A stretch of 64,000 nucleotides of DNA from Micromonospora luteifusca (GTDB lineage Bacteria > Actinomycetota > Actinomycetes > Mycobacteriales > Micromonosporaceae): assembly GCF_016907275.1 (NCBI RefSeq), contig NZ_JAFBBP010000001.1, positions 1,240,001-1,304,000 on the forward strand, in the 5' to 3' direction. Position 1 is the stretch's first letter. Each line of letters begins with the position of its first letter. The position numbers and the translations under genes were made by a program. The notes under the pieces are model-generated. The model saw only the letters and a list, made by a program, of their open reading frames with translations, had not been told where the DNA came from and did not search any database. Positions 1-64,000 of the stretch are shown here, in pieces.

Positions 1-644
1 GGGGCCGGGCCGGGTGGGACAGGGGTCGGCCGGTCGATCCGACGCAGGTCGGCCCGCCAGGCGCGCAGCCCGAGCACGCACAGGGCGAGGAAGACGAGGT
101 ACAGGACAGCGGTCAGGTGCAGCCCCTTGTACGCGTACAACGGGATGTAGATCAGGTCTGCGGCGATCCAGAGCCACCAGCTCTCCACCCGCTTGCGGGT
201 CTGCCCGTACGTCGCCAGCAGGGACAGCACCGTGGTCAACGCGTCCGGCAACGGCACCGTCGAGTCGGTGGCCCGGTCCAACAGGGCCCACAGCCCACCG
301 GTCAGCAGCACCCCGACGACGAGCAGCACCAGCCACTCCCGTCGCCCGGTCCGGCTCACCAGGAGACGGCTCCGCCGCTCGCCACCGAACAGCCAGTGCC
401 ACCAGCCGTAGCAGCCCAGCGCGACGTACACGACCTGGAGCCCCGCGTCGGCGTACAGGCCTGCGGTCCAGAACAGCAGCAGGAGCAGCAGGACGTTGGC
501 GATGCCGATCGGCCAGTTCGCGATCTTCTGCCGGGCCACCAACCACACGTTGAGCCCACCGGTCACGAACCCCAGCAGTTCCGCCCACGTGGTGCCCGCA
601 CCGGCCACCTGGAACGCGGTGCCGGTGAGCCAGTCAATGATCAC
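1..644 (-). CDS. pnuC: PnuC-like nicotinamide riboside/NMN transporter, 3' end cut by the window
   Basis: Integral membrane protein of the PnuC family, which imports nicotinamide riboside or related NAD precursors across the cytoplasmic membrane by facilitated diffusion coupled to intracellular phosphorylation. The translation is a run of hydrophobic segments separated by short polar loops, with the family's WLTGT start region, an NWPIGIANVLL-type segment and a late YIPLYAYKG motif. The start is a GTG; an in-frame TAG lies four codons upstream (654-656), so it cannot begin much earlier. About 214 codons are visible and no stop is reached before base 1, but the Pro-rich tail suggests the protein is nearly complete. 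It is divergent from the small monooxygenase-like gene at 727, with about 80 bases between them. I see no NAD-type riboswitch in that gap. Confidence 0.85.
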   Translation of the reverse strand, partial: MIIDWLTGTAFQVAGAGTTWAELLGFVTGGLNVWLVARQKIANWPIGIANVLLLLLLFWTAGLYADAGLQVVYVALGCYGWWHWLFGGERRSRLLVSRTGRREWLVLLVVGVLLTGGLWALLDRATDSTVPLPDALTTVLSLLATYGQTRKRVESWWLWIAADLIYIPLYAYKGLHLTAVLYLVFLALCVLGLRAWRADLRRIDRPTPVPPGPA

Positions 645-726
645 GATGCCACCCTAGGGGCACCGTCGACACCGGAACAGACCCCGCGTCGCCGCCGGCC
701 CTGCCCACCGTGGGAGGCTTTCCGAC

Positions 727-1020
727 ATGGTGCTTGAGGTCGCGCTAATCGACGTACTGCCCGGACACGAGGACGCGTTCGCCGCCGCGTACGCCGAGGG
801 TCACCCCGTGCTCGCCGGGGCAACCGGCTGCCGGTCCGTGCGGATGACCCGGGGAATCGAGTCTCCGACCCGCTTCGTGCTGCTGGTCGAATGGGACTCG
901 GTCGAGGCACACGAGGAGAACTTCCGGGCCACCGATCGGTTCGAGCAGTGGCGGGCGCTGATCGGGCCGCACTTCGCCGGGCCGCCCCTGGTCGAGCACT
1001 TCCTCGACGTGCCGGCCTGA
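727..1020 (+). CDS. Antibiotic biosynthesis monooxygenase (ABM) domain protein
   Basis: Single-domain protein of 97 residues with the ABM dimeric ferredoxin-like fold: a first strand (MVLEVALIDVLPG), a helix rich in Ala, a central strand ending FVLLVEWDS, and a closing strand VEHFLDVPA. Members are cofactor-free monooxygenases on aromatic polyketides, heme-degrading enzymes or stress proteins; the sequence does not decide which. A GGGAGG ribosome binding site lies at the right distance before ATG 727. It is transcribed away from pnuC and is followed by a tandem repeat rather than another gene, so it is probably monocistronic. Confidence 0.8.
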   Translation: MVLEVALIDVLPGHEDAFAAAYAEGHPVLAGATGCRSVRMTRGIESPTRFVLLVEWDSVEAHEENFRATDRFEQWRALIGPHFAGPPLVEHFLDVPA

Positions 1021-1032
1021 TTCGACGCGCCC

Positions 1033-1122
1033 GGCCCGTTTCGCCGTTCCGGCCTGGTTCAGGGTGCCGGCCCGTTTCGCCGTCCCGGCCTGGTTCAGGG
1101 TGCCGGCCTGGTTCAGGGTGCC
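1033..1122. repeat. 36-bp tandem repeat, two and a half copies
   Basis: Two direct copies of a 36-base unit (1033-1068 and 1069-1104, one difference) are followed by the second half of the unit (1105-1122). The half-unit core GGCCTGGTTCAGGGTGCC therefore occurs three times. The array sits in the 236-base gap between the ABM gene and the DUF5753 regulator. No gene is supported in the rest of this gap. Confidence 0.9.
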
Positions 1123-1256
1123 GGCCGTGTCGACGTGTCGGCTGAGCGACGCTGTCGTACCGCACGGTTATCGTGCCCTGCGCACGCGCCGGCCGCCGGT
1201 CCCGACGGGCTCGGGGGCGCCGGGCCCGGTGGCCGCGCGGCGCGCCGCCGTGGGCC

Positions 1257-2114
1257 TTATTCGCCGGCGCGGCGGGCCAGCGCGGTGACCGTCTCCTCCG
1301 CTGACAGTGCGGCCGCCAGCAACGCCTCGGTCATCCGCTCGTAGCGGTCGACGTCGAGCACCGTGGCCAACCGGACGTCGGTCGTCAACGCTTCGATCAT
1401 CACCGTCCGCGGGTCCGCCGGGTCGGGAAAGGCATAGCAGGAGTACGGCGTGAGCGGGTGCAGGCCGCCACCGGCCGCCCCCGGTGGCAGCAGCCGCACC
1501 GTGACATGGGACAGCCCGGTCACAGTGACCAGGTGCCGCAACTGTTCCCGCCAGACCGCCACCGGAAGGTCACCCCGGTCGCAGACGGCCGCGGCGAGCA
1601 CCGCCGTGTAACGCGGCGGGTAGGCCCGTCTCAGCACCTCCTGCCGCAGCGCCCGGGCGCGCACCTCCGCCTCCACGTCGACCTCCGGCGTGAGCTGGGC
1701 GCCGGCCGCGACCAGAACCCGGGCGTACGCGGGCGTCTGGAGCAGCCCCGGCACGACCGTCGGCTGGTACTCGACGATCTCGGCGGCACCCGCCTCCAAC
1801 TCGGCGTAGGTGCGCTGCCGTTCGCTCATCTCGCCCAACGTCTTCCACCAGCCTCGGCTGGTCGCCGCGTCCCGGGCGATCACGATCAGCGCGTCCCGGG
1901 CCGGCGTCGGCACCTTGTAGATGTCCAGCAGATCGAGCACATCGGCCAGATCCGGACGGCTCTGACCCAGCTCGATGCGGGACAGTTTCGACGTCGAGGC
2001 CCAGCCCAGCCGGTCGCAGACCTGCTCCAGGGTCAGCGCCTCGCGCCGACGTAGTTGGCGCAGTTCTGCGCCCAGACGTACACGTCGAATGACAGGACTC
2101 GTTGGCAGCGGCAT
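1257..2114 (-). CDS. XRE-type HTH regulator with DUF5753 domain
   Basis: 285-residue regulator. Residues about 12-65 form a helix-turn-helix of the XRE class (LTLEQVCDRLGWASTSKLSR, then a helix starting RIELGQSRP). The rest, from about residue 100, matches the DUF5753 ligand/partner domain typical of actinomycetes, including VEYQPTVVPGLLQTPAYAR. Members often work with a neighbouring DUF397 protein in differentiation or secondary metabolism; no DUF397 gene is visible on either side here, so this is an orphan copy. ATG start at 2114 within an otherwise empty divergent region. Its target is unknown. Confidence 0.85.
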   Translation of the reverse strand: MPLPTSPVIRRVRLGAELRQLRRREALTLEQVCDRLGWASTSKLSRIELGQSRPDLADVLDLLDIYKVPTPARDALIVIARDAATSRGWWKTLGEMSERQRTYAELEAGAAEIVEYQPTVVPGLLQTPAYARVLVAAGAQLTPEVDVEAEVRARALRQEVLRRAYPPRYTAVLAAAVCDRGDLPVAVWREQLRHLVTVTGLSHVTVRLLPPGAAGGGLHPLTPYSCYAFPDPADPRTVMIEALTTDVRLATVLDVDRYERMTEALLAAALSAEETVTALARRAGE

Positions 2115-2322
2115 CCCGGCCTCCCCATCGAGGGAGACTACGCAGGACGATCACCCAGTGCAATAGCTCGCTCGCTCACCGCAATCAGGGCATTCGGCGC
2201 GGTCGCCCGATCGGACCGGCCCGGACCTGCGCCTCGACCCGTCGGCGGGCGGTGCCAGGCGGGGAGTCTGGGCCGGTGCGGGAGGCCCTCGCCGGCCCGG
2301 CCGGGTCCCCATGCCAGGCGTG

Positions 2323-2379
2323 CCCGGCTCAGGGCCAGACCGGCCCGGCTCAGGGCCAGACCGGCCCGGCTCAGGGTCG
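2323..2379. repeat. 21-bp tandem repeat at the 3' end of the VOC gene
   Basis: Two identical 21-base units (2323-2343 and 2344-2364) and a partial third (2365-2379), core CCCGGCTCAGGGCCAGACC. The third copy overlaps the stop codon of the VOC gene (2371-2373), so the array has grown directly from the end of that gene. Nothing else is seen between 2115 and 2370. Confidence 0.85.
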
Positions 2380-2739
2380 GTAGGTGCCGAAGGCCCAGAC
2401 GTTTCCGGCCAGGTCGCGGGCGGCGTAGTCGCGGGAGCCGTAGTCGGTGTCGAACGGCTCTCGGGTGATTTCGGCACCGGCCGCGCGGGCCTGAGCGCAG
2501 TGGGCGTCGACGTCCGGCACCGCCACGTAGACCGGGCAGTCGTCGTCGGCCGGCCGGGGTTTCGCGTCGGCCCGACCGCCCAGCATGATCATGCCGGTGT
2601 CGAGGACGAGTTCGGCGTGCGCGACCGTGCCGTCCGGTGCCTCGTGCACGGCGTGCACCTGGAAACCGAAGGCGGAGCAGAGCCAGTCGATCGCGGAGCG
2701 GGCATCGGGGTAGCGGATGACGGGATAGACGGTTCGCAT
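2371..2739 (-). CDS. VOC (glyoxalase/bleomycin-resistance) family protein
   Basis: 122-residue protein with two beta-alpha-beta-beta-beta modules of the vicinal oxygen chelate fold: the first begins MRTVYPVIRYPDARSAIDWL and includes VAHAELVLDTGMIMLGG, the second includes VAVPDVDAHCAQARAAGAEI and ends RDLAGNVWAFGTYRP. The closest class is the PhnB/YdcJ-like group of small VOC proteins, whose substrates are usually unknown. The ATG at 2739 is chosen because the fold starts there; the longer open frame upstream is out-of-frame shadow of the AraC gene. It lies directly downstream of and in the same direction as the AraC regulator, a pairing often seen in actinomycetes, so co-regulation is likely. 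Confidence 0.85.
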   Translation of the reverse strand: MRTVYPVIRYPDARSAIDWLCSAFGFQVHAVHEAPDGTVAHAELVLDTGMIMLGGRADAKPRPADDDCPVYVAVPDVDAHCAQARAAGAEITREPFDTDYGSRDYAARDLAGNVWAFGTYRP

Positions 2740-2813
2740 GACCCATTCTGCGGCTGGCGGGCCCGCTCCGGATTGGACGAATGTGACCTCGGCGGGTCGC
2801 CCACTGAGTGGTG

Positions 2814-3722
2814 TCAGCCGCCCATCGACCGGGCGGCGAGCAGCGCGGCCGGAGTCGCCCCCGCGAACTGGTGAAAGTCCCGGATCAGGTGGGACTGGTC
2901 GTAGTAACCGCATCGCGCCGCCACCGCGGCCCAGTCGACGGCCCGTGTCACGCCGGGCGATCCCGCACCAGCCGCGGACTCGGTCGGCGGCCCGGCACCC
3001 GTCCCGGCCACCGCATTCGGCCCGATGGTCGCGCCCACGTCGGTCAGTGCCGCGTACGCCTGCTGGAAGCGCAGCAACCGGGCGACCATCTTGGGCGGCA
3101 GCCCGACGTCCTGCCGGAACCGGGACGCGAGGTGCCGCCGGCTCCAGCCCAACTCGTGGGCGAGCACACCCACACCCCCTTGCCCACCACAGGCGACGAG
3201 CCATCGCCACGCCCAGTCCAGCCGGGCGTCCACCGGCGGGGACGCCGCAAGCCGGCCGGCGAGCACCCGGTCGAGCAGGGCGAACCGGTCCGGCCAGCCC
3301 GCCGTCTCGGCGAGCCGGTCGCGCAGCCGATCCAACCAATGGCCCGGGAGCTGCCCGACGCCCACGGCCCGGTTGGTCAGCTCGCTCAGCGGCAGACCGA
3401 GGAGCCGGCGGGCGGTCAGTGGGGCGAGCAGCAACTCGACGCCCTCCCCCACACCCACCGTGCGTGTGGTGCACCAGCCGTCGAAGGTGCCAGCCACGAA
3501 CGAGTCGACCTTCGTGGCCCCGCGCTCTGCGTTGCGCGGGTCGGTCACGTCCAGCGGAGCACCCCAACCAAGGATCAGCACCACGAACACGCCCGCCGAC
3601 TCCCGCCGGACCAGCGGCACGTCGGCCCGTTCCCGGTAGCCGACGTACCGATCGACGAACGGACGCAGCCGGACGTCGGGCAGCCCAAGAACCATCTCCC
3701 CGACCGGTGCCACCGCCGTCAC
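2814..3722 (-). CDS. AraC family regulator with an insertion between its two HTH units
   Basis: 302-residue regulator, GTG start at 3722. The N-terminal part is an uncharacterised sensor domain. The C-terminal DNA-binding region has the first HTH at about 187-232 (VGVLAHELGWSRRHLASRF) and the second at about 263-300 (AAVAARCGYYDQSHLIRDF). Between them there is a Gly/Ala/Pro-rich stretch of roughly 30 residues (TGAGPPTESAAGAGSPG) where other members have a few. The linker normally forms a rigid helix, so this is odd. It is followed by the VOC gene, its likely target, with 74 bases between them. The effector is unknown. Confidence 0.85.
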   Translation of the reverse strand: MTAVAPVGEMVLGLPDVRLRPFVDRYVGYRERADVPLVRRESAGVFVVLILGWGAPLDVTDPRNAERGATKVDSFVAGTFDGWCTTRTVGVGEGVELLLAPLTARRLLGLPLSELTNRAVGVGQLPGHWLDRLRDRLAETAGWPDRFALLDRVLAGRLAASPPVDARLDWAWRWLVACGGQGGVGVLAHELGWSRRHLASRFRQDVGLPPKMVARLLRFQQAYAALTDVGATIGPNAVAGTGAGPPTESAAGAGSPGVTRAVDWAAVAARCGYYDQSHLIRDFHQFAGATPAALLAARSMGG

Positions 3723-3798
3723 CCTCGCCCGCCCTTCGCGCGCCCCGGCCGGCCGCGCCCAAGCGGAGCGCTCGTCGTGGCCAGCCGGGTGGTGGCCG

Positions 3799-5907
<2,109 letters not shown>

Positions 5908-6206
5908 GCCAACAACGGTACGCCGGAGGTCCGACAGGAACGGCCGTCACGCCAGGTACGTGACCGGCTTCAATATTCCCATTGTGTGGCACATGTCACC
6001 GGGACTACCCTCTCCATGTAGGCCGCTCGCGGCGGCCGACCGGGCCGGTGGCCAGGCCGTCATCACGGCCGGCCACCCCCGGCACTGCGGTCGCAGCACC
6101 CGGCTTGTCCGGCGTGCGCACCCGTGTGGTCGCGCTCGAGGCGCAGACCGGCCGCCGCGAGCGCCCCTACTCGTCACCCCGGTGCCTCCCCGCCCGTTTC
6201 ATCTCC

Positions 6207-8621
6207 GTGGACACCTCTGCGACCCCGTCTCCCGACACCACCACCCCCAGGGGCACACCGCCCGGCGCCAAGCCGCCCGGTCCCACGCCGCCCGGCGCCA
6301 AGTCACCCGGTTCCGAGCCGTCCAGCGCCAAAGCGTCCGGTGCCAAGCCGTCCGGTCCCGAGCGGTCCAGCACCAAAGCGTCGGGCGCCAAGCCGTCCGG
6401 TCCCGAGCGGTCCAGCACCAAAGCGTCCGGCGCCAAGGCTTCTGGTCCCGAGCGGTCCAGCACCAAAGCGTCCGGCGCCGAGGCTTCTGGTCCCAAGCCG
6501 TCCAGCACCAAGCCGTCGGGTGCCAAGGCACCGGGTGCCAAGGCACCGGGTGCTGAGCCCTCCGGTGCCGAGCCCTCCGGCACCACGTTCTCCCGTGCCA
6601 CGCGGCCCGCTGCCAAGCCAACCGGCGCCGACCCCTCCGGCACCAAGCCCTCCGGTACCGCGCCGTCCGGTGCCAAGCCGCCCGCTGCCAAGCCGTCCGG
6701 TGCGAAGCCGTCCGGTGCCAAGCCGTCGGGCGGTGGGAGTCCCGGATTTCTCCGCGGCGGGATTGCCAAGTTGCCGGGTGCCCCCAGTGCCGCGGCAGGT
6801 GCCGGAGCCGTCCGGCCGGGGCGTGGCACCGGGCGTCACCGCACAGGATCGGCCCGCGCGTCCGCAGCCTTCCCGAGCACCGCCAGCGGGTCCACCACCA
6901 GCCGACCCGCCACCGACCGACCGGCCACCGACCGACCGGCCACCACAGATCGGCCCGCCGCCGCCCACCGAACCGCCGCCGCCAGCCGAACCCCTGCCGC
7001 CCGAACCGCCGCCGCCCGCCGAGCCACCCCCGCCAGCCGGGGACCCGAGAAGTCCCCGACCACCACGCGTCCCGAGGGCACCGCCGACACGGCCGCCGAC
7101 ACCGCAGGTCCGGCCCCGGCCAGCCGCCGCAGACGTACCCTGCTGATGTTGCTCGGTCTGACCGCGGTGACGTCCGCGACGGCGTTGGTTCTCGGACTGT
7201 TGAGCTGGGCGCCCGAACCGCCCGAGCCGGCCCGGCCGCTGACCCTCACGGAGGGCGAGCGGCTGGCCGCCATGCGGGTCACCAATCTGCGGGACCTGCG
7301 CGCCGGGGTCCGCGTCACCGCCGGCACCGACGCAGCCCGGATCGAGCTGGTGGGCTGGGTGGACTGGTCGCGGTCACTGCTCTACCTCGACGTGGGCGGG
7401 CCGGGCGCGGGTGCCGAGCGCGGGCTGTTGCAGAGAACCGGCCAGGTGTTGGTGATCCGGCCCGACCCGGCGGCGGTGCCCACCCCCGCCGCACCCCCAC
7501 TGGTGCCGCCGGCGGACCGTTGGCGGCTGCACCGCCTGGCACCCGGAGCGAGTCTGGCACCGGTGCTCGACCTGCTCCTCGGGCTCGCCGCCGACCGCCC
7601 GGACCCAACCCAGACGGCGCCGGGCAGCGAAGCGCGCTGGATTGCCCGGGACACCGTGGCGGGCGGCCCGGTGGACGTACTTCAGGCACCGCTGCCCACC
7701 GGGACCGCACCCGCCGCCAGCACCACACCGGGCGGCACGGCACTGGGCAGCACCGCAGCGGGCAGCACCGCAGCGGGCAGCACGGCACCGGGTAGCACGG
7801 CACCCAGATCGGACACCGGATCGGCGGGTACCGACCAGGACGGGCGGAGCCGGTACTGGCTCGACCAGGACGCCCGGCTGCACAAGCTGGTGACCCGACT
7901 GCCCGGCGTCGGCCCGGTCACGGTGATGTTCAACCGGGTGGACCGGCCGACACTACGGCCGGTGGATGCCCTCGGTGGCCGACCCGGTCTGCCCCGCGCA
8001 CTGACCGACGCCGAGCAGCGTCGGTTGGACCGGCTGCCGGCTCGGCTACGCGCTCAGGGCGGCGCCACGGTCACGCTGACCGCGCCGACGGGCACGGACA
8101 CGAACCTGCGGGGCGCCGGTTGGTTGAGCTGGACCGCGCGTACCGCGTACCTCTCGGTTGCCGATCTGGGCGTGCCGGATCGGCGGACCCTGCTGCGACG
8201 CGACACCGCCGGCGTGGCCCGGGTGGACCTGCCGGCGGCCGCCGCTGGCGGCGGAACGGCGGAGGCGCCGGGCCGGCCACCGTTGCCACCCCCGGCCGGG
8301 GCGTGGCGGGTCTCCCGATCCGGCGGTGACGACCTGAACCTACTGGTCGACACCGCGTTGGCCGCCGGGTCGGTCGGGCAACGCGGCGCGGCCGTGCGAA
8401 TACGCGAGGACGTCGCCGCCGGACGAACCGTGGACATCATCGAGGTGGGCCCGGCCGACGCGCGGCTGCGCTACTGGATCGACCGCGACGGGTCGCTACT
8501 GCGGCTGGAGCTGCACACCGACGCCAACGCCTGGGCTCAACTAGATCTGCACCGAGCCGTGGTGCCCCGACTGGCCCCGGTGCCCCGCCCGGCCCCGAAA
8601 CCCCGACCCGGCACCCGCTGA
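6207..8621 (+). CDS. Membrane protein with repetitive Ser/Pro/Gly/Ala/Lys stalk and duplicated extracytoplasmic domain
   Basis: About 804 residues if begun at GTG 6207 (VDTSATPSP); GTG 6114 and an unlikely TTG 5982 are in the same frame and no start has a good ribosome site. Residues about 12-175 are a low-complexity array of five-residue units such as PSGAK, followed by Ala/Thr/Arg-rich sequence. An Arg cluster and one hydrophobic segment (about 309-338, LLMLLGLTAVTSATALVLGL) form a membrane anchor, so the repeats are predicted inside and the rest outside. The outer part holds two related domains of about 200 residues, each with a WVDW/WLSW strand, a PPADRWRLHRL or PPAGAWRVSRS segment and a closing RYW(L/I)D(Q/R)D motif (about 549 and 754). 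It recalls LppX/LprG-like lipid or ligand binding folds but I cannot assign it. Function unknown. Confidence 0.75.
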   Translation: MDTSATPSPDTTTPRGTPPGAKPPGPTPPGAKSPGSEPSSAKASGAKPSGPERSSTKASGAKPSGPERSSTKASGAKASGPERSSTKASGAEASGPKPSSTKPSGAKAPGAKAPGAEPSGAEPSGTTFSRATRPAAKPTGADPSGTKPSGTAPSGAKPPAAKPSGAKPSGAKPSGGGSPGFLRGGIAKLPGAPSAAAGAGAVRPGRGTGRHRTGSARASAAFPSTASGSTTSRPATDRPATDRPATTDRPAAAHRTAAASRTPAARTAAARRATPASRGPEKSPTTTRPEGTADTAADTAGPAPASRRRRTLLMLLGLTAVTSATALVLGLLSWAPEPPEPARPLTLTEGERLAAMRVTNLRDLRAGVRVTAGTDAARIELVGWVDWSRSLLYLDVGGPGAGAERGLLQRTGQVLVIRPDPAAVPTPAAPPLVPPADRWRLHRLAPGASLAPVLDLLLGLAADRPDPTQTAPGSEARWIARDTVAGGPVDVLQAPLPTGTAPAASTTPGGTALGSTAAGSTAAGSTAPGSTAPRSDTGSAGTDQDGRSRYWLDQDARLHKLVTRLPGVGPVTVMFNRVDRPTLRPVDALGGRPGLPRALTDAEQRRLDRLPARLRAQGGATVTLTAPTGTDTNLRGAGWLSWTARTAYLSVADLGVPDRRTLLRRDTAGVARVDLPAAAAGGGTAEAPGRPPLPPPAGAWRVSRSGGDDLNLLVDTALAAGSVGQRGAAVRIREDVAAGRTVDIIEVGPADARLRYWIDRDGSLLRLELHTDANAWAQLDLHRAVVPRLAPVPRPAPKPRPGTR
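6247..6735 (+). repeat. Coding minisatellite, 15-bp period with a 45-bp higher-order unit
   Basis: Codes for tandem five-residue units of the PSGAK/PGAKA/SGPER type in the stalk gene. Four consecutive 45-base units lie at 6351-6395, 6396-6440, 6441-6485 and 6486-6530, each encoding a variant of SGPERSSTKASGAKP with few base differences. The flanking units are more diverged. Such arrays change copy number by slippage. Confidence 0.85.
7745..7804 (+). repeat. Second coding tandem repeat, 15-bp unit x4
   Basis: Four 15-base units (7745, 7760, 7775, 7790) encoding GSTAA/GSTAP repeats in a linker between two parts of the first extracytoplasmic domain of the stalk protein. Independent in sequence from the upstream array. 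Confidence 0.85.
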
Positions 8622-8630
8622 GCGCGCCCC

Positions 8631-9830
8631 TCAGGGTCGCCAGTCGGTCTGCGCGGCCCACTGCTCGGCCCGCAGGTACTCCTCGTCGAACCACGGGTCG
8701 CCGGCCGTGCCAGAGTCGCCGGCCGGTGCCGAGTCGACCAGGTCCCGCTTGAGCTGCAGGTACGCGGCCCGCTGATCCGGGTCGGCACGCAGGTGGTCGC
8801 GCATCAGCAGCGCATACCGCCAGCCCGGCGAGCCCGCGACGCGCACGTGCAGCCGAACCGGGCGGGCCGGGTCCGCGCTGCCGTGCAGCCGCTTCTCCCA
8901 CCGACCACTGCCAGCCGGGCGCGGATCGTCCCACCACTGCCCCGGCACCCGCGGGAACCCGGCATTCGCCAGCCGGTCGGCCAGCGCCCCGTCGGCGTCA
9001 GTGAGGCTGGGCACAGCCACCTGCACGTCGATGACGTCCTGGGCGGCGAGGCCGGGCACCGCGGTTGAGCCGATGTGGTCGATGCGCAGGGCGTCCGAGG
9101 CGAGCGTGTGACGGATCCGGGCGGCCAACCGTGCGTACTGCTCGGGCCAACTCGCGTCGGTCCTCGCCAGGTCGACCCGGCCCGGCGGGACCACCCGCCG
9201 CTCGCGCAGGTTGTCGTCGTAGGGCAACAGCCGCTGCTGCCAGAGCGCGTCGACGGCATCGTGCAACGCCGCCAGACTCCCGTCGTTGCTGAGCACCACG
9301 TCCGCAGCCGCCCGGCGACGGGCGTCGTCGGTCTGGGCGGCGATCCGCCGCTCGGCCTCCGCGCGACCCATCCCCCGGTCGCGCGCCAGCCGGTCCAGTC
9401 GGGTCGTCACGGCCGTCTCCACCACGATCACCAGGTGGTACGTGGGCGCGAGACCAACCTCAACGAGCAGCGGTACGTCGTTGACGACGATCGCATCGGG
9501 TGCCGCCGCGGCGGCCAGCTCCGCAGTGCGCGCCCGGACCCGGGGGTGGGTGATCGCCTCCAGCCGACGGCGGGCGGCTTCGTCGGCGAACACCACCGCG
9601 CCCAGTGCGGCACGGTCCAACGCGCCATCGGCATCCAGCACCACGTCGGAGAAGGCGGCAACGACCTCGGCCAGCCCCTCCGTACCCGGGGCGACGACCT
9701 CCCGGGCCACCCGGTCGGCGTCGATGAGCACCGCCCCCCGCTCCACGAGCCGCGCGGCCACCGCGCTCTTGCCCGACCCGATCCCGCCGGTCAACCCCAC
9801 CCTCAGCACCCGACCAGTCAACCGGATCAT
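8631..9830 (-). CDS. coaE: Dephospho-CoA kinase fused to a GrpB/UPF0157 domain
   Basis: 399 residues from ATG 9830 (GTG 9809 is also possible; the longer open frame upstream is GC-rich shadow). The N-terminal half is CoaE, which phosphorylates dephospho-CoA in the last step of coenzyme A synthesis: P-loop GLTGGIGSGKS at 12-22, acceptor-site DADRVAREVV, and the lid region with RIAAQ. From about residue 215 a GrpB-like nucleotidyltransferase-fold domain follows (DHIGSTAVPGLAAQDVIDVQ, later WRYALLMRDHLRADP). The same fusion is known in mycobacterial CoaE, where the C-terminal part is reported to aid folding or stability rather than catalysis. It lies downstream of rpsA in the same direction but separated by more than 400 bases and a terminator. 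Confidence 0.92.
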   Translation of the reverse strand: MIRLTGRVLRVGLTGGIGSGKSAVAARLVERGAVLIDADRVAREVVAPGTEGLAEVVAAFSDVVLDADGALDRAALGAVVFADEAARRRLEAITHPRVRARTAELAAAAAPDAIVVNDVPLLVEVGLAPTYHLVIVVETAVTTRLDRLARDRGMGRAEAERRIAAQTDDARRRAAADVVLSNDGSLAALHDAVDALWQQRLLPYDDNLRERRVVPPGRVDLARTDASWPEQYARLAARIRHTLASDALRIDHIGSTAVPGLAAQDVIDVQVAVPSLTDADGALADRLANAGFPRVPGQWWDDPRPAGSGRWEKRLHGSADPARPVRLHVRVAGSPGWRYALLMRDHLRADPDQRAAYLQLKRDLVDSAPAGDSGTAGDPWFDEEYLRAEQWAAQTDWRP

Positions 9831-9999
9831 CGGCCAAGCCGGCAAACCCACCACGCTGGTGCTCACCAGCCCAGCGGCCAGCCCAGCCCAGCCCAGCCCG
9901 CCCCGGCCCGCCCGGCCCAGCACGGCCCCCGCTCCGGCCCGGCCCCGCCCCGGCCCGCCCGGCCCGGCCCAGCACGTCCGCCCGCGCCAGCCCCCGCGT

Positions 10000-10077
10000 G
10001 TGATCCACTCCATGTCGCCGATCTGGCGGTATCTCCCCCGGCGGATACCGCCATGTCGCCGACCTGGAGTGGATCAC
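10000..10077. repeat. Palindromic intergenic element, type A copy 1 (34-10-34)
   Basis: Two 34-base arms (10000-10033 and 10044-10077) pair at 30 of 34 positions around a 10-base loop. The arms begin GTGATCCACTCCATGTCGCC and end GGCGGTATC. A second element with the same arm and loop lengths and clearly related sequence lies at 48763-48840. No open reading frame is inside. Confidence 0.9.
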
Positions 10078-10100
10078 GCCCCGACGCCTACCGCGCAGGA

Positions 10101-10181
10101 GGACCCACCCGGGAGGACCCACGACCCGGGAGACCCACGACCCGGGAGGACCCACCACCCGGGAGACCCACCACCCGGGCA
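10101..10181. repeat. Short tandem repeat, about 17-18 bp unit
   Basis: Five imperfect copies of a unit of the form GACCCACGACCCGGGAG, differing by one- or two-base insertions. Lies between the palindromic element and the rpsA terminator. Confidence 0.8.
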
Positions 10182-10187
10182 CGGCGA

Positions 10188-10230
10188 AGGCCCCGCCCCC
10201 GGCGATCCAGAGATCGCGGGGACGGGGCCT
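10188..10230 (-). terminator. Rho-independent type hairpin after rpsA
   Basis: Long GC-rich stem (AGGCCCCG... pairing with ...CGGGGCCT) with a short loop around 10207-10213, starting 25 bases after the rpsA stop codon. A weak T-run follows in the minus-strand direction, as usual for actinomycetes. Confidence 0.75.
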
Positions 10231-10254
10231 GTCGTCGTTCAGTCGTTCAGCGGG

Positions 10255-11766
10255 TCACTTACCGCCGGCGAGCTTCTCCCGCAGTGCGGCGAGCGCCTCG
10301 TCGGTGGCCAGCGTGCCGGCCGGCTCCTCGGCCTGCCGGCTCGGGGCCGGGCTGGACGAAGAGGTGGTGCCACCGCCGCCAGCGCCGCCAGCGGCCGGAA
10401 CGGCCGGAGTCGGGTTGGCAGCAGCCTCGGCGTCGGCGGCCCGAGAGGTCTGCACCTGCTTGGTGTGGGCCTCCCAGCGCAGACGAGCCTCGGCGTACTG
10501 GTTCTCCCAGGTCTCGCGCTGCTTGTCGTACCCCTCGAGCCACTCGCCCGTCTCCGGGTCGAAGCCCTCCGGGTAGATGTAGTTGCCCTCGGTGTCGTAC
10601 GTCGCGGCCATGCCGTAGAGGGTCGGGTCGAAGTGCTCCTCGCCCTCGACGAAGCCCTCGTTGGCCTGCTTGAGCGACAGCGAGATCCGGCGACGCTCCA
10701 GGTCGATGTCGATGACCTTGACCATGACCTCGGAGCCAACCTGGACGACCTGCTCCGGGATCTCCACGTGGCGCTCGGCCAGCTCGGAGATGTGGACCAG
10801 GCCCTCGATGCCGTCGTCCACGCGGACGAACGCACCGAACGGCACCAGCTTGGTGACCTTACCCGGCACGATCTGCTGGATCGCGTGGGTGCGGGCGAAC
10901 TGCCGCCACGGGTCCTCCTGGGTCGCCTTCAGCGACAGCGAGACCCGCTCGCGGTCCAGGTCGACGTCCAGGACCTCGACCTCGACCTCCTGGCCCACCT
11001 CGACGACCTCAGACGGGTGGTCGATGTGCTTCCAGGACAGCTCGGAGACGTGCACCAGACCGTCGACGCCGCCGAGGTCCACGAATGCGCCGAAGTTGAC
11101 GATCGAGGACACGACGCCCTTGCGGACCTGGCCCTTCTGCAGCTTGTTGAGGAACTCGGTACGCACCTCGGACTGCGTCTGCTCCAGCCAGGCACGGCGG
11201 GACAGGACCACGTTGTTGCGGTTCTTGTCCAGCTCGATGATCTTGGCCTCGAGCTCACGCCCGACGTACGGCTGCAGGTCGCGCACACGACGCATCTCGA
11301 CCAGGGACGCGGGCAGGAAGCCGCGCAGCCCGATGTCGAGGATGAGGCCGCCCTTGACCACCTCGATGACCGAACCGCGGACGACGCCGTCCTCGTCCTT
11401 GATCTTCTCGATCGTGCCCCAGGCCCGCTCGTACTGTGCCCGCTTCTTGGAGAGGATCAGACGACCCTCCTTGTCCTCCTTCTGGAGGACCAGGGCCTCG
11501 ATGTGGTCACCAACCGTCACAACCTCGGCGGGGTCCACGTCGTGCTTGATCGACAACTCCCGAGAGGGGATGACACCCTCGGTCTTGTAGCCGATGTCGA
11601 GCAGGACCTCGTCCCGATCGACCTTGACGACGGTGCCTTCGACAATGTCGCCGTCGTTGAAGTACTTGATGGTCTCGTCGATCGCGGCGAGGAATGCCTC
11701 CTCGGAACCGAGATCGTCGTGGGTGACCCGGGTGGCGCTCGAGGGGGCCTCGATGCTGCTCGTCAT
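10255..11766 (-). CDS. rpsA: 30S ribosomal protein S1
   Basis: 503-residue S1 protein, which helps bring mRNA to the 30S subunit. Four S1 RNA-binding domains are visible at about 37-106, 124-189, 210-278 and 295-364; each contains the GxVxxxxxFGAFVDLGG-type strand pattern best seen in domains 3 and 4 (VNFGAFVDLGGVDGLVHVSE and VPFGAFVRVDDGIEGLVHIS). The last 130 residues are a low-complexity, Ala/Gly/Pro/Ser-rich tail, as in other actinobacterial S1 proteins. Four rather than six S1 domains is normal for this phylum. ATG start at 11766 with GGAG about 14 bases upstream. A candidate promoter at 11945-11975 would give a leader of about 170 bases. Confidence 0.97.
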   Translation of the reverse strand: MTSSIEAPSSATRVTHDDLGSEEAFLAAIDETIKYFNDGDIVEGTVVKVDRDEVLLDIGYKTEGVIPSRELSIKHDVDPAEVVTVGDHIEALVLQKEDKEGRLILSKKRAQYERAWGTIEKIKDEDGVVRGSVIEVVKGGLILDIGLRGFLPASLVEMRRVRDLQPYVGRELEAKIIELDKNRNNVVLSRRAWLEQTQSEVRTEFLNKLQKGQVRKGVVSSIVNFGAFVDLGGVDGLVHVSELSWKHIDHPSEVVEVGQEVEVEVLDVDLDRERVSLSLKATQEDPWRQFARTHAIQQIVPGKVTKLVPFGAFVRVDDGIEGLVHISELAERHVEIPEQVVQVGSEVMVKVIDIDLERRRISLSLKQANEGFVEGEEHFDPTLYGMAATYDTEGNYIYPEGFDPETGEWLEGYDKQRETWENQYAEARLRWEAHTKQVQTSRAADAEAAANPTPAVPAAGGAGGGGTTSSSSPAPSRQAEEPAGTLATDEALAALREKLAGGK

Positions 11767-12267
11767 GTGGGCGGTTGCTCCGGTCGGTGGGTTGTCACAG
11801 CAGGCTGGTGTCGCAGTGACCTGTTCGCGCCAGCGGATTCGTCGCCGGGCACACCGAACGATCGCCTAGTGAGATCATGATGTGGCTCCGTCGACCGCGT
11901 ACCTGCTCCCTGCCGAGGCAACGCGATCCGCGAGCGCATCGTCTAGCCTACCGTGCGCATTACCACAGCGTGCAAGCCCTCCCGCCTTCTCTCCGTGCGG
12001 TGACCTGCGAAAGACGAACAATCGCCCAGAAACCACCCCTGCTGTCTCCCGTGTCACACCAACCCCAGCGGCCACGGCCGCACCTCCAAGATCCACGAGC
12101 TTCCGGGCACCTGCTGTCGCGGACACGGCTGAGACGACATCTTCTCCGATACCGCGCGGAAGGTCGCCGGCCGCCATGGCGAAGCAGGGACGGTTGGGGT
12201 GTTCGGGCTCGGCGGGTCGGGCCGGCCCAGCGGGCGGAACGGCCACGGTGGGGCCTAGCGTGAGCGC
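11767..12267. other. 501-base divergent region between rpsA and the methyltransferase
   Basis: Carries the rpsA leader and promoter and presumably the methyltransferase promoter. Open frames cross it on both strands but lack ribosome sites or recognisable protein sequence. I see no tRNA or strong hairpin in it. Confidence 0.6.
11945..11975 (-). promoter_or_regulatory. Candidate rpsA promoter
   Basis: On the minus strand TTGCAC (11975-11970) and TAGGCT (11950-11945) resemble -35 and -10 boxes of the main sigma factor, but the 19-base spacer is long. It would place the start about 170 bases before the rpsA ATG. Confidence 0.35.
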
Positions 12268-13074
12268 GTGGATGACGACAGCCGGGTTACCCGGCGCCGG
12301 GTGGGTGACGCCGAGGCCCGGCGGGCCAACCGCGGCTGGTGGGACACCGACGCCGACGACTACCAGGCCGAGCACGGCGCGTTCCTCGGCGACGTGGACT
12401 TCGTGTGGTGCCCCGAGGGCCTGCGCGAGGCCGACGCCCGGCTGCTCGGTGACCTGCCCGGACGGCGGGTGCTGGAGGTGGGCTGCGGTGCGGCTGCCGC
12501 CGCCCGCTGGCTGGCCACCCAGGGTGCCCGGCCGGTCGCCTTCGACCTGTCCGCCGGCATGTTGCGGCACGCCGCCGAGGCCGCCGACCGCACCGGGGTA
12601 CGCGTACCGCTGGTGCACGCCGACGCGCTCGCCCTGCCGTTCGCCGACGGGTCGTTCGACGTCGCCTGCACCGCCTTCGGCGCGATCCCCTTCGTGGACG
12701 ACTCGGCGACCCTGCATGCCGAGGTGCACCGGGTACTGCGCCCCGGGGGGCGGTGGGTGTTCTCGGTGACCCACCCGATGCGTTGGATCTTCCTCGACGA
12801 CCCCGGCGAGGGCGGGCTGACCGCAACGCACTCGTACTTCGACCGCTCCCCATACGTGGAACAGGACGACTCCGGCGTGGCCACCTACGTCGAGCAGCAC
12901 CGCACCCTCGGTGACCGGATTCGGGAGTTGGTCGGCGCCGGGTTCCGGCTGCTGGACCTGCTGGAACCGGAGTGGCCGCAGGGGCACGAGGGGATCTGGG
13001 GGCAGTGGAGCCCGTTGCGCGGCCGGCTCTTCCCCGGCACCGCCATCTTCGTCACCGAAAAGCCCGCGGAGTAA
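12268..13074 (+). CDS. Class I SAM-dependent methyltransferase
   Basis: 268 residues with the Rossmann methyltransferase core: motif I VLEVGCGAAAAARWLA (about 70-85), acidic end of strand 2 PVAFDLSAGML, motif IV region SFDVACTAFGAIPFVDD, and the post-motif LRPGGRWVFSVTHPM. This places it in the methyltransferase-11 / UbiE-like group; the substrate is not predictable. The C-terminal part (SYFDRSPYVEQDD, EPEWPQGHEGIWGQWSP) is typical of an actinobacterial family. GTG start at 12268; an ATG is not available nearby in frame. It stands alone between rpsA and the Uma2-type gene, 56 bases before the latter. Confidence 0.85.
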   Translation: MDDDSRVTRRRVGDAEARRANRGWWDTDADDYQAEHGAFLGDVDFVWCPEGLREADARLLGDLPGRRVLEVGCGAAAAARWLATQGARPVAFDLSAGMLRHAAEAADRTGVRVPLVHADALALPFADGSFDVACTAFGAIPFVDDSATLHAEVHRVLRPGGRWVFSVTHPMRWIFLDDPGEGGLTATHSYFDRSPYVEQDDSGVATYVEQHRTLGDRIRELVGAGFRLLDLLEPEWPQGHEGIWGQWSPLRGRLFPGTAIFVTEKPAE

Positions 13075-13130
13075 GCGCGTCGCACCCACAGTCCGCCCTG
13101 TGTCGCATCGACCGCCGGTAGGCTCGTCCC

Positions 13131-13733
13131 ATGAGCGCCGAGCCCATCCCGACATCACCTGGCCCCTGGTGTCCGGACCCGATGCGGCAGCAGCGTGCCG
13201 ACTACACGCTGGAGGACCTGCTCACCCTGCCGGACGACGCCCCGCGCGTCGAACTCGTCGACGGAGTAATCCAGGTGACACCCTCCCCCACCCTGGGCCA
13301 TCAGAACATCTCCAGCCTGCTGTGGCTCTGGCTGCACAACCACGCGCCTCAGCACCTCGGCGCTGCCCAGGCCATCGGTGTCAAGCTCAGCCACAACACA
13401 AGCCGACAGCCCGACGTGCTGTTGCACCGTGCTGGCGTGGCGTCCGTCCGATCCATCCTGCGACCGGAAGATGTCCTGCTCGCCGTGGAGATCGTTTCGC
13501 CCGGCACACGACGGATCGACCGGTTCGCGAAGCCGGGTGAGTACGCCGCCGCCGGCATTCCGTTCTACTGGCGGATCGAGCAGGATCCGGTGCACGTCTA
13601 CGCGTACCGGATCGGCGACCGGGTGGGACCCGGCGGTGAGCGGCAGTACGAACTGGTCGCCGACGGTGCCGACGTGATCGAGCTGACCGAGCCGTTCGAC
13701 ATCAAGCTGCCGATAGCCGAGATCACCCCGTAG
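13131..13733 (+). CDS. Uma2 family (DUF820) PD-(D/E)XK nuclease-like protein
   Basis: 200-residue protein with the Uma2/DUF820 restriction-endonuclease-like fold. Visible features are the entry motif YTLEDLLTLPDD, PRVELVDGVIQVTPSPT with the first acidic position, QPDVLLHR with the PD pair, LLAVEIVSPGTRRIDRFAKP giving the ExV motif and trailing Lys, and YAAAGIPFYWRIEQ. The family is abundant in cyanobacteria and actinomycetes; its biological role is unproven. ATG start at 13131 with no strong ribosome site. Same strand as the methyltransferase and the DUF2945-DUF3140 pair, but gaps of more than 50 bases argue against a tight operon. Confidence 0.85.
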   Translation: MSAEPIPTSPGPWCPDPMRQQRADYTLEDLLTLPDDAPRVELVDGVIQVTPSPTLGHQNISSLLWLWLHNHAPQHLGAAQAIGVKLSHNTSRQPDVLLHRAGVASVRSILRPEDVLLAVEIVSPGTRRIDRFAKPGEYAAAGIPFYWRIEQDPVHVYAYRIGDRVGPGGERQYELVADGADVIELTEPFDIKLPIAEITP

Positions 13734-13785
13734 CGCCTCCCCGGACCGGCCGTTTCGCCGCTCCGGTGTCGGGTAGCCGAGAGTC

Positions 13786-14004
13786 ATGGCCGAACAGAGA
13801 TTCCACAAGGGCGACCATGTCTCCTGGTCGGCCCACGGCAGCCGCGCGTACGGCGTGGTGCGGGAGACGATCACCGAGCGGACGCGGATCCGCGGGCGGG
13901 CGGTGAACGCGGCGCCCGACGACCCGCAGTACCGGGTCCGCAGTGACGGGACGGGCCGCGACGTGGCCCACCGCCCCGAGGCGCTGCGTCATGAGCAGAG
14001 CTGA
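13786..14004 (+). CDS. DUF2945 / hypervirulence-associated TUDOR domain protein
   Basis: 72-residue small basic protein (FHKGDHVSWSAHGSRAYGVV, then DPQYRVRSDGTGRDVAHRP) matching the DUF2945 family, whose single SH3/TUDOR-like barrel is thought to bind protein or nucleic acid. The call rests on the characteristic start (KGDxVSW) and the late (V)(R)SDxTGxxAxHxxxAL pattern. It overlaps the next gene by 14 bases, so the two are translationally coupled. Confidence 0.8.
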   Translation: MAEQRFHKGDHVSWSAHGSRAYGVVRETITERTRIRGRAVNAAPDDPQYRVRSDGTGRDVAHRPEALRHEQS

Positions 14005-14341
14005 CGATCAGGGCCGGGACACCTACCGGGAGTTCACCGAGGCGGTGAACATGAAGCCCGGCGAGCTGTCCACGTGGCTGGAGACCGATGAGTCGAAGCG
14101 GGTCGGCTGGCACAAGGGCGGCCGCTCCGGTGGTGGCGAGTCCGTCGGGCACGATTCCGGCCGGAAGATCATCAACCTGCTCCGGCGCAAGCGCGACGAC
14201 CTGTCCGAGGGCGACTACAAGCACATGCGCAAGGTGGTCGGTTACGTACGCCGGCACATGGCGCAGCGCCCCTCCGGCAACGTCCGCGACACCAAATGGC
14301 GCTGGTCCCTCATGAACTGGGGCCACGACCCCCTGAAGTGA
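13991..14341 (+). CDS. DUF3140 family protein
   Basis: 116 residues from ATG 13991. Recognised by the conserved centre ESVGHDSGRKIINLLRRKR, the following DDLSEGDYKHMRKVVGYVRRH and the invariant end WRWSLMNWGHDPLK. The protein is basic, largely helical and of unknown function; related proteins are often annotated as DNA-binding. An earlier in-frame start exists at 13943, but 13991 overlaps the DUF2945 stop in the usual coupled arrangement. The two genes form a small unit ending at a strong bidirectional hairpin shared with polA. Confidence 0.85.
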   Translation: MSRADDQGRDTYREFTEAVNMKPGELSTWLETDESKRVGWHKGGRSGGGESVGHDSGRKIINLLRRKRDDLSEGDYKHMRKVVGYVRRHMAQRPSGNVRDTKWRWSLMNWGHDPLK

Positions 14342-14414
14342 CCACACCACAGATCAGAACCAAGGCGACGGCCGTCACACGAGTGGCTGCAAGGCGACCA
14401 GGGCGAGCCGGTCA

Positions 14415-14490
14415 GGGGTTCCGGGGCAGCCCGACCCACGCAGGGATCAAGCCTGACCGCCCGGAGTGGGTCGGGCTGCCCCGGAACCCC
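14415..14490. terminator. Perfect 25-bp inverted repeat between DUF3140 and polA
   Basis: Arms 14415-14439 and 14466-14490 are exact reverse complements (core CCGGGGCAGCCCGACCCAC) around a 26-base spacer. It lies between convergent genes, 74 bases after the DUF3140 stop and 21 bases from the polA stop, so it can end transcription from both sides. It could also be a mobile palindromic repeat that was recruited. Confidence 0.8.
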
Positions 14491-14510
14491 CACACCGCAA
14501 CCACCAAAGA

Positions 14511-17210
14511 TCAGTGATCGGCGCTGTTCCAGTCGCGCCCGTCGCCGACCGACACCGACAACGGCACCGACAGCGGGTACGCCTCACCCATCTCCCGCCG
14601 GACCAGTGCCTCCAATGTCTCCCGCTCACCGGGGGCGACCTCGAAGACCAACTCGTCGTGCACCTGCAGCAGCATCCGGGAGCGCATCCCGGCCTCGCCG
14701 AGCGCGGTGTCGACGTGCAGCATCGCCACCTTGATGATGTCGGCCGCGGAGCCCTGGATCGGGGCGTTGAGCGCCATCCGCTCGGCGATGTCACGGCGCT
14801 GCCGGTTGTCGCTGACCAGGTCGGGCAGGTAGCGGCGGCGGCCCAGGATGGTGGAGGTGTAGCCGTCCTGGCGTGCCCGGGCGACCACCTGTTGCAGGTA
14901 GTCGCGGACCCCGCCGAAGCCGGCGAAGTAGTTTTCCATCAGCCCGCGCGCCTCGTCGGTGCCGATGCTGAGCTGCTGGGACAGGCCGAACGCGCTCAGC
15001 CCGTACGCCAGGCCGTAGTTCATGGCCTTGATCTTGCGGCGCTGGTCGGGGGTGACCTCGTCGAGCGGCACCCCGAAGACGGACGACGCGGTGGCGGCGT
15101 GGAAGTCGGCGCCGGAGTTGAACGCCTCGATCAGCGCGTCGTCCGAGGACAGGTGCGCCATGATCCGCATTTCGATCTGGCTGTAGTCGGCGGTGAGCAG
15201 GCACTCGTAGCCCTCCCCCACCACGAAGGCCCGGCGGATCCGCCGGCCCTCCTCGGTGCGGATGGGGATGTTCTGCAGGTTCGGCTCGGTGGAGGAGAGC
15301 CGACCGGTGGCCGCCACCGTCTGGTTGAAGGTGGTGTGGATCCGACCGTCGTCGGAGACCGACTTGAGCAGCCCGTCGACGGTCGACTTGAGCTTGGCCA
15401 CGTCCCGGTGGCGCAGCAGGTGGGCCAGCACCGGGTGCGGCTGCTGCGCGTAGAGCCACTGCAGGGCGTCGGCGTCGGTGGTGTAGCCCGTCTTGATCTT
15501 CTTGGTCTTCGGCAGACCCAGCTCGGTGAAGAGGATCTCCTGCAACTGCTTGGGGGAGCCGAGGTTGAACTCCCGACCCACCGCCTCGTACGCGCCCTGC
15601 GCGGCGGCCTTCACCTCGGCGGCGAAATGCGCCTCCAGCTCGGACAGGTAGTGCGTGTCGGCGGCGATGCCGATGCTCTCCATGCCGGCCAGCACCCGCA
15701 TCAACGGCAGCTCCACCCCGGCCATCAGCCGGGCGGACTGCTCGCCGTCGCGGGACAGCTCGGCGTCGATCGCGTCGGCGAGGTCGAGAGTGGCGCGGGC
15801 CTGGAGCATCAGGTTCTGCTCGGCGACGCCTTGGTCACCGAGGCCGTCGAGGGTGAGCTGGCCGGACTCCGGGACGTCGACCCGCAGCTCCCGGTGCAGG
15901 TAGCGCAGCGCCAGGTCGGTCAGATCGTAGGACCGCTGGTCGGGTCGGGCCAGGTACGCGGCGATCTGGGTGTCGCGGACGATGCCGGCGAGCTGCCAGC
16001 CGTGCGCGGCGCAGGCCAACACGGCCGGCTTGCTGTCGTGCAGCACCTTGGGGCGCTGCGCGTCGGCCAACCAGCCGGCCAGGGCGCCCTCGTCGGCCGG
16101 GTCGAGCTGCGCCGGGTCGACCCAGGCAGCCGCGCCGCCGGCGGTGGCCAGTGCGAGGCCGGTGATCGAGGCGGTGTGCCGGCGGTTGGGGCCGGTGTCG
16201 AGCTTGACCGCCAACCCGACCGGGGTGCCGGTCGGTGCGTGCGTGGTCAGCCACCCGGCCAGCGCGCCGGGCTCGGTGAGCACCTCGCCGGTGAGGTCGA
16301 AGCCGGACTCGGCCTCCGGCTCGACCGCTTCCAGGTACTGGTAGAGGCGGTCGCGCAGGATGCGGAACTCCAGCGTGTCGAAGACCTGGTGCACCGCCTC
16401 CCGGTCCCAGCCCGTCCAGCGGGTGTTTTCTGGGCGCAGCGGCAGCTCCAGGTCGGAGACGAGGCGGTTGATCTCATAGTTGCGGATCACGTCGGCGAGC
16501 CGCTCCCGCAGGCTGTCGCCGGCCTTGCCCTTGATCTCGTCGGCGCGGGCGATCACGCCCTCCACCCCGCCGTACGTGGTGATCCATTTGGCGGCGGTCT
16601 TCGGGCCGACGCCCGGGATGCCGGGCAGATTGTCACTGGTCTCGCCGACCAGCGCGGCGAGGTCCCGGTACTGCTGTGGCCCGACGCCGTACTTCGCCTC
16701 GATCGCCGACGGGTCCATCCGGGCCAGGTCGGAGACGCCCTTGCGCGGGTAGAGGACGGTGATCTGATCGTCGACCAACTGGAAGGCGTCCCGGTCACCG
16801 CTGCTGATCAGCACCGACATGCCCTGGTCGCGGGCCTGACAGGCGAGGGTGGCGATGACGTCGTCGGCCTCGAAGCCCTCCTTCTCGACCACCGGGATCT
16901 GCAGCGCGGCCAGGACCTCCTTGACGAGGCTGACCTGGCCCTTGAAGTCGGTCGGGGTCTCGCTGCGGCCGGCCTTGTACTCCGAGTATTTCTCGGTGCG
17001 GAAGGAACGGCGGGAGACGTCGAAGGCCACGACGATGTGGGTGGGCTGCTCGTCCCGCAGCACGTTGATCAGCATCGAGGTGAAGCCATAGACCGCGTTG
17101 GTTGGCTGCCCCGTCGTGGTGGAGAAGTTTTCCACCGGCAGGGCGAAGAAAGCCCGGTATGCCAGGGAATGTCCGTCGACGAGGAGCAGGCGCGGTGTCG
17201 TAGCTGTCAC
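14511..17210 (-). CDS. polA: DNA polymerase I
   Basis: 899 residues from GTG 17210 (VTATTPRLLLVDGHSLAYRA); the longer frame upstream is not supported. Residues 1 to about 290 are the 5'-3' nuclease (LLVDGHSLAYRAF, EADDVIATLA, SGDRDAFQLV, GDNLPGIPGVGPKTA-type motif as SDNLPGIPGVGPKTA). The middle third corresponds to the 3'-5' exonuclease fold but lacks its acidic catalytic motifs, as in other actinobacterial PolA enzymes. The polymerase domain has motif A TADYSQIEMR, motif B RRKIKAMNYGLAYGLS and motif C QVHDELVFE. It fills gaps in repair and removes Okazaki primers. It is preceded on the same strand by the liv operon, with two hairpins between. Confidence 0.97.
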   Translation of the reverse strand: MTATTPRLLLVDGHSLAYRAFFALPVENFSTTTGQPTNAVYGFTSMLINVLRDEQPTHIVVAFDVSRRSFRTEKYSEYKAGRSETPTDFKGQVSLVKEVLAALQIPVVEKEGFEADDVIATLACQARDQGMSVLISSGDRDAFQLVDDQITVLYPRKGVSDLARMDPSAIEAKYGVGPQQYRDLAALVGETSDNLPGIPGVGPKTAAKWITTYGGVEGVIARADEIKGKAGDSLRERLADVIRNYEINRLVSDLELPLRPENTRWTGWDREAVHQVFDTLEFRILRDRLYQYLEAVEPEAESGFDLTGEVLTEPGALAGWLTTHAPTGTPVGLAVKLDTGPNRRHTASITGLALATAGGAAAWVDPAQLDPADEGALAGWLADAQRPKVLHDSKPAVLACAAHGWQLAGIVRDTQIAAYLARPDQRSYDLTDLALRYLHRELRVDVPESGQLTLDGLGDQGVAEQNLMLQARATLDLADAIDAELSRDGEQSARLMAGVELPLMRVLAGMESIGIAADTHYLSELEAHFAAEVKAAAQGAYEAVGREFNLGSPKQLQEILFTELGLPKTKKIKTGYTTDADALQWLYAQQPHPVLAHLLRHRDVAKLKSTVDGLLKSVSDDGRIHTTFNQTVAATGRLSSTEPNLQNIPIRTEEGRRIRRAFVVGEGYECLLTADYSQIEMRIMAHLSSDDALIEAFNSGADFHAATASSVFGVPLDEVTPDQRRKIKAMNYGLAYGLSAFGLSQQLSIGTDEARGLMENYFAGFGGVRDYLQQVVARARQDGYTSTILGRRRYLPDLVSDNRQRRDIAERMALNAPIQGSAADIIKVAMLHVDTALGEAGMRSRMLLQVHDELVFEVAPGERETLEALVRREMGEAYPLSVPLSVSVGDGRDWNSADH

Positions 17211-17281
17211 GGCAGCGACTCTAGTCCGTCGCACCGACAACCCTGGGCCTCGGCACGGGGTGCCGCGACGCCGAGACGACA

Positions 17282-17334
17282 GCCGGCCCGAAGGCCGGCG
17301 GCCGGCCACCCCCGCGAGGGGATGACCGGCCGCC
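17282..17334 (-). terminator. Hairpin pair ending the liv operon
   Basis: A 7-bp stem with CGAA loop (17282-17299) overlaps a second stem with arms GGCGGCCGG (17297-17305) and CCGGCCGCC (17326-17334). The second begins 12 bases after the livF stop codon. The two structures are mutually exclusive at the shared bases. Confidence 0.65.
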
Positions 17335-17345
17335 GCTCGGGTGGC

Positions 17346-18059
17346 TCAGGCCACGCCGAGGTACGCCTCCTTGACCGACGGATCGTGCAGCAGGTCCTGA
17401 CCGGACCCCTCCTTCACGATCTGACCGGTCTCCAGCACGTAGCCGCGGTGTGCCCGCGACAACGCCTGCTGGGCGTTCTGCTCCACCAGCAGGATCGTGG
17501 TGCCCTGCTGGTTGATCTCCGTGATGATGTCGAAGATCTGCCGGATCACCAACGGGGCCAGACCCATCGACGGCTCGTCGAGCAGCAGCAGCTTCGGGCG
17601 GCTCATCAGTGCCCGGCCGACCGCGAGCATCTGCTGCTCGCCGCCGGAGAGCGTGCCACCGGCCTGCTTACGCCGCTCGGCCAGCCGCGGGAAGAGGGTC
17701 AGCACCCGCTCCAGGTCGGAGGCGATGCCGGCGGAGTCCCGCCGGGTGTACGCCCCCATGTCCAGGTTCTCCATCACGGTCATACCCGGGAAGATCTGCC
17801 GACCCTCCGGCGACTGACACAGCCCCCGGACCACCCGCAGGTCGGCCCGGAGCTTGCTGATGTCCTCACCGTTGAACGTGATCTTCCCGCTGGCGAGCGA
17901 CCGGGTTCCGGAGATGGCCCGCATGGTGGTGGTCTTACCGGCGCCGTTCGCGCCGATCAGGGCCACCACCTCGCCCTCGTTCACGGTGAGGCTGATCCCG
18001 TGCAACGCCTCGATCCGGCCGTAGGCGACGGCGACGTTCTCAAGCTCAAGCAGCATCAT
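17346..18059 (-). CDS. livF: Branched-chain amino acid ABC transporter ATPase LivF
   Basis: 237-residue ABC ATPase, one of the two nucleotide-binding subunits of a LIV-type importer. Walker A GANGAGKTT, signature LSGGEQQMLAVGRALM, Walker B LLLLDEPSMGLAP and the H-loop region TTILLVEQNAQQAL are intact. LivF identity rests on the short length, on DEPSMGLAPLV and on its place after livG. Two adjacent ATGs (18059 and 18056) are possible starts. It overlaps livG by 14 bases and is the last gene of the operon. Confidence 0.95.
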   Translation of the reverse strand: MMLLELENVAVAYGRIEALHGISLTVNEGEVVALIGANGAGKTTTMRAISGTRSLASGKITFNGEDISKLRADLRVVRGLCQSPEGRQIFPGMTVMENLDMGAYTRRDSAGIASDLERVLTLFPRLAERRKQAGGTLSGGEQQMLAVGRALMSRPKLLLLDEPSMGLAPLVIRQIFDIITEINQQGTTILLVEQNAQQALSRAHRGYVLETGQIVKEGSGQDLLHDPSVKEAYLGVA

Positions 18060-18987
18060 CGGCGGGCTCCCCCAGGTACGCGGCGATCACCTTCGGATCG
18101 CGGCTGACCTCCGCGGGCGCACCCTCGGCGATCTTGCGGCCGAACTCCAGCACCACGATCCGGTCGGTGACTCCCATGACCAGCCGCATGTCGTGCTCGA
18201 TGAGCAGGACGGTCAGGCCCATGTCACGGATCTTGCGAATCAGGGTGAGGAGCTCTTCCTTCTCCGCCGGGTTGAAGCCGGCGGCCGGCTCGTCCAGGCA
18301 GATCAGCTTCGGCTCGGTGGCCAGCGCACGGGCGATTTCCAACCGACGCTGGTAGCCGTACGGCAGGTTGCGTGCCTCGTCGTTGGCCCGATCGGCGATC
18401 CCGACGAAACGCAGCAACTCGAGCGCCTTGGACTCGGCCGCCCGCTCCTCGAGGATGTGCCGGGACAAGCCGAAGATCTTCGCGGCCGACAGGCGCACCT
18501 GCTGCCAGGTCCGGACGATCCCGGACTCGGCGGTGACCTGCGGCAACTCCTCCGGCTTCGGCCGCACCCGGTAGAGCCGGAACAGCGCCCCGGGCACGCT
18601 CGTCTTGTGCCGCGAGTCGGTGCCGACCATGACGTTCTCCAGTGCCGTCATCTCCGGGAAGAGACGGATGTTCTGGAACGTGCGGGAGATGCCCAACTGG
18701 CTGATCTGGTGCGGCTTGCGGCCGGTCACCTTCTGGCCGCGGAACCGGACCGCCCCGGAAGTCGGCTTGTAGACCCCCGTCATCACGTTGAAGCTGGTGG
18801 TCTTGCCGGCACCGTTGGGCCCGATGAGGCCGAGGATCTCGCCCTCGTAGATCTGGAAATTGATCTTGTCGAGGGCGACCACACCGCCGAAGCGGAGCGT
18901 GACGTCGTCGACTTCGAGCAGTACCGTCCGAGGCCCCGCCTGAGTCGGGATCTTCGGCGTCGCGGTGCTAGTCGTCTGGTCAGACAT
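18046..18987 (-). CDS. livG: Branched-chain amino acid ABC transporter ATPase LivG
   Basis: 313 residues; the second nucleotide-binding subunit. Walker A GPNGAGKTT, the LivG-type signature NLPYGYQRRLEIARAL in place of LSGGQ, Walker B LICLDEPAAGFNP and the H-loop LLIEHDMRLVMG are all present. It is longer than average because of an N-terminal tail (MSDQTTSTATPKIPTQAG) and an insert of about 40 residues with VRPKPEELPQ in the helical domain. ATG start; the start overlaps the livM stop by 8 bases. Confidence 0.95.
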   Translation of the reverse strand: MSDQTTSTATPKIPTQAGPRTVLLEVDDVTLRFGGVVALDKINFQIYEGEILGLIGPNGAGKTTSFNVMTGVYKPTSGAVRFRGQKVTGRKPHQISQLGISRTFQNIRLFPEMTALENVMVGTDSRHKTSVPGALFRLYRVRPKPEELPQVTAESGIVRTWQQVRLSAAKIFGLSRHILEERAAESKALELLRFVGIADRANDEARNLPYGYQRRLEIARALATEPKLICLDEPAAGFNPAEKEELLTLIRKIRDMGLTVLLIEHDMRLVMGVTDRIVVLEFGRKIAEGAPAEVSRDPKVIAAYLGEPADDAA

Positions 18988-20137
18988 GAGCGGGCGCCTC
19001 CTCTGCCTCCGCCGCGCGGTCCTTCAACTCGCGGGCACGCCGCCGGCTCGGGACGAGACCCTGCGGACGCAGGATCATCACCAGGACCATGGCCAGGCCG
19101 AAGACCAACCACCGGTAGTCGGCGAAGTCGCGGAACCGCTCCGGCAGGTACGCCAGCAGCACCGCGCCGAGCGAGACGCCGATCATGTTGCCGGAGCCAC
19201 CCACCACGACCATGGCCACGAACAGGATGGACAGGTTCGCGTTGAACTGGGTCGGGTCGATGAACGCGTTCCGGCTGCCGAACAGGAAGCCGGACAGGCC
19301 ACCGAGCGCCGCACCGATGGCGAACGCCCAGAGCTTGAACTTGAACGGGTACACGCCCATGACCGCGGCGGCGTCCTCGTCCTCCCGCACGGCCAACCAC
19401 GCCCGGCCGACCCGGCTGTGCTCCAGCCGACGGACCAGGATCACCATGATCAGCACGAAGGTGATCGCCAACCAGTACCAGGGCTTCGCGTCGATCAGAC
19501 CGAAGACCTTGTTGTCCGGCGACGGCGCACCCTCGGGGCCGGGGATGGCCGAGATGCCCACCGGGCCGTTGGTCAGCCCGGTGGCGTTACGGGCCACGAT
19601 CCGGATGATCTCGCCGAAGCCCAGCGTCACGATGGCCAGGTAGTCACCGCGCAGCCGCAGCGTCGGCCAGCCCAGCAGCACGCCGGAGACCATCGTCAGC
19701 ACGATTGCGATGAACAGGCAGATCGCCCAGGTCACCGCCCAGGTGGGTGGCAGGTTGAACTCCTGCTGGATCCACTTGACCACCGGCGAGTTCACCGAAC
19801 CGAACAGCGCGACGCTGTACGCCCCGATGGCGAAGAAGCCGATGTAGCCCAGGTCGAGCAGGCCGGCGAGGCCGACCACCACGTTCAGGCCGATCGCGAC
19901 CAGCACGTAGATGGCGCAGACGAAGAGCACACCCGCCCAGTTGTTACCGCCCTTGATCGAGTCGGTACGCAACCAGGTCAGGCCCGGAATGCCGAGCAGC
20001 GGCAGGTAGTAGAGGATCGCCACGAAGGCGGCCAGCCCGAGGGCCTGCTGCCATTTGGCCAATGCCCGCCAGCGGTCGCCGACCGAGGTCAGCATGCCGA
20101 CGCGGCGGCGGTCTGCGGAGCGAATCTTGTCGATCAT
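18980..20137 (-). CDS. livM: Branched-chain amino acid ABC transporter permease LivM
   Basis: 385-residue membrane permease with about nine hydrophobic segments and the LivM hallmark ALGLNVVVGLAGLLDLGYIGF, here as AIGLNVVVGLAGLLDLGYIG, plus the cytoplasmic EAA-like loop AWLAVREDEDAAAVMGVYPF that contacts the ATPases. The N-terminal 30 residues are basic and cytoplasmic. Its ATG overlaps the livH stop codon (ATGA), which indicates translational coupling. Confidence 0.95.
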   Translation of the reverse strand: MIDKIRSADRRRVGMLTSVGDRWRALAKWQQALGLAAFVAILYYLPLLGIPGLTWLRTDSIKGGNNWAGVLFVCAIYVLVAIGLNVVVGLAGLLDLGYIGFFAIGAYSVALFGSVNSPVVKWIQQEFNLPPTWAVTWAICLFIAIVLTMVSGVLLGWPTLRLRGDYLAIVTLGFGEIIRIVARNATGLTNGPVGISAIPGPEGAPSPDNKVFGLIDAKPWYWLAITFVLIMVILVRRLEHSRVGRAWLAVREDEDAAAVMGVYPFKFKLWAFAIGAALGGLSGFLFGSRNAFIDPTQFNANLSILFVAMVVVGGSGNMIGVSLGAVLLAYLPERFRDFADYRWLVFGLAMVLVMILRPQGLVPSRRRARELKDRAAEAEEAPAHV

Positions 20138-21117
20138 GCGCGGGCCCTCCCGAGCGACTCACCCAACAGGCCGGTGGGCCGGAACATCAGCACCACGATC
20201 AGCACCACGAAGGCGATGACGTCCTCCCAGTTGGACGCGAAGAGCGTGGCGCCGTAGACCTCGACGATGCCGAGGAAGAGGCCACCCAGCAGCGCGCCGC
20301 GCAGGTTGCCGATACCGCCGAGCACCGCGGCGGTGAACGCCTTCAGACCGAGCACGAAGCCGATGCTGTTCTGGGTGAAGCCGAACCGCATGCTCCACAA
20401 CAGCGCGGCGGCGCCGGCCATGATGCCACCCAGCACGAAGATCAGCATGATCACGCGCTCCTGGTTGACGCCCATCAGCGCGGCGGTCTCCGGGTTCTGG
20501 GCAACCGCCCGCACACCCCGGCCGTAACGAGTGCGGTTGATGAACCAGTCCAGCAGTGCCATCATCGCGACGGCCGCGACGAAGACGATCAGCTGAATGT
20601 TCGTGATCGCCGTGTTGCCAATGGTGAACAGGGTCTCCTGCTGGATGATCGTCGGCATACCGACGATCTGCCGGGGCCGGCCGAACGCCTCCGGCAACAC
20701 ACCACCGAGGAGCTTGGGCAGCACCTGCCCGAAGAGCTCCACGAAGACCAGTGACAGACCGATCGCGGTAATCAAGAAGATCAGCGGCGGTGCGTTCTTA
20801 CGTCGCAACGGCCGGTACGCAATACGCTCCAGCGCCAGGGCCGTACCGCCCGAGGCGGCCGCCGCGACGACCAGACCGAGCACGAGGAACAGGATCGCCT
20901 GGCCGACAGGCGGGTTATTTTGCACCCCGAGCTGGGTCCACAGGATCAGCACCGCGAAGGTACCAACCATGAAAACCTCGGAGTGCGCAAAGTTGATCAG
21001 GCGAAGAACGCCGTAGACGAGGGTGTAGCCAAGGGCGATCAGGGCGTAGATGGCGCCCTTGGACAGGCCATCGACCGTGTGCTGGCCGAGATGACCGATC
21101 AGTTCATCAAAATGCAC
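20134..21117 (-). CDS. livH: Branched-chain amino acid ABC transporter permease LivH
   Basis: 327 residues from GTG 21117; a clear AAGGAGA-type ribosome site lies just upstream (near 21123-21129) and rules out the longer open frame. LivH hallmarks are LSKGAIYALIALGYTLVYGV, NFAHSEVFMVGTF, the EAA-like loop RGVRAVAQNPETAALMGVN and GLKAFTAAVLGGIGNLRGAL. It forms the membrane channel with LivM. It is separated from livK by 66 bases containing a strong hairpin. Confidence 0.95.
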   Translation of the reverse strand: MHFDELIGHLGQHTVDGLSKGAIYALIALGYTLVYGVLRLINFAHSEVFMVGTFAVLILWTQLGVQNNPPVGQAILFLVLGLVVAAAASGGTALALERIAYRPLRRKNAPPLIFLITAIGLSLVFVELFGQVLPKLLGGVLPEAFGRPRQIVGMPTIIQQETLFTIGNTAITNIQLIVFVAAVAMMALLDWFINRTRYGRGVRAVAQNPETAALMGVNQERVIMLIFVLGGIMAGAAALLWSMRFGFTQNSIGFVLGLKAFTAAVLGGIGNLRGALLGGLFLGIVEVYGATLFASNWEDVIAFVVLIVVLMFRPTGLLGESLGRARA

Positions 21118-21134
21118 CGGGGTCTCCTTGAATC

Positions 21135-21169
21135 GAATACGGCCGGGGCGAAACACCCCGGCCGTATTC
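21135..21169 (-). terminator. Intercistronic hairpin between livK and livH
   Basis: Arms 21135-21148 and 21156-21169 are perfect 14-bp complements (GAATACGGCCGGGG / CCCCGGCCGTATTC) with a 7-base loop CGAAACA-type. It stands between the livK stop codon and the livH ribosome site. It may be a partial terminator or a 3'-end stabiliser that keeps livK mRNA more abundant than the rest of the operon. Confidence 0.85.
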
Positions 21170-21183
21170 CATTTGCCTAGGCG

Positions 21184-22335
21184 TCAGCTGAGCTTGAGCT
21201 CCTGCAGCGCCTCGATAGCAGTGCCCTTGATCTGGTAGGCCCAGATGACGACCTTCGTCGGGTCCACGTCACCCTTGGCGTCGAACTTGATGTACTTCGA
21301 CACGCCCTGCTTGTCGTACGACTTGACGTACTCCAGGAGCTCCGCCCGGGTCTTCTTGCCGGCCTTGAAGGCGTCCAGGTAGATCGTCGCGCCGTCGAAG
21401 CCTTCCGCACCGTAGGAGCCCGGCGGGATGCCGTACTCCTTCTGGTAGTCGGCCGAGAAGGTGCCGCCGGCCTTGTCAGCCGGGAGGCACGGGCAGGTGA
21501 TGATCGCGCCCTCGGCACCGCCGGAGGCACCCTCCGGGAACGCCGGGTCGTAGAGACCGTCCGGGCCGACGAACTTGGCCTGGACACCAGCGGCACGCAT
21601 CTGCTTCACCAGCGGAGCAGCCTCACGGGTGTAGCCGCCGTAGAAGACGAAGTCCGCCTGCGCAGACTTGATCTTGGAGATGGTGGCGTCGAACTGCGCC
21701 TGCCGCTCCTGGATCTTGTCCTTGTTCACGATCAGCGGGCCGAGCTGCTTGCCCAGCTCCTCGGTGATGCCCGCGCCGTATGCGCTGGCGTCATCGACCA
21801 GGAAGACCTTCTGAGCGTTCTGCGTCTTCAGGTAGCTCGCCACCGCACCGGCCTGCGTGCCGTCGTTGCCGACCACGCGGAAGAAGGACTTGTTGCCCTT
21901 CTGGGTCAGGTCGGTCCGGGTCGCCGACGGGCTGACCATCGCCAGGCCCGCGGCCTGGTAGATCGGCATCGTCGCGTCCGACTCACCGGAGAAGTGACCA
22001 CCGATGACACCGAGGAACGAGTTGTCCCCCGCGATCTGGTTCGCGAACGGGGTCGCCACCGCAGGGTCACCCTGGGTGTCGAACGGCTGCATCTCGACCT
22101 TGCAGTTCGGGTTCGCCGCGTTGAACTGCTTCACGGCGAGCTTCGCGCCGTTCAGCGACGGGATCACCAGACCCGCGTTGTCACCCGTGAACGCGCCGAA
22201 GATCGCGATCTTGCCACCGCAGTCACCCGACGCGGTCCCACCGTCGCCGCCACCGGAATCCTGGCAACCAGCCGCGACCACCAGGGTCGCGGCGAGCGCC
22301 ACCGTACCCAGCGCCCTTACATAGCTTCGCCTCAC
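21184..22335 (-). CDS. livK: Branched-chain amino acid ABC transporter substrate-binding lipoprotein LivK
   Basis: 383 residues from GTG 22335, chosen for the GGAGGAGG ribosome site just upstream and because it begins a lipoprotein signal (VRRSYVRALG, hydrophobic core, lipobox AAGC with Cys at 24). After a Gly/Asp-rich linker comes the type I periplasmic binding fold (KIAIFGAFTGDNAGLVIPSL at the ligand pocket, later GVIGGHFSGESDATMPIY and FRVVGNDGTQAGAVASYL). It captures branched-chain or related amino acids outside the membrane for LivHMGF. First gene of the operon. Confidence 0.95.
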   Translation of the reverse strand: MRRSYVRALGTVALAATLVVAAGCQDSGGGDGGTASGDCGGKIAIFGAFTGDNAGLVIPSLNGAKLAVKQFNAANPNCKVEMQPFDTQGDPAVATPFANQIAGDNSFLGVIGGHFSGESDATMPIYQAAGLAMVSPSATRTDLTQKGNKSFFRVVGNDGTQAGAVASYLKTQNAQKVFLVDDASAYGAGITEELGKQLGPLIVNKDKIQERQAQFDATISKIKSAQADFVFYGGYTREAAPLVKQMRAAGVQAKFVGPDGLYDPAFPEGASGGAEGAIITCPCLPADKAGGTFSADYQKEYGIPPGSYGAEGFDGATIYLDAFKAGKKTRAELLEYVKSYDKQGVSKYIKFDAKGDVDPTKVVIWAYQIKGTAIEALQELKLS

Positions 22336-22697
22336 GGCTTCCTGACCTCCTCCAGATGCGGACGCGACTGACCCGTTGCGACGGCGACAGCAGCAGACCG
22401 CAATTCCACCCACCCCGCAGAGACTCCCCCTGCGTTACGGCTCGTGATGGCGGAGCGTACCGATACCGCATACCGTCCCGGAAGGCCTGAACCCGGGGTC
22501 TGCGAAACCGTTACGAAGACGCGGGCAATCATGTCGATGTCCGTCACAGGTGAACCCGTCTTTTGGTCCTTAAGTCCGCGTCCGGTCGGAGGTCACCCGT
22601 ACCCACCCGGACCGATCCCAGCTGACGAGAGGCTATTGACCTGGGGAAATAGCTCGGCACTTCGCATCCCGCACGGCGCGGCACGCCACGCTGACGC
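22336..22697. other. 362-base region upstream of livK
   Basis: Contains the livK promoter region and the 3' side of the propeller lipoprotein gene. A GGTATGCGGTATCGGTA-type direct repetition (about 22455-22475, minus strand) could include a -10 box. A weak inverted repeat GAGGCTATT / AAATAGCTC (about 22628-22654) may end the lipoprotein transcript. No gene is supported. Confidence 0.5.
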
Positions 22698-23882
22698 TCA
22701 GACGCCCACGCCGGCCGCCGACCACAGCCCGGCCCGCGTCCCGTCATCCGCCGCCAACCACCACCGGTCACCCACCGCCACCAGCGTCACGTCCCGATCA
22801 ACGCCGGCCGGCACGTCGAGTGGCATCGCGGCCTCCCGCCACGACCCACCCCGATCCGTCGACACCCACACCGACTGCCGCGCCCCATCGGTCACCGCGG
22901 CGAACAGCCGGTCCCCGGACGACACCAGCGACGCCACACCCGGCACCCCGGCTCCGGCCCGCCGCCCGAACGTCCCGGCGGCCACCCAGCCCGCGGCCTC
23001 CTGCCGCCACACGCCGAACGTCGACCCCCGCAGCCCCACCGCCACCGGCACCCCGCCGACCAGCGCAACCCGCTGCAACTCCTCGTACTCCGAACCGCCC
23101 GGCAACACCGTGCGCCGCCACGACCGCCCGTCCGGCGACGACCACAGCGCCGGGTCACGGTCGATCCGGCCCACCGGTAGGAGACCACCCACCGCCAGCC
23201 AGCCCGACGACGTCGCCACCGCGTCGAACGCCCAGGTCACTCCGACCGCGTCACTGGCCAGCTCCGGTGCACCCTCGACCAGTGCGAACTCCGCCGCGTC
23301 CGGCGACGACACCCAGGAGGCCGCACCCGCCGAACGGTTGCCGACGATGAGCCAGCCCTGCCCACCGGCCGTCAGGCGGGACACGTTCACCGCCGTCGGA
23401 CCGCCGAACGTCTCGAATGGCGCCTGCACCTCGACCAGCGCGCCGTCAGCCACCTGCCGCCACGTGCTGATCCGCGGATAGCCGTGCGCGCCACCGACCT
23501 TGGCGCCGATCAGCGCCGCCTCACCGTCCCGGCAAGCCACCGAGAGAAAGACGTTCTGCCGACCGTAGAAGGAATCCGGACGGACCGTCACCACCGTCCA
23601 GGTCGTACCGTCCACGCTGGTCCACGCCGCCGGACGAGTCCCGCCGGCGGTGTCGGCGACGCCACCGACCACGAACCACCGACCCGCACATGATGTCGCG
23701 TCGCGTACCAGAAGACGACCCTCGCCACCCGGCGGCGCCGGCAGCGCCAAGGGCTGCCAATCCGGCCGCAGCGCCGGCGCGGCCGACGGCGACCCGGTGC
23801 CGCTCGGCGCGGCCGGCCCGTCGCAGCCGGCAAGGACCAGCGCGAAGAGGCCGAACACCGCGATCACCCGTCGGACGGACAC
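22698..23882 (-). CDS. Secreted lipoprotein, predicted sialidase-like beta-propeller
   Basis: 394 residues, GTG start at 23882. A lipoprotein signal is clear: VRRVIAVFGLFALVLAGC with Cys at about 20. The mature part repeats blades of the form (W)VSTDRGGSWREAAMP, SSPDGRSWRRTVLPG, TSVDGTTWTVVTV, each an Asp-box-like S/T-x-D-G-x-x-W, giving a six- or seven-bladed propeller. Such proteins are often labelled exo-alpha-sialidase, but no Arg triad or Tyr/Glu pair of true sialidases can be recognised, so a binding or scaffold role outside the membrane is as likely. It is monocistronic between livK and the pdtaR-like gene. Confidence 0.8.
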   Translation of the reverse strand: MSVRRVIAVFGLFALVLAGCDGPAAPSGTGSPSAAPALRPDWQPLALPAPPGGEGRLLVRDATSCAGRWFVVGGVADTAGGTRPAAWTSVDGTTWTVVTVRPDSFYGRQNVFLSVACRDGEAALIGAKVGGAHGYPRISTWRQVADGALVEVQAPFETFGGPTAVNVSRLTAGGQGWLIVGNRSAGAASWVSSPDAAEFALVEGAPELASDAVGVTWAFDAVATSSGWLAVGGLLPVGRIDRDPALWSSPDGRSWRRTVLPGGSEYEELQRVALVGGVPVAVGLRGSTFGVWRQEAAGWVAAGTFGRRAGAGVPGVASLVSSGDRLFAAVTDGARQSVWVSTDRGGSWREAAMPLDVPAGVDRDVTLVAVGDRWWLAADDGTRAGLWSAAGVGV

Positions 23883-23951
23883 CCGTCGATGCTAACCACC
23901 GGACACCGCGACCGGGGGCCCCACGCGGCCGGAATCGCGCAGGTCGGGTCT

Positions 23952-24575
23952 TCAGACGGTCGGCTGCTGCGACACCTCGCCGCCAGCGGTCTCCGCGAGG
24001 ATCCGCTCGGCGACCTCTTTCATGGTCATCCGGTGATCCATTGCCGTGCGCTGGATCCACTTGAACGCCTGTGGCTCGGTCATCCCGTACGTGGTCATCA
24101 GCGCACCCTTGGCGCGCTCCACGGCCTTGCGGATCTCCAGGCGGTCGGTCAGGCTCGCGACCTCCGCCTCCAGGGCCGCGACCTCGGAGTAACGCGACAG
24201 CGCGATCTCCACCGCCGGGACCAGGTCGCTCTTCTGGAAGGGCTTCACGAGGTACGCCATCGCGCCCGCAGCCCGCGCCCGCTCCACCAGGTCACGCTGG
24301 CTGAACGCGGTCAGGATGATCACCGGAGCGATCCGGGCGCCGGCGATGCGCTCGGCGGCGGCCAGCCCATCCATGATCGGCATCTTGATGTCGAGGATGA
24401 CCAGATCGGGCTTCAACTCCTCGGCGAGGCGGACGGCGGTCTCACCGTCACCGGCTTCCCCCACCACCTCGTAACCCTCTTCGACCAGCATCTCGGCGAG
24501 GTCCAGCCGGATCAGCGCCTCGTCCTCGGCGATCAGTACGCGCCTACGCTCGGCATCCGTCGGCATCTCAGCCAC
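23952..24575 (-). CDS. pdtaR: ANTAR-domain response regulator, PdtaR-like
   Basis: 207 residues from GTG 24575. The receiver domain (about 11-125) has VLIAEDEALIRLDLAEML, phospho-acceptor Asp in LVILDIKMPIMDG, the Thr of ILTAFSQRDLVERA and the Lys of AYLVKPF. A coiled coil (LEAEVASLTDRLE) leads to a C-terminal ANTAR RNA-binding domain (ERAKGALMTTYGMTEPQAF, then KWIQRTAMDHRMTMKEVAER). It closely resembles mycobacterial PdtaR, which is activated by the kinase PdtaS and acts as an antiterminator on mRNAs with paired hairpins. No kinase gene is next to it. A perfect inverted repeat lies 27 bases upstream. Confidence 0.93.
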   Translation of the reverse strand: MAEMPTDAERRRVLIAEDEALIRLDLAEMLVEEGYEVVGEAGDGETAVRLAEELKPDLVILDIKMPIMDGLAAAERIAGARIAPVIILTAFSQRDLVERARAAGAMAYLVKPFQKSDLVPAVEIALSRYSEVAALEAEVASLTDRLEIRKAVERAKGALMTTYGMTEPQAFKWIQRTAMDHRMTMKEVAERILAETAGGEVSQQPTV

Positions 24576-24601
24576 CAGCCCTACCCCCACCAGTCGAAAC
24601 C

Positions 24602-24625
24602 TGACACCCGCCCAGCCGGGTGTCA
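24602..24625. promoter_or_regulatory. Inverted repeat between pdtaR and the tRNA-like gene
   Basis: TGACACCCG (24602-24610) and CGGGTGTCA (24617-24625) are perfect 9-base complements with a 6-base spacer. It lies in the divergent region, within the probable pdtaR leader. It could be an operator or, since PdtaR-type regulators bind hairpin RNA, a target for feedback; neither is shown. Confidence 0.4.
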
Positions 24626-24680
24626 CCGCCCTCAGCGTAGTAGGTAACCTATGGGAGGCCGCCAGAGCATTCGGCCAAGC

Positions 24681-24757
24681 GTCCCCGTATTCCAACCGGC
24701 AGAGAAGCGGAGCTCAAACCTCCGACAGTGTGGGTTCGAATCCCACCGGGGGCACCA
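24681..24757 (+). tRNA. tRNA-like gene, anticodon CAA (Leu by codon), short variable loop
   Basis: 77 bases fold as a cloverleaf: acceptor GTCCCCG/CGGGGGC (one U-G pair), a weak 3-bp D stem TTC/GAA with loop holding GG, anticodon stem CGGAG/CTCCG with loop CTCAAAC (anticodon CAA), variable loop ACAGT, T arm GTGGG-TTCGAAT-CCCAC, discriminator A and an encoded CCA. The CAA anticodon reads the Leu codon UUG, yet bacterial tRNA-Leu should have a long variable arm of ten or more bases; this one has five. C13-A22 mismatched and C38 are also unusual. It may be a noncanonical tRNA, a decayed tRNA-Leu, or a tRNA with another identity. The CCA end is 32 bases before the HTH-LAGLIDADG gene on the same strand. 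Confidence 0.7.
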
Positions 24758-24789
24758 AAAGTGTCGTACGGCTGTTCCAAAATCGTCAT

Positions 24790-25539
24790 GTGCATCCACC
24801 TGAACTACGCATTCGTGCACGGCAGCAGCACCTCGCCGGCAGCACGGTCGCCGAGGTTGCCAGACGTCTGAGACTTCCGTACCCGACGGTCAGGGGCTGG
24901 TGCAAGCACCAGGTCGAGCCGAGAAGGTCCAGCAGCGAGCTTCGGTGCTTTCGCTGCCGGCCCGAGGTCAGGAATCAGACAGATCCGTCTGCATACCTCT
25001 ACCTGCTCGGTCTCTACCTGGGCGACGGGCATCTCGTCACCTCCGCACGGGTACCGGTGCTGCGCATCGCTTGCAGCAGTAGTTGGCCGGGCTTGATCGA
25101 GGCGTGCGACGCCAGCATGCGGCAGGTGCTCGCGGCGAAGGTCCAGCGCGTCCATCAGCCTGGTTGCGTCAGCGTGCAGAGCTCCGGCAAGCACTGGCCA
25201 TGCCTGCTTCCCCAGCATGGTCCGGGCAAGAAACACGAACGGCCAATCGTCCTCGCCGATTGGCAACGGGACATCGTCGCGACGCATCCGGGTGACTTCC
25301 TGCGTGGGCTGTTCCACTCCGACGGCTGTCGGTTCGCCAACCGGGTGACCGTGCGCGGCAAGGCGTACGTCTACCCGCGCTACATGTTCGTCAACGAGTC
25401 GGCGGACATCATGGCGCTCTGCCAGTGGAGCCTCGACCTGCTCGGCATCGCCTGGCGGATGAACCGCCGCAACTCGCTGTCGGTGGCGCGACGCAACGCG
25501 GTCGCCACGCTGGACCGGCATGTCGGCCCCAAATCCTGA
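24790..25539 (+). CDS. Free-standing HTH-LAGLIDADG homing-endonuclease-like protein
   Basis: 249 residues from GTG 24790; the same frame stays open back into the tRNA but has no better start. Residues about 17-36 form a helix-turn-helix (STVAEVARRLRLPYPTVRGW). A CFRC pair follows at 53-56. Two LAGLIDADG motifs are visible: YLLGLYLGDGHL (about 71-82) and DFLRGLFHSDGCR (about 168-180), each keeping the acidic metal-binding Asp. The family cuts or once cut specific DNA targets, usually within introns or inteins; here no intron or intein boundary is present and the HTH is at the N-terminus. Such proteins may have become regulators. Its tight placement behind the tRNA-like gene suggests co-transcription or a shared mobile origin. 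Confidence 0.8.
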   Translation: MHPPELRIRARQQHLAGSTVAEVARRLRLPYPTVRGWCKHQVEPRRSSSELRCFRCRPEVRNQTDPSAYLYLLGLYLGDGHLVTSARVPVLRIACSSSWPGLIEACDASMRQVLAAKVQRVHQPGCVSVQSSGKHWPCLLPQHGPGKKHERPIVLADWQRDIVATHPGDFLRGLFHSDGCRFANRVTVRGKAYVYPRYMFVNESADIMALCQWSLDLLGIAWRMNRRNSLSVARRNAVATLDRHVGPKS

Positions 25540-25632
25540 CCGCTACCCGCGCGGATCACACGGACCGTGGGAGCCTGGCTGACACCCGGGCGGAACGGCC
25601 GTTGGCGGGGTCGACGACAGGGGTGGGGACCG

Positions 25633-26283
25633 ATGCGGGTGGTCATCTTCGGTGCGACCGGCATGGTCGGCCAGGGCGTTCTGCGGGAGTGCCTGCTCGC
25701 CGACGACGTGCGGGAGGTGGTGACGGTCGGCCGGAGGCCGACCGGTGCGCAGGATCCGAAGCTACGTGAGCTGACGGTCGCGGACGTGGGTGAGTTGGAC
25801 GCGGTGCGGGCCGAGTTGACCGGGGTGGACGCGTGTTTCTACTGCCTGGGTGTCTCGTCGTTGGGTTTGGGTGAGGCCGCGTACACGCGGGTCAGCCATG
25901 ACTACCCGCTCGCGGCGGCGCGGCTGTTGGCGCAGGTGAGCCCGCAGGTCACGTTCATCTACGTTTCGGGTCAGGGGACTGATTCGTCGGGCGAGGGTCG
26001 GGTGATGTGGGCCCGGGTCAAGGGTCGTACCGAGAACGCGATCATCGACCTGCTGCCCAACGGCTACGCGGCGCGGCCCGGCTTCATCCAGCCGACGCAC
26101 GGGGTGGTGTCGAAGACCCGTTGGTACCGGATCGGGTACGCGATCACCCGTCCGCTCGTTCCGGTGTTGCGCCGCTGGCTGCCGAATCAGATCACCACGA
26201 CCGAGGGGATCGGCCTGGCGATGCTGCGGGTGGCTCGCCAGGGTTCGCCCAGCCGGGTGCTGGGCAATCGCGAGCTGCGCTGA
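25633..26283 (+). CDS. NAD(P)-binding epimerase/dehydrogenase-like protein
   Basis: 216 residues from ATG 25633 with GGTGGGGA just upstream. An N-terminal Rossmann motif VVIFGATGMVGQGVLREC (GxxGxxG) and the later FIYVSGQGTDSSG and KGRTENAIIDL give an atypical short-chain dehydrogenase of the HTATIP2/NmrA-like type. The usual YxxxK pair is not clear, so it may be a binding protein or an atypical reductase. It ends 11 bases from the convergent trans-sulfuration enzyme gene with no terminator between them. Confidence 0.8.
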   Translation: MRVVIFGATGMVGQGVLRECLLADDVREVVTVGRRPTGAQDPKLRELTVADVGELDAVRAELTGVDACFYCLGVSSLGLGEAAYTRVSHDYPLAAARLLAQVSPQVTFIYVSGQGTDSSGEGRVMWARVKGRTENAIIDLLPNGYAARPGFIQPTHGVVSKTRWYRIGYAITRPLVPVLRRWLPNQITTTEGIGLAMLRVARQGSPSRVLGNRELR

Positions 26284-26294
26284 CCGGCGTCCGG

Positions 26295-27473
26295 TCAGGT
26301 GAGCGTGTCGAGTGCGTGGGCGAGGTCGGCGCGCAGGTCTTCGGGGTCCTCCAGGCCGACCGAGAGTCGCAGCAGCCCGGCGGCCGGTTTCGCATCGCCG
26401 TCGACGGGTCGGTGGGTCAGCGAGGCGGGGTGCTGGATCAGGGTGTCGACGCCGCCGAGGGACACCGCGTGGGTGATGAGTTGGCAGGCGCCGGCGACGG
26501 CCGCCGCGGCGGGTGCGCCGCCGCGTACCTCGAAGGCGAGCAGGCTGCCGGGTCCGGCCATCTGGCGGCCGACCAGCGCCGCCGGGTCGTGCACCGAGGG
26601 GTGGTGCACCCGGTGTACGGCGGGGTGGTTGGCGAGCCAGCCGGCGAGCTTCTCGGCGGTGGCCTGCTGGGCGCGGACCCGCAGTGGCAATGTTTGCAGG
26701 CCGCGGTGCAGCAGGTAGCCGCCGAGCGGGTGCAGGATCGCGCCGGTGACCGCGCGGACCTGGCGTAGTCGCACGGCCCAGTCGGCGTCGCAGGCGACGA
26801 CGCCGGCGAGCACGTCGCCGTGTCCGCCGATGCTCTTGGTGGCGCTGTGCAGGACGAGGGTGGCGCCATGCCGGGCGGGTTGTTGCAGTACGGGGGTGGC
26901 GACGGTGTTGTCGACCAGCAGCGGGATGTCGCCGGCTGCGGCGGCGAGGGCCGCGATGTCGACCAGGTCGAGGGTGGGGTTGGCAGGCGTCTCGACGATG
27001 ACCAGTGCGGTGTCGGGGCGGATGGCGGCGGCGATCTCGTCGGGGTGCGCCCAGGTGACGGTGGTGCCGAGCAGGCCGGTGGCGAGGACGTGGTCGGTCC
27101 CACCGTAGAGCGGTCGGACGGCGACGACGTGCCGGCGGTCGTTGCGGGCGGCGGCGAGGAGGGTGGCGGTGAGGGCGGCCATTCCGCTGGCGAAGGCGAC
27201 AGCCTGGGCGGTGCCTTCGAGTTCGGCGAGGGCGGTTTCGAAGCGGGCGACGGTGGGGTTCCAGAGCCGTTGGTAGACGGCCCCGCCCTCGGCGGGGAAT
27301 GTGCCGCCGGTGGCGAGTTGCTCGTACGCGGCGCCGCCCTCGTCGACTGAGGGCAGTGGGTTGGTGGTGGACAGGTCGATGGGCGGTACGTGCACGCCGA
27401 GGGTGCGCAGGTCGTCGCGGCCGGCGTGTACGGCTCGGGTGTCCACCGATGTCATGCCGGTAGCGTCGAACAT
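26295..27473 (-). CDS. PLP-dependent trans-sulfuration enzyme (cystathionine gamma-lyase/synthase type)
   Basis: 392 residues from ATG 27473 (ATG 27455 is possible). Fold type I PLP enzyme of the Cys/Met metabolism family: cofactor-contact region AVAFASGMAALTATLLAA, RPLYGGTDHVLA, the Asp of IPLLVDNTVATPVLQQP and the Schiff-base Lys in VLHSATKSIGGHGDVLAG, and the substrate-binding HAVSLGGVDTLIQHPAS. Methionine gamma-lyases carry Cys in the LYGCT position; here it is Gly, so a cystathionine gamma-lyase or synthase, or another member, is more likely. It is divergent from an Lrp/AsnC regulator, as is common for amino acid catabolic enzymes. Confidence 0.88.
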   Translation of the reverse strand: MFDATGMTSVDTRAVHAGRDDLRTLGVHVPPIDLSTTNPLPSVDEGGAAYEQLATGGTFPAEGGAVYQRLWNPTVARFETALAELEGTAQAVAFASGMAALTATLLAAARNDRRHVVAVRPLYGGTDHVLATGLLGTTVTWAHPDEIAAAIRPDTALVIVETPANPTLDLVDIAALAAAAGDIPLLVDNTVATPVLQQPARHGATLVLHSATKSIGGHGDVLAGVVACDADWAVRLRQVRAVTGAILHPLGGYLLHRGLQTLPLRVRAQQATAEKLAGWLANHPAVHRVHHPSVHDPAALVGRQMAGPGSLLAFEVRGGAPAAAAVAGACQLITHAVSLGGVDTLIQHPASLTHRPVDGDAKPAAGLLRLSVGLEDPEDLRADLAHALDTLT

Positions 27474-27556
27474 CTTCCGGCCAGCGGGCAATGGGTTGGC
27501 AGATGATTCTGCCGATGGGCCTGGTTTCGTTGAGGGATTCGGGCAAGGATGGCTGG

Positions 27557-28036
27557 ATGCCCCCTGAGCCGAATGATGTGCGGCCGTTTCCGGCCCTGGA
27601 CGAGGTGGACCGCGCAATCCTGACCGAGCTGGCCGCGGATGGCCGGCTGCCGAACAACGCTCTCGCCGAGCGGGTGGGCGTGGCACCGTCGACGTGCCTG
27701 ACCCGTACCCGGGCGCTGCGGGAGCGTGGCGCGATCCGCGGTTTTCACGCGGAGGTGGATCCGGCCGCGCTGGGACTGCCGTTGCAGGCGTTGGTGTCGG
27801 TGCGGTTGACCGCGCACGAGCGGGCGGCGGTGGACGCGTTCCGGGCCCGGTCGGTGCGCCTGCCCGGGGTGGTCTCGGTGTTCCACGTGGCCGGTGCGGA
27901 GGATTACGTGCTGCACGTGCGGGCGGCGTCGGGCGACGCGTTGCGTGACTTCGTGCTGGATCATCTGGCGGTCGATCCGGTGGTGCAGCACACCCAGACC
28001 AGTCTGATCTTCGAGCAGGCTCGTGGGATGGGCTGA
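27557..28036 (+). CDS. Lrp/AsnC family transcriptional regulator
   Basis: 159 residues from ATG 27557, preceded by AAGGA. The N-terminal HTH is LDEVDRAILTELAADGRLPN with recognition helix LAERVGVAPSTCLTRTRAL; the C-terminal RAM (ligand-binding) domain includes VVSVFHVAGAEDYVLHVRA and QHTQTSLIFEQ. Members form octamers that sense amino acids. The divergent trans-sulfuration enzyme 83 bases away is the probable target, and the intervening bases the probable operator. No further operon partner is clear. Confidence 0.92.
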   Translation: MPPEPNDVRPFPALDEVDRAILTELAADGRLPNNALAERVGVAPSTCLTRTRALRERGAIRGFHAEVDPAALGLPLQALVSVRLTAHERAAVDAFRARSVRLPGVVSVFHVAGAEDYVLHVRAASGDALRDFVLDHLAVDPVVQHTQTSLIFEQARGMG

Positions 28037-28113
28037 GCGGTGACAGGGGTGAATCAACCGACAGATGCCGGCCAAGCGGAACAAATCCGGTCGACAGCGG
28101 GTTGGCTGAGCGT

Positions 28114-29124
28114 GTGATCACCGTACCGTTGTCTGTTCTTGATCTTGCTCCGGTCGCCAAGGCCACCACTGTCGGCGCGGCCCTGGAAGCCACCACCGAG
28201 CTGGCCCGCCGCACCGAGGAGCTGGGCTACCACCGGTTCTGGGTGGCCGAGCACCACAACATGCCGGCGATCGCCAGCTCCGCCCCCGCGGTGCTGCTGG
28301 CGCACCTGGCGGCGAACACGTCGACCATCCGGCTCGGGTCGGGCGGGGTGATGCTGCCCAACCACGCGCCGCTGGTGGTGGCCGAGCAGTTCGGCACCCT
28401 GGAGGCGCTGCACCCTGGTCGGATCGACCTGGGCATCGGGCGGGCGCCGGGCACCGACCAGGTGACCGCGCTGGCGTTGCGGCGCACCATGGAGGGCCTG
28501 TCGGCGGAGGGTTTCCCCCGCGAGCTGGCGGACCTGATGAACTACTTCAGCGGGGAACGGCCGGGGCAGATCATCGCCACGCCGGGTCGCGGTGAGCAGC
28601 CCGCCGTGTGGCTGCTGGGTTCCAGCGGTTTCAGCGCCCAGCTCGCCGGTCTGCTCGGTCTGCCGTTCTCGTTCGCGCACCACTTCAGCTCGGCGAACAC
28701 CCTGCCGGCGCTGGCCCTGTACCGGCAGAACTTCCGGCCGTCGCAGTGGTTGGACAAGCCGTACGCGATGGTGGCGGTCAACGCGGTGTGCGCGGACACC
28801 GACGAGCGCGCCGAGTGGTTGGCGGGGCCGAGCGCCCTGTCGTTCCTGAAGCTGCGTTCCGGCCGACCGGAGCCGCTGTCGACGCCCGACGAGGCGGCGG
28901 CGTACCCGTACTCCGAGATCGAGCGGGAGTTCGTGCTGCAGCGCCGCGACGGTCAGGCGATGGGTTCACCGGAGACGGTGCGCCGGCAGCTGACCGAGCT
29001 GGTGGAGCGCACCGGCGCGGACGAGCTGATGCTCACCACGCTCGTGTACGACGTGCAGGACCGGGTGCGGTCGTACGAGTTGATTGCCGAGCAGGTGGCG
29101 GGCGGTCTGCGCCAGCGGGCGTGA
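28114..29124 (+). CDS. LLM-class flavin-dependent monooxygenase (luciferase-like)
   Basis: 336 residues from GTG 28114 (TTG 28102 also in frame). Bacterial luciferase-like TIM barrel with VPLSVLDLAPVAKATT, FWVAEHHNMPAIASSAPAVL, RLGSGGVMLPNHAPLVVAEQ, GRIDLGIGRAPGTDQ and GSSGFSAQLAGLLGLPFSFA. These match the group 1 proteins (YhbW-like) that use FMNH2 or F420; several members are F420-dependent but the cofactor cannot be told here. It is followed by two nested hairpins shared with the convergent lyase gene. Confidence 0.9.
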   Translation: MITVPLSVLDLAPVAKATTVGAALEATTELARRTEELGYHRFWVAEHHNMPAIASSAPAVLLAHLAANTSTIRLGSGGVMLPNHAPLVVAEQFGTLEALHPGRIDLGIGRAPGTDQVTALALRRTMEGLSAEGFPRELADLMNYFSGERPGQIIATPGRGEQPAVWLLGSSGFSAQLAGLLGLPFSFAHHFSSANTLPALALYRQNFRPSQWLDKPYAMVAVNAVCADTDERAEWLAGPSALSFLKLRSGRPEPLSTPDEAAAYPYSEIEREFVLQRRDGQAMGSPETVRRQLTELVERTGADELMLTTLVYDVQDRVRSYELIAEQVAGGLRQRA

Positions 29125-29193
29125 AACACGATCTTCACGTCAGCGTCACCCCGCCGACCCCGACGGAGCCTAATGTTGGTGCCGGTGGTGGTA

Positions 29194-29281
29194 CGGCATT
29201 CCCGGTCGGGACGGGTTGGGAATGCCGCGGTGTGGCGCACCGGGCCGGAGCTGAGCGGATTCCGCGGCTGCGGCCCGGTGC
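29194..29281. terminator. Two hairpins between convergent genes
   Basis: First, CGGCATTCCC (29194-29203) with GGGAATGCCG (29218-29227), 10 bp perfect. Second, GCACCGGGCCG (29237-29247) with CGGCCCGGTGC (29271-29281), 11 bp perfect. They lie between the flavin monooxygenase stop at 29124 and the lyase stop at 29325, one serving each direction. Confidence 0.75.
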
Positions 29282-29324
29282 CTGCCACCCTAGGCGACCC
29301 CGGTCGGGACCGCCAGGGGTCAGA

Positions 29325-31586
29325 TCAACGTAGGTAGATGTTCGGAGTGGGCGGGTTGGCCATTCCGTCGCCGATGAAGAACCCCGGGTGTGGCGGCTGG
29401 TTGTAGGCGGTGTTCTGCCACGCGATCGCCACCCGATACTGCGGGTCGTGCATCAGGGTGTGGATCCGGGTGCTGGTCGGGGTGGGCGTGCTGTAGATGC
29501 GCAGGGCCCGACTGTCGGTGGTTCGCCAGATCACCTCCTCACGCCAGTCACCCAGGATGTCGCCCGAGAGCGCCGGCGTGGACTTGGTGCCGTTGTTCGA
29601 CGCCACCGAACTGCCGGTGAGCAACCGGGTCTCGCCGCCGGTGCCGTACTTGTCGACTGCCGTGCCGTCGAGCAGCTCCCGCACCGGGTCGCCGTCCCAC
29701 CAGGCGAGGAAGTTTGCCGACGACGGCTTGCGGCCGATGTTCTGCCCTCTGGTGTTGGCCAGCCCGGCGACCGCTGACGACCAGGACTCCGCACCCGGGC
29801 TGCCCGCCCAGATGTCCGCGGAGACACCCCGGCCGTTGTCGCCGGAAGCCGGCGTGGACCAGAGGATCTGACCGGTACGGGCGTCGGCGAACCAGGAGCT
29901 GGGCTTGCTGGCGTCCTCGTCGACCTTGAACACCTCCAGGCCGGCGCGACCCGGGTCGAGGTCCCCCACGTGCAGGGCGTCGCCGTGCCCGTTGCCCGTC
30001 GAGTAGAGCAGGCGGCCGTTGTCGTCGATGGTGGCGGCGCCGTAGACGATCTCCTGGCGGCCGTCACCGTCGACGTCGGCGACGGAGAGCTGGTGGTTGC
30101 CCTGACCGGCGGCGGCGCCGTTGCCGGAGGCGTTCGAGTCGAACGTCCAGCGCTTGGTCAGGGTGCCGTTGCGGAAGTCCCAGGCCGCGACCACCGCACG
30201 GGTGTAGTAGCCCCGGGCCATGATCAGCGAGGGGCGTTGCCCGTCGAGGTACGCGGTGCCGGCGAGGAACCGGTCCACCCGGTTGCCGTACGAGTCACCC
30301 CAGGACGACACGGTGCCGCGCGGCGGGTCGTAGTTGACGGTGGAGAGCACCGCGCCGGTCTGACCGTTGAACATGGTCAGGTACTCCGGGCCGGACAGCA
30401 CATAGCCGCTGGAGTTGCGGTGGTCCGCCGACGACGAGCCGATGAGCTGACCGGTGCCGGAGCGGGTGCCGTCGGCGGTCTTCATGGCCACCTCGGCGCG
30501 ACCGTCGCCGTCGTAGTCGTACACCTGGAACTGGGTGTAGTGGGCTCCGGCGCGGATGTTGCGGCCCAGGTCGATCCGCCACAGCCGACTGCCGGTCAGG
30601 GTGTACGCGTCGACGTAGACGTTCCCGGTGTAGCCGGACTGGGAGTTGTCCTTGGCGTTCGACGGGTCCCACTTGAGCACGATCTCGTAGCTGCCGTCGC
30701 CGTTGAGATCGCCGACGGAGGCGTCGCTGGCGCTGTAGGAGTAGCTCTCGCCGCTCGGGGTGCTCCCCCCGGCCGGCACCTGCAACGGCACGTCCAGGTA
30801 GCCCGCGCCGAACTGCAACGCCGGCGCCGACGCCGCCTGCTCGGCGCCGCCGACCACGGCCCGCACGGTGTACGCCGAGCCGGCCGCCGCCCCGCTGTCG
30901 AGGTAGCTGGTGGCGCCGGTGATCGGGCTGGCGTTGACCCTGGTGGAGCCCCGGTAGAGGTGGAACGCGACCCCGGAGGTTTCGGTGCCGAGGAGCCGCC
31001 AGGAGACCAGGTTGCCGTTGCCGGAACGGACGCTGATCAGCCCTCGGTCCAGGTTCTCCATCTGCTTCGCCCCCGACGGAGGAGGCGTGGTTGGCGGCGG
31101 GGTGGTGGTCGGTGGCGTGGTCGTCGGCGGGGTGGTCGTCGGTGGCGGGGTGGTCGGGCCGTCGGTGGACGGGGCGCCGGTGCAGGTGGTCCCGTTGAGC
31201 GCGAGGCTGGACGGCACCGGGTTGGTGCCGGTCCACGACCCGTTGAAGCCGAACGCGGCGGTGCCGTTGGTGGCGATCGTGGCGTTGTAGTCGACGTTGC
31301 GCGCCGTGACCTGGGCACCGGCCTGGGTGACAACGGCGTTCCACGCCTGGGTGACCTGCTGGCCCGCCGCGTACGACCAGGTGAGGGCCCACCCGTTGAC
31401 CGGGTCGCCGAGGTTGGTGACGGTGACGTTGGCGCCGAAGCCGCCCTGCCACTGATTGGTGATCTGATAGTCGACCCGGCAGCCGACGGCGGCGGCCGAG
31501 GCGACGACCGTGCCGAGGGTGCCGGCCACGACGGCGGCGGCCGTCGTACCCGCGAGCAGGATCAGCCGATGTCTGGACGGGTGCAT
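29325..31586 (-). CDS. Secreted rhamnogalacturonan lyase (PL11 type) with N-terminal CBM2
   Basis: 753 residues from ATG 31586 with GGAGG upstream. A signal peptide (MHPSRHRLILLAGTTAAAVV, cleaved near 33) precedes a family 2 carbohydrate-binding module (about 35-135) bounded by two Cys and carrying the surface Trp residues of NQWQGGF, GWALTWSY and GSWTGTNP. A Pro/Thr linker (about 140-170) leads to an FnIII-like segment and the PL11 catalytic propeller (from about 265) with FG-GAP-like calcium sites DLNGDGSYEI, DYDGDGRAEV and DVDGDGRQEI. It cleaves the rhamnogalacturonan I backbone of pectin outside the cell; the CBM2 would bind cellulose in plant walls. Monocistronic, with a 265-base gap to the divergent decarboxylase. 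Confidence 0.93.
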   Translation of the reverse strand: MHPSRHRLILLAGTTAAAVVAGTLGTVVASAAAVGCRVDYQITNQWQGGFGANVTVTNLGDPVNGWALTWSYAAGQQVTQAWNAVVTQAGAQVTARNVDYNATIATNGTAAFGFNGSWTGTNPVPSSLALNGTTCTGAPSTDGPTTPPPTTTPPTTTPPTTTPPPTTPPPSGAKQMENLDRGLISVRSGNGNLVSWRLLGTETSGVAFHLYRGSTRVNASPITGATSYLDSGAAAGSAYTVRAVVGGAEQAASAPALQFGAGYLDVPLQVPAGGSTPSGESYSYSASDASVGDLNGDGSYEIVLKWDPSNAKDNSQSGYTGNVYVDAYTLTGSRLWRIDLGRNIRAGAHYTQFQVYDYDGDGRAEVAMKTADGTRSGTGQLIGSSSADHRNSSGYVLSGPEYLTMFNGQTGAVLSTVNYDPPRGTVSSWGDSYGNRVDRFLAGTAYLDGQRPSLIMARGYYTRAVVAAWDFRNGTLTKRWTFDSNASGNGAAAGQGNHQLSVADVDGDGRQEIVYGAATIDDNGRLLYSTGNGHGDALHVGDLDPGRAGLEVFKVDEDASKPSSWFADARTGQILWSTPASGDNGRGVSADIWAGSPGAESWSSAVAGLANTRGQNIGRKPSSANFLAWWDGDPVRELLDGTAVDKYGTGGETRLLTGSSVASNNGTKSTPALSGDILGDWREEVIWRTTDSRALRIYSTPTPTSTRIHTLMHDPQYRVAIAWQNTAYNQPPHPGFFIGDGMANPPTPNIYLR

Positions 31587-31851
31587 GGGACTGCCTCCGG
31601 GGATCCGCTGGTGATCGCCGCGGCCCACGCGCCCTGCCCGGGAAGCACAGTGGACTCGCCCCGCCACCACGGCGGCGGACGGCGATCTGATCGGGGGTGT
31701 ACGCCCTGGAACTCACGGATCCGACTCACCGCGCATCGTAAGGCAAGCGTTTTCCAGGGCGCAACATCGATGGTCGTCATACTCAGCGGACGCCCGGTCT
31801 CGCCTCGGCCCGATCTGATGGTGGTGGCGCCTGGTCTTGCCTCGACGATCG

Positions 31852-33312
31852 ATGCCTGATCAACTCGTTCGGGTGAGCGCCCCCCACATGGACCCTGCCG
31901 AGTTCCGTCGCGCCGGCCACGCCGTCGTCGACTGGATCGCCGACTACTGGACGACGCTCGAGCAACGACCGGTCGCCCCGGCCGACCCGCCGGGCACGGT
32001 GACCGCCGCCCTGCCCGCCGCGCCGCCCACCGCCGGAGGCGAACCCGTCGAGGCGGTCCTCGCCGACCTGGACTCGATCGTCCTACCCGGCCTGACCCAC
32101 TGGCAGCACCCCGGCTTCTTCGGCTACTTCCCGGCCAACACCTCCGGCCCGAGCGTGCTCGGCGACCTGGTCAGCTCCGGGCTCGGCGTACAGGGCATGC
32201 TCTGGGCCACCAGCCCGGCCTGCACCGAACTGGAAACGGTGCTGATGGACTGGCTGGCCCAACTGATGGACCTGCCGCAGCGGTTCCACTCGACCGGCGC
32301 CGGCGGCGGGGTCATCCAGGACTCGGCGTCCTCGGCGACCCTGGTGGCCACCCTGGCCGCGCTGCACCGCGCCAGCGGGGGTCGCTGGCGCGACACCGGC
32401 ATCGACCGGCGCTACCGCGCGTACACCTCCATCCACGGGCACTCCTCCATCGAGAAGGCCGCAAGGATCGCCGGGCTGGGTGCCGACGGGGTCCGGCCGA
32501 TCCAGGTGGACCCGGACACCCAGGCACTGCTGCCGGACGCTCTACGCGCGGCGATCAAGGCCGACCTCGCCGCCGGGGACGTACCCGCCATCGTGGTGGC
32601 GACCATCGGCACCACCTCCACCACCGCCGTCGACCCGCTGCCGGAAATCGGGGCGATCTGCGCCGAGTACGGGATCTGGCTGCACGTCGACGCCGCGTAC
32701 GCGGGCGCTGCCGCCGTCTGCCCCGAGCTGCGGTGGTCGCACGCCGGCCTGGAGTACGCCGACTCGTACTGCTTCGACCCCCACAAGTGGCTGCTCACCG
32801 GCTTCGACTGCGACGCGTTCTGGGTGGCCGACCGCGCCGAGCTGATCGAAGCGCTGACCGTACTGCCGGAATTCCTGCGCAACGCGGCCTCCGAGTCCGG
32901 TGCGGTGATCGACTACCGGGACTGGCAGGTGCCGCTGGGCCGGCGCTTCCGGGCCTTGAAGCTGTGGTTCGTGTTGCGCTGGTACGGCGCCGAAGGGCTG
33001 CGGGCACACATCCGCTCCGGGGTGGCGCTGGCCGGCCGGTTCGCCGAACGGGTCCGCGCCGACGACCGGTTCGAACTGGCGGCGGCACACCCCTTCTCGC
33101 TCGTCTGCTTCCGACTGCGCGCCGACGACGACGTCAACGCGGCACTGCTCGCCGGAGTGAACAGCACCGGGCGGGTGCACCTGACGCACACCCGGGTCGC
33201 CGGTCGTTACACGCTGCGACTGGCGGTTGGCTCGCCACAAACGACCGAGGTACACATCGACGAGGCCTGGGCACTGCTCGCCAACACGGCCAAAGACCTC
33301 CTCACCCCCTGA
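31852..33312 (+). CDS. PLP-dependent aromatic-L-amino-acid/glutamate decarboxylase family
   Basis: 486 residues from ATG 31852 (GTG 31873 also possible). Group II PLP decarboxylase: N-terminal FRRAGHAVVDWIADYWTTLE, HWQHPGFFGYFPANTS, the cofactor His region YTSIHGHSSIEKAARIAG, Asp in WLHVDAAYAGAAAVCPE and the Schiff-base Lys 312 in FDPHKWLLTGFDCDAFWV. HxxFxGYxP and the order of motifs fit the aromatic amino acid decarboxylases (Phe, Tyr, Trp or DOPA) better than glutamate enzymes. The product amine is unknown and no biosynthetic partners are adjacent. Confidence 0.9.
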   Translation: MPDQLVRVSAPHMDPAEFRRAGHAVVDWIADYWTTLEQRPVAPADPPGTVTAALPAAPPTAGGEPVEAVLADLDSIVLPGLTHWQHPGFFGYFPANTSGPSVLGDLVSSGLGVQGMLWATSPACTELETVLMDWLAQLMDLPQRFHSTGAGGGVIQDSASSATLVATLAALHRASGGRWRDTGIDRRYRAYTSIHGHSSIEKAARIAGLGADGVRPIQVDPDTQALLPDALRAAIKADLAAGDVPAIVVATIGTTSTTAVDPLPEIGAICAEYGIWLHVDAAYAGAAAVCPELRWSHAGLEYADSYCFDPHKWLLTGFDCDAFWVADRAELIEALTVLPEFLRNAASESGAVIDYRDWQVPLGRRFRALKLWFVLRWYGAEGLRAHIRSGVALAGRFAERVRADDRFELAAAHPFSLVCFRLRADDDVNAALLAGVNSTGRVHLTHTRVAGRYTLRLAVGSPQTTEVHIDEAWALLANTAKDLLTP

Positions 33313-33344
33313 CCTCCCCGCACCCCGCAGCCCGCACCCCGTCC

Positions 33345-33372
33345 GCGACCGCGACCGCGACCGCGACCGCGT
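33345..33372. repeat. Hexanucleotide repeat GCGACC
   Basis: Four to five tandem copies of GCGACC next to the left edge of the palindromic element at 33373. Simple sequence, no coding signal. Confidence 0.8.
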
Positions 33373-33452
33373 CAAGATCCGAGCAACTTCTCCGAAGTTG
33401 CTGCCTCAGACCCGCCGGAGGCAGCAGTTTCCCTGAAGTTGCCCGGATCTTG
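33373..33452. repeat. Palindromic intergenic element, type B (35-10-35)
   Basis: Arms 33373-33407 and 33418-33452 pair at 29 of 35 positions around a 10-base loop. The outer 18 bases (CAAGATCCGAGCAACTTC) are nearly perfect and the inner GCTGCCTC/GAGGCAGC closes the loop. Size and loop length match the type A element although the sequence differs. It lies between the decarboxylase and the convergent TauE/SafE gene and may also end transcription. Confidence 0.85.
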
Positions 33453-33531
33453 GCGCCTCAGATGGACGCGGGCCGCCGAACGGCACGAGCGGACTCACCG
33501 GCAGGCGCGCGGGTTGGGGCCGGCGCGGGGG

Positions 33532-34521
33532 TCAGCGCGGGGTTGGCGTACCCGTTGCCGCCAGCTCGACCGGAGCCGCGACGGCGGGCGCCGCAGCGAG
33601 GTCGTCGGGACCGGCAAGGGAGGCAGAGGCCGAGGCGGAGGTGTTCGCGGCCTCGGCCCGGGCCCGGCGGGTACGACGCAGCGCCCGCACCGCGAGCACC
33701 AGCGCGGCCAGCCAGCCGGCGGCCAGCAGGGCGTACACGGTGGGTCGGGCCGGGCCGTCCAACTCGGCGGAGCGGATCAACGTGCGGGCGTTGGTCAGCA
33801 CGATCACGCCGCCGACCGCCGCGCCGAGCAGTTGAGCGGGCACGATACGCACCAGCCAGGCGGCCAGCGGTGCGGCGATGATCCCGCCGACCAGTAGCGC
33901 GGCGACGGTGGGGAGCAGGAACCCCTCGGTGCCGAGCCCGATCAGGAAGCCGACGCTGGCCGCGCCGGCCACCACGAACTCGGCGGTGTCCACCGAGCCG
34001 ATCACCTTGCGTGGCTCCAACCGGCCGGAGACCAGGAGCGCCGGAGTCGCCACCGGCCCCCACCCGCCGCCGCCGGTTGCGTCGACGAAGCCGGCGACCA
34101 GGCCCAGGGGTCCGAGGAAACGACCACGCAGCCGCCCACCGACCCGATCGGTACGCAGCGGTCGAGCGAAGCGGACCAGCAGGTACGCGCCGATCGTGAA
34201 GAGGATGCCGGCCATCCACGGCGCGGCCGACTCGGTGGAGATCGAGCTGAGCAGGGTGGCACCGGCGAAGGCGCCGATCGCGCCGGGCAGGGCGATGCGG
34301 GTCACCACCGCCCAGTCGACGTTGCCGAACCGCCAGTGCGCGACCCCGGCGGCGAGCGTGGTGCCGATCTCCGCCAGGTGCACCGAGGCCGAGGCGGCGG
34401 CCGGAGCGACCCCGGCGACCAGCAGCAGAGTGGACGAGGTCAGCCCGTACGCCATGCCGAGCGAACCGTCGATCAACTGCGCGGCGAGCCCGACCAGAGC
34501 GAGGATCAGCAGCTTGCGCAC
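33532..34521 (-). CDS. TauE/SafE family sulfite/organosulfonate exporter-like permease
   Basis: 329 residues, GTG start at 34521 with AGGGGG upstream. Eight or so hydrophobic segments in two repeats, each starting with the family's Gly/Ala-rich helix (LAAQLIDGSLGMAYG and LVAGFVDATGGGGWGPVATP). The VDATGGGGWGP motif is the strongest mark of TauE/SafE. Members move sulfite, sulfonates or other small anions. The last 45 residues are a hydrophilic Ala/Ser/Glu tail. It is 200 bases from an Rrf2 regulator on the same strand, upstream of it, which supports a role in sulfur metabolism. Confidence 0.9.
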   Translation of the reverse strand: MRKLLILALVGLAAQLIDGSLGMAYGLTSSTLLLVAGVAPAAASASVHLAEIGTTLAAGVAHWRFGNVDWAVVTRIALPGAIGAFAGATLLSSISTESAAPWMAGILFTIGAYLLVRFARPLRTDRVGGRLRGRFLGPLGLVAGFVDATGGGGWGPVATPALLVSGRLEPRKVIGSVDTAEFVVAGAASVGFLIGLGTEGFLLPTVAALLVGGIIAAPLAAWLVRIVPAQLLGAAVGGVIVLTNARTLIRSAELDGPARPTVYALLAAGWLAALVLAVRALRRTRRARAEAANTSASASASLAGPDDLAAAPAVAAPVELAATGTPTPR

Positions 34522-34722
34522 GAGCGCCCCCTGACTTTTCGATATCTCCTATCGACTTGGTCGACAATGCGCCACGGGACTGCCGGGGTCAAGCACCAGA
34601 TCGGTGGATGGGACGCGCTCGTGCGGCACGCCGCAACAGAAGTCGCCGTCCGGCACGAACCACGCGAGACCGCGAAGCCACCGCGCAGCACTAACGACGC
34701 GAAGCCGCCGAGGGGCAGGCCG

Positions 34723-35187
34723 TCAGATCCAGGCGCGCGGGTCGGCGACCAGCTCGGTGACGCGCGGGGGCATGGTGCCCGCGGCCACGTCGGCGATGCT
34801 GACCAGGTCCAGGATCTCCCGCTCGCTCGCCCGCAACGCGATCCAGACTTCCTGGAGCGCGCGCGCCGGGCCGTGGTAGCCGAGCTGCTCCGGGCGCTGC
34901 CCGCGTACGTGGGCGAGCGGCCCGTCGATCACCCGGATCACCTCGGCGAGGGTGATCTCCTCGGCGGGGCGGGCCAACCAGTATCCGCCCTCCGGACCGC
35001 GCTGGGCGTGCACGATGCCGCCCCGGCGCAACTGGAGCAGGATGCTTTCCAGGAACTTCGGCGGGATTTCCTGGGCACGGGCGATCTGGTCGGCCGTGAC
35101 CGGCCGGCCGCGCCCAGGACCACTGGCCGTCGCGGCAAGCTCAGCGGCCGCGCGGAGGGCGTAGTCGACCCGGGCGGAGAGGCGCAT
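34723..35187 (-). CDS. Rrf2 family regulator without Fe-S cysteines
   Basis: 154 residues, ATG start. Winged helix of the Rrf2 family: MRLSARVDYALRAAAELA, then VTADQIARAQEIPPKFLESI and the wing GIVHAQRGPEGGYWLARPAE, followed by ITLAEVIRVIDGPL. IscR, NsrR and RsrR bind a cluster through three Cys in the region after this; here the protein has no Cys at all, so it resembles CymR-type regulators of cysteine metabolism that sense partner proteins. The TauE/SafE exporter gene just downstream is the obvious candidate target. Confidence 0.9.
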   Translation of the reverse strand: MRLSARVDYALRAAAELAATASGPGRGRPVTADQIARAQEIPPKFLESILLQLRRGGIVHAQRGPEGGYWLARPAEEITLAEVIRVIDGPLAHVRGQRPEQLGYHGPARALQEVWIALRASEREILDLVSIADVAAGTMPPRVTELVADPRAWI

Positions 35188-35444
35188 GCCGGCAAGGTTA
35201 GCCGCTGGTCAGTCGGCCGAGCGGCCGACCCTCGGTCGCCCGGGCACGCATCGATAAGAACTCGCGCCATTCGCGTCCGTTCCGGTCGCCGTCGAGGACC
35301 AGTGAAGTAGCTCATGAACCACCGTTTGGTGGGCGCAAAAATGCCAGCATGGAGCGTCCTTATGCTGGGCGAGGGTACGACTGTCAGACCGCTTGAGCGA
35401 CGCCGGGCAGCATATTGATACACATCGGGGGGAAGGCAAACACG

Positions 35445-36113
35445 ATGACCGATATCGCCACACGCACCTGGGATGGCATGACCATCCCGGTCGCCGGCAC
35501 CTATCTTCTCGATCAGGCGCACAAGCGGATCGGTTTCCTGTCCCGGCACATGATGGTGAGCCCGGTGCGCGGCGAGTTCGCCGAGGCCACGGCACAGATC
35601 TTCGTGGCGGAGGACCCGCTGCTCTCCTCGGTGACGGCGACCATCGCGTCGGCGAGCATCACCACCGGCAGCGCCGACCGGGACACGCATCTGAAGAGTG
35701 CCGATTTCCTCGATGTGGAGCGTTACCCCACGCTCGAATATCGAAGCACCGGGATCAAGTGGCAGGGCAACGAGGACCCCATCTTCCAGTGGGCCCGTCT
35801 GCGCAGCCATCGGCTCGGTGGGCGAGGCCGGAGTCCCATTGTCCCGCCGCAGTCCGACGGCACACCCGGCCGATTCGTGCTCACCGGTGAGTTGACGGTG
35901 AAGGGAATCACGCGGGCTGTCGACCTTGAGGTGAATTTCGGTGGCGCTCGTACTGATCCGTACGGGCAGAACATCTTTGGATTCAGCGCGATGGCCGAAA
36001 TCAACCGTGAGGACTACGGCCTGATCTGGAATGTCATGCTCGAGAGCGGCGGGGTGCTGGTCGGCAAGACGGTGCAGATCGAAATCGCCGGCGAGGCTAT
36101 CTACCAGGCCTGA
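35445..36113 (+). CDS. YceI family protein (isoprenoid-binding lipocalin-like fold)
   Basis: 222 residues from ATG 35445, with GGGGGGAAGG upstream. No signal peptide, so it is cytoplasmic, unlike E. coli YceI. The fold is marked by GTYLLDQAHKRIGFLSRHMM, the central strand SADRDTHLKSADFLDVERYP, FVLTGELTVKGITRAVDLEV and the closing MAEINREDYGLIWN. YceI proteins bind polyisoprenoid or amide lipids. An insertion of about 30 polar residues (around 105-140, RLRSHRLGGRGRSPIVPPQ) sits between strands where family members have a short turn. Separated from the convergent tesB by a hairpin. Confidence 0.9.
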   Translation: MTDIATRTWDGMTIPVAGTYLLDQAHKRIGFLSRHMMVSPVRGEFAEATAQIFVAEDPLLSSVTATIASASITTGSADRDTHLKSADFLDVERYPTLEYRSTGIKWQGNEDPIFQWARLRSHRLGGRGRSPIVPPQSDGTPGRFVLTGELTVKGITRAVDLEVNFGGARTDPYGQNIFGFSAMAEINREDYGLIWNVMLESGGVLVGKTVQIEIAGEAIYQA

Positions 36114-36120
36114 CGGCGCT

Positions 36121-36170
36121 TCATCCCCGCCACGACGCTCCCGTTGCGGGTGCGCGCCTGGCGGGGATGA
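36121..36170. terminator. Hairpin between yceI-like gene and tesB
   Basis: TCATCCCCGCCA (36121-36132) and TGGCGGGGATGA (36159-36170) are perfect 12-base complements. Located 8 bases after one stop codon and 10 bases from the convergent one, so it can serve both. Confidence 0.8.
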
Positions 36171-36179
36171 TCGACCGTC

Positions 36180-37064
36180 TCAGGCGCCTACGCGACGCAG
36201 CAGACCTTCCTGGACGGCGCTGGCGATCTGCTGGCCGTCCGTGGTGAACATCCGGCCGGTGGCCAGCCCACGCGCACCGGACGCCGACGGGCTCAAGCAG
36301 TCGTAGAGGAACCACTCGTCGGCGCGGAACGGCCGGTGGAACCACAGGGCGTGGTCGAGGCTCGCGCCGACCAACCCGCCCGGCCCCCACACCTCCCCGT
36401 GCGCGGAGAGCACCGAGTCCAGCAGGGTGAGGTCCGACGCGTAGGTGAGCGCGCAGGCGTGCAGCAGTGGATCGTCCGGCAGTTTGCCGTCGATCCGCAT
36501 CCAGACGCGCTGGTGCGGGTCGGCGGGTCGGTCGCCGGGGCGGACCCAGCCGGGCTCGCCGACGTAGCGCACGTCGATCGGGCGCGGGATCTGACCCCAG
36601 ATGCCCAGCCGCTCCGGGTAACGGGAGAGCCGGTCGTTCATCGTCGGCACGTCCTGCGGCGGGGGTACGTCCAGTGGGGCCGGGGCCTGGTGGTCCAGAC
36701 CCTCCTCGGCCCGCTGGAACGACGCCGACATGAAGAAGATCGGCTTACCGTGCTGGAGGGCGACGGAGCGGCGCACCGAGAAGGACCGGCCGTCGCGGAT
36801 GTTCTCCACCTGGTATTCGATCGGCTCGACGGGGTCGCCGGGGCGGACGAAGTAACCGTGCAGCGAGTGCACGAACCGCTCCGGATCGACCGTGCGGCCG
36901 GCGGCGACCAGGGCCTGACCCGCTACCTGGCCGCCGTACACCCGTTGTGGGCCGACCGGGGGGCTCATCCCCCGGAAGGTCATTTCCCCGGTCGGGTCGA
37001 GGTCCAACACTTCCAGCAGCTGGTCCACCGCCGCCTGGCCGACCGCGACCCGACCGTCGCTCAC
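36180..37064 (-). CDS. tesB: Acyl-CoA thioesterase II
   Basis: 294 residues with a double hot-dog fold of the TesB family: RGMSPPVGPQRVYGGQVAGQ at the first domain, FVRPGDPVEPIEYQVENIRDGRSF, the Asp of ASLDHALWFHRPFRADEWFL, and ARGLATGRMFTTDGQQIASAVQEGLLR with the catalytic Thr and Gln. It hydrolyses acyl-CoA to free fatty acid and CoA. The GTG start overlaps the pyk stop codon by four bases (GTGA), so it is translationally coupled to pyruvate kinase, the same pairing as in mycobacteria. Confidence 0.93.
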   Translation of the reverse strand: MSDGRVAVGQAAVDQLLEVLDLDPTGEMTFRGMSPPVGPQRVYGGQVAGQALVAAGRTVDPERFVHSLHGYFVRPGDPVEPIEYQVENIRDGRSFSVRRSVALQHGKPIFFMSASFQRAEEGLDHQAPAPLDVPPPQDVPTMNDRLSRYPERLGIWGQIPRPIDVRYVGEPGWVRPGDRPADPHQRVWMRIDGKLPDDPLLHACALTYASDLTLLDSVLSAHGEVWGPGGLVGASLDHALWFHRPFRADEWFLYDCLSPSASGARGLATGRMFTTDGQQIASAVQEGLLRRVGA

Positions 37065-38509
37065 TGCAGGGCCCGCGCCGACGCCGCGTCGACCAGCGAG
37101 CCGAGCTGGTGGACGCGCAGCGTGTTGGTCGAGCCGGGGGTGCCGGGCGGGCTGCCCGCCACGATCACCACGTAGTCACCGGGGTTGGCCCGGTTGAGGC
37201 CGAGCAGCGCCTGGTCGACCTGGCGGAACATGTCGTCGGTGTGCTGCACGAACGGCATCAGGAAGGTCTCCACGCCCCAGGTGAGGGCGAGCTGGTCGCG
37301 CACCTCGGGGACCGGCGTGAAGGCCAGCAGCGGCAGGTCGCAGTGCAGGCGGGACAGCCGTCGGACGGTGTCACCGGTCTGCGAGAAGGCGACGAGCGCC
37401 TTGGCGTTGATGGCCCGGGCGATCGACGAGGCGGCAACGGTGAGCGCGCCACCGTGGGTACGCGGGTCGTGCTGCAGCCGGGGCACCCCGATCGAGCCGG
37501 ACTCGGTGGTCGTCACGATCTTGGCCATGGTGCTGACGGTCAGCACCGGGTACTTGCCGACGCTGGTCTCGCCGGAGAGCATCACCGCGTCCGCGCCGTC
37601 GAGCACCGCGTTGGCGACGTCGGAGGCCTCCGCCCGGGTGGGGCGGGAATTTTCGATCATGGAGTCGAGCATCTGGGTGGCCACGATGACCGGCTTGGCG
37701 TTCTCCCGGCACAACTGCACGGCGCGCTTCTGCACCAGGGGGACCTGGTCCAGCGGCATCTCGACGCCGAGGTCACCGCGGGCGACCATCACGCCGTCGA
37801 AGGCCAGCACGATGGCTTCGAGGTGCTCCACGGCCTCCGGCTTCTCGACCTTGGCCAGCACCGGCCGGAACACGTTCTCCTCGGCCATGATGCCGTGGAC
37901 GAGCTTGATGTCCTCGGCCGAGCGGACGAAGGAGAGCGCGACCAGGTCGACGCCGAGGCCGAGGGAGAAGCGCAGGTCCTCGGCGTCCTTCTCCGACATG
38001 GCGGGCACGCTGACCGCCACGTTGGGCAGCGAGACGCCCTTGTTGTTGGAGACCGGGCCACCCTCGGTGACCAGGCAGCGGATGTCGTTGCCGGTGACGT
38101 CGGTGACCTCGACGGCGACCCGACCGTCGTCGATCAGCAGCCGGTCACCGGGCTTCACCTCCTGCGGCAGCTTGCGATAGGTGCAGGAGACCCGCTCCTT
38201 GGTGCCGAGAATGTCGTCACCGGTGATCACCACCGAGTCGCCGGTGCGCCACTCGTGGGGGCCGTCGGCGAACTTGCCGAGGCGGATCTTGGGGCCCTGC
38301 AGGTCGGCGAGGACCGCCACGGGCTTACCTGCCGCCTCGGACGCCTCCCGGACCAGTCGATAGACCGCCTCGTGATCGGCGTGGCTGCCGTGGCTGAAGT
38401 TGAGCCTCGCCACGTTCATGCCGGCTTCGACGAGACCCCGGATGCGCTCCGGGGACGAGGTGGCGGGACCAAGGGTGCAGACGATCTTCACACGGCGTGT
38501 CACGCCCAT
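37061..38509 (-). CDS. pyk: Pyruvate kinase
   Basis: 482 residues from ATG 38509; the longer frame upstream is not conserved. Motifs in order: RRVKIVCTLGPATSSPERI, AGMNVARLNFSHGSH with the active-site Arg and Asn, the B-domain lid starting VLADLQGPKIRLGKF, catalytic Lys in LAKVEKPEAVEHLE, metal-binding GVMVARGDLGVEMP and QMLDSMIENSRPTRAE. The C-terminal domain has a regulatory pocket (VAFSQTGDTVRRLSR). Catalyses phosphoenolpyruvate + ADP to pyruvate + ATP. Forms an operon with tesB. Confidence 0.97.
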   Translation of the reverse strand: MGVTRRVKIVCTLGPATSSPERIRGLVEAGMNVARLNFSHGSHADHEAVYRLVREASEAAGKPVAVLADLQGPKIRLGKFADGPHEWRTGDSVVITGDDILGTKERVSCTYRKLPQEVKPGDRLLIDDGRVAVEVTDVTGNDIRCLVTEGGPVSNNKGVSLPNVAVSVPAMSEKDAEDLRFSLGLGVDLVALSFVRSAEDIKLVHGIMAEENVFRPVLAKVEKPEAVEHLEAIVLAFDGVMVARGDLGVEMPLDQVPLVQKRAVQLCRENAKPVIVATQMLDSMIENSRPTRAEASDVANAVLDGADAVMLSGETSVGKYPVLTVSTMAKIVTTTESGSIGVPRLQHDPRTHGGALTVAASSIARAINAKALVAFSQTGDTVRRLSRLHCDLPLLAFTPVPEVRDQLALTWGVETFLMPFVQHTDDMFRQVDQALLGLNRANPGDYVVIVAGSPPGTPGSTNTLRVHQLGSLVDAASARALQ

Positions 38510-38708
38510 CAGGCTAGTCTCTCCTTCAGGTCGGACTCGGGGCCGACCCATTGCAGGCAGCGGAACATGTGTCCAACAACGCGCGGTGCGCGTCGGGCCG
38601 GCGGGCGGAACCGCACCGGGAACGTTGTGGCGACGGGCAACGGCGACCGCGCGCCGGGAATCGTACGCCTCCGTTGACGTGCGCTGTCGGGGTGCTCCCG
38701 ACAGAGGC

Positions 38709-40091
38709 TCACCGTGGATGCCCCGACGAGGGCAGGGTGGGCACCGCGGTGAGCAGGTCACGCGGGTCGTAGTGGCGCTTCGCCCGGCGCAGCCGCGCCC
38801 AGTTCGTGCCGTAGGCGAGCCGGACCCGGTCGGTCTCCTCCGGGGCGAGCAGGTTGGGGTAACCACCGGGCAGGGCGTGCGGAGCGAGGGCCGCCGAGGG
38901 GCGCTCGGCCCACTCCCGGTGCGGCCCGGACTGGTCGCCGGGTGCCCAGACCGAGATGATCTCGGTCAGCAGGTGGTCGCGACGCAGGCCGAACGCCGTG
39001 TCGGCGAGCCGGACCCGGGTGGCCGCACCGTGGAAGTGGTGCAGGGCCAGCGCGGAGAACGGCGAGCTGACCTGCCGGGCCGCGTCGACGAGCACATCCA
39101 CGGCACCGTCGGTCAGCGCGGGCAGCCAGCGGGTACGCAGCAGGTAGTGGTTGCCGTCGACCATTCCGCCGTCGAACATCCGCAGCGCGTCCGCGTACGG
39201 CATCGGGGCGATCTGGTCGACCAACGGGGTGCCCAGCGCGCGCAGCCGCTCCAGCCACGGCAACCCGACGTCCAGGTCCGGGCCGCTGTAGAACGGGCAG
39301 ACGAAGACCACGGGCTCACCGGCCGGGCCGGGCAGGAAGCCGGCCATCACGGTCAGCTCGTCCGGGGCCTCTGCGATCAGCGCGCCGTAACCGCGCAGCA
39401 CGGCCGGCGCCTCGGCCAGCGTGAACATGATCATGCCGGCCAGCACGGCGGGCAGCCGATGCGCACGGAAGCGCAGCTCGGTGACGATGCCGAGGTTTCC
39501 ACCGCCGCCGCGGAGCGCCCAGTACAGCTCGGCGTCGTGGCGGGGGTCGGCGGTGACCCGACGGCCGCCGGCGAGGACCACCTCCGCGCCGAGCAGGTTG
39601 TCCAAGCTCAGACCGAACCGGCCACAGAGCGGGCCGTACCCGCCAGCGAGGGTGAGCCCGGCCATGCCCACGTCACCGACCACACCCGTGGGCACCACCA
39701 GGTCGTACGCGCGAGCGGCGGCGAGCAGCTCGGCCGCCGTGGCGCCGCCGCCGATGGTGACCGTGGCCGCGTCCGGGTCGACCCGGACCTCGCGCAGCCC
39801 GGTCAGGTCGAGCACCAGGCCCCCGTCGCGCAGCGCGCGGCCGGCCCAGTCGTGCCCGCCGGAACGCACCGAGAGGGCCAGGTGGCACCGGGCGGCGATG
39901 CGGACCGCGTCGGCCACCTCGTCGTCGTTCAGGCATTGGGCGACCAGTACGGGCGCGCGCCGCACCGCGCCGTTCCAGAGCCGGGTGGTGGTGACGAAAC
40001 CGGGATCGCCCGGCTCGTGCAGCCGGTCGCCGAGCAGGGCGCGCAGCCGGGCGGCGGCCGTCGCGACATCACCGGTGGCGGCGGAGATCAT
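38709..40091 (-). CDS. FAD-linked oxidoreductase, berberine-bridge-enzyme type
   Basis: 460 residues from ATG 40091, with GAGGAG just upstream. FAD-binding domain of the PCMH type with the covalent-histidine motif LSVRSGGHDWAGRAL and the flavin-binding region GVVGDVGMAGLTLAGGYGPL, followed by a substrate-binding domain and the BBE C-terminus (YGTNWARLRRAKRHYDPRDL). The second attachment Cys of bicovalent members is Val here (VVGDVG), so only a His-linked flavin is expected. No signal peptide. Substrate unknown; many relatives oxidise sugars or secondary metabolites. Confidence 0.9.
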   Translation of the reverse strand: MISAATGDVATAAARLRALLGDRLHEPGDPGFVTTTRLWNGAVRRAPVLVAQCLNDDEVADAVRIAARCHLALSVRSGGHDWAGRALRDGGLVLDLTGLREVRVDPDAATVTIGGGATAAELLAAARAYDLVVPTGVVGDVGMAGLTLAGGYGPLCGRFGLSLDNLLGAEVVLAGGRRVTADPRHDAELYWALRGGGGNLGIVTELRFRAHRLPAVLAGMIMFTLAEAPAVLRGYGALIAEAPDELTVMAGFLPGPAGEPVVFVCPFYSGPDLDVGLPWLERLRALGTPLVDQIAPMPYADALRMFDGGMVDGNHYLLRTRWLPALTDGAVDVLVDAARQVSSPFSALALHHFHGAATRVRLADTAFGLRRDHLLTEIISVWAPGDQSGPHREWAERPSAALAPHALPGGYPNLLAPEETDRVRLAYGTNWARLRRAKRHYDPRDLLTAVPTLPSSGHPR

Positions 40092-40224
40092 GGCGACTCC
40101 TCGACCGGGGCCGACCCAAGGCTTCCGGGTGCGCCCCGGTGGCGGCCCTCGCTGGGCGCGACCGTAACACCGGCGCACCGCCGAGCGCCGTCGTCATCAC
40201 GACAGCCACCGATGGAGCGGCAGG

Positions 40225-40590
40225 TCAGCTCTCGGTCTTGACCAGCGGAAACTCCAGGGACCCCGCCGGGCAGAGGAAGGTCAGCACATCCACCCGGTAG
40301 AGCCCGGCCTGCACCGCCGGGTCGGCCTCCAGCACGCTGCGGACGTCGTCGACGCTCCCGGTGCGGGCCAGCCCGAAGCCGATCGGCGGCTCCGGATTGC
40401 GGGCCGGTCCGTCGATCGACCCGGCGACCAGGACGATGCCGCTGCGCTGCAAGGCCTGCATGTGCTCGGCGTGCTCGGACTGCAACCGTTGGACGGTCTC
40501 GTCGGGCAGGACCCGTCCGGCCGCGCCGGGATAGATCACGATGCACTCGTACGTGTCGAGCGCGAAGTTGACCTGCGGCACTCCCGCCAT
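40225..40590 (-). CDS. YciI-like (YCII) domain protein
   Basis: 121 residues from ATG 40590, with GGAGGGAG upstream. Small dimeric alpha-beta barrel: FALDTYECIVIYPGAAGR, HAEHMQALQRSGIVLVAGSI with the conserved His and Ser, GFGLARTGSVDDVRSVLEAD-type segment and AGLYRVDVLTFLCP. YciI proteins have a His-Asp active site of unclear activity and relate to the DGPF and muconolactone isomerase folds. Monocistronic between the oxidoreductase and the divergent aldo/keto reductase. Confidence 0.85.
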   Translation of the reverse strand: MAGVPQVNFALDTYECIVIYPGAAGRVLPDETVQRLQSEHAEHMQALQRSGIVLVAGSIDGPARNPEPPIGFGLARTGSVDDVRSVLEADPAVQAGLYRVDVLTFLCPAGSLEFPLVKTES

Positions 40591-40764
40591 GGGTGCTCCC
40601 TCCGCCGTCGCGCCGGCACGCGCCGGCCCCGGCCAGCGTCGCACGTACGCTCCGCCCATAGCGGGCGCTTGCGGGCAACTGGCCTTGGCGGGCAGGTGAC
40701 GTGTCCACGCACACAGTCGGTCGACACGCGGTGTGACGGCCGAGTTCCGGGGGATGATCTACCC

Positions 40765-41637
40765 ATGGCGACAAACATCAGTGAGCAGCCCGCGAAGGCG
40801 TCCGGCACGTACCGGATCGGCGGGAACGTCACCGTCAACCGTCTCGGTTACGGGGCGATGCAGATTACCGGCCCGGGTGTCTGGGGCGACCCGAAGGACC
40901 CGGCGGAGGCGGTGCGGGTGCTGCGCCGGGCCGTCGAGCTGGGCGTGACGTTCATCGACACCGCCGACTCGTACGGGCCGTTCGTCTCGGAGTTGCTGAT
41001 CCGCGAGGCGCTGCACCCGTACGCCGACGATCTGGTCATCGCGACCAAGGCCGGGCTGACCCGCTCCGGCCCCGGCGACTGGCGTCCGGTGGGCCGCCCG
41101 GAGTACCTGCGGCAGCAGTGTGAGCTGAGCCTGCGCCACCTCGGCCTGGACAGCATCCCGCTGTACCAGCTGCACCGGATCGACCCGAAGGTGCCACTCG
41201 CCGATCAGCTGGGTGAGCTGGCGCTGTTGCAGCAGGAGGGCAAGATCCAGCACATCGGGCTGTCCGAGGTGAGCGTGGCGCAGATCGAGGAGTCTCGCGC
41301 GATCACCACGATCGCCTCCGTACAGAACCTCTACAACCTCGCGAACCGCAGTGCCGAGGACGTGCTGGAGTACTGCGAGCGCAACGACCTCGCGTTCATC
41401 CCGTGGTTCCCGATCGCGACCGGTGAGCTGGCCCGTCCGGGCGGCCCGCTGGACGCCATCTCCACCGCGCACGGCGCGTCGCCCGCGCAGCTCGCGCTGG
41501 CCTGGCTGCTGCGCCGTTCGCCGGTGATGCTGCCGATCCCCGGTACGTCCTCGGTGGCGCACCTGGAGGAGAACGTGGGCGCGGCCGACGTGCGGCTCAC
41601 CGACGACGAGTTCGAGGCGCTGGCCAAGGCGAGCTGA
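40765..41637 (+). CDS. Aldo/keto reductase
   Basis: 290 residues from ATG 40765. TIM-barrel NADPH-dependent oxidoreductase with the catalytic tetrad visible: Asp and Tyr in TFIDTADSYGPFVSE, Lys in LVIATKAGLTR, His in LYQLHRIDPKV. The NADPH-binding end is LPIPGTSSVAHLEENVGAA. It belongs to the AKR group that includes YajO- and PLR-like enzymes; substrate unknown. A terminator follows. Confidence 0.92.
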   Translation: MATNISEQPAKASGTYRIGGNVTVNRLGYGAMQITGPGVWGDPKDPAEAVRVLRRAVELGVTFIDTADSYGPFVSELLIREALHPYADDLVIATKAGLTRSGPGDWRPVGRPEYLRQQCELSLRHLGLDSIPLYQLHRIDPKVPLADQLGELALLQQEGKIQHIGLSEVSVAQIEESRAITTIASVQNLYNLANRSAEDVLEYCERNDLAFIPWFPIATGELARPGGPLDAISTAHGASPAQLALAWLLRRSPVMLPIPGTSSVAHLEENVGAADVRLTDDEFEALAKAS

Positions 41638-41644
41638 CGCGTCG

Positions 41645-41683
41645 GGTTCGGACGTCGTCGGTTCAGCCGGCGGCGTCCGAACC
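41645..41683 (+). terminator. Hairpin after the aldo/keto reductase
   Basis: GGTTCGGACG (41645-41654) and CGTCCGAACC (41674-41683), a perfect 10-bp stem 8 bases after the stop codon. It could also end transcripts arriving from the convergent lipase gene. Confidence 0.7.
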
Positions 41684-41810
41684 GGGCTCCCGGGCAGCCC
41701 GCAGCGCCTCGGTTGCCTGGGCGAGCACCGCGATGACCACCGCGTCGCTGAAGCCCGGCCGCCCCCGCCCCCACCGGCCTGGCGGATCACCGGCCGGTAC
41801 TGCGGGCTGT

Positions 41811-42596
41811 TCAGAGCGCCAGGCAGTTGGGTCGCACCGGGCCGTCGATCAGGGCGCCGCGCACGATGGTGTACGCCGTCCCGTCGAGCACCAGGCCGAG
41901 GTGCCCGACCACCCGCAGCGGACAGTACGCCTGGATGAGGACGTTGGTGGCGCCATCGTTGACGACGGCGTTCCCGGTCGGGCGGACCAGCTCGTCCTGG
42001 AGGGTGCGGATGGTGGTGTAGCGCACCGGTCCGGGAGTGTCGTCACCGCCGTTGAGGTCGGCGAGGAACGCGGAGCCGATGGCCATCTGCTGGCAGGCCA
42101 CGATGCCGGCGCAACTGCCCAGGCCGAGGAACGCCACGATGTTGGCCACGTAGGTGCCGTACTGCGGTGAGCCCAGGCTGACGTACCGGCCGACGGTGGC
42201 GGTGCCGCCGAGCCGTTTGAGGTAGTAGCGGGCGACCAGGCCGCCCTCGGAGTGTGCGACGAGGTCCACGGCGGCGGCGCCGGTGGTGGCACGGACCTGG
42301 TTGACGTAGGTGGCGAACGCGCGAGCCGAGGTGGGGATGTCACCGAGACCCAACCCGGGCAACTGGTAGACGAAGGCGCGGTAGCCGTCGGCGCGCAGGC
42401 GGCCGGCGATCGGCTCGTACGCGACGGCGACGCCGCTGAGCCCGCCGACCACGATCACCGGGTTGGCCGCCGCGGCGGCTGTCGGGGCGGCCACGACATC
42501 GGCGGGGGCCACGGGTTCGGCGGTCGCCGGAGTGGTGAACGTGAGCAGGGCGGCGGTGGCGAGGGTCAGGACGAGGGCGGTCTTTCGGAGCAGCAT
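41811..42596 (-). CDS. Secreted lipase/esterase, alpha/beta hydrolase
   Basis: 261 residues from ATG 42596, with GGAGGTG upstream. A signal peptide (MLLRKTALVLTLATAALLTF, cleaved near TPATAEP) precedes an alpha/beta hydrolase of the class 2 lipase (EstA/LipA) type: the oxyanion-region PVIVVGGLSGVAVAYEPIA, the nucleophile elbow VDLVAHSEGGLVARYYLK (Ser in AHSEG), Asp near VVNDGATNVLIQA and His in VVGHLGLVLDG. Four Cys likely form disulfides. Acts outside the cell on short- or medium-chain esters. Confidence 0.88.
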   Translation of the reverse strand: MLLRKTALVLTLATAALLTFTTPATAEPVAPADVVAAPTAAAAANPVIVVGGLSGVAVAYEPIAGRLRADGYRAFVYQLPGLGLGDIPTSARAFATYVNQVRATTGAAAVDLVAHSEGGLVARYYLKRLGGTATVGRYVSLGSPQYGTYVANIVAFLGLGSCAGIVACQQMAIGSAFLADLNGGDDTPGPVRYTTIRTLQDELVRPTGNAVVNDGATNVLIQAYCPLRVVGHLGLVLDGTAYTIVRGALIDGPVRPNCLAL

Positions 42597-42677
42597 GGCT
42601 GCACCTCCGGAGGGAGGCACCCGGCGTACCGGGCAGGTGGGTGGGGGTATCCGGTCGACCGTGTGACGATCATGCCC

Positions 42678-42709
42678 GTAACAATTCAGACACGTCAATG
42701 ACTTGTTAC
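42678..42709. promoter_or_regulatory. Inverted repeat GTAACAA-n18-TTGTTAC
   Basis: Perfect 7-base half-sites (42678-42684 and 42703-42709) in an AT-rich patch of the divergent region between the lipase and the pentapeptide-repeat gene. Possible operator for one or both. Confidence 0.35.
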
Positions 42710-42794
42710 GCGCCGGTAACCCGTTGTTCCGGCGGGGGCGTAAACGGGCATACCGTCAAGGTCCATATCGGACCCGGGCGGTGGCTGGCATGCT

Positions 42795-44153
42795 GTGGCC
42801 GTGGCTGTCGACAAACCCGCGCACCAGCTGCGAGTGATGCCGTGGTGGCTGGTCCTGGTCGGCCTGCTGATCGCCGCGGCCCTGGGCTGGCTGGTGCTGG
42901 ACCTGCTGCTCAGCGAGGCCGACCGGGCCACCCAACCGGACACCCGCGCCACTCTGCGCATCGACGCGATCCGCACCGGCCTGACCGTCGTCGCCGGCAC
43001 CGGCGGAGGGCTCGCGCTGCTGCTGGCCGGGCGGCGACAGTGGATCACCGAGCGAGCGCAGCGGCACCAGGAAAGCATCGCTGCCCAGGACCAGGCACAC
43101 CGGGACCGGGTGCAGTCGCACGCCGAGGCGGTGGCCGAAGCCGCGCAACGCCACCAGGATCGGCAGTCCGGCGCGGCCGAACATGACGCCGCCGAGCGTC
43201 GGCTGACCGAGCTCTACACCCGCGCGGTCGAGTTGCTCGGCAACGACAGCGCGGCGGTACGCCTCGGCGGCCTGCACGCCCTGGAACGCCTCGGTCAGGA
43301 CAATCCGGGGCAGCGCCCGACGATCGCGGCGGTGCTCTGCGCGTACCTGCGGATGCCGGCGGGCGACGGCGAGCCGCGCGAGACGGAGGTCCGACGCACC
43401 GCGCAGCGCGTGCTGACCCGGCACCTGCGCGCGGACGACGCGACCTACTGGCCGGAGGTCAGGCTGGACCTGACCGGTGCTGCGCTTGTCGACTTCGACG
43501 CCGCCGGCTGCACCCTGGTCGACGCGAACTTCACGGCGGCGACGTTCACCGGCACGACCACCTTCGCGGGTGCGACGGCGCGGGGGCGTCTCCTGCTCGG
43601 GGCGGCGGTCTTCGGTGACGTGGTCTTCGACGATCTCAACGTCGAGGGGGAGATCGTGCTGGACGGCGTTCGCGTCGGCGGTTCGGCCAGCTTCGACGAC
43701 GCCTCGTTCGACGACCTGTCCTGCCGGCGGTCCAGCTTCGCCGGCCCGGTTTCATTCCGTCGGGCGACCTTCGGCCAGCCGACCAGCTTCGACGCGACCC
43801 GCTTCGAGGACGCCGCCTCGTTCCGGGAGGCCGACTTTGTCGGCGCCCTGTCGATGGAGCACACCGAGTTCGCCGGGTCGGCCAGCTTCCACGCCGCCCG
43901 TTTCACGAACATGGCGCTGTTCCGCTGGACGATCTTCGGCGCGGAGGCGCTGTTCGACCACGCCCGCTTCACCGACGCCGCGAACTTCGGCCGGGCCCGG
44001 TTCCACAGCATGGCCAGCTTCCGCGACGCACAGTTCAGCCGCCCGCCGCAGGTCGACCAGGCCCGGGCGGTGGTCGATCCTGGTCACCGATGGCCGACGG
44101 GCGCCGTGGTCGAACGACTCGACGACGAGTGGCTGCTGCTGGTCGACCGCTGA
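42795..44153 (+). CDS. Membrane-anchored pentapeptide-repeat protein
   Basis: 452 residues, GTG start at 42795. Two hydrophobic helices (VMPWWLVLVGLLIAAALGWL, GLTVVAGTGGGLALLLAG) form a hairpin anchor, followed by a charged coiled coil (about 75-120). A conserved helical module (YTRAVELLGNDSAAVRLGGL, then HALERLGQDNPG) is followed from about 215 by tandem pentapeptide repeats of the A(D/N)LxF type, here ASFDDASFDDLSCRRSSFAG and similar, which fold into a right-handed four-sided helix. The repeat part lies in the cytoplasm. Other members act as DNA mimics or scaffolds; this role is unknown. It ends 4 bases from the convergent TetR gene. Confidence 0.88.
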   Translation: MAVAVDKPAHQLRVMPWWLVLVGLLIAAALGWLVLDLLLSEADRATQPDTRATLRIDAIRTGLTVVAGTGGGLALLLAGRRQWITERAQRHQESIAAQDQAHRDRVQSHAEAVAEAAQRHQDRQSGAAEHDAAERRLTELYTRAVELLGNDSAAVRLGGLHALERLGQDNPGQRPTIAAVLCAYLRMPAGDGEPRETEVRRTAQRVLTRHLRADDATYWPEVRLDLTGAALVDFDAAGCTLVDANFTAATFTGTTTFAGATARGRLLLGAAVFGDVVFDDLNVEGEIVLDGVRVGGSASFDDASFDDLSCRRSSFAGPVSFRRATFGQPTSFDATRFEDAASFREADFVGALSMEHTEFAGSASFHAARFTNMALFRWTIFGAEALFDHARFTDAANFGRARFHSMASFRDAQFSRPPQVDQARAVVDPGHRWPTGAVVERLDDEWLLLVDR

Positions 44154-44157
44154 GCGG

Positions 44158-44739
44158 TCAGCGGGTGGCGGTTGCGGGGCGCAGGCCGTCCAGGGCCACG
44201 CCGAGCACCCGGTCGCGCTGCTCGGGCGACGGGAACTGGGCCATCGTGAGACCGCTGATCAGCCGCACCACGTCGTCGAAGCCGATGTCGTCGCGGACCA
44301 CGCCGGCCGCCTGGGCGCGACTCATCAACGGCTCACCGGCGGCGTAGATCTCCGTCCGGCAACTGGTGAAGATCTCGGAGTCGTGCAGCAACTGCTCGGC
44401 GAGCGCCCGCTTGGTGGCGACGTACGCGACGAACCGGTGCAGCCAGGCGACGAGGGCGTCCCACGGGGGCAGTTCGGCCAGGTCCTCGGCGGAGCGGCTC
44501 AGCGCCCGGACCTCCTCCACGTAGACGGCCTCGAACAGGTGACGACGCGTGGGGAAGTTGCGGTAGAGCGTGCCGATGCCCACCCCGGCCCGCCGGGCCA
44601 CGTCCTCCAGGGAGGCGGCCGCGCCGTTCTCGGCGAACGCGTCGCGCGCCGCGGCGATCAGGGCGTCGTAGTTGCGCCGCGCGTCGGCCCGCTTGGGCCG
44701 CTGCGCGAAGACCTCGGGCACCTGCCCGGCGCTGGCCAT
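44158..44739 (-). CDS. TetR/AcrR family repressor, likely controls the adjacent MFS pump
   Basis: 193 residues from ATG 44739 (GTG 44751 possible). N-terminal HTH: ARRNYDALIAAARDAFAENG, ASLEDVARRAGVGIGTLYRN, FPTRRHLFEAVY; the remainder is the ligand-binding domain with ELPPWDALVAWLHRFV typical of the TetR_C_33/SbtR-like group. Divergent from the MFS transporter, with about 200 bases between that hold several repeated GGAGG-TAGCTTA motifs. The ligand is probably a pump substrate. Confidence 0.92.
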   Translation of the reverse strand: MASAGQVPEVFAQRPKRADARRNYDALIAAARDAFAENGAAASLEDVARRAGVGIGTLYRNFPTRRHLFEAVYVEEVRALSRSAEDLAELPPWDALVAWLHRFVAYVATKRALAEQLLHDSEIFTSCRTEIYAAGEPLMSRAQAAGVVRDDIGFDDVVRLISGLTMAQFPSPEQRDRVLGVALDGLRPATATR

Positions 44740-44754
44740 GACGTGCGTCACCTC

Positions 44755-44850
44755 ACCTCGGTTGCATCCGGAGGCAACCCTCCGCTAGCTTAGTGGAGGC
44801 ACCCCTCCGGAATCCCCGGAGGCCTGCCTCCGGTTAGCTTACCTCGGGAC
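44755..44850. promoter_or_regulatory. Repeated operator-like motifs between TetR and MFS genes
   Basis: A near-perfect palindrome CCTCCGCTA-GCT-TAGTGGAGG lies at 44779-44799, and a related GGTTAGCTTACC at about 44833-44844. GGAGG/CCTCC half-sites recur at 44770, 44805 and 44818. The pattern fits several binding sites for the adjacent TetR regulator overlapping both promoters. Confidence 0.6.
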
Positions 44851-44958
44851 CCGCCCGATCGCCGCCTGGCCATCCGATCGCCCGGACCCGACAGCAGAGC
44901 CCGTCACCGACGGCGGGCGACAAGCCTCCTTCCGTACGTAATCAGGGAGTTTTCTCTC

Positions 44959-46425
44959 GTGGCAGTGACCTCCCGACGCAGCTCGCGTCGGCTCACCTTC
45001 ACCGTGCTCGCGGCCGGTGCCGGGTTCTTCGCGATGCTCCAGTCGCTGATCACCCCGGTGCTACCGACCATCCAGCAGGACCTGCACACCTCCCAGAACA
45101 CCGTGACCTGGGTCCTGACCGCCTATCTGCTCTCCGCGTCGATCTTCACGCCGATCCTCGGTCGGGTCGGCGACATGGTGGGCAAGGAGCGGATGCTGGT
45201 CGTCTCGCTCGCCGCGCTCGCCCTCGGCTGCCTGCTGGCCGCCATCGCGCCGAACATCGGTGTCCTCATCATCGCCCGGGTCGTGCAGGGCATCGGCGGG
45301 GCGGTCTTCCCGCTGTCGTTCGGCATCATCCGCGACGAGTTCCCGGCCGCGCGGGTCTCCTCCGCCGTCGCCGCCATCTCGGCGATCGTCGCCGTCGGCG
45401 GTGGCCTGGGCATCGTGCTGGCCGGCCCGATCGTCAGCACGCTGGACTACCGCTGGCTGTTCTGGATCCCGATGGTCGTGGTCGGGCTGACCGCCGTGGC
45501 CGCCCACCTGTTCGTCCCCGAATCCCCGGTCCGCACCCCCGGTCGCATCGACTGGCGGGCCACCCTGCTGCTCTCCGGCTGGCTGGTCGCGTTGCTGCTG
45601 CCGATCAGCCAGGGCGTGGCGTGGGGCTGGACCAGCCCCCGGGTGCTCGGCCTGCTGGCGCTCGCCGTGGTGCTGCTGGTCGGCTGGCTGGTCGCCGAGG
45701 TGCGCTCGCCCAACCCGCTGATCGACATGCGGATGATGCGCCTGCCCGGCGTCTGGACCACCAACCTGGTCGCCCTGCTCTACGGCGCGTCGATGTTCTC
45801 CATGTACGCGTTCCTCCCCCAGTTCCTGCAGACCCCGACCGCCGCCGGCTACGGCTTCGGCGCCAGCATCAGCCAGGCCGGTCTGCTCATGCTGCCGATG
45901 GTGAGCGCGATGTTCGTCGCCGGCATCGTCGCCGGCCGACTCCAGGCCGTTTTCAGCGCCAAGGCGCAGCTCGCCACCGGCGCCGCGTTCAACGTGGCCG
46001 CCTCCGCGATGCTCGCCACCGCGCATGACACCCGCTGGGAGGTCGCCGTCGCCGGTGGCCTGGTCGGCCTCGGTATCGGCCTGGCCTTCGCGTCGATGGC
46101 CAACCTGATCGTCGCCAGTGTGCCCGCCAGCCAGACCGGCGTGGCGACCGGCATGAACGCCAACATCCGCACCATCGGAGGCGCGATCGGCGCCGCCGTG
46201 GTCAGCGGCGTGATCACCGCGAACCCGCAGGCCAACGGCCTGCCCCGGGAAGCCGGCTTCACGACGGGGTTTCTCGTCCTCACGGCGATCGCCCTGGCCG
46301 CCGCGCTCGCGGCCCTGGCCGTCCCGTCCGCCCGGCGGGCGTCGTCCGGTCGCCGGCCGTCCACCGCGACGATCGTCGAGTCGGAGCTAGCCGGCGAGTT
46401 CGCCACCATGCCAGCGACCCGCTGA
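44959..46425 (+). CDS. MFS drug exporter, DHA2 (14-TMS) family
   Basis: 488 residues, GTG start at 44959. About 14 hydrophobic segments; DHA2 features include the N-terminal FAMLQSLITPVLPTIQQDL, the motif A loop LGRVGDMVGKERMLV, motif B-like IIARVVQGIGGAVFPLSFG and motif C GGGLGIVLAGPIV. It is predicted to export drugs or endogenous metabolites by proton antiport. Divergent from its TetR regulator and followed by a strong hairpin. Confidence 0.92.
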   Translation: MAVTSRRSSRRLTFTVLAAGAGFFAMLQSLITPVLPTIQQDLHTSQNTVTWVLTAYLLSASIFTPILGRVGDMVGKERMLVVSLAALALGCLLAAIAPNIGVLIIARVVQGIGGAVFPLSFGIIRDEFPAARVSSAVAAISAIVAVGGGLGIVLAGPIVSTLDYRWLFWIPMVVVGLTAVAAHLFVPESPVRTPGRIDWRATLLLSGWLVALLLPISQGVAWGWTSPRVLGLLALAVVLLVGWLVAEVRSPNPLIDMRMMRLPGVWTTNLVALLYGASMFSMYAFLPQFLQTPTAAGYGFGASISQAGLLMLPMVSAMFVAGIVAGRLQAVFSAKAQLATGAAFNVAASAMLATAHDTRWEVAVAGGLVGLGIGLAFASMANLIVASVPASQTGVATGMNANIRTIGGAIGAAVVSGVITANPQANGLPREAGFTTGFLVLTAIALAAALAALAVPSARRASSGRRPSTATIVESELAGEFATMPATR

Positions 46426-46433
46426 CCCACACC

Positions 46434-46465
46434 GGAGCCCGGGGCGGTACGCCGCCCCGGGCTCC
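46434..46465 (+). terminator. Hairpin after the MFS gene
   Basis: GGAGCCCGGGGCGG (46434-46447) and CCGCCCCGGGCTCC (46452-46465), a perfect 14-bp stem with a TACG tetraloop, 9 bases after the stop codon. Confidence 0.85.
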
Positions 46466-46534
46466 GCCGTATCCGGCGCCCTCGGGAGTACGCTGGCCGC
46501 TTCCCCGTCCGTTCCCCGTCCTCAGGATGCGCCC

Positions 46535-47521
46535 ATGCCCGAGTTGCTGACCGCCGACCGCATCGAGGAGATCGGCTCCCTGGGCTCCGACAGCCCGGAC
46601 CCGGCCGCGTTGGTCGCCGAGTTGGTGGGCGCCGTCGACGAGGGGCGGGTCGCCGACCCCGACGACACCGGGTACGCCCTGCTGGTCGCCGCGGACATCC
46701 TGACGCAGGCGGGTGACCTGGCCGACGCGCTCGCGCTGGCCACCCGCGCCATCGCCGAACAGCCGGACGACGGCGGTCACGCCCGATCGATGCGCGGTGG
46801 TCTGCTGCTGCGCCTCGGCCGCGAGGAAGAGGGCATGGCCGAGCTGTCGGCCCTGCGCCCACTGCTGGAGACCGACCCCGACGCCACGTACCTCATCGAC
46901 GACCTGGCTGGGGCCGGCCGCACCGAGACGGCGCTGGAGTGGCTGACCGCCGCGCTGGACGCGATCCTGGAACGGACCCGGACCCAGCAGCACGAGTCCG
47001 AAGACGCGCAGGACGAGGCCGCGGCCATGATCTACGGGCTGACCCAGGGGCGGCACGCCCTCCGCGAGGAGATGGGCCTGCCACACGACGAGTACGACAA
47101 CCTCGCCGACCGGCTCCGCGCCGCGAGCAACCACGCGCTCGACGCGCTGGACGACGGCCCGGCGACGCTGCTGTTCTGGCCGCAGGCGGAGTTCGACGCG
47201 CTGATGACACGCTGGCCCGCCCTGAGCGGCAGCTACCCCGCCACCTGGGACGAGCACCGAGCCCAGATCGAACTCGCCCTCGTCGAGGCATCCGGGATGG
47301 GTGGCGCCGACCTGGGTGTGGTTGTCGGCTCCGTCGCCGGGCTGGCGGCCTTCGCCGAGCGGGAGGACCTCGACCCCACCGACGAGGAAACCCAGGACGA
47401 GTACGCCGATTCGCTCACCGGGCCCGACCTCAGGTCCTGGCCGCCCGGCCGCAACGACGCCTGCTGGTGCGGCTCGGGTGCCAAGTACAAGAAGTGCTGT
47501 CTACCGCGCTCGCGCGGCTGA
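46535..47521 (+). CDS. TPR-like protein with C-terminal SEC-C zinc motif
   Basis: 328 residues, ATG start. The first half has helical hairpins like tetratricopeptide repeats (GYALLVAADILTQAGDLADA, ALATRAIAEQPDDGGHARSM). The C-terminus ends with a SEC-C zinc-binding motif, NDACWCGSGAKYKKCCLP, the same as in SecA, where it binds zinc and contacts SecB or the ribosome. The protein is acidic and cytoplasmic. Such proteins may be chaperone-like adaptors. Its stop codon is 8 bases from that of the convergent XRE gene. Confidence 0.88.
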   Translation: MPELLTADRIEEIGSLGSDSPDPAALVAELVGAVDEGRVADPDDTGYALLVAADILTQAGDLADALALATRAIAEQPDDGGHARSMRGGLLLRLGREEEGMAELSALRPLLETDPDATYLIDDLAGAGRTETALEWLTAALDAILERTRTQQHESEDAQDEAAAMIYGLTQGRHALREEMGLPHDEYDNLADRLRAASNHALDALDDGPATLLFWPQAEFDALMTRWPALSGSYPATWDEHRAQIELALVEASGMGGADLGVVVGSVAGLAAFAEREDLDPTDEETQDEYADSLTGPDLRSWPPGRNDACWCGSGAKYKKCCLPRSRG

Positions 47522-47529
47522 CCTCTCGC

Positions 47530-47796
47530 TCACGACGCTTCGCGCACCCGTACATCGGCCAGCCACACCTCGGCCAGATCGCTGAGCGCGACGCCGAGGA
47601 CCGCACTGAGGCAGACCACCGTGCCGAACGCGGGTGCCGGCAGCCGCCCCACTTCGATCTTGCGGAGCGTCTCCGGCGAGATGCCGGCCGCCAGGGCCAC
47701 CTCGACGAGCGGGCGGCCTCCGCGCGCGACCCGAAGCGCCGCCCCGAGACGTTGCCCCGCTGCGATCTGTGCGGGTGTGAGCGGTGGGCGAACCAT
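47530..47796 (-). CDS. Small XRE family regulator, divergent from map
   Basis: 88 residues from ATG 47796. Almost the whole protein is a helix-turn-helix: AQIAAGQRLGAALRVARGGR, PLVEVALAAGISPETLRKIE, VGRLPAPAFGTVVCLSAVLG, ending LSDLAEVWLADVRVREAS. The longer frame upstream would run through the promoter region and is rejected. The 104-base divergent gap to map has an AT-rich palindrome likely to be its operator. Confidence 0.88.
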   Translation of the reverse strand: MVRPPLTPAQIAAGQRLGAALRVARGGRPLVEVALAAGISPETLRKIEVGRLPAPAFGTVVCLSAVLGVALSDLAEVWLADVRVREAS

Positions 47797-47861
47797 GTGA
47801 GCAGGATAGATCCGCCTGCGCGGACCGGCAACGCCATCCCGATGGACGCGCCGAGCAGCGT

Positions 47862-47875
47862 GGTATAAATATACC
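47862..47875. promoter_or_regulatory. Palindrome GGTATA-AA-TATACC in the XRE/map divergent promoter
   Basis: Two perfect 6-base half-sites with an AA spacer, striking in such GC-rich DNA. It is 26 bases upstream of the map GTG and 66 bases from the XRE ATG. It likely overlaps a -10 box for map and is a natural operator for the small XRE protein. Confidence 0.6.
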
Positions 47876-47900
47876 GGCATCGGGAAGGGAGGGGTGGATC

Positions 47901-48719
47901 GTGATCGAGCTCAAGTCCCCCAAGGAGATCCAACAGATGGCCGTCACCGGCCAGTTCGTCGGCGAGCTGCTGGCGGAGCTGCGTGCGGTCGCCGCCGTCG
48001 GGGTCAACCTGATGGACATCGAGCACCACGCCCGCCGCCGGATCAAGGAGCGTGGCGCCGACTCCTGCTACTGGGACTACTCGCCGTCGTTCGGCCGCGG
48101 CCCGTTCCGCAACGTCCTGTGCCTCTCGGTCAACGACGCCGTGCTGCACGGCCTGCCGCACAACTACTCGCTGCGCGACGGTGACCTGCTGAGCATCGAC
48201 ATGGCGGTCGGCATCGACGGCTGGGTCGCCGACTCCGCCCTCTCCGTCATCGTCGGCACCCCCGCCCCGGAAGACCTGAAGCTGATCGAGGCCACCGAGG
48301 TCGCGCTGGCCGCCGGGATCGACGCCGCACTGCCGGGCAACCAGCTCGGCGACATCTCCGCCGCCATCGGTGAGGTCGCCCGCCGCTACGGCTACTCGGT
48401 CAACAACGAGTTCGGCGGGCACGGCATCGGCCGCACCATGCACGAGGCCCCACACGTGGCCAACGACGGCCGCTCCGGCCGGGGCATGAAGCTCAAGCCC
48501 GGCCTCACGATCGCGATCGAGCCGTGGTTCTGCCGCAGCACCGACAAGATCAAGTTCGACAAGGACGGGTGGACGATCCGGTCCGCGGACGGCTCCCGCA
48601 CGGCCCACTCCGAGCACACCGTCGCGGTCACCGAGACCGGCCCCCAGGTGCTGACCCCCCGCCCCGCACATGACACCCGGCCAGCCAACCGCAGTGGACA
48701 GTCGGCTGCGACGTCCTGA
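47901..48719 (+). CDS. map: Type I methionine aminopeptidase
   Basis: 272 residues from GTG 47901, with GAAGGGAGGGG upstream. Removes the N-terminal Met from nascent proteins. The five metal ligands are in place: two Asp in LLSIDMAVGIDGWVADSAL, His in NEFGGHGIGRTMHEAPHV, Glu in AIEPWFC and Glu in TAHSEHTVAVTE. It lacks the N-terminal zinc-finger linker of type Ic enzymes. A short hydrophilic tail follows the catalytic domain. Actinomycetes usually carry another map in the ribosomal protein cluster, so this is probably a second, regulated copy controlled by the divergent XRE. Confidence 0.95.
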   Translation: MIELKSPKEIQQMAVTGQFVGELLAELRAVAAVGVNLMDIEHHARRRIKERGADSCYWDYSPSFGRGPFRNVLCLSVNDAVLHGLPHNYSLRDGDLLSIDMAVGIDGWVADSALSVIVGTPAPEDLKLIEATEVALAAGIDAALPGNQLGDISAAIGEVARRYGYSVNNEFGGHGIGRTMHEAPHVANDGRSGRGMKLKPGLTIAIEPWFCRSTDKIKFDKDGWTIRSADGSRTAHSEHTVAVTETGPQVLTPRPAHDTRPANRSGQSAATS

Positions 48720-48762
48720 CCGGCGCCGTCAGGTCGTCATTCCGGAACGCCGCACGGCTCGC

Positions 48763-48840
48763 TTGATCCACACCACATCGCCGATGTGGCGGTGTCCGTG
48801 CGGTCGGATACCGCCACATCGCCGATCCTGAATGGATAAA
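48763..48840. repeat. Palindromic intergenic element, type A copy 2 (34-10-34)
   Basis: Arms 48763-48796 (TTGATCCACACCACATCGCC...) and 48807-48840 around a 10-base loop. Total length, arm length, loop length and the conserved words GATCCAC, CATCGCCGAT, GGCGGT and GATACCGCC match the element at 10000-10077. The outer part of the right arm has decayed. Located between map and the small secreted protein gene. Confidence 0.85.
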
Positions 48841-49009
48841 GAGGCCTGGGTCTGCACGTCGATCGACGGGTCGAGATCCAGGTCCGCACGGAGCGGCTCA
48901 CCGCTCGGACGCACTCCGGGGAAGAAACCGCATTCAATTGATCTCCGCAATTGTCGGAGCGGGTTATGGTGACCGCAGGTAAGCACCCACTCCGGCAAGG
49001 AGGACCGTT

Positions 49010-49417
49010 GTGCGCCGCATCATCACCACCATCGCACTGCTCGGCCTGTCCCTCTTCGTGGTGCTGGCGCCAACGCCAGCAAGTGCGGCAAGCAACGCCG
49101 AGGTCACGTCCGCGACCCTGGTCGCGCGCGGCGTCGCCGTGGACCTCACCATCAGCACGACCTGCCCAGACGGATTGGTCGGAAACATAGACCTGAGCCT
49201 CCGGCAGCGGTCGGGCGACCGGGTGGCGTACGGGACGGGCACGGCGCCTATCTATTGCACGGGCGAACCTCAGGTCGTGACGGGGCGGGTGTTCGCGGAG
49301 GCGGGCGGCCTGGCCTTCCACAAGGGTGTGGCGCTGGCCAACGGGAACGTCGACCTGTGCGAGCAGGAATATTGCGATTACCTGCAGTTCAACAACACGG
49401 TCCGTATCACCCGCTGA
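49010..49417 (+). CDS. Small secreted protein with four cysteines, function unknown
   Basis: 135 residues, GTG start at 49010 with GCAAGGAGGA upstream. A signal peptide (RRIITTIALLGLSLFVVLAP, cleavage near ASA-AS) leads to a mature domain of about 107 residues that alternates hydrophobic and polar residues like a beta sandwich (TSATLVARGVAVDLTISTTC) and has four Cys in two likely disulfides. I do not recognise the family with confidence. A CTCCG-n7-CGGAG inverted repeat at about 48943-48959 and a TTATGGT near 48964 may form its promoter. Confidence 0.75.
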   Translation: MRRIITTIALLGLSLFVVLAPTPASAASNAEVTSATLVARGVAVDLTISTTCPDGLVGNIDLSLRQRSGDRVAYGTGTAPIYCTGEPQVVTGRVFAEAGGLAFHKGVALANGNVDLCEQEYCDYLQFNNTVRITR

Positions 49418-49538
49418 CCCTGCCGGCACCCACCGGGAAAGGCGGACCCACCGTCGGGGCCCGCGATTCCCGTTCGCGCAGTTGCGGGCTTCCCGGCACT
49501 GGGCAAGCGGGCCGACTGCGGGCTGACACCACCCGTGG

Positions 49539-49802
49539 TCAGTTTCCCAGCGCTCGGACCTTGGCGATCGTCTCCTGGACGTGCTGCTTGGCCGGGTCCC
49601 CACCCTGGGACGCCTGCGCCAGCGCCTGACGATAGGCGTCGATCATGCCGACCAGAGCGCCAGCAGCCACGCCCTCCAGAGCCCCGGCGACGAGCGCCCG
49701 CGCCTCGGCTGCATCCTGGGCTGCCGCTGCGGTCTTGGCCTTCGCGTCGTCGAGCTTCTGCGACGCCGCCGCCAACCGCGCGATGATCTGTGCTGCGCTC
49801 AC
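49539..49802 (-). CDS. Small Ala-rich helical protein
   Basis: 87 residues from GTG 49802, chosen for the GGGGAGGG ribosome site 7 bases upstream. The sequence is almost wholly helical with heptad spacing (AAQIIARLAAASQKLDDAKA, AAAAQDAAEARALVAGALEG) and ends AKQHVQETIAKVRALGN. It resembles small proteins found repeatedly in Micromonospora (DUF6244, as far as I remember) and, in size and helicity, WXG100-like proteins, although there is no WXG motif. Function unknown; the FtsK-type operon 5 kb away may or may not be related. Confidence 0.65.
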   Translation of the reverse strand: MSAAQIIARLAAASQKLDDAKAKTAAAAQDAAEARALVAGALEGVAAGALVGMIDAYRQALAQASQGGDPAKQHVQETIAKVRALGN

Positions 49803-50106
49803 GCGCGCCCTCCCCTGATCGACCATCGCCTCCACCACCGGCGGAGACCACCTGGGAGCGTACGAGATCCGCGCTTCCCGCACGACCGCCCGCTTGCCCA
49901 CTCGTCACCACGCGGGCAGTGGACGCCCGAACAGCGACGTACACGGGCACCGGTGGGCAATATTCGGACATAACCGCCAGAAGTCGATCTCCAGCATGGC
50001 ATTCCGGTAACAGGGTCTATCCAGGCAGCCGTTGTTGATCTTAGATTTCGGCGACCGTCGCCAGTTGTCAATCGTGGCGGCGGCGTCGAAAGTGGAGGGC
50101 AACTAC
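49803..50106. other. 304-base divergent region before the subtilase
   Basis: Contains the promoters of the small Ala-rich protein and the subtilase. A short palindrome GGCGA-CCG-TCGCC at 50050-50062 lies about 45 bases before the subtilase start, and GGAGGG at 50094-50099 is its ribosome site. No gene is supported. Confidence 0.5.
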
Positions 50107-53100
50107 GTGCCACAAGCGAAGAAATCTCTACCCAGGCGAGTCGGGCGCGGGTCGGTCAGCATCCTGGCCACCGCCGCCCTGATTGCGGCGGGCCTGGCCG
50201 GCACCCCGGGGGCGGCCGCCGCAACGCCTGCCCCGACCGGCAACGGACCGATCGCCCGCTACCTCGTCCAACTCGATGAGCAGCCGTTGGCCACCTACGC
50301 TGGCGGCGTACCCGGGCTGGCCGCGACCAAGGCGGCCGGTGGCGGCAAGCTCAACCGGAGTTCCAGCGGCGCCAAGGCGTACCAGGAGCACCTGCGCCAA
50401 AAGCGCGGCAGTGTGCTGACCGGCGTGGGGCTGCCCGCCGACCAGGTCAAGGTCTCCTTCGACACGGCCTTCAACGGCTTCGCCGCGGATCTGACCCGTA
50501 CCCAGGTGGCCCGGCTGCGCGCCACTCGCGGCGTGCGGGCCGTGTACGAGGACACCAAGGTGCACACCAGCGCCGTGCCGACGTTGAGCTACCTCGGCCT
50601 GACCGGTCGCGAAGGCGCGTGGCAGCAGCAGTTCGGCAATGTCAACCACGCCGGCGAGGGTGTCATCATCGGCGTCATCGACAGCGGATTCTGGCCGGAG
50701 AGCGCCAGCTTCGCCGCGCTGTCCACCCCGCGCCCGGACCAGGCGGTCATCGACGCGAAGTGGAAGGGCACCTGCGACGTCGGTACCGAGGCCCCGGTCA
50801 CCTGCAACAACAAGGTGATCGGTGCGCGGTGGTACGGCAGCCTCGCCGACGTCTTCCCGGACGAGTACTCCTCGCCGCGTGACCGCAATGGACACGGCAC
50901 CCACACCGCGAGCACCGCGGCGGGCAACCACGGCGTGCCGGCCACGGTCGCCGGCCAGTCCGTCGGCGAGATCTCCGGCGTGGCGCCGGCCGCCCGGTTG
51001 GCGATCTACAAGGCGCTCTACGACACCGGCTTCGGCACGGCGACCGGCAGTTCGGTCGACATCGTGCACGCCATCGACGACGCGGTAGCCGACGGTGTCG
51101 ACGTCATCAACTACTCCGTCGGCGACGACCTGGAGAACTTCAGCGCGATCGAGCAGGCGTTCTTCAACGCCGCCTCGGCCGGCGTCTTCGTGGCCGCGGC
51201 CGGCGGAAACGCGGGCCCGGAGGCCGGCACCATCGACAACTCCACCCCCTGGGTGACCACGGTGGCCGCCAGCACCATCGACCAGCAGTACAGCCGGACG
51301 CTCACCCTCGGCAACGGTAGGACCATCACCGGCGTGGGCATCGGTTCGGCCAGCGCCGGGCCAGCGCCGCTGGTCTCCGGCAAGGCCAGCGCGGTGAACC
51401 CCGACAACACCCAGGATGCCGAACTCTGCGTGGACGGTGCACTCGACCCGGCCAAGGTCACCGGTGCGATCGTGTTGTGTCTGCGCGGGGTCACCGACCG
51501 GGTCGCGAAGAGCGCCGCGGTGGCCAGGGCAGGCGGCGTCGGGATGGTGCTCTACAACGACGGAGTGAACTCCCAGGACGCCGACACGCACTCGGTGCCG
51601 ACGGTGCACATCCTGGACACCGACGCCGTGCCGATCCTCGCGTACATCGCCTCCGGCAACGCCACGGCGACGGTCTCGGCGGGCCACCTGACCTCGGTCG
51701 AAGCACCCCAGGTCGCCGGCTTCTCCTCGGCCGGGCCATCGCACTTCAACGGCGGCGATCTGCTCAAGCCGGACATCAGCGCGCCCGGTGTCGCCGTCGC
51801 GGCGGCGTTCTCCCCGGCGATCGGCGGGCAGCAGTTCGCCCTCGAATCGGGCACGTCGATGGCGTCCCCGCACATCGCGGGCATCGCCGCCCTGCTGCGC
51901 GCCCAGCACCCGGCCTGGTCACCGTCGGCCATCCGGTCGGCGCTCATGACGACGGCCGTGGACACCACGAACGAGGGCAACCCGATCAAGCTGGGTGCCG
52001 GCGACGCCACGCCGTTGAACTACGGCGCCGGCGAGGTCCGGCCGGGCGATGCGTTCGACCCGGGTCTGGTCTACGACTCCACCGAGCAGGACTGGCGGAA
52101 GTACCTGTGCGGGTTGGCCGAGAAGGGCAACCAGGTGCCGGCCGACGACTGCGACACGACCGGTGCGATCGCGACGAACCAGCTCAACTACCCATCGATC
52201 TCGATGGGCAACATGGTGGGTACGCAGACCGTGACCCGTACCGTCACCAACGTCAGCAGCAAGGCCGGCGACTACACGGCCAAGGTGCGGGCACCCCAGG
52301 GTTACACCGTCAAGGTCACTCCGGCGAAGCTGCACGTGCTGCCGGGCCGGACCGCGACCTTCCAGGTGCAGATCACCAACAAGGCCGGCGCCCTCGACAC
52401 CTGGATCGACGGCTCGTTGACCTGGCGCGACAAGTCGCAGCACCACGTCACGATCCCGCTGGTCGTCCGCAACACCGGGTTGGTCGCGCCGGACGAGATC
52501 ACCGGCACCGGCACCGCGGGCACCTTCGCGATGACCACGCAGGTCGGATTCCGGGGCACTCTGGCCGCGGTGTCCACCGGCCTGACCTCCGGCACCAGCA
52601 CCGACACGACGCTCTATGGTGACGTGCCGCTCTGGGACTCCCGGTCGCCGGACAACCTGCCGGTGCCACTGCCGGCATCGATCTACCGGGGCACGGTGCA
52701 CGTACCGTCCGGCACGGTCAACCCGCAGATCCTGGTGACCGGGCATGGCGCGCACTGCGACGAGATCGACTGGAGCGCCGATCCGCTGCCGCCGTGCGCG
52801 GAGTTCCTGATCGACGTCTTCGACAGCACCGGAAAGATCGTGGACGTCAAGTACGGCGCCAAGGACGGCGCTCGCGTGGTGCTGCCCGCCGCCGGTGACT
52901 ACACCCTGGTCATCGAGCAGCTTTACACCCTCAACACGGCACCCGGTGCGGGGGCGAACACGTACACCATCACCACCCTGCTGCCCGGCGCGCCCGGCAC
53001 CTCGGAGGGCAGGCTGACCATCGATCCCAAGCGACGCACCGTGCTGCCCGGGGCGACGGCGGACGTGACGCTGAACTGGTCCGGGCTTACCCCGGGCCGT

Positions 53101-53175
53101 CTCTACGTCGGCGTACTGGTGTTGAGCAACGGCAAGGATCCGCTCAAGACCCTGCCGATCACTGTGCGGTCCTAG
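50107..53175 (+). CDS. Secreted S8 subtilisin-like protease with I9 propeptide, PA and Fn3-like domains
   Basis: 1022 residues from GTG 50107 (GGAGGG 8 bases upstream). Signal peptide about 1-39 (SVSILATAALIAAGLAG core), inhibitor_I9 propeptide about 50-155, then the subtilase domain with catalytic Asp192 (GVIDSGFWPES), His263 (NGHGTHTAS) and Ser584 (SGTSMASPHIAG). A PA domain of roughly 130 residues is inserted between His and Ser (DAELCVDGALDPAKVTGAIV). The C-terminal part has an Fn3-like domain (LNYPSISMGNM, TRTVTNVSSKAG) and two further beta domains. The architecture equals plant cucumisin-type subtilases, also found in actinomycetes. It degrades extracellular protein. Ends at a strong hairpin. 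Confidence 0.95.
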   Translation: MPQAKKSLPRRVGRGSVSILATAALIAAGLAGTPGAAAATPAPTGNGPIARYLVQLDEQPLATYAGGVPGLAATKAAGGGKLNRSSSGAKAYQEHLRQKRGSVLTGVGLPADQVKVSFDTAFNGFAADLTRTQVARLRATRGVRAVYEDTKVHTSAVPTLSYLGLTGREGAWQQQFGNVNHAGEGVIIGVIDSGFWPESASFAALSTPRPDQAVIDAKWKGTCDVGTEAPVTCNNKVIGARWYGSLADVFPDEYSSPRDRNGHGTHTASTAAGNHGVPATVAGQSVGEISGVAPAARLAIYKALYDTGFGTATGSSVDIVHAIDDAVADGVDVINYSVGDDLENFSAIEQAFFNAASAGVFVAAAGGNAGPEAGTIDNSTPWVTTVAASTIDQQYSRTLTLGNGRTITGVGIGSASAGPAPLVSGKASAVNPDNTQDAELCVDGALDPAKVTGAIVLCLRGVTDRVAKSAAVARAGGVGMVLYNDGVNSQDADTHSVPTVHILDTDAVPILAYIASGNATATVSAGHLTSVEAPQVAGFSSAGPSHFNGGDLLKPDISAPGVAVAAAFSPAIGGQQFALESGTSMASPHIAGIAALLRAQHPAWSPSAIRSALMTTAVDTTNEGNPIKLGAGDATPLNYGAGEVRPGDAFDPGLVYDSTEQDWRKYLCGLAEKGNQVPADDCDTTGAIATNQLNYPSISMGNMVGTQTVTRTVTNVSSKAGDYTAKVRAPQGYTVKVTPAKLHVLPGRTATFQVQITNKAGALDTWIDGSLTWRDKSQHHVTIPLVVRNTGLVAPDEITGTGTAGTFAMTTQVGFRGTLAAVSTGLTSGTSTDTTLYGDVPLWDSRSPDNLPVPLPASIYRGTVHVPSGTVNPQILVTGHGAHCDEIDWSADPLPPCAEFLIDVFDSTGKIVDVKYGAKDGARVVLPAAGDYTLVIEQLYTLNTAPGAGANTYTITTLLPGAPGTSEGRLTIDPKRRTVLPGATADVTLNWSGLTPGRLYVGVLVLSNGKDPLKTLPITVRS

Positions 53176-53212
53176 CCCATCCCCCCAGCGGGCGGGCTCA
53201 AGAGCAGTGAAA

Positions 53213-53253
53213 CTTGGAAGGGAACGGCCCTGGAGGGGTCGTTCCCTTCCAAG
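53213..53253 (+). terminator. Hairpin after the subtilase
   Basis: CTTGGAAGGGAACG (53213-53226) and CGTTCCCTTCCAAG (53240-53253), a perfect 14-bp stem with a 13-base loop, 37 bases after the stop codon and 28 bases from the convergent membrane protein gene. Confidence 0.85.
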
Positions 53254-53281
53254 ATCTGCGTCAGGACTCCGGGGCGGCGCT

Positions 53282-53932
53282 CTAAGGCGACGGCGGGCCG
53301 TTCTGCGCGCGGGTGATCAGATCGTGCAACGGCTTGGTGCCGCTGCCGACCATCACTCCGGTCACGACGGCATCGACCCAGACCGCCACCCCGTTCCAGT
53401 CGGCGCCGGCGACCGCGTGCAGAACGTAGAACCCGCCGGCGCTGGACGCCACCGTCGCCATTCCGCTCGCGAGACCCCACGCGACGATGGTGCGGTTCGC
53501 CTTCGCCCGCACGACCTTGGCCGTGGCCACGGCGATCGCCGCGCGGTCAGCCTCGGTGGGGACGTCGACTCGGCTCTGCACGTCGGTCACCGTCCGCGAC
53601 AGAGTGGCCTCGGCGGCACGTCCCGGCAGCCATCGCGAGAACGGTTCCACGATCCGCTCGACCGCCGCCGCGAAGACCAACAGGGTGAGGAAGACACCCG
53701 TGGTGTCCTCGGGCTGGATCTTCGCCGCGGAGGCGCCGCTGCGCCAGATCATCCAGCCGGCGACAGCGCCAACGGCGATCAGCCCGAACCCCGCAACCAC
53801 CGCGCCCGGGCTGGCCTGCTGCGACGCCCCGACGACCGACAGCCCTGACTCCTGCTCGGAGCGCGGCGTCGCCGTTCCTGCGGCAGCATCGGCGTTGACC
53901 GGCGGAACGGCAACCCCGTCCCCTACGGTCAT
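53282..53932 (-). CDS. Membrane protein of unknown function
   Basis: 216 residues if begun at ATG 53932; the frame is open to 54037 and a start at VGQELQG is possible. The N-terminus is polar. Three hydrophobic helices follow (AVVAGFGLIAVGAVAGWMIW, GVFLTLLVFAAAVERIVEPF and a third near IVAWGLASGMATVASS) and the last part WVDAVVTGVMVGSGTKPLHD may re-enter the membrane. Between helices 2 and 3 lies a basic helical loop. The VGSGTKPLHDLITR end is seen in other actinobacterial membrane proteins of unknown role. Monocistronic. Confidence 0.65.
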   Translation of the reverse strand: MTVGDGVAVPPVNADAAAGTATPRSEQESGLSVVGASQQASPGAVVAGFGLIAVGAVAGWMIWRSGASAAKIQPEDTTGVFLTLLVFAAAVERIVEPFSRWLPGRAAEATLSRTVTDVQSRVDVPTEADRAAIAVATAKVVRAKANRTIVAWGLASGMATVASSAGGFYVLHAVAGADWNGVAVWVDAVVTGVMVGSGTKPLHDLITRAQNGPPSP

Positions 53933-54221
53933 CGACTCAACCTGGGTGGGCGTCTGTCCCTGCAATTCCTGACCAACCTTTCGACCTGCCGCTTGCGAGA
54001 CGTCGAGGCGTGACGATCCAGGGCCTCGGCCTACCAAGCGGGCTGCGCACCGATTGCGCTCGGGGCGCGAGACTACGGCACCGAGGCAAACACAGTGGAG
54101 TGAGCAAGTCAGGTGGCCATGCCCGGTTCGGGGACGACGCCGAAGCGCGAGGCCTCATAGACTCCGGGCTCGGAGCGAGGGCGATGTCCACGCGGGCCGG
54201 TGACTGAGGGGGTGACGTGGC

Positions 54222-54770
54222 TTGACGTCTCCGCGGCCAAAGGCAACGTCGGCCGGCTATGCTCGGGCCATTGGGCTGTCCGGCGGCCTCATCGGCATTC
54301 TCGCGATCCTGCTCGTCGTCTCCGTCGCGGGCGGAGACGGGCAGAGCATTCTCAGCAGCATCCAGTCGTCCTCGTCGGCAACGCCTGCGCCCGGGCCGAC
54401 CCCAGAGTCTCGGGCACAGGTCGACCGGGCCTGCATAGCGCAGACCAAGGGCGAGGAGGCGGTGGCGTTCTTCCAACGGGACATCCCTGCGGACGGGTGG
54501 GGAGACCCGGTACGCGGCACCGCCTCAACGGCCAGCGAGCCGTACGTGCTGTGGCTCTTTGACGCTGACTGCACGCCACACAAGGCGCTCGACGTGCCAC
54601 CGCGCACGAGTCGCACCTTCCGGGCCCAGGTGGGCCAGGTCTGGTACTACGCCGAAGCCTCAGCGGGGCAACCCGAGGAGGGCTGCGCCTGCCGCGTCTT
54701 CAGCCCGGCGAACAGCGGCGCCGAACAGAAATTCAGCGACACCGGCCGCCTCACCTACCACCTGAATTAG
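54222..54770 (+). CDS. Single-pass membrane or secreted protein of unknown function
   Basis: 182 residues from TTG 54222, supported by GAGGGGGTGA just upstream and the absence of a nearby ATG or GTG in frame. One hydrophobic segment (LSGGLIGILAILLVVSVAGG) acts as an anchor; a Ser/Pro linker (SSSSATPAPGPTPESRA) exposes an extracytoplasmic domain of about 115 residues with five Cys (DRACIAQT, DADCTPH, EEGCACRVF). I do not recognise the family. No operon partner. Confidence 0.65.
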   Translation: MTSPRPKATSAGYARAIGLSGGLIGILAILLVVSVAGGDGQSILSSIQSSSSATPAPGPTPESRAQVDRACIAQTKGEEAVAFFQRDIPADGWGDPVRGTASTASEPYVLWLFDADCTPHKALDVPPRTSRTFRAQVGQVWYYAEASAGQPEEGCACRVFSPANSGAEQKFSDTGRLTYHLN

Positions 54771-54822
54771 GCGCCCACCGGGATCCGTGGGCGGGCACGG
54801 ACGGGCGGGACACGCCTCCGGC

Positions 54823-55722
54823 TCAGCGCAGGCCGCGGACCAGCAGCAGGTAGGCGCAGTAGGCCATCGGCACCAGCAGGAAACAGATCAGGAACCCGAG
54901 CGGCAGATAACGCGGCGGAGCGCCTTCGACCATGGCCGGCCGGCCCCAACGGCCCAGCACCAGGTATCCACCGAAGAACGCCACCGCCGGCAGCCCTGCG
55001 CAGATCCACGCGCCGAGGGTGAACCCGTCGACCAGGCCAACCCCGGAGGCGAGCACCAGAGCCAGCATGAGCACCCCGGCTGCCGCCGCACAACCGGCGT
55101 AGATGGTGACCGCCCGAGCCAGCGGTGACCACGTCGGCAGGAGCACCGGCCGCTGGGCCAGCAGCTCCGCCTGTTGCCCGTGTCGGTCGGCCTCGTCGGC
55201 CATCCGCCGGGCCAGCTCCAGCTCCACCGCCGGGTCGACCGCCACCGCACGCTGCGCCGGCAGGGCGCCCGCCGGGCTCACCGCCGTCGGCAGCGCCAGC
55301 CGCGCCTCCCCCGCCGGCACCTGGGGGTACGCCCCGGCCCCCGACCCCCCTGGCACGCCGGCTGCGCCGGCGGGTGCCCCGTCCCCAGTTCCGGGTCCGG
55401 CAAAGGCGCCGGCAGCGGTGGCCGGGCCAGCAGCGGTGGCCGGGCTGGACCCGGACGGTGGACCGGGCCAGGTGGCCGCCTCGTCCGGACGCCCCGGGCC
55501 CGGCTCGGAAGCAGGGCCGGACGTCGGTTGGTAGAGGTCGATCGCTCGACCGAGCTGGTCCAGGCGCTGCCCCTGGGTGGTCAACCTCTGCTGCAGGTAG
55601 TCGGCGGCGGCGTGCAGGTCACGACGGCGCTCGGACTCGGCGGCGGCGTGCTGTTCGCCGGCACGGTGCTGCTCGGCGAGCTGTCGGGCCAGCGCCGCGT
55701 ACTCCTCGAAGGACACTGTCAC
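54823..55722 (-). CDS. Membrane protein with N-terminal coiled coil, coupled to the FtsK-like gene
   Basis: 299 residues from GTG 55722, whose first bases overlap the stop codon of the FtsK-like gene (GTGA). The N-terminal 70 residues form a coiled coil (EEYAALARQLAEQHRAGEQH, ESERRRDLHAAADYLQQRL). A Gly/Ala/Pro-rich linker of about 100 residues follows, then four hydrophobic helices near the C-terminus (AVTIYAGCAAAAGVLMLALV, WICAGLPAVAFFGGYLVLGR, PLGFLICFLLVPMAYCAYLL). I do not know the family. Overlap with the ATPase suggests a membrane anchor or channel partner for it. Confidence 0.75.
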   Translation of the reverse strand: MTVSFEEYAALARQLAEQHRAGEQHAAAESERRRDLHAAADYLQQRLTTQGQRLDQLGRAIDLYQPTSGPASEPGPGRPDEAATWPGPPSGSSPATAAGPATAAGAFAGPGTGDGAPAGAAGVPGGSGAGAYPQVPAGEARLALPTAVSPAGALPAQRAVAVDPAVELELARRMADEADRHGQQAELLAQRPVLLPTWSPLARAVTIYAGCAAAAGVLMLALVLASGVGLVDGFTLGAWICAGLPAVAFFGGYLVLGRWGRPAMVEGAPPRYLPLGFLICFLLVPMAYCAYLLLVRGLR

Positions 55723-58250
55723 CGCTCCAAGTCCGGCTCGTGTCCGTCGCCGACGAACGGGACGATCAGCCGGGTGCGCTGGTCGTGCCGGTCGACCAGC
55801 AGCGCCCGGTCGGCGCGGGGCGTGTAGGCCAGGTCGTGCATCCCGAGGTGCAGGGCCAGCTCGCTCCCGGGCACGTTGAGCGCCACCAGGCAGGCGACGT
55901 CGTCGCGGTTCTGTGTGCCGCCGAGGTCGTCGGCGAGCCGCCGCAACCCACGCCACCAACCGAGCACGTGCACCCCCTGCCCGGGCCCCTGGCGCAGGAG
56001 TGTGCGCAGGTCGTCCAGGCCGGAGCGGAACGTGCTGGGGTCGGCGGCCCCGAGGACCGGCGCGGCGGCGTCCATGCCGAACACCACCAGGTATTCGCGA
56101 CCGGCGGGCTCGGCGGCCAGCGTGGCGATGCGCTCGCGCAGCCCGGCCGCGTCGAGGCGCCGCACCGGGTGGCCGGCGGCCCGCAGGACCGTTTCGGTGT
56201 CGTCGGCGACCGGCCCGGCGGCGCTGACCAGGGAGGCCAGTTGGAACCGGGCATCACCGGGAGTGTGCTGGCGGGCCAGGCTCAGCGTCGCGGCGCGCAG
56301 CACGTCCGCGCCGGTCGGTGCGGTGCCCACCACGGCGAGGTGCCGGCCGGGGGCGGTGTCCATCAGGAACAGCGCGGTGGTGCCGTGCACGTCGACCGTT
56401 CGGCCGACCAGGGCCATCGGGCGTCGGCCACCGGGGCGCAACCCGGCGAAGGTGGGGTCGTCCTCGACCCGTGCGGCTTCGTACCCCTTGAAGACCGCCG
56501 GCGCCCGCGAGCCCGGTGGGCGGGCCTGCCACAGCTCGTGGCGCAGTGCGGCGAGGTCCGCTGCCGCGGCGTGCGCGTCGGGGAAGCGCAGCACGGTGTC
56601 GGCGCCGACCGCACCGGCGGCGGTGTTGACCACGGCCGAGCCGATCGGCAGGGCCGCGGCGGCGTCGTTGAGCTGGTCGAGCACCCCACCACCGCCGGGC
56701 AGCGCCACCCGCAACGCGAACTGCCCGAAGATCGCCTCGGCCCGCCCGTAGAGGGCCTCGATGCCGGTCATGCTCTGGCTGGCCAGCACCAGGTGGATGC
56801 CGTACGAGCGGCCCTTACGGGCCAACTCCTCCAGCAGGTCGACGGACTCGCGGGCCAGCGCGTCGTTGCCGGCGAGCAGCACCTGAAACTCGTCGATGAC
56901 CGCCACGATGCGCGGCAGCGGGTTGTCGCGGGGCAAGTCGGCGAGTTTGGTGACGCCGTGTCGCTTCAGCGCGGTGGCCCGGCGTTGCGCCTCTCGGCGA
57001 AGTTCGCGCAGCACGGCGAGGCCGTACTCGCGATCGGACTCGATGCCGACGGCGCGGGCGTGCGGCAGCCACGACGGGTCCCGACCGGTGGGCACGAACT
57101 CGGTGAAGCTCACGCCCTCCTTGAAGTCGAGCAGGTAGAGCTGCAGCTCGGCCGGGGAGTAGCGAGCGGCCAGCCCGTAGAGGACGTCGAGGAGGAAGAC
57201 CGTCTTGCCGGCGCCGGTGCGCCCACCGACCAGCCAGTGCGGGGTGGCGTCGTCGAACGCGAGCGTCGACGGGGTGCCGCCGGCCCGGCCGATCACCGTC
57301 CGCAGGCCGTTGCCGGCGGACTCGACCCAGCGCCGCTCGGGCAGCAGGTCGGTGAAGGGCAGCGCGTCGGCGCGGCGGGCGGCGGCGCCCAGGTGCTCGG
57401 CGAGCGCGCGTACCGAGGCGGGCGGCGGGTCGCCGTCGAGCTGGACGGGTGCGGCGAGGCCGGTGCCGTCGGCGCTGAACGGGGTGCCGGGCGGGTCGCC
57501 GACGTGCGCGTACCCCTGGTTGAGCCGGACCGCGGTGGTGCCGCCCAGCGGCGTCGCGGTCTCACCGGGCAGCCGCGACGGGTGACCGGCGAGCAGCACG
57601 CAGACGGCGGCGGCCGGGCCGGCGTGGGTGAGCGCCGCGAGCCGGGCCAACTCGCGCGGCGGTGGCGCGGCGGTGGCGACCACCACCAGCAGGTGCCGGG
57701 CGGCGGGCTGGGCGTGCTGCGCGGCGCGGGCGTGCTGCTCGGCGGCGTCCAGCAGCGCGGCCACCTCGGCCTCGCCGGTGGCCGGCGGGTCGAGCACCCC
57801 CGCGTCGAGCAGTGGGCGCAACGGGCCGAAGGTGGCGCCCACCGCGGCGGTGTCGATGCCGGCGACCCGGACCTGCCCGGGCGGTGCGGTGGCGACCAGC
57901 CGCAGCACCAGCGCCCGCAGCAGCCCGGCGACCCGCGGGTCGCGGACATCGGTGTCCAGGGCCAGGTGGTGGCCGCCGCCGAGCGGGACCAGCACCGGGA
58001 AGCCGCCGTCCGACCTGGACGCCTCGCCGATCCGCACCGCGGCCGGCTCGTCGGTCAGCGGCGTGGCGTTCGGGGTGGGAGTGGCCAGGGCGCCGCCGAG
58101 GCGGGCGAGGCGGGCCACCAACTCGTCAGCGCCGGCCGGCGCGACGGCGGCCGGTGCCGTGCCGAGCGCCTGCCGGGCGGTGTCCAGGTGTGCCCGGGCC
58201 GCCCGGTGGGAGTTGACCGCCTGCCGGTACGCCGACGCGAGCCTGCTCAA
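55719..58250 (-). CDS. FtsK/SpoIIIE-type ATPase, soluble, tandem domains
   Basis: 843 residues, TTG start at 58250 with GGGGCAGAGG upstream. The central FtsK/SpoIIIE domain has Walker A GGRTGAGKT (342-350) and Walker B VIDEFQVLL with Asp453-Glu454, and the sensor region HLVLASQSMTGIEALYGRAE. The N-terminal third resembles another ATPase or FHA-like fold without a P-loop. A C-terminal domain starts HLAVVGTAPTGADVL (about 637-650), a P-loop that has lost its Lys and Ser/Thr, as in the degenerate ATPase modules of EccC. No membrane segment and no gamma domain, so it is not the division translocase. With the coupled membrane protein it could pump DNA or protein. No WXG100 or other ESX genes are adjacent. 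Confidence 0.85.
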   Translation of the reverse strand: MSRLASAYRQAVNSHRAARAHLDTARQALGTAPAAVAPAGADELVARLARLGGALATPTPNATPLTDEPAAVRIGEASRSDGGFPVLVPLGGGHHLALDTDVRDPRVAGLLRALVLRLVATAPPGQVRVAGIDTAAVGATFGPLRPLLDAGVLDPPATGEAEVAALLDAAEQHARAAQHAQPAARHLLVVVATAAPPPRELARLAALTHAGPAAAVCVLLAGHPSRLPGETATPLGGTTAVRLNQGYAHVGDPPGTPFSADGTGLAAPVQLDGDPPPASVRALAEHLGAAARRADALPFTDLLPERRWVESAGNGLRTVIGRAGGTPSTLAFDDATPHWLVGGRTGAGKTVFLLDVLYGLAARYSPAELQLYLLDFKEGVSFTEFVPTGRDPSWLPHARAVGIESDREYGLAVLRELRREAQRRATALKRHGVTKLADLPRDNPLPRIVAVIDEFQVLLAGNDALARESVDLLEELARKGRSYGIHLVLASQSMTGIEALYGRAEAIFGQFALRVALPGGGGVLDQLNDAAAALPIGSAVVNTAAGAVGADTVLRFPDAHAAAADLAALRHELWQARPPGSRAPAVFKGYEAARVEDDPTFAGLRPGGRRPMALVGRTVDVHGTTALFLMDTAPGRHLAVVGTAPTGADVLRAATLSLARQHTPGDARFQLASLVSAAGPVADDTETVLRAAGHPVRRLDAAGLRERIATLAAEPAGREYLVVFGMDAAAPVLGAADPSTFRSGLDDLRTLLRQGPGQGVHVLGWWRGLRRLADDLGGTQNRDDVACLVALNVPGSELALHLGMHDLAYTPRADRALLVDRHDQRTRLIVPFVGDGHEPDLER

Positions 58251-58440
58251 CCTCTGCCCCCAACGCCAACGGCCGCCTGGTCCCAGGAACCCTAACGGAC
58301 GCCGGTGGCACCCGGACAGTCCTGCGAGGACGTGTCACGCCGCGTGCGGCACCCGCAGTCGGTGGGCGCGGCGGGCGGGCGACGTTCACCGTTGTCGATT
58401 AGGTTGGCGTGGCGAACACCCGATGGAGGGAGTCCACCCC

Positions 58441-59973
58441 GTGCGACGAGTTCTCACGGCGGCCACCGCCGCCCTGACCCTCACCACCGCCGGCACCATG
58501 CTCGCCGGCACCCCTGGCCAGGCCGCCCCGACCGGCTGGGGCCGTCCCGTCGTCACCGCGGCGCCGCAACCCGGCGCGCCCGGCCTGGGCGACACCTACT
58601 TCCCCGACTACGGCAACGGCGGCTACGACGTCGAGCACTACGACGTCCGGCTGCGCTACGACCCGGCGACCGACCAGCTCAGCGGCACCACCACCATCCT
58701 CGCCACCGCCACCCAGGACCTCTCCGCCTTCAACCTGGACTTCCTGCTCGACGTCGAGTCGGTGCGGGTCAATGGTTGGGCGGCGAGCACCAGCACCGCG
58801 GGCGCGCACGAGCTGGTGGTCACCCCGGCCCGCACGGTGACCCGGGGCCAGCAGCTCACCATCGTGGTGCGCTACGCCGGCATCCCGTCGGAGACCCTGG
58901 TCGGCGGCTACACCGGCTGGACGCGTACCGACGACGGCGCCCTCGCCGTCAACGAGCCCGAGTCGGCGTGGTGGTGGTTCCCGAGCAACGACCACCCACT
59001 GGACAAGGCCACCTTCGACGTCTCGGTGTCGGTGCCCACCGGCGTCGAGGTGATCAGCAACGGCGTGCAGCCGAGGCCGCCGATCGCCGAGGCCGGCAAC
59101 CGCACCCGGTGGATCTGGCGGACCACCTCCCCCACCGCGCCCTACCTGGCGTTCATGGCCATCGGCCAGTACGACATCGTCACCGACACCACCCCGAGCG
59201 GCCAGCCGGTGATCAACGCGTACAGCACCTCACTGGGCGAGCTCGCGCCGGCCGCGAAGGCCAGCATCGAGCGGACCGCCGAGATCGTCGACTGGGAGAG
59301 CGGGATCTTCGGCCCGTACCCGTTCGAGGCGCAGGGTGGCGTCGCCGGTCCGCTCGACGGCATCAGCTTCGCCCTGGAGACGCAGACCCGACCGGTGTAC
59401 GGGCCGGGCTTCTGGCGACGCGGCGCCAACACGTACGTGGTGGCGCACGAGAACGCCCACCAGTGGTTCGGCGACTCGGTCTCGGTGGCCGAGTGGAGCA
59501 ACATCTGGCTGAACGAGGGCTTCGCCTCGTACGCCGAGTGGCTCTGGTCGGAAGAGCAGGGCGAAGGCACCGCGCAGGAGGTGTTCGACTTCACCTATGC
59601 CAGCTACCCGGCCGACGACGAGTTCTGGCAGGTGCTGCCCGGTGATCCGGGTGCCAACCGGGTCTTCGACGGCGCCGTCTACGACCGGGGCGCGATGACC
59701 CTGCACCAGTTGCGGCTGGCCGTCGGCGACGACGCGTTCTTCGAGATCCTGCCGGCCTGGACGGCCGAGCACCGGTACGGCAACGGCACCATCGCGCAGT
59801 TCCAGGCACTGGCCGAACGGATCTCCGGTCTGGACCTGAACGACCTCTTCACCACCTGGTTGTTCACCGCCGGCCGACCCGACGTGGCGACCGCCGCGCG
59901 CAAGGCCGCCGCGCCGACCGAGCCGAAGTCCTGGGCCAAGATCCGCGAGTCGCACCACCTGCTGTCGCACTAG
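58441..59973 (+). CDS. Secreted M1 family metallopeptidase
   Basis: 510 residues from GTG 58441, with GGAGGGAG between it and an upstream in-frame ATG. Signal peptide (VRRVLTAATAALTLTTAGTM, cleavage near QAA). The N-terminal saddle domain contains YDVEHYDVRLRYDPATDQL; the zinc site is His336-Glu-Asn-Ala-His340 in VVAHENAHQWFGDSV with the third ligand Glu359 in WLNEGFASYAEW, 18 residues later, as in aminopeptidase N. The exopeptidase GxMEN motif is replaced by GGISFALETQTRP-like sequence (LDGISFALETQTR), common in the secreted actinobacterial subgroup. No C-terminal ERAP1 domain; length is short. Confidence 0.93.
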   Translation: MRRVLTAATAALTLTTAGTMLAGTPGQAAPTGWGRPVVTAAPQPGAPGLGDTYFPDYGNGGYDVEHYDVRLRYDPATDQLSGTTTILATATQDLSAFNLDFLLDVESVRVNGWAASTSTAGAHELVVTPARTVTRGQQLTIVVRYAGIPSETLVGGYTGWTRTDDGALAVNEPESAWWWFPSNDHPLDKATFDVSVSVPTGVEVISNGVQPRPPIAEAGNRTRWIWRTTSPTAPYLAFMAIGQYDIVTDTTPSGQPVINAYSTSLGELAPAAKASIERTAEIVDWESGIFGPYPFEAQGGVAGPLDGISFALETQTRPVYGPGFWRRGANTYVVAHENAHQWFGDSVSVAEWSNIWLNEGFASYAEWLWSEEQGEGTAQEVFDFTYASYPADDEFWQVLPGDPGANRVFDGAVYDRGAMTLHQLRLAVGDDAFFEILPAWTAEHRYGNGTIAQFQALAERISGLDLNDLFTTWLFTAGRPDVATAARKAAAPTEPKSWAKIRESHHLLSH

Positions 59974-59989
59974 GCATCCGGTGTGGACT

Positions 59990-60023
59990 GGAAGGGCCCG
60001 CTGCCGCTGCGGCGGGCCCTTCC
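59990..60023 (+). terminator. Hairpin after the M1 peptidase
   Basis: GGAAGGGCCCGC (59990-60001) and GCGGGCCCTTCC (60012-60023), a perfect 12-bp stem with a 10-base loop, 16 bases after the stop codon. Confidence 0.85.
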
Positions 60024-60102
60024 GGGTCGCCGGCGCCCACGTCTCCCCGGCATTCCGCTGTCTTGCCGGGACGCGGACCGGGGACCGACCACTTCAGTGC
60101 TT

Positions 60103-60167
60103 GCCTGTAGAGCTGCCCCAGATATGGGCCGCCGTCATCGCCCCATTTCTGGGGCAGCTCTACAGGC
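60103..60167. repeat. Palindromic intergenic element, type C (26-13-26)
   Basis: Arms 60103-60128 (GCCTGTAGAGCTGCCCCAGA...) and 60142-60167 pair at 25 of 26 positions around a 13-base spacer. It lies between the M1 peptidase terminator and the convergent membrane protein gene; since that terminator already exists, this is probably an inserted element. Confidence 0.85.
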
Positions 60168-60217
60168 ACCGTCGGGGGTGTTGTCACCCACCCGGCCGAG
60201 GGCCTGGAGAGGCCCGA

Positions 60218-60733
60218 TCAGGAACTCACTGGGACAGCTGTCGCCGCAGCCGTGCTCGCCTCGATGGCACGGATGTGCCGGTAGGCGAACCAGAGCGGCG
60301 GGAACGCCCCGACCGCGAAGGAGAGGTCGACGAGCGTCCAGAACCAGGGGATGTCCCGGATCGGCCCGCAGATCAACGCCAGTGGGACGATGCCCACGCA
60401 GGCGATCATGCCGACCTGCACCACCCAGACGTTGCGTACCGGGTCGCGCAGCGGCCCCCAGAACGCCACCGCCAGCACCAGGTGGGCGAAGGCCAGCCAG
60501 TCGGTGCCGTAGAGCAGGAACGGATAGTCCGCGTCGGCGGTCACGAGCCCGGTGTGCACCCGCTCGATCCACTCGACCAGGGCGGGCAGTTGACCGGCGA
60601 GCGGATCCAGCGCGCTCAGTAGCCAGCGCACCTCGATCTCCAGCGGGAACGCGGTGACGCCGCTCAGGAAGAGCCCGATCAGCACAATCCACAGCCACCG
60701 GCGGGTCCGCCGTAGCCGCTCCTCGATGTCCAT
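60218..60733 (-). CDS. Four-helix membrane protein of unknown function
   Basis: 171 residues, ATG start. A basic N-terminus (MDIEERLRRTRRW) is followed by four hydrophobic helices: WIVLIGLFLSGVTAFPLEIE, LAFAHLVLAVAFWGPL, VVQVGMIACVGIVPLALICG and a last one near LVDLSFAVGAFPPLWFAY. The pattern resembles small actinobacterial and proteobacterial inner-membrane proteins; no function can be given. Monocistronic, with a possible hairpin element downstream. Confidence 0.75.
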   Translation of the reverse strand: MDIEERLRRTRRWLWIVLIGLFLSGVTAFPLEIEVRWLLSALDPLAGQLPALVEWIERVHTGLVTADADYPFLLYGTDWLAFAHLVLAVAFWGPLRDPVRNVWVVQVGMIACVGIVPLALICGPIRDIPWFWTLVDLSFAVGAFPPLWFAYRHIRAIEASTAAATAVPVSS

Positions 60734-60802
60734 GACCGCAGCGTAACGATGATCTTCGTGGTGTTGGTCCCGTAGCGCGGCCGCATGGGGGTGACCGCTG
60801 TC

Positions 60803-62236
60803 TCAGCGGCGCGCCGCCGACCCGGCCGTGGCCAACTCCTCCAGCCGGAGTGAGCCCAACCGGACCCCGCCGGGCCCGGCGGGCGCGACGACACAGACCG
60901 CCCCGGTGGGCCGGACCATGCGGGCCGCCCTCCAGGCGAGTCGTCGTACCGGATGGCGGGGCCGCGGCACGACCAGCGTGAGGGTCGTCGCGCGGGCGCG
61001 CTGGCGGTCCAGGGCGACCGCTGCGGCGGCCGTGGCGATCGCCGCGGCGGAGCCGGCGAGCACGAGCGTCTGGCGCGGCCCGGCGTGTTCGGCGAGCCAC
61101 CCGAGCAGCGGGGCGCCGACCGCGGCGGAGACCGAGCCGGTGACCGCGAGCGCGGCGAGCACCCGGCCCCGCATCGCGCCGTCGGTGTCGAGCTGGGCGC
61201 GGGTGCCGACGGTGGTGTCGATGACCACCGCGGCTGCGGCGATCGGCAGGATCACCGCGGCGAAGCTCCAGGTGCCCGGGGCGAGGCCGGCGACGATCTG
61301 CAGCCCGCTGGCGAGCAGACCCGCGACGACCAGGGTCCGGTAGTCCAGGGAACGCCGACGGGCCGCGACGATCGCACCCAGCACCGTTCCGACCGCGAAC
61401 ACGGTCGACAGGAAGCCGTAGCCGGAGGCGCCGGCGTCCAGCGGCCCGTCGCTCATCGCCGCCATCGTCACCTGGTAGTTGCGGCCCAGGCTGCCGAGCA
61501 CGAACGACAGGGCGAGCGCGAGGAGCAGCACGGGCTGCCCGCGCAGGTAGGCGAACCCGGCCCGGACTCCGTCGTGCGCCCGACCAGCCTGTGTCGCCGC
61601 CACCGCGGGCAGAACTCCCGGACGGACGGCGAACAGCGCCACCACCACGGCGGCGAAGCTCACCGCGTTGATGCCGAACAGCAGCGCCGGTCCAACGGCG
61701 GCCACCACGACCGCACCGAGGCTCATGCCGAGGATGCGGCCGGCGGAGTTGGTGAGCGACCCGAGCGCCAGGGCGTTGCCCAGCGTCTCCCGGTCGACGA
61801 GGGTGGAGGCCCAGCGACCCATCACCGGGCCCTCGATCGCCGAGACGGCGCCGGTACCCAGGGAGATCGCGAAGATCAGCGGCAGGCCGCCGACCCCGGT
61901 CAGGGCGACCGCGGCCAACCCGGCGGCGAGTGCCGCGTGGGCCACCTGGGCGGTGATCAACAGGGGGCGCGCCGGCAGGCGGTCGGCGAGCACACCACCC
62001 CAGACGCTGAGCAGCAGCGTGGGGGCCGCCTGGAGCAGCACGGCGAAGCCCATGGACGTCGCCGAGCCGGTCTCCTTCAGGACGTACCAGTTGACCCCGA
62101 GGACCTGCATCCAGGTGCCGATGACGGAGACGAACCCGGCGAGCGCCCAGATCCGGTAGTTGCGGTGGCGCAGCGCGGCGAAGGTGGCACCCTTGGCCAC
62201 GACGAACCTCCAGCGATCGATTGCATGATCATTCAT
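60803..62236 (-). CDS. MFS exporter of the MFS_3 (EntS-like) family
   Basis: 477 residues, ATG start at 62236. Twelve hydrophobic segments; MFS_3 features are FAALRHRNYRIWALAGFVSV, GTWMQVLGVNWYVLKETGSA, motif A WGGVLADRLPARPLLITAQV and GPVMGRWASTLVDRETLGNA. The group exports siderophores (EntS) and macrolides. The C-terminal 55 residues are basic and Pro-rich and extend past the last helix. A T/A-rich patch (TTTAAACC at about 62279) lies upstream as a probable promoter. No siderophore genes are visible. Confidence 0.88.
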   Translation of the reverse strand: MNDHAIDRWRFVVAKGATFAALRHRNYRIWALAGFVSVIGTWMQVLGVNWYVLKETGSATSMGFAVLLQAAPTLLLSVWGGVLADRLPARPLLITAQVAHAALAAGLAAVALTGVGGLPLIFAISLGTGAVSAIEGPVMGRWASTLVDRETLGNALALGSLTNSAGRILGMSLGAVVVAAVGPALLFGINAVSFAAVVVALFAVRPGVLPAVAATQAGRAHDGVRAGFAYLRGQPVLLLALALSFVLGSLGRNYQVTMAAMSDGPLDAGASGYGFLSTVFAVGTVLGAIVAARRRSLDYRTLVVAGLLASGLQIVAGLAPGTWSFAAVILPIAAAAVVIDTTVGTRAQLDTDGAMRGRVLAALAVTGSVSAAVGAPLLGWLAEHAGPRQTLVLAGSAAAIATAAAAVALDRQRARATTLTLVVPRPRHPVRRLAWRAARMVRPTGAVCVVAPAGPGGVRLGSLRLEELATAGSAARR

Positions 62237-62324
62237 GCCGATCGCGGTGCGGTTCGGCAGCCGACAAGTCTTGCGGCTTTAAACCTATTTGCCCATGTTT
62301 GTGAGCGGTCTCACCTGCGGAGAC

Positions 62325-62360
62325 GTCCGGCCGGCGGGCAGAATGCCGCGCCGGCCGGAC
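62325..62360 (-). terminator. Hairpin after gltD
   Basis: GTCCGGCCGGCG (62325-62336) and CGCCGGCCGGAC (62349-62360), a perfect 12-bp stem with a 12-base loop, 28 bases after the gltD stop codon. Confidence 0.8.
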
Positions 62361-62387
62361 CTCTCCGTCGATCCGTCGGGTGCTGTC

Positions 62388-63935
62388 TCAGCGGGTGGCG
62401 GCGAGGGGCTGCGCGGCCGAGCCCACCGGGGCCGGCAGCGCGCCGGCACCACCGAGATACCCGTGGATGGCGGCGGCCGCCGCACGCCCCTCGGCGATGG
62501 CCCAGACGATCAGCGAGGCACCCCGGTGCATGTCACCGGCGACGAACACGCCGCCGGCGTCGGTCTGCCAGTCGTCGCGAGCGTCAACAGCACCCCGGGG
62601 GTTACGCGTCACGCCGAACTGGGCCAGCAGCGGCTGCTGCTCCGTGCCCTCGAAACCGATCGCCAGCAGCACCAGATCGGCCGGTAACTCCCGCTCGGAG
62701 CCCGGCACCACGGTGACGACCCGCTGGCCGTCGCGCTTCTCCACGGTCACCTCGGCGATCCGCACCGCCCGCACCTGTCCGGTGCCGTCGTCCACGAACT
62801 CCTGCACCGCGACGGCGAAGACCCGCTCGCCACCCTCCTCGTGCGCGGGGTAGCTGCGCAGGATCCACGGCCAGGTCGGCCACGGGTCCCGGGCCTCGTC
62901 ACGTGCCTCGGGCGGCTGCGGATACAGGTCGAGCTGGTGCACGCCCGCCGCGCCCTGGCGGTGTGCGACACCGAGGCAGTCCGCCGCGGTGTCACCACCA
63001 CCGATGATCACCACGTGCTTGCCGGCCGCGTCGATCGGGGTGCCGTCCGGCAGCAACGCACGCGCCGGCCGGCCCTCGCCCGTGACCGCGACGCCGGGCT
63101 GGTCGGTGGCCGCGGTGGCGACCGCGCGATTCGCCGCGACCAGGTGCGCCATCGCCTGGTGTACGCCCCGAAGCGCGCGCCCCGGGGTCTCCGGAGTGTC
63201 CCGGCCCTGCAACGCGCCGCAGGCCAGCAGCACCGCGTCGTGCTCGGCGCGCAACTGCTCGGCGGTGATGTCCACCCCGACGTTCACGCCGGTGCGGAAG
63301 CGCACCCCCTCGGCGGCGAGCTGGGCCAGCCGGCTGTCGACGTGCCGCTTCTCCAACTTGAAGTCGGGGATGCCGTACCGAAGCAGGCCACCGATCGCGT
63401 CGTCACGCTCGTACACCGTCACCGCGTGACCGGCGCGCGCCAGCTGCTGGGCGGCGGCCAGACCGGCGGGCCCGGAGCCGACGACGGCCACCGACCGGCC
63501 GGACGGCGTCGGCACCGGGCGGGCGGTGAGTCCGCGCGCCACAGCGGCGTCGGCGATCTCCACCTCGATCTGCTTGATGGTCACCGGCTGGCCGCCGGAG
63601 ATGCCGAGCACGCAGGCCGCCTCGCACGGTGCGGGGCAGAGCCGGCCGGTGAACTCCGGGAAGTTGTTGGTGGCGTGCAGCGACTCCACGGCGGCATCCC
63701 AGTTGCCGGTCCGCACCAGGTCGTTCCAGTCCGGGATGCGGTTGCCCAGCGGGCAACCTGCGGTGTCGCTGTGGCAGAACGGAATGCCGCAGTCCATGCA
63801 TCGCGTGGCCTGCTCACGGACCAGTTCCTCGCCGGCCGGCGGGTAGACCTCACGCCAGTCGCTGATCCGCACCGGCACCGGGCGGCGGGCCGGCAGTCGC
63901 CGGTCGTAGCGCAGGAAACCGTTCGGGTCAGGCAC
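62388..63935 (-). CDS. gltD: Glutamate synthase small subunit
   Basis: 515 residues, GTG start at 63935. Feeds electrons from NADPH through FAD to GltB for glutamate synthesis from glutamine and 2-oxoglutarate. N-terminal Fe-S ligands are CMDCGIPFCHSDTAGCPLGN and CPAPCEAACVLG; FAD-binding GSGPAGLAAAQQLARAG, NADPH-binding IIGGGDTAADCLGVA and the C-terminal GGVFVAGDMHRGASLIVWAI are intact. Overlaps the gltB end by 8 bases. Length is normal. Confidence 0.97.
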   Translation of the reverse strand: MPDPNGFLRYDRRLPARRPVPVRISDWREVYPPAGEELVREQATRCMDCGIPFCHSDTAGCPLGNRIPDWNDLVRTGNWDAAVESLHATNNFPEFTGRLCPAPCEAACVLGISGGQPVTIKQIEVEIADAAVARGLTARPVPTPSGRSVAVVGSGPAGLAAAQQLARAGHAVTVYERDDAIGGLLRYGIPDFKLEKRHVDSRLAQLAAEGVRFRTGVNVGVDITAEQLRAEHDAVLLACGALQGRDTPETPGRALRGVHQAMAHLVAANRAVATAATDQPGVAVTGEGRPARALLPDGTPIDAAGKHVVIIGGGDTAADCLGVAHRQGAAGVHQLDLYPQPPEARDEARDPWPTWPWILRSYPAHEEGGERVFAVAVQEFVDDGTGQVRAVRIAEVTVEKRDGQRVVTVVPGSERELPADLVLLAIGFEGTEQQPLLAQFGVTRNPRGAVDARDDWQTDAGGVFVAGDMHRGASLIVWAIAEGRAAAAAIHGYLGGAGALPAPVGSAAQPLAATR

Positions 63936-64000
63936 GTGCCACCTCCTGGGCCGCCACCCGCGGGGCGGGCGGCACCGGCACGGCTGACGGCACGCTGAGC
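63928..64000 (-). CDS. gltB: C-terminal end of glutamate synthase large subunit, cut by the window
   Basis: Only 23 codons and the TGA stop (63930-63928) are inside. The frame reads LSVPSAVPVPPAPRVAAQEV-ARA and its stop overlaps the gltD GTG by 8 bases, the usual gltBD coupling. The residues are a Pro/Val tail without a diagnostic motif, so the assignment rests on position and on the open frame. Confidence 0.5.
   Translation of the reverse strand, partial: LSVPSAVPVPPAPRVAAQEVARA

Follow-up and report, generated by a model that had tools for sequence, protein, structure and literature searches.

The window analysed here is a 64,000-nucleotide stretch (positions 1,240,001-1,304,000) of the 7.16 Mb, single-contig genome of Micromonospora luteifusca. 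A response regulator gene, a leucine tRNA gene and a predicted endonuclease gene lie next to one another in it, with the following features in window coordinates:

23952..24566, minus strand: ANTAR response regulator gene, the fixed neighbour of tRNA-Leu(CAA) (Pfam Response_reg, E 6e-28; ANTAR, E 3e-21)
24593..24680, plus strand: tRNA leader, the left part of the exchangeable segment, derived from alignments of close relatives and identity profiles and placed in the window by eye
24681..24757, plus strand: tRNA-Leu(CAA), class I, with a short variable loop and encoded CCA (ARAGORN; Rfam RF00005)
24715..24717, plus strand: anticodon CAA (ARAGORN position 35)
24762..24779, plus strand: spacer element TGTCrTAC....GTTC (consensus of 57 class I and 17 class II spacers)
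24790..25539, plus strand: predicted free-standing HTH-LAGLIDADG homing endonuclease gene, 249 residues (sequence, homologue and structure comparison)
24799..24906, plus strand: HTH domain, residues 4-39 (AlphaFold helices 4-15, 20-27 and 31-39)
25000..25035, plus strand: LAGLIDADG motif 1, YLLGLYLGDGHL (GLYLGDG), with presumed metal-binding D79 (conservation)
25297..25332, plus strand: LAGLIDADG motif 2, FLRGLFHSDGCR (GLFHSDG), with presumed metal-binding D178 (conservation)

The nuclease frame opens with a GTG codon at 24790, its stop codon ends at 25539, and a spacer of 32 bp (24758-24789) separates it from the tRNA, the coordinates and the spacing being those of an initial annotation of this DNA; the closest database protein, from Micromonospora arborensis, is 98% identical. 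The AlphaFold model (pLDDT 90.1) is composed of three helices at residues 4-39 followed by two LAGLIDADG half-domains, each an alpha-beta-beta-alpha-beta-beta unit, and its structural matches are I-Tsp061I, I-DmoI and inteins (Foldseek, VIA-align). As in the double-motif LAGLIDADG superfamily, each of the two motifs ends in an acidic residue, and these acids, which the initial annotation had described as kept, are aspartate at both D79 and D178 in 31/31 chosen diverse homologues and in all 74 full-length Micromonospora copies. The N-terminal HTH proposed in that annotation is real, though weak in Pfam: the HTH_28, HTH_23 and HTH_Tnp_ISL3 matches (E 2e-4 to 2e-3) and the LAGLIDADG_3 match (E 4e-4) of the window protein lie below curated cut-offs, and among the 31 homologues HTH_23 is matched in 19 and LAGLIDADG_3 in 25. 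The median dN/dS across 2,687 pairs from the 74 copies is 0.23.

No intron or intein surrounds the gene, in line with the initial annotation: the nuclease occupies its own open frame behind a complete tRNA, and an intron is discounted because no Rfam family besides tRNA, and no intron family, reached threshold over the window. A sigma-70 consensus scan returned no promoter site, a tandem-repeat scan returned none, and the only two terminator-like sites in the terminator scan are both on the minus strand inside the nuclease gene. Elsewhere in the same genome, a second, weak match to the protein (G000:C1:84046-84318; E 0.003, 28% over 89 residues) falls in a long open frame, and a further weak match has an E value of 0.35.

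The tRNA measures 77 bases, has a 3-bp D stem and scores 48.1 bits against an Rfam cut-off of 29, the lowest among the 50 tRNA matches of the genome. What had been called an unusual tRNA-like gene is the sole CAA tRNA, because the ARAGORN census of the other 49 contains Leu CAG, GAG, TAA and TAG (84-86 bases) and no second CAA; the short variable loop stands as its unusual trait, but it is a true tRNA, and class I, which here means a length of up to 79 bases, is also frequent where the nuclease is absent. By matched strings, 46 queried genomes, 43 of them without a nuclease match, gave a class I CAA match in 20, a class II CAA match in 15 and a match of neither kind in 11. The idea that a class I tRNA marks carriers was accordingly rejected: the class is no mark of present carriage because it is common in nuclease-less genera. 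Among the other leucine tRNAs, best matches to tRNA-Leu(TAG) (C1:4385342-4385425 in the same genome) range from 100% to ~80% identity across 101 Micromonospora genomes and are low in some close relatives too, the isoacceptors of these matches being unconfirmed.

Across 103 distinct class I sequences, pairing amounts to 99.6% in the acceptor, 99.4% in the D, 95.7% in the anticodon and 100% in the T stem, against 87.9, 72.2, 55.7 and 94.6%, respectively, when arms are dealt at random. The stems are kept through compensating changes, so a decaying relic was rejected, and class I tRNA-Leu(CAA) is, to judge from these sequences, kept working. tRNA-Leu(UAA) can read UUG by wobble, and tRNA-Leu(CAA) is probably dispensable. 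The spacer element TGTCrTAC....GTTC, common to class I and class II cassettes of Micromonospora, is possibly a promoter or a binding site.

The nuclease sits beside one leucine tRNA gene in most of the Micromonospora and Streptomyces genomes sampled. tRNAs were read in 58 loci, namely the best 30 of 125 Micromonospora carriers and 28 loci of a phylum sample (fragment locus L091 left out). All 30 Micromonospora loci have tRNA-Leu(CAA) upstream on the same strand, 29-35 bp away. A tRNA-Leu (CAA, TAG, CAG or TAA) lies within ~155 bp of the match or overlaps it in 26/28 phylum loci, upstream or downstream and on the same or the opposite strand, with all four arrangements represented; the remaining two have tRNA-Trp(CCA) at 146 and 182 bp. 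Among 80 named loci, kept from at least 529 relatives, tRNA-Leu(CAA) occurs within 204 bp in 79, the exception starting 83 bp from a contig end. Since a random site would fall within 300 bp of a tRNA-Leu with a chance of about 5e-4 to 9e-4, against the 26/28 loci outside Micromonospora, the adjacency is not due to chance. The phylum search with the window protein, positive in 30/396 genomes, gives a lower bound, because searching Streptomyces with a query of its own recovered more there (109/150).

The homologues are therefore not scattered away from tRNAs, and the motif acids are not lost (74/74). The expectation of a CAA tRNA just upstream holds for Micromonospora, Streptomyces and their allies; elsewhere the neighbour is Leu TAG, CAG or TAA (Trp in 2/28), on either side and strand. 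Co-transcription with the tRNA, also suggested initially, does not hold as a general rule: matches in the named Streptomyces loci start 85-166 bp behind the tRNA, with hairpin-like sequence (by eye) between the two. Inspection by eye of all neighbouring tRNAs revealed no common cut-site motif. In three carriers from a genus of the same order within the 28-locus sample, presumably mycobacteria, the nuclease adjoins Leu(TAG), and two Streptomyces genomes carry a tandem pair of nuclease matches behind one tRNA (G591:C50:6967-8383 and G579:C1:2578970-2580472).

The ANTAR regulator, which we take to be PdtaR-like (the Pfam run covered 23952-24572), adjoins tRNA-Leu(CAA) at 97/97 loci of the genus Micromonospora and at 89/89 Streptomyces loci with a CAA tRNA, Streptomyces sp. 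Ru62, S. klenkii and S. mashuensis included. In 20 genomes picked from other genera and orders for lacking a nuclease match, regulator and tRNA-Leu(CAA) occur together in 18, in one with the regulator on the opposite side. These loci provide empty sites, which the initial annotation had proposed to look for in close relatives, and because the pair is kept without the nuclease, the nuclease is an addition to an old locus. The free-standing element is likewise absent at the same site in relatives: 26/151 Micromonospora genomes are without a match, a class that includes decayed copies (locus L144 shows, by eye, a remnant nuclease start), and matches judged by reading to be broken occur in 20 of the 125 carriers. 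The 97 Micromonospora loci of the later analyses comprise 74 full copies, 12 broken ones and 11 loci without the gene.

The tRNA at the Micromonospora locus falls into nine types by its first bases, each class I or class II. On a flank tree (regulator gene) and a nuclease tree built from the same 74 Micromonospora rows, tRNA type changes 41 times on the former (shuffled mean 46.3, minimum 38) versus 27 times on the latter (shuffled mean 46.2, minimum 41), and class changes 16 versus 9 times (shuffled means 15.5 and 15.6, minima 12 and 13). Class behaves alike over 64 Streptomyces rows, with 18 changes on the flank tree (shuffled mean 15.7, minimum 12) versus six on the nuclease tree (15.6, minimum 11); the finer Streptomyces types do not separate the trees (42 versus 40 changes). 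The flank data reject the monophyly of two nuclease clades that are each uniform in tRNA type (p-AU 0.0081 and 0.0095), the clades having been picked from the nuclease tree with one member of a different tRNA type left out. tRNA class tracks the nuclease tree over the flank tree, and thus the tRNA travels with the nuclease and not with the species. Judged from these trees, tRNA and nuclease appear to move between species together, as one cassette.

Comparison of 15 chosen locus pairs, 14 with different tRNA types and one with the same type, locates the exchanged segment. In the 14 different-type pairs, the regulator gene is 94-100% identical, and over 100 bp from the tRNA start identity drops to 43-80% in 13 of them; the 14th, compared with a nuclease-less locus, gives no alignment over this stretch. 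Eight pairs of class I with class II, with a nuclease match on both sides, measure 43-49% there. Identity rises again through the nuclease gene in most different-type pairs, and the same-type pair has no dip (98%). The left edge of the segment, seen in two alignments, is a sharp identity break ~30 bp outside the regulator start codon. Linkage to tRNA type declines along the protein, with 29, 32 and 43 changes for residues 1-85, 86-165 and 166-249 (shuffled means ~46), the last count not being under its shuffled minimum of 42; median dS along the nuclease gene is 0.94, 0.88, 0.80 and 0.49, and 0.32 in the regulator gene. This gradient, together with tRNA type and class following the nuclease tree, points to co-conversion of flanking DNA, and a break at or near the tRNA, if mended with a donor cassette as template, would produce such a divergence pattern. 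The same traces, tight linkage between the tRNA and the nuclease 5' end included, would be expected of neighbouring sequences at any recombination hot spot.

A nuclease-free control is provided by six small-genome relatives (5.2-5.9 Mb), which form one clade, have no nuclease match and share one identical tRNA. This clade spans 0.321 of 3.575 flank-tree length units and contains no switches against 4.9 expected (P 0.007), a test on one clade that assumes a Poisson rate taken from the rest of the tree. Sister pairs of carriers differ in tRNA type in 24 cases and agree in 21, versus one and six for non-carriers, which is in the same direction and not significant (Fisher P 0.10; mixed pairs of one carrier and one non-carrier, one different and four same, left out).

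Viral relatives of the nuclease, all from IMG/VR contigs, lie in tRNA arrays; the window protein found no match in named phage and plasmid collections, nor did two of the viral-contig relatives among named phages. A tRNA-Leu is located within ~250 bp of the nuclease gene or inside it in 11/15 viral contigs. Three contigs, near-identical to one another, place tRNA-Met 34 bp and tRNA-Leu 825 bp away, and a weak match (L415; 27%, 115 residues) with no tRNA nearby was counted as a miss. One viral contig has a tail-tube protein gene (phrog_4542, E 4e-11) at a distance of ~500 bp, and another encodes a phage-type homing endonuclease. In contig L399, the final bases of the nuclease frame also belong to a class I tRNA-Leu(CAA), which starts 8 bp past the match. 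Two viral nuclease genes contain a complete class I tRNA-Leu gene: L398:2929-3717 a tRNA-Leu(UAA) at 3076-3150 (60.5 bits) and L406:2932-3735 a tRNA-Leu(CAA) at 3127-3200 (51.3 bits), each lying in the linker between HTH and LAGLIDADG domains and read in the identical frame. Among 346 homologous proteins, eight have a linker peptide (VSQLAEE..S..) that, to judge from the protein sequence, resembles such a translated tRNA. Over all 77 bases, the window tRNA matches the tRNA-Leu of Corynebacterium phage StAB at 78% (E 7e-7); it also matches further tRNA-Leu genes, those of mycobacteriophages among them. In sequence, class I tRNAs are similar to phage tRNA-Leu, and we infer that they came from phages; their spread need not always have been via the nuclease, because class I CAA tRNAs are widespread without it.

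We regard it as likely, on sequence comparison, that the gene encodes a free-standing homing endonuclease whose targets are tRNA-Leu loci and whose action co-converts the tRNA. The N-terminal HTH would guide the LAGLIDADG endonuclease to the region of a tRNA-Leu gene, which in actinomycetes would mostly be the tRNA-Leu(CAA) locus next to the ANTAR regulator gene. When a carrier chromosome meets a different allele, the nuclease would cut that allele at or near the tRNA, and repair from the carrier would copy in the nuclease gene, the linked tRNA and the leader as one cassette. The resident tRNA would be swapped for another type, phage-like class I forms included; the cassette may later decay and the nuclease be lost, with the tRNA staying behind. 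Homing elements pass through such a cycle of invasion, decay and loss. Comparison shows the tRNA association, the empty sites, tRNA type linked to nuclease rather than flank, the divergence gradient and the decay, and hence supports well the initial proposal of a homing unit targeting tRNA loci: the adjacency, the loci lacking the nuclease, the damaged copies and the joint replacement of tRNA and nuclease 5' region all speak for it. From these patterns we infer DNA cutting by the protein, the cut site, a causal role of the breaks in the replacements and the direction of transfer.

Known endonucleases resemble this system in part. I-DmoI, I-Tsp061I and the intein endonucleases, which their entry titles place in introns or inteins, have to our knowledge no N-terminal HTH of this kind; the window gene lies outside both intron and intein, and a tRNA travels with it. 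SegB-type free-standing endonucleases are reported to cut in the tRNA region and to be inherited at high frequency (PMC2988022; PMC13096335). Like the viral relatives of the window protein, phage T4 SegB is a free-standing homing endonuclease in tRNA arrays. SegB is a GIY-YIG enzyme, whereas the window nuclease has a LAGLIDADG fold with an HTH and no GIY-YIG domain; SegB occurs in phages, whereas the window family is mainly chromosomal, bound to tRNA-Leu, centred on one conserved locus and accompanied by tRNA type switching. By analogy, the window nuclease could act in the manner of SegB, although it does not belong to that family.

The best-surviving alternative, itself unlikely, is a poison-antidote arrangement of the cleave-and-rescue kind, in which foreign or sensitive tRNA-Leu genes fall prey to the nuclease, whereas the tRNA linked to it, being spelled differently, would escape cutting and serve as the rescue copy, a working part rather than a passenger. 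It would suit the linked tRNA being the genome's only CAA tRNA, types too different for one recognition sequence to readily fit all, the compensated stems (anticodon stem 95.7% paired against 55.7% with random arms), the linkage of tRNA type being strongest to the HTH-bearing third of the nuclease and the tRNA-Leu gene inside the nuclease gene in two viral contigs. However, the CAA tRNA is probably dispensable, so its cutting may not poison, because tRNA-Leu(UAA) can read UUG; moreover, nuclease-less genomes keep tRNAs of the same types. A broader version is conceivable, if doubtful: actinomycetes and phages may share a natural tRNA-based cleave-and-rescue drive, in which each HTH-LAGLIDADG nuclease would cut every tRNA-Leu allele but its own and replace the host tRNA-Leu(CAA) across genera with phage-derived, differently shaped tRNAs. 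Some phages would combine target, antidote and nuclease in a single gene, where the in-frame tRNA-Leu sequence supplies the linker that joins HTH to nuclease domain, and the class I tRNA-Leu(CAA) that is widespread in actinomycetes today would be what earlier drives left behind.

Less probable still is a domesticated regulator that retains the fold and binds the tRNA gene or the tRNA to regulate or process it, like WhiA, as the initial annotation had offered in the form of a protein that processes or senses the tRNA. WhiA (DUF199), a LAGLIDADG relative, is a conserved regulator and is reported to lack catalytic residues (PMC4255298), whereas both acids are kept in the window family and its gene is lost, broken and exchanged. 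Frequent loss and decay (26/151 genomes without a match, 20/125 carriers with broken ones) disfavour the regulator, as do the varied placement of relatives, which flank different tRNA-Leu genes on both sides and strands and also occur within viral tRNA arrays, and an exchange that follows the nuclease and not the species.

tRNA genes are frequent integration sites, and integrases spare one half of the tRNA. A passenger at a hot spot, where phages or integrases recombine the tRNA-Leu locus for other reasons and the nuclease is a mere resident, would fit such integration, described for mycobacteriophages at a tRNA-Leu (PMC3706429), and the varying tRNA-Leu(TAG) best matches across Micromonospora, but is very improbable given that whole tRNA and leader are exchanged, that neither of the two window neighbours tested (the response regulator and an NAD(P)-binding protein) is an integrase, that the nuclease-free clade has no switching and that the family is tied to tRNA-Leu across unrelated sites.

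tRNA genes are usually regarded as housekeeping genes that change slowly and pass from parent to offspring. In this case the one tRNA-Leu(CAA) gene of the genome appears to travel as cargo with a selfish nuclease, crossing species boundaries in two large genera of antibiotic producers and taking forms as far apart as class I and class II. If the favoured reading, homing with co-conversion of the tRNA, is true, bacterial chromosomes would have a counterpart of SegB, an origin of short-armed tRNA-Leu would be suggested, a large nuclease family would have targets that can be guessed from the neighbouring gene, and a natural gene drive on a tRNA would be directly testable in Streptomyces crosses. 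Judged by titles and abstract openings, no paper found in open-licence literature seemed to deal with the HTH-LAGLIDADG family or with tRNA type switching. A further likeness is the Mycobacterium mucogenicum clade, in which horizontally acquired tRNA clusters with HNH endonucleases and short-variable-loop tRNA-Leu are ascribed to phages (PMC6582537). Acquired tRNAs, a homing-type nuclease and a short-variable-loop tRNA-Leu are shared with the locus described here; those clusters have HNH enzymes and an extra tRNA array, whereas here the sole CAA tRNA is replaced at a conserved locus. Near its genome end (44884-45684), phage StAB carries a class I tRNA-Leu(CAA) followed 46 bp later by an HNH endonuclease gene, the same tRNA/nuclease pairing with another nuclease family.
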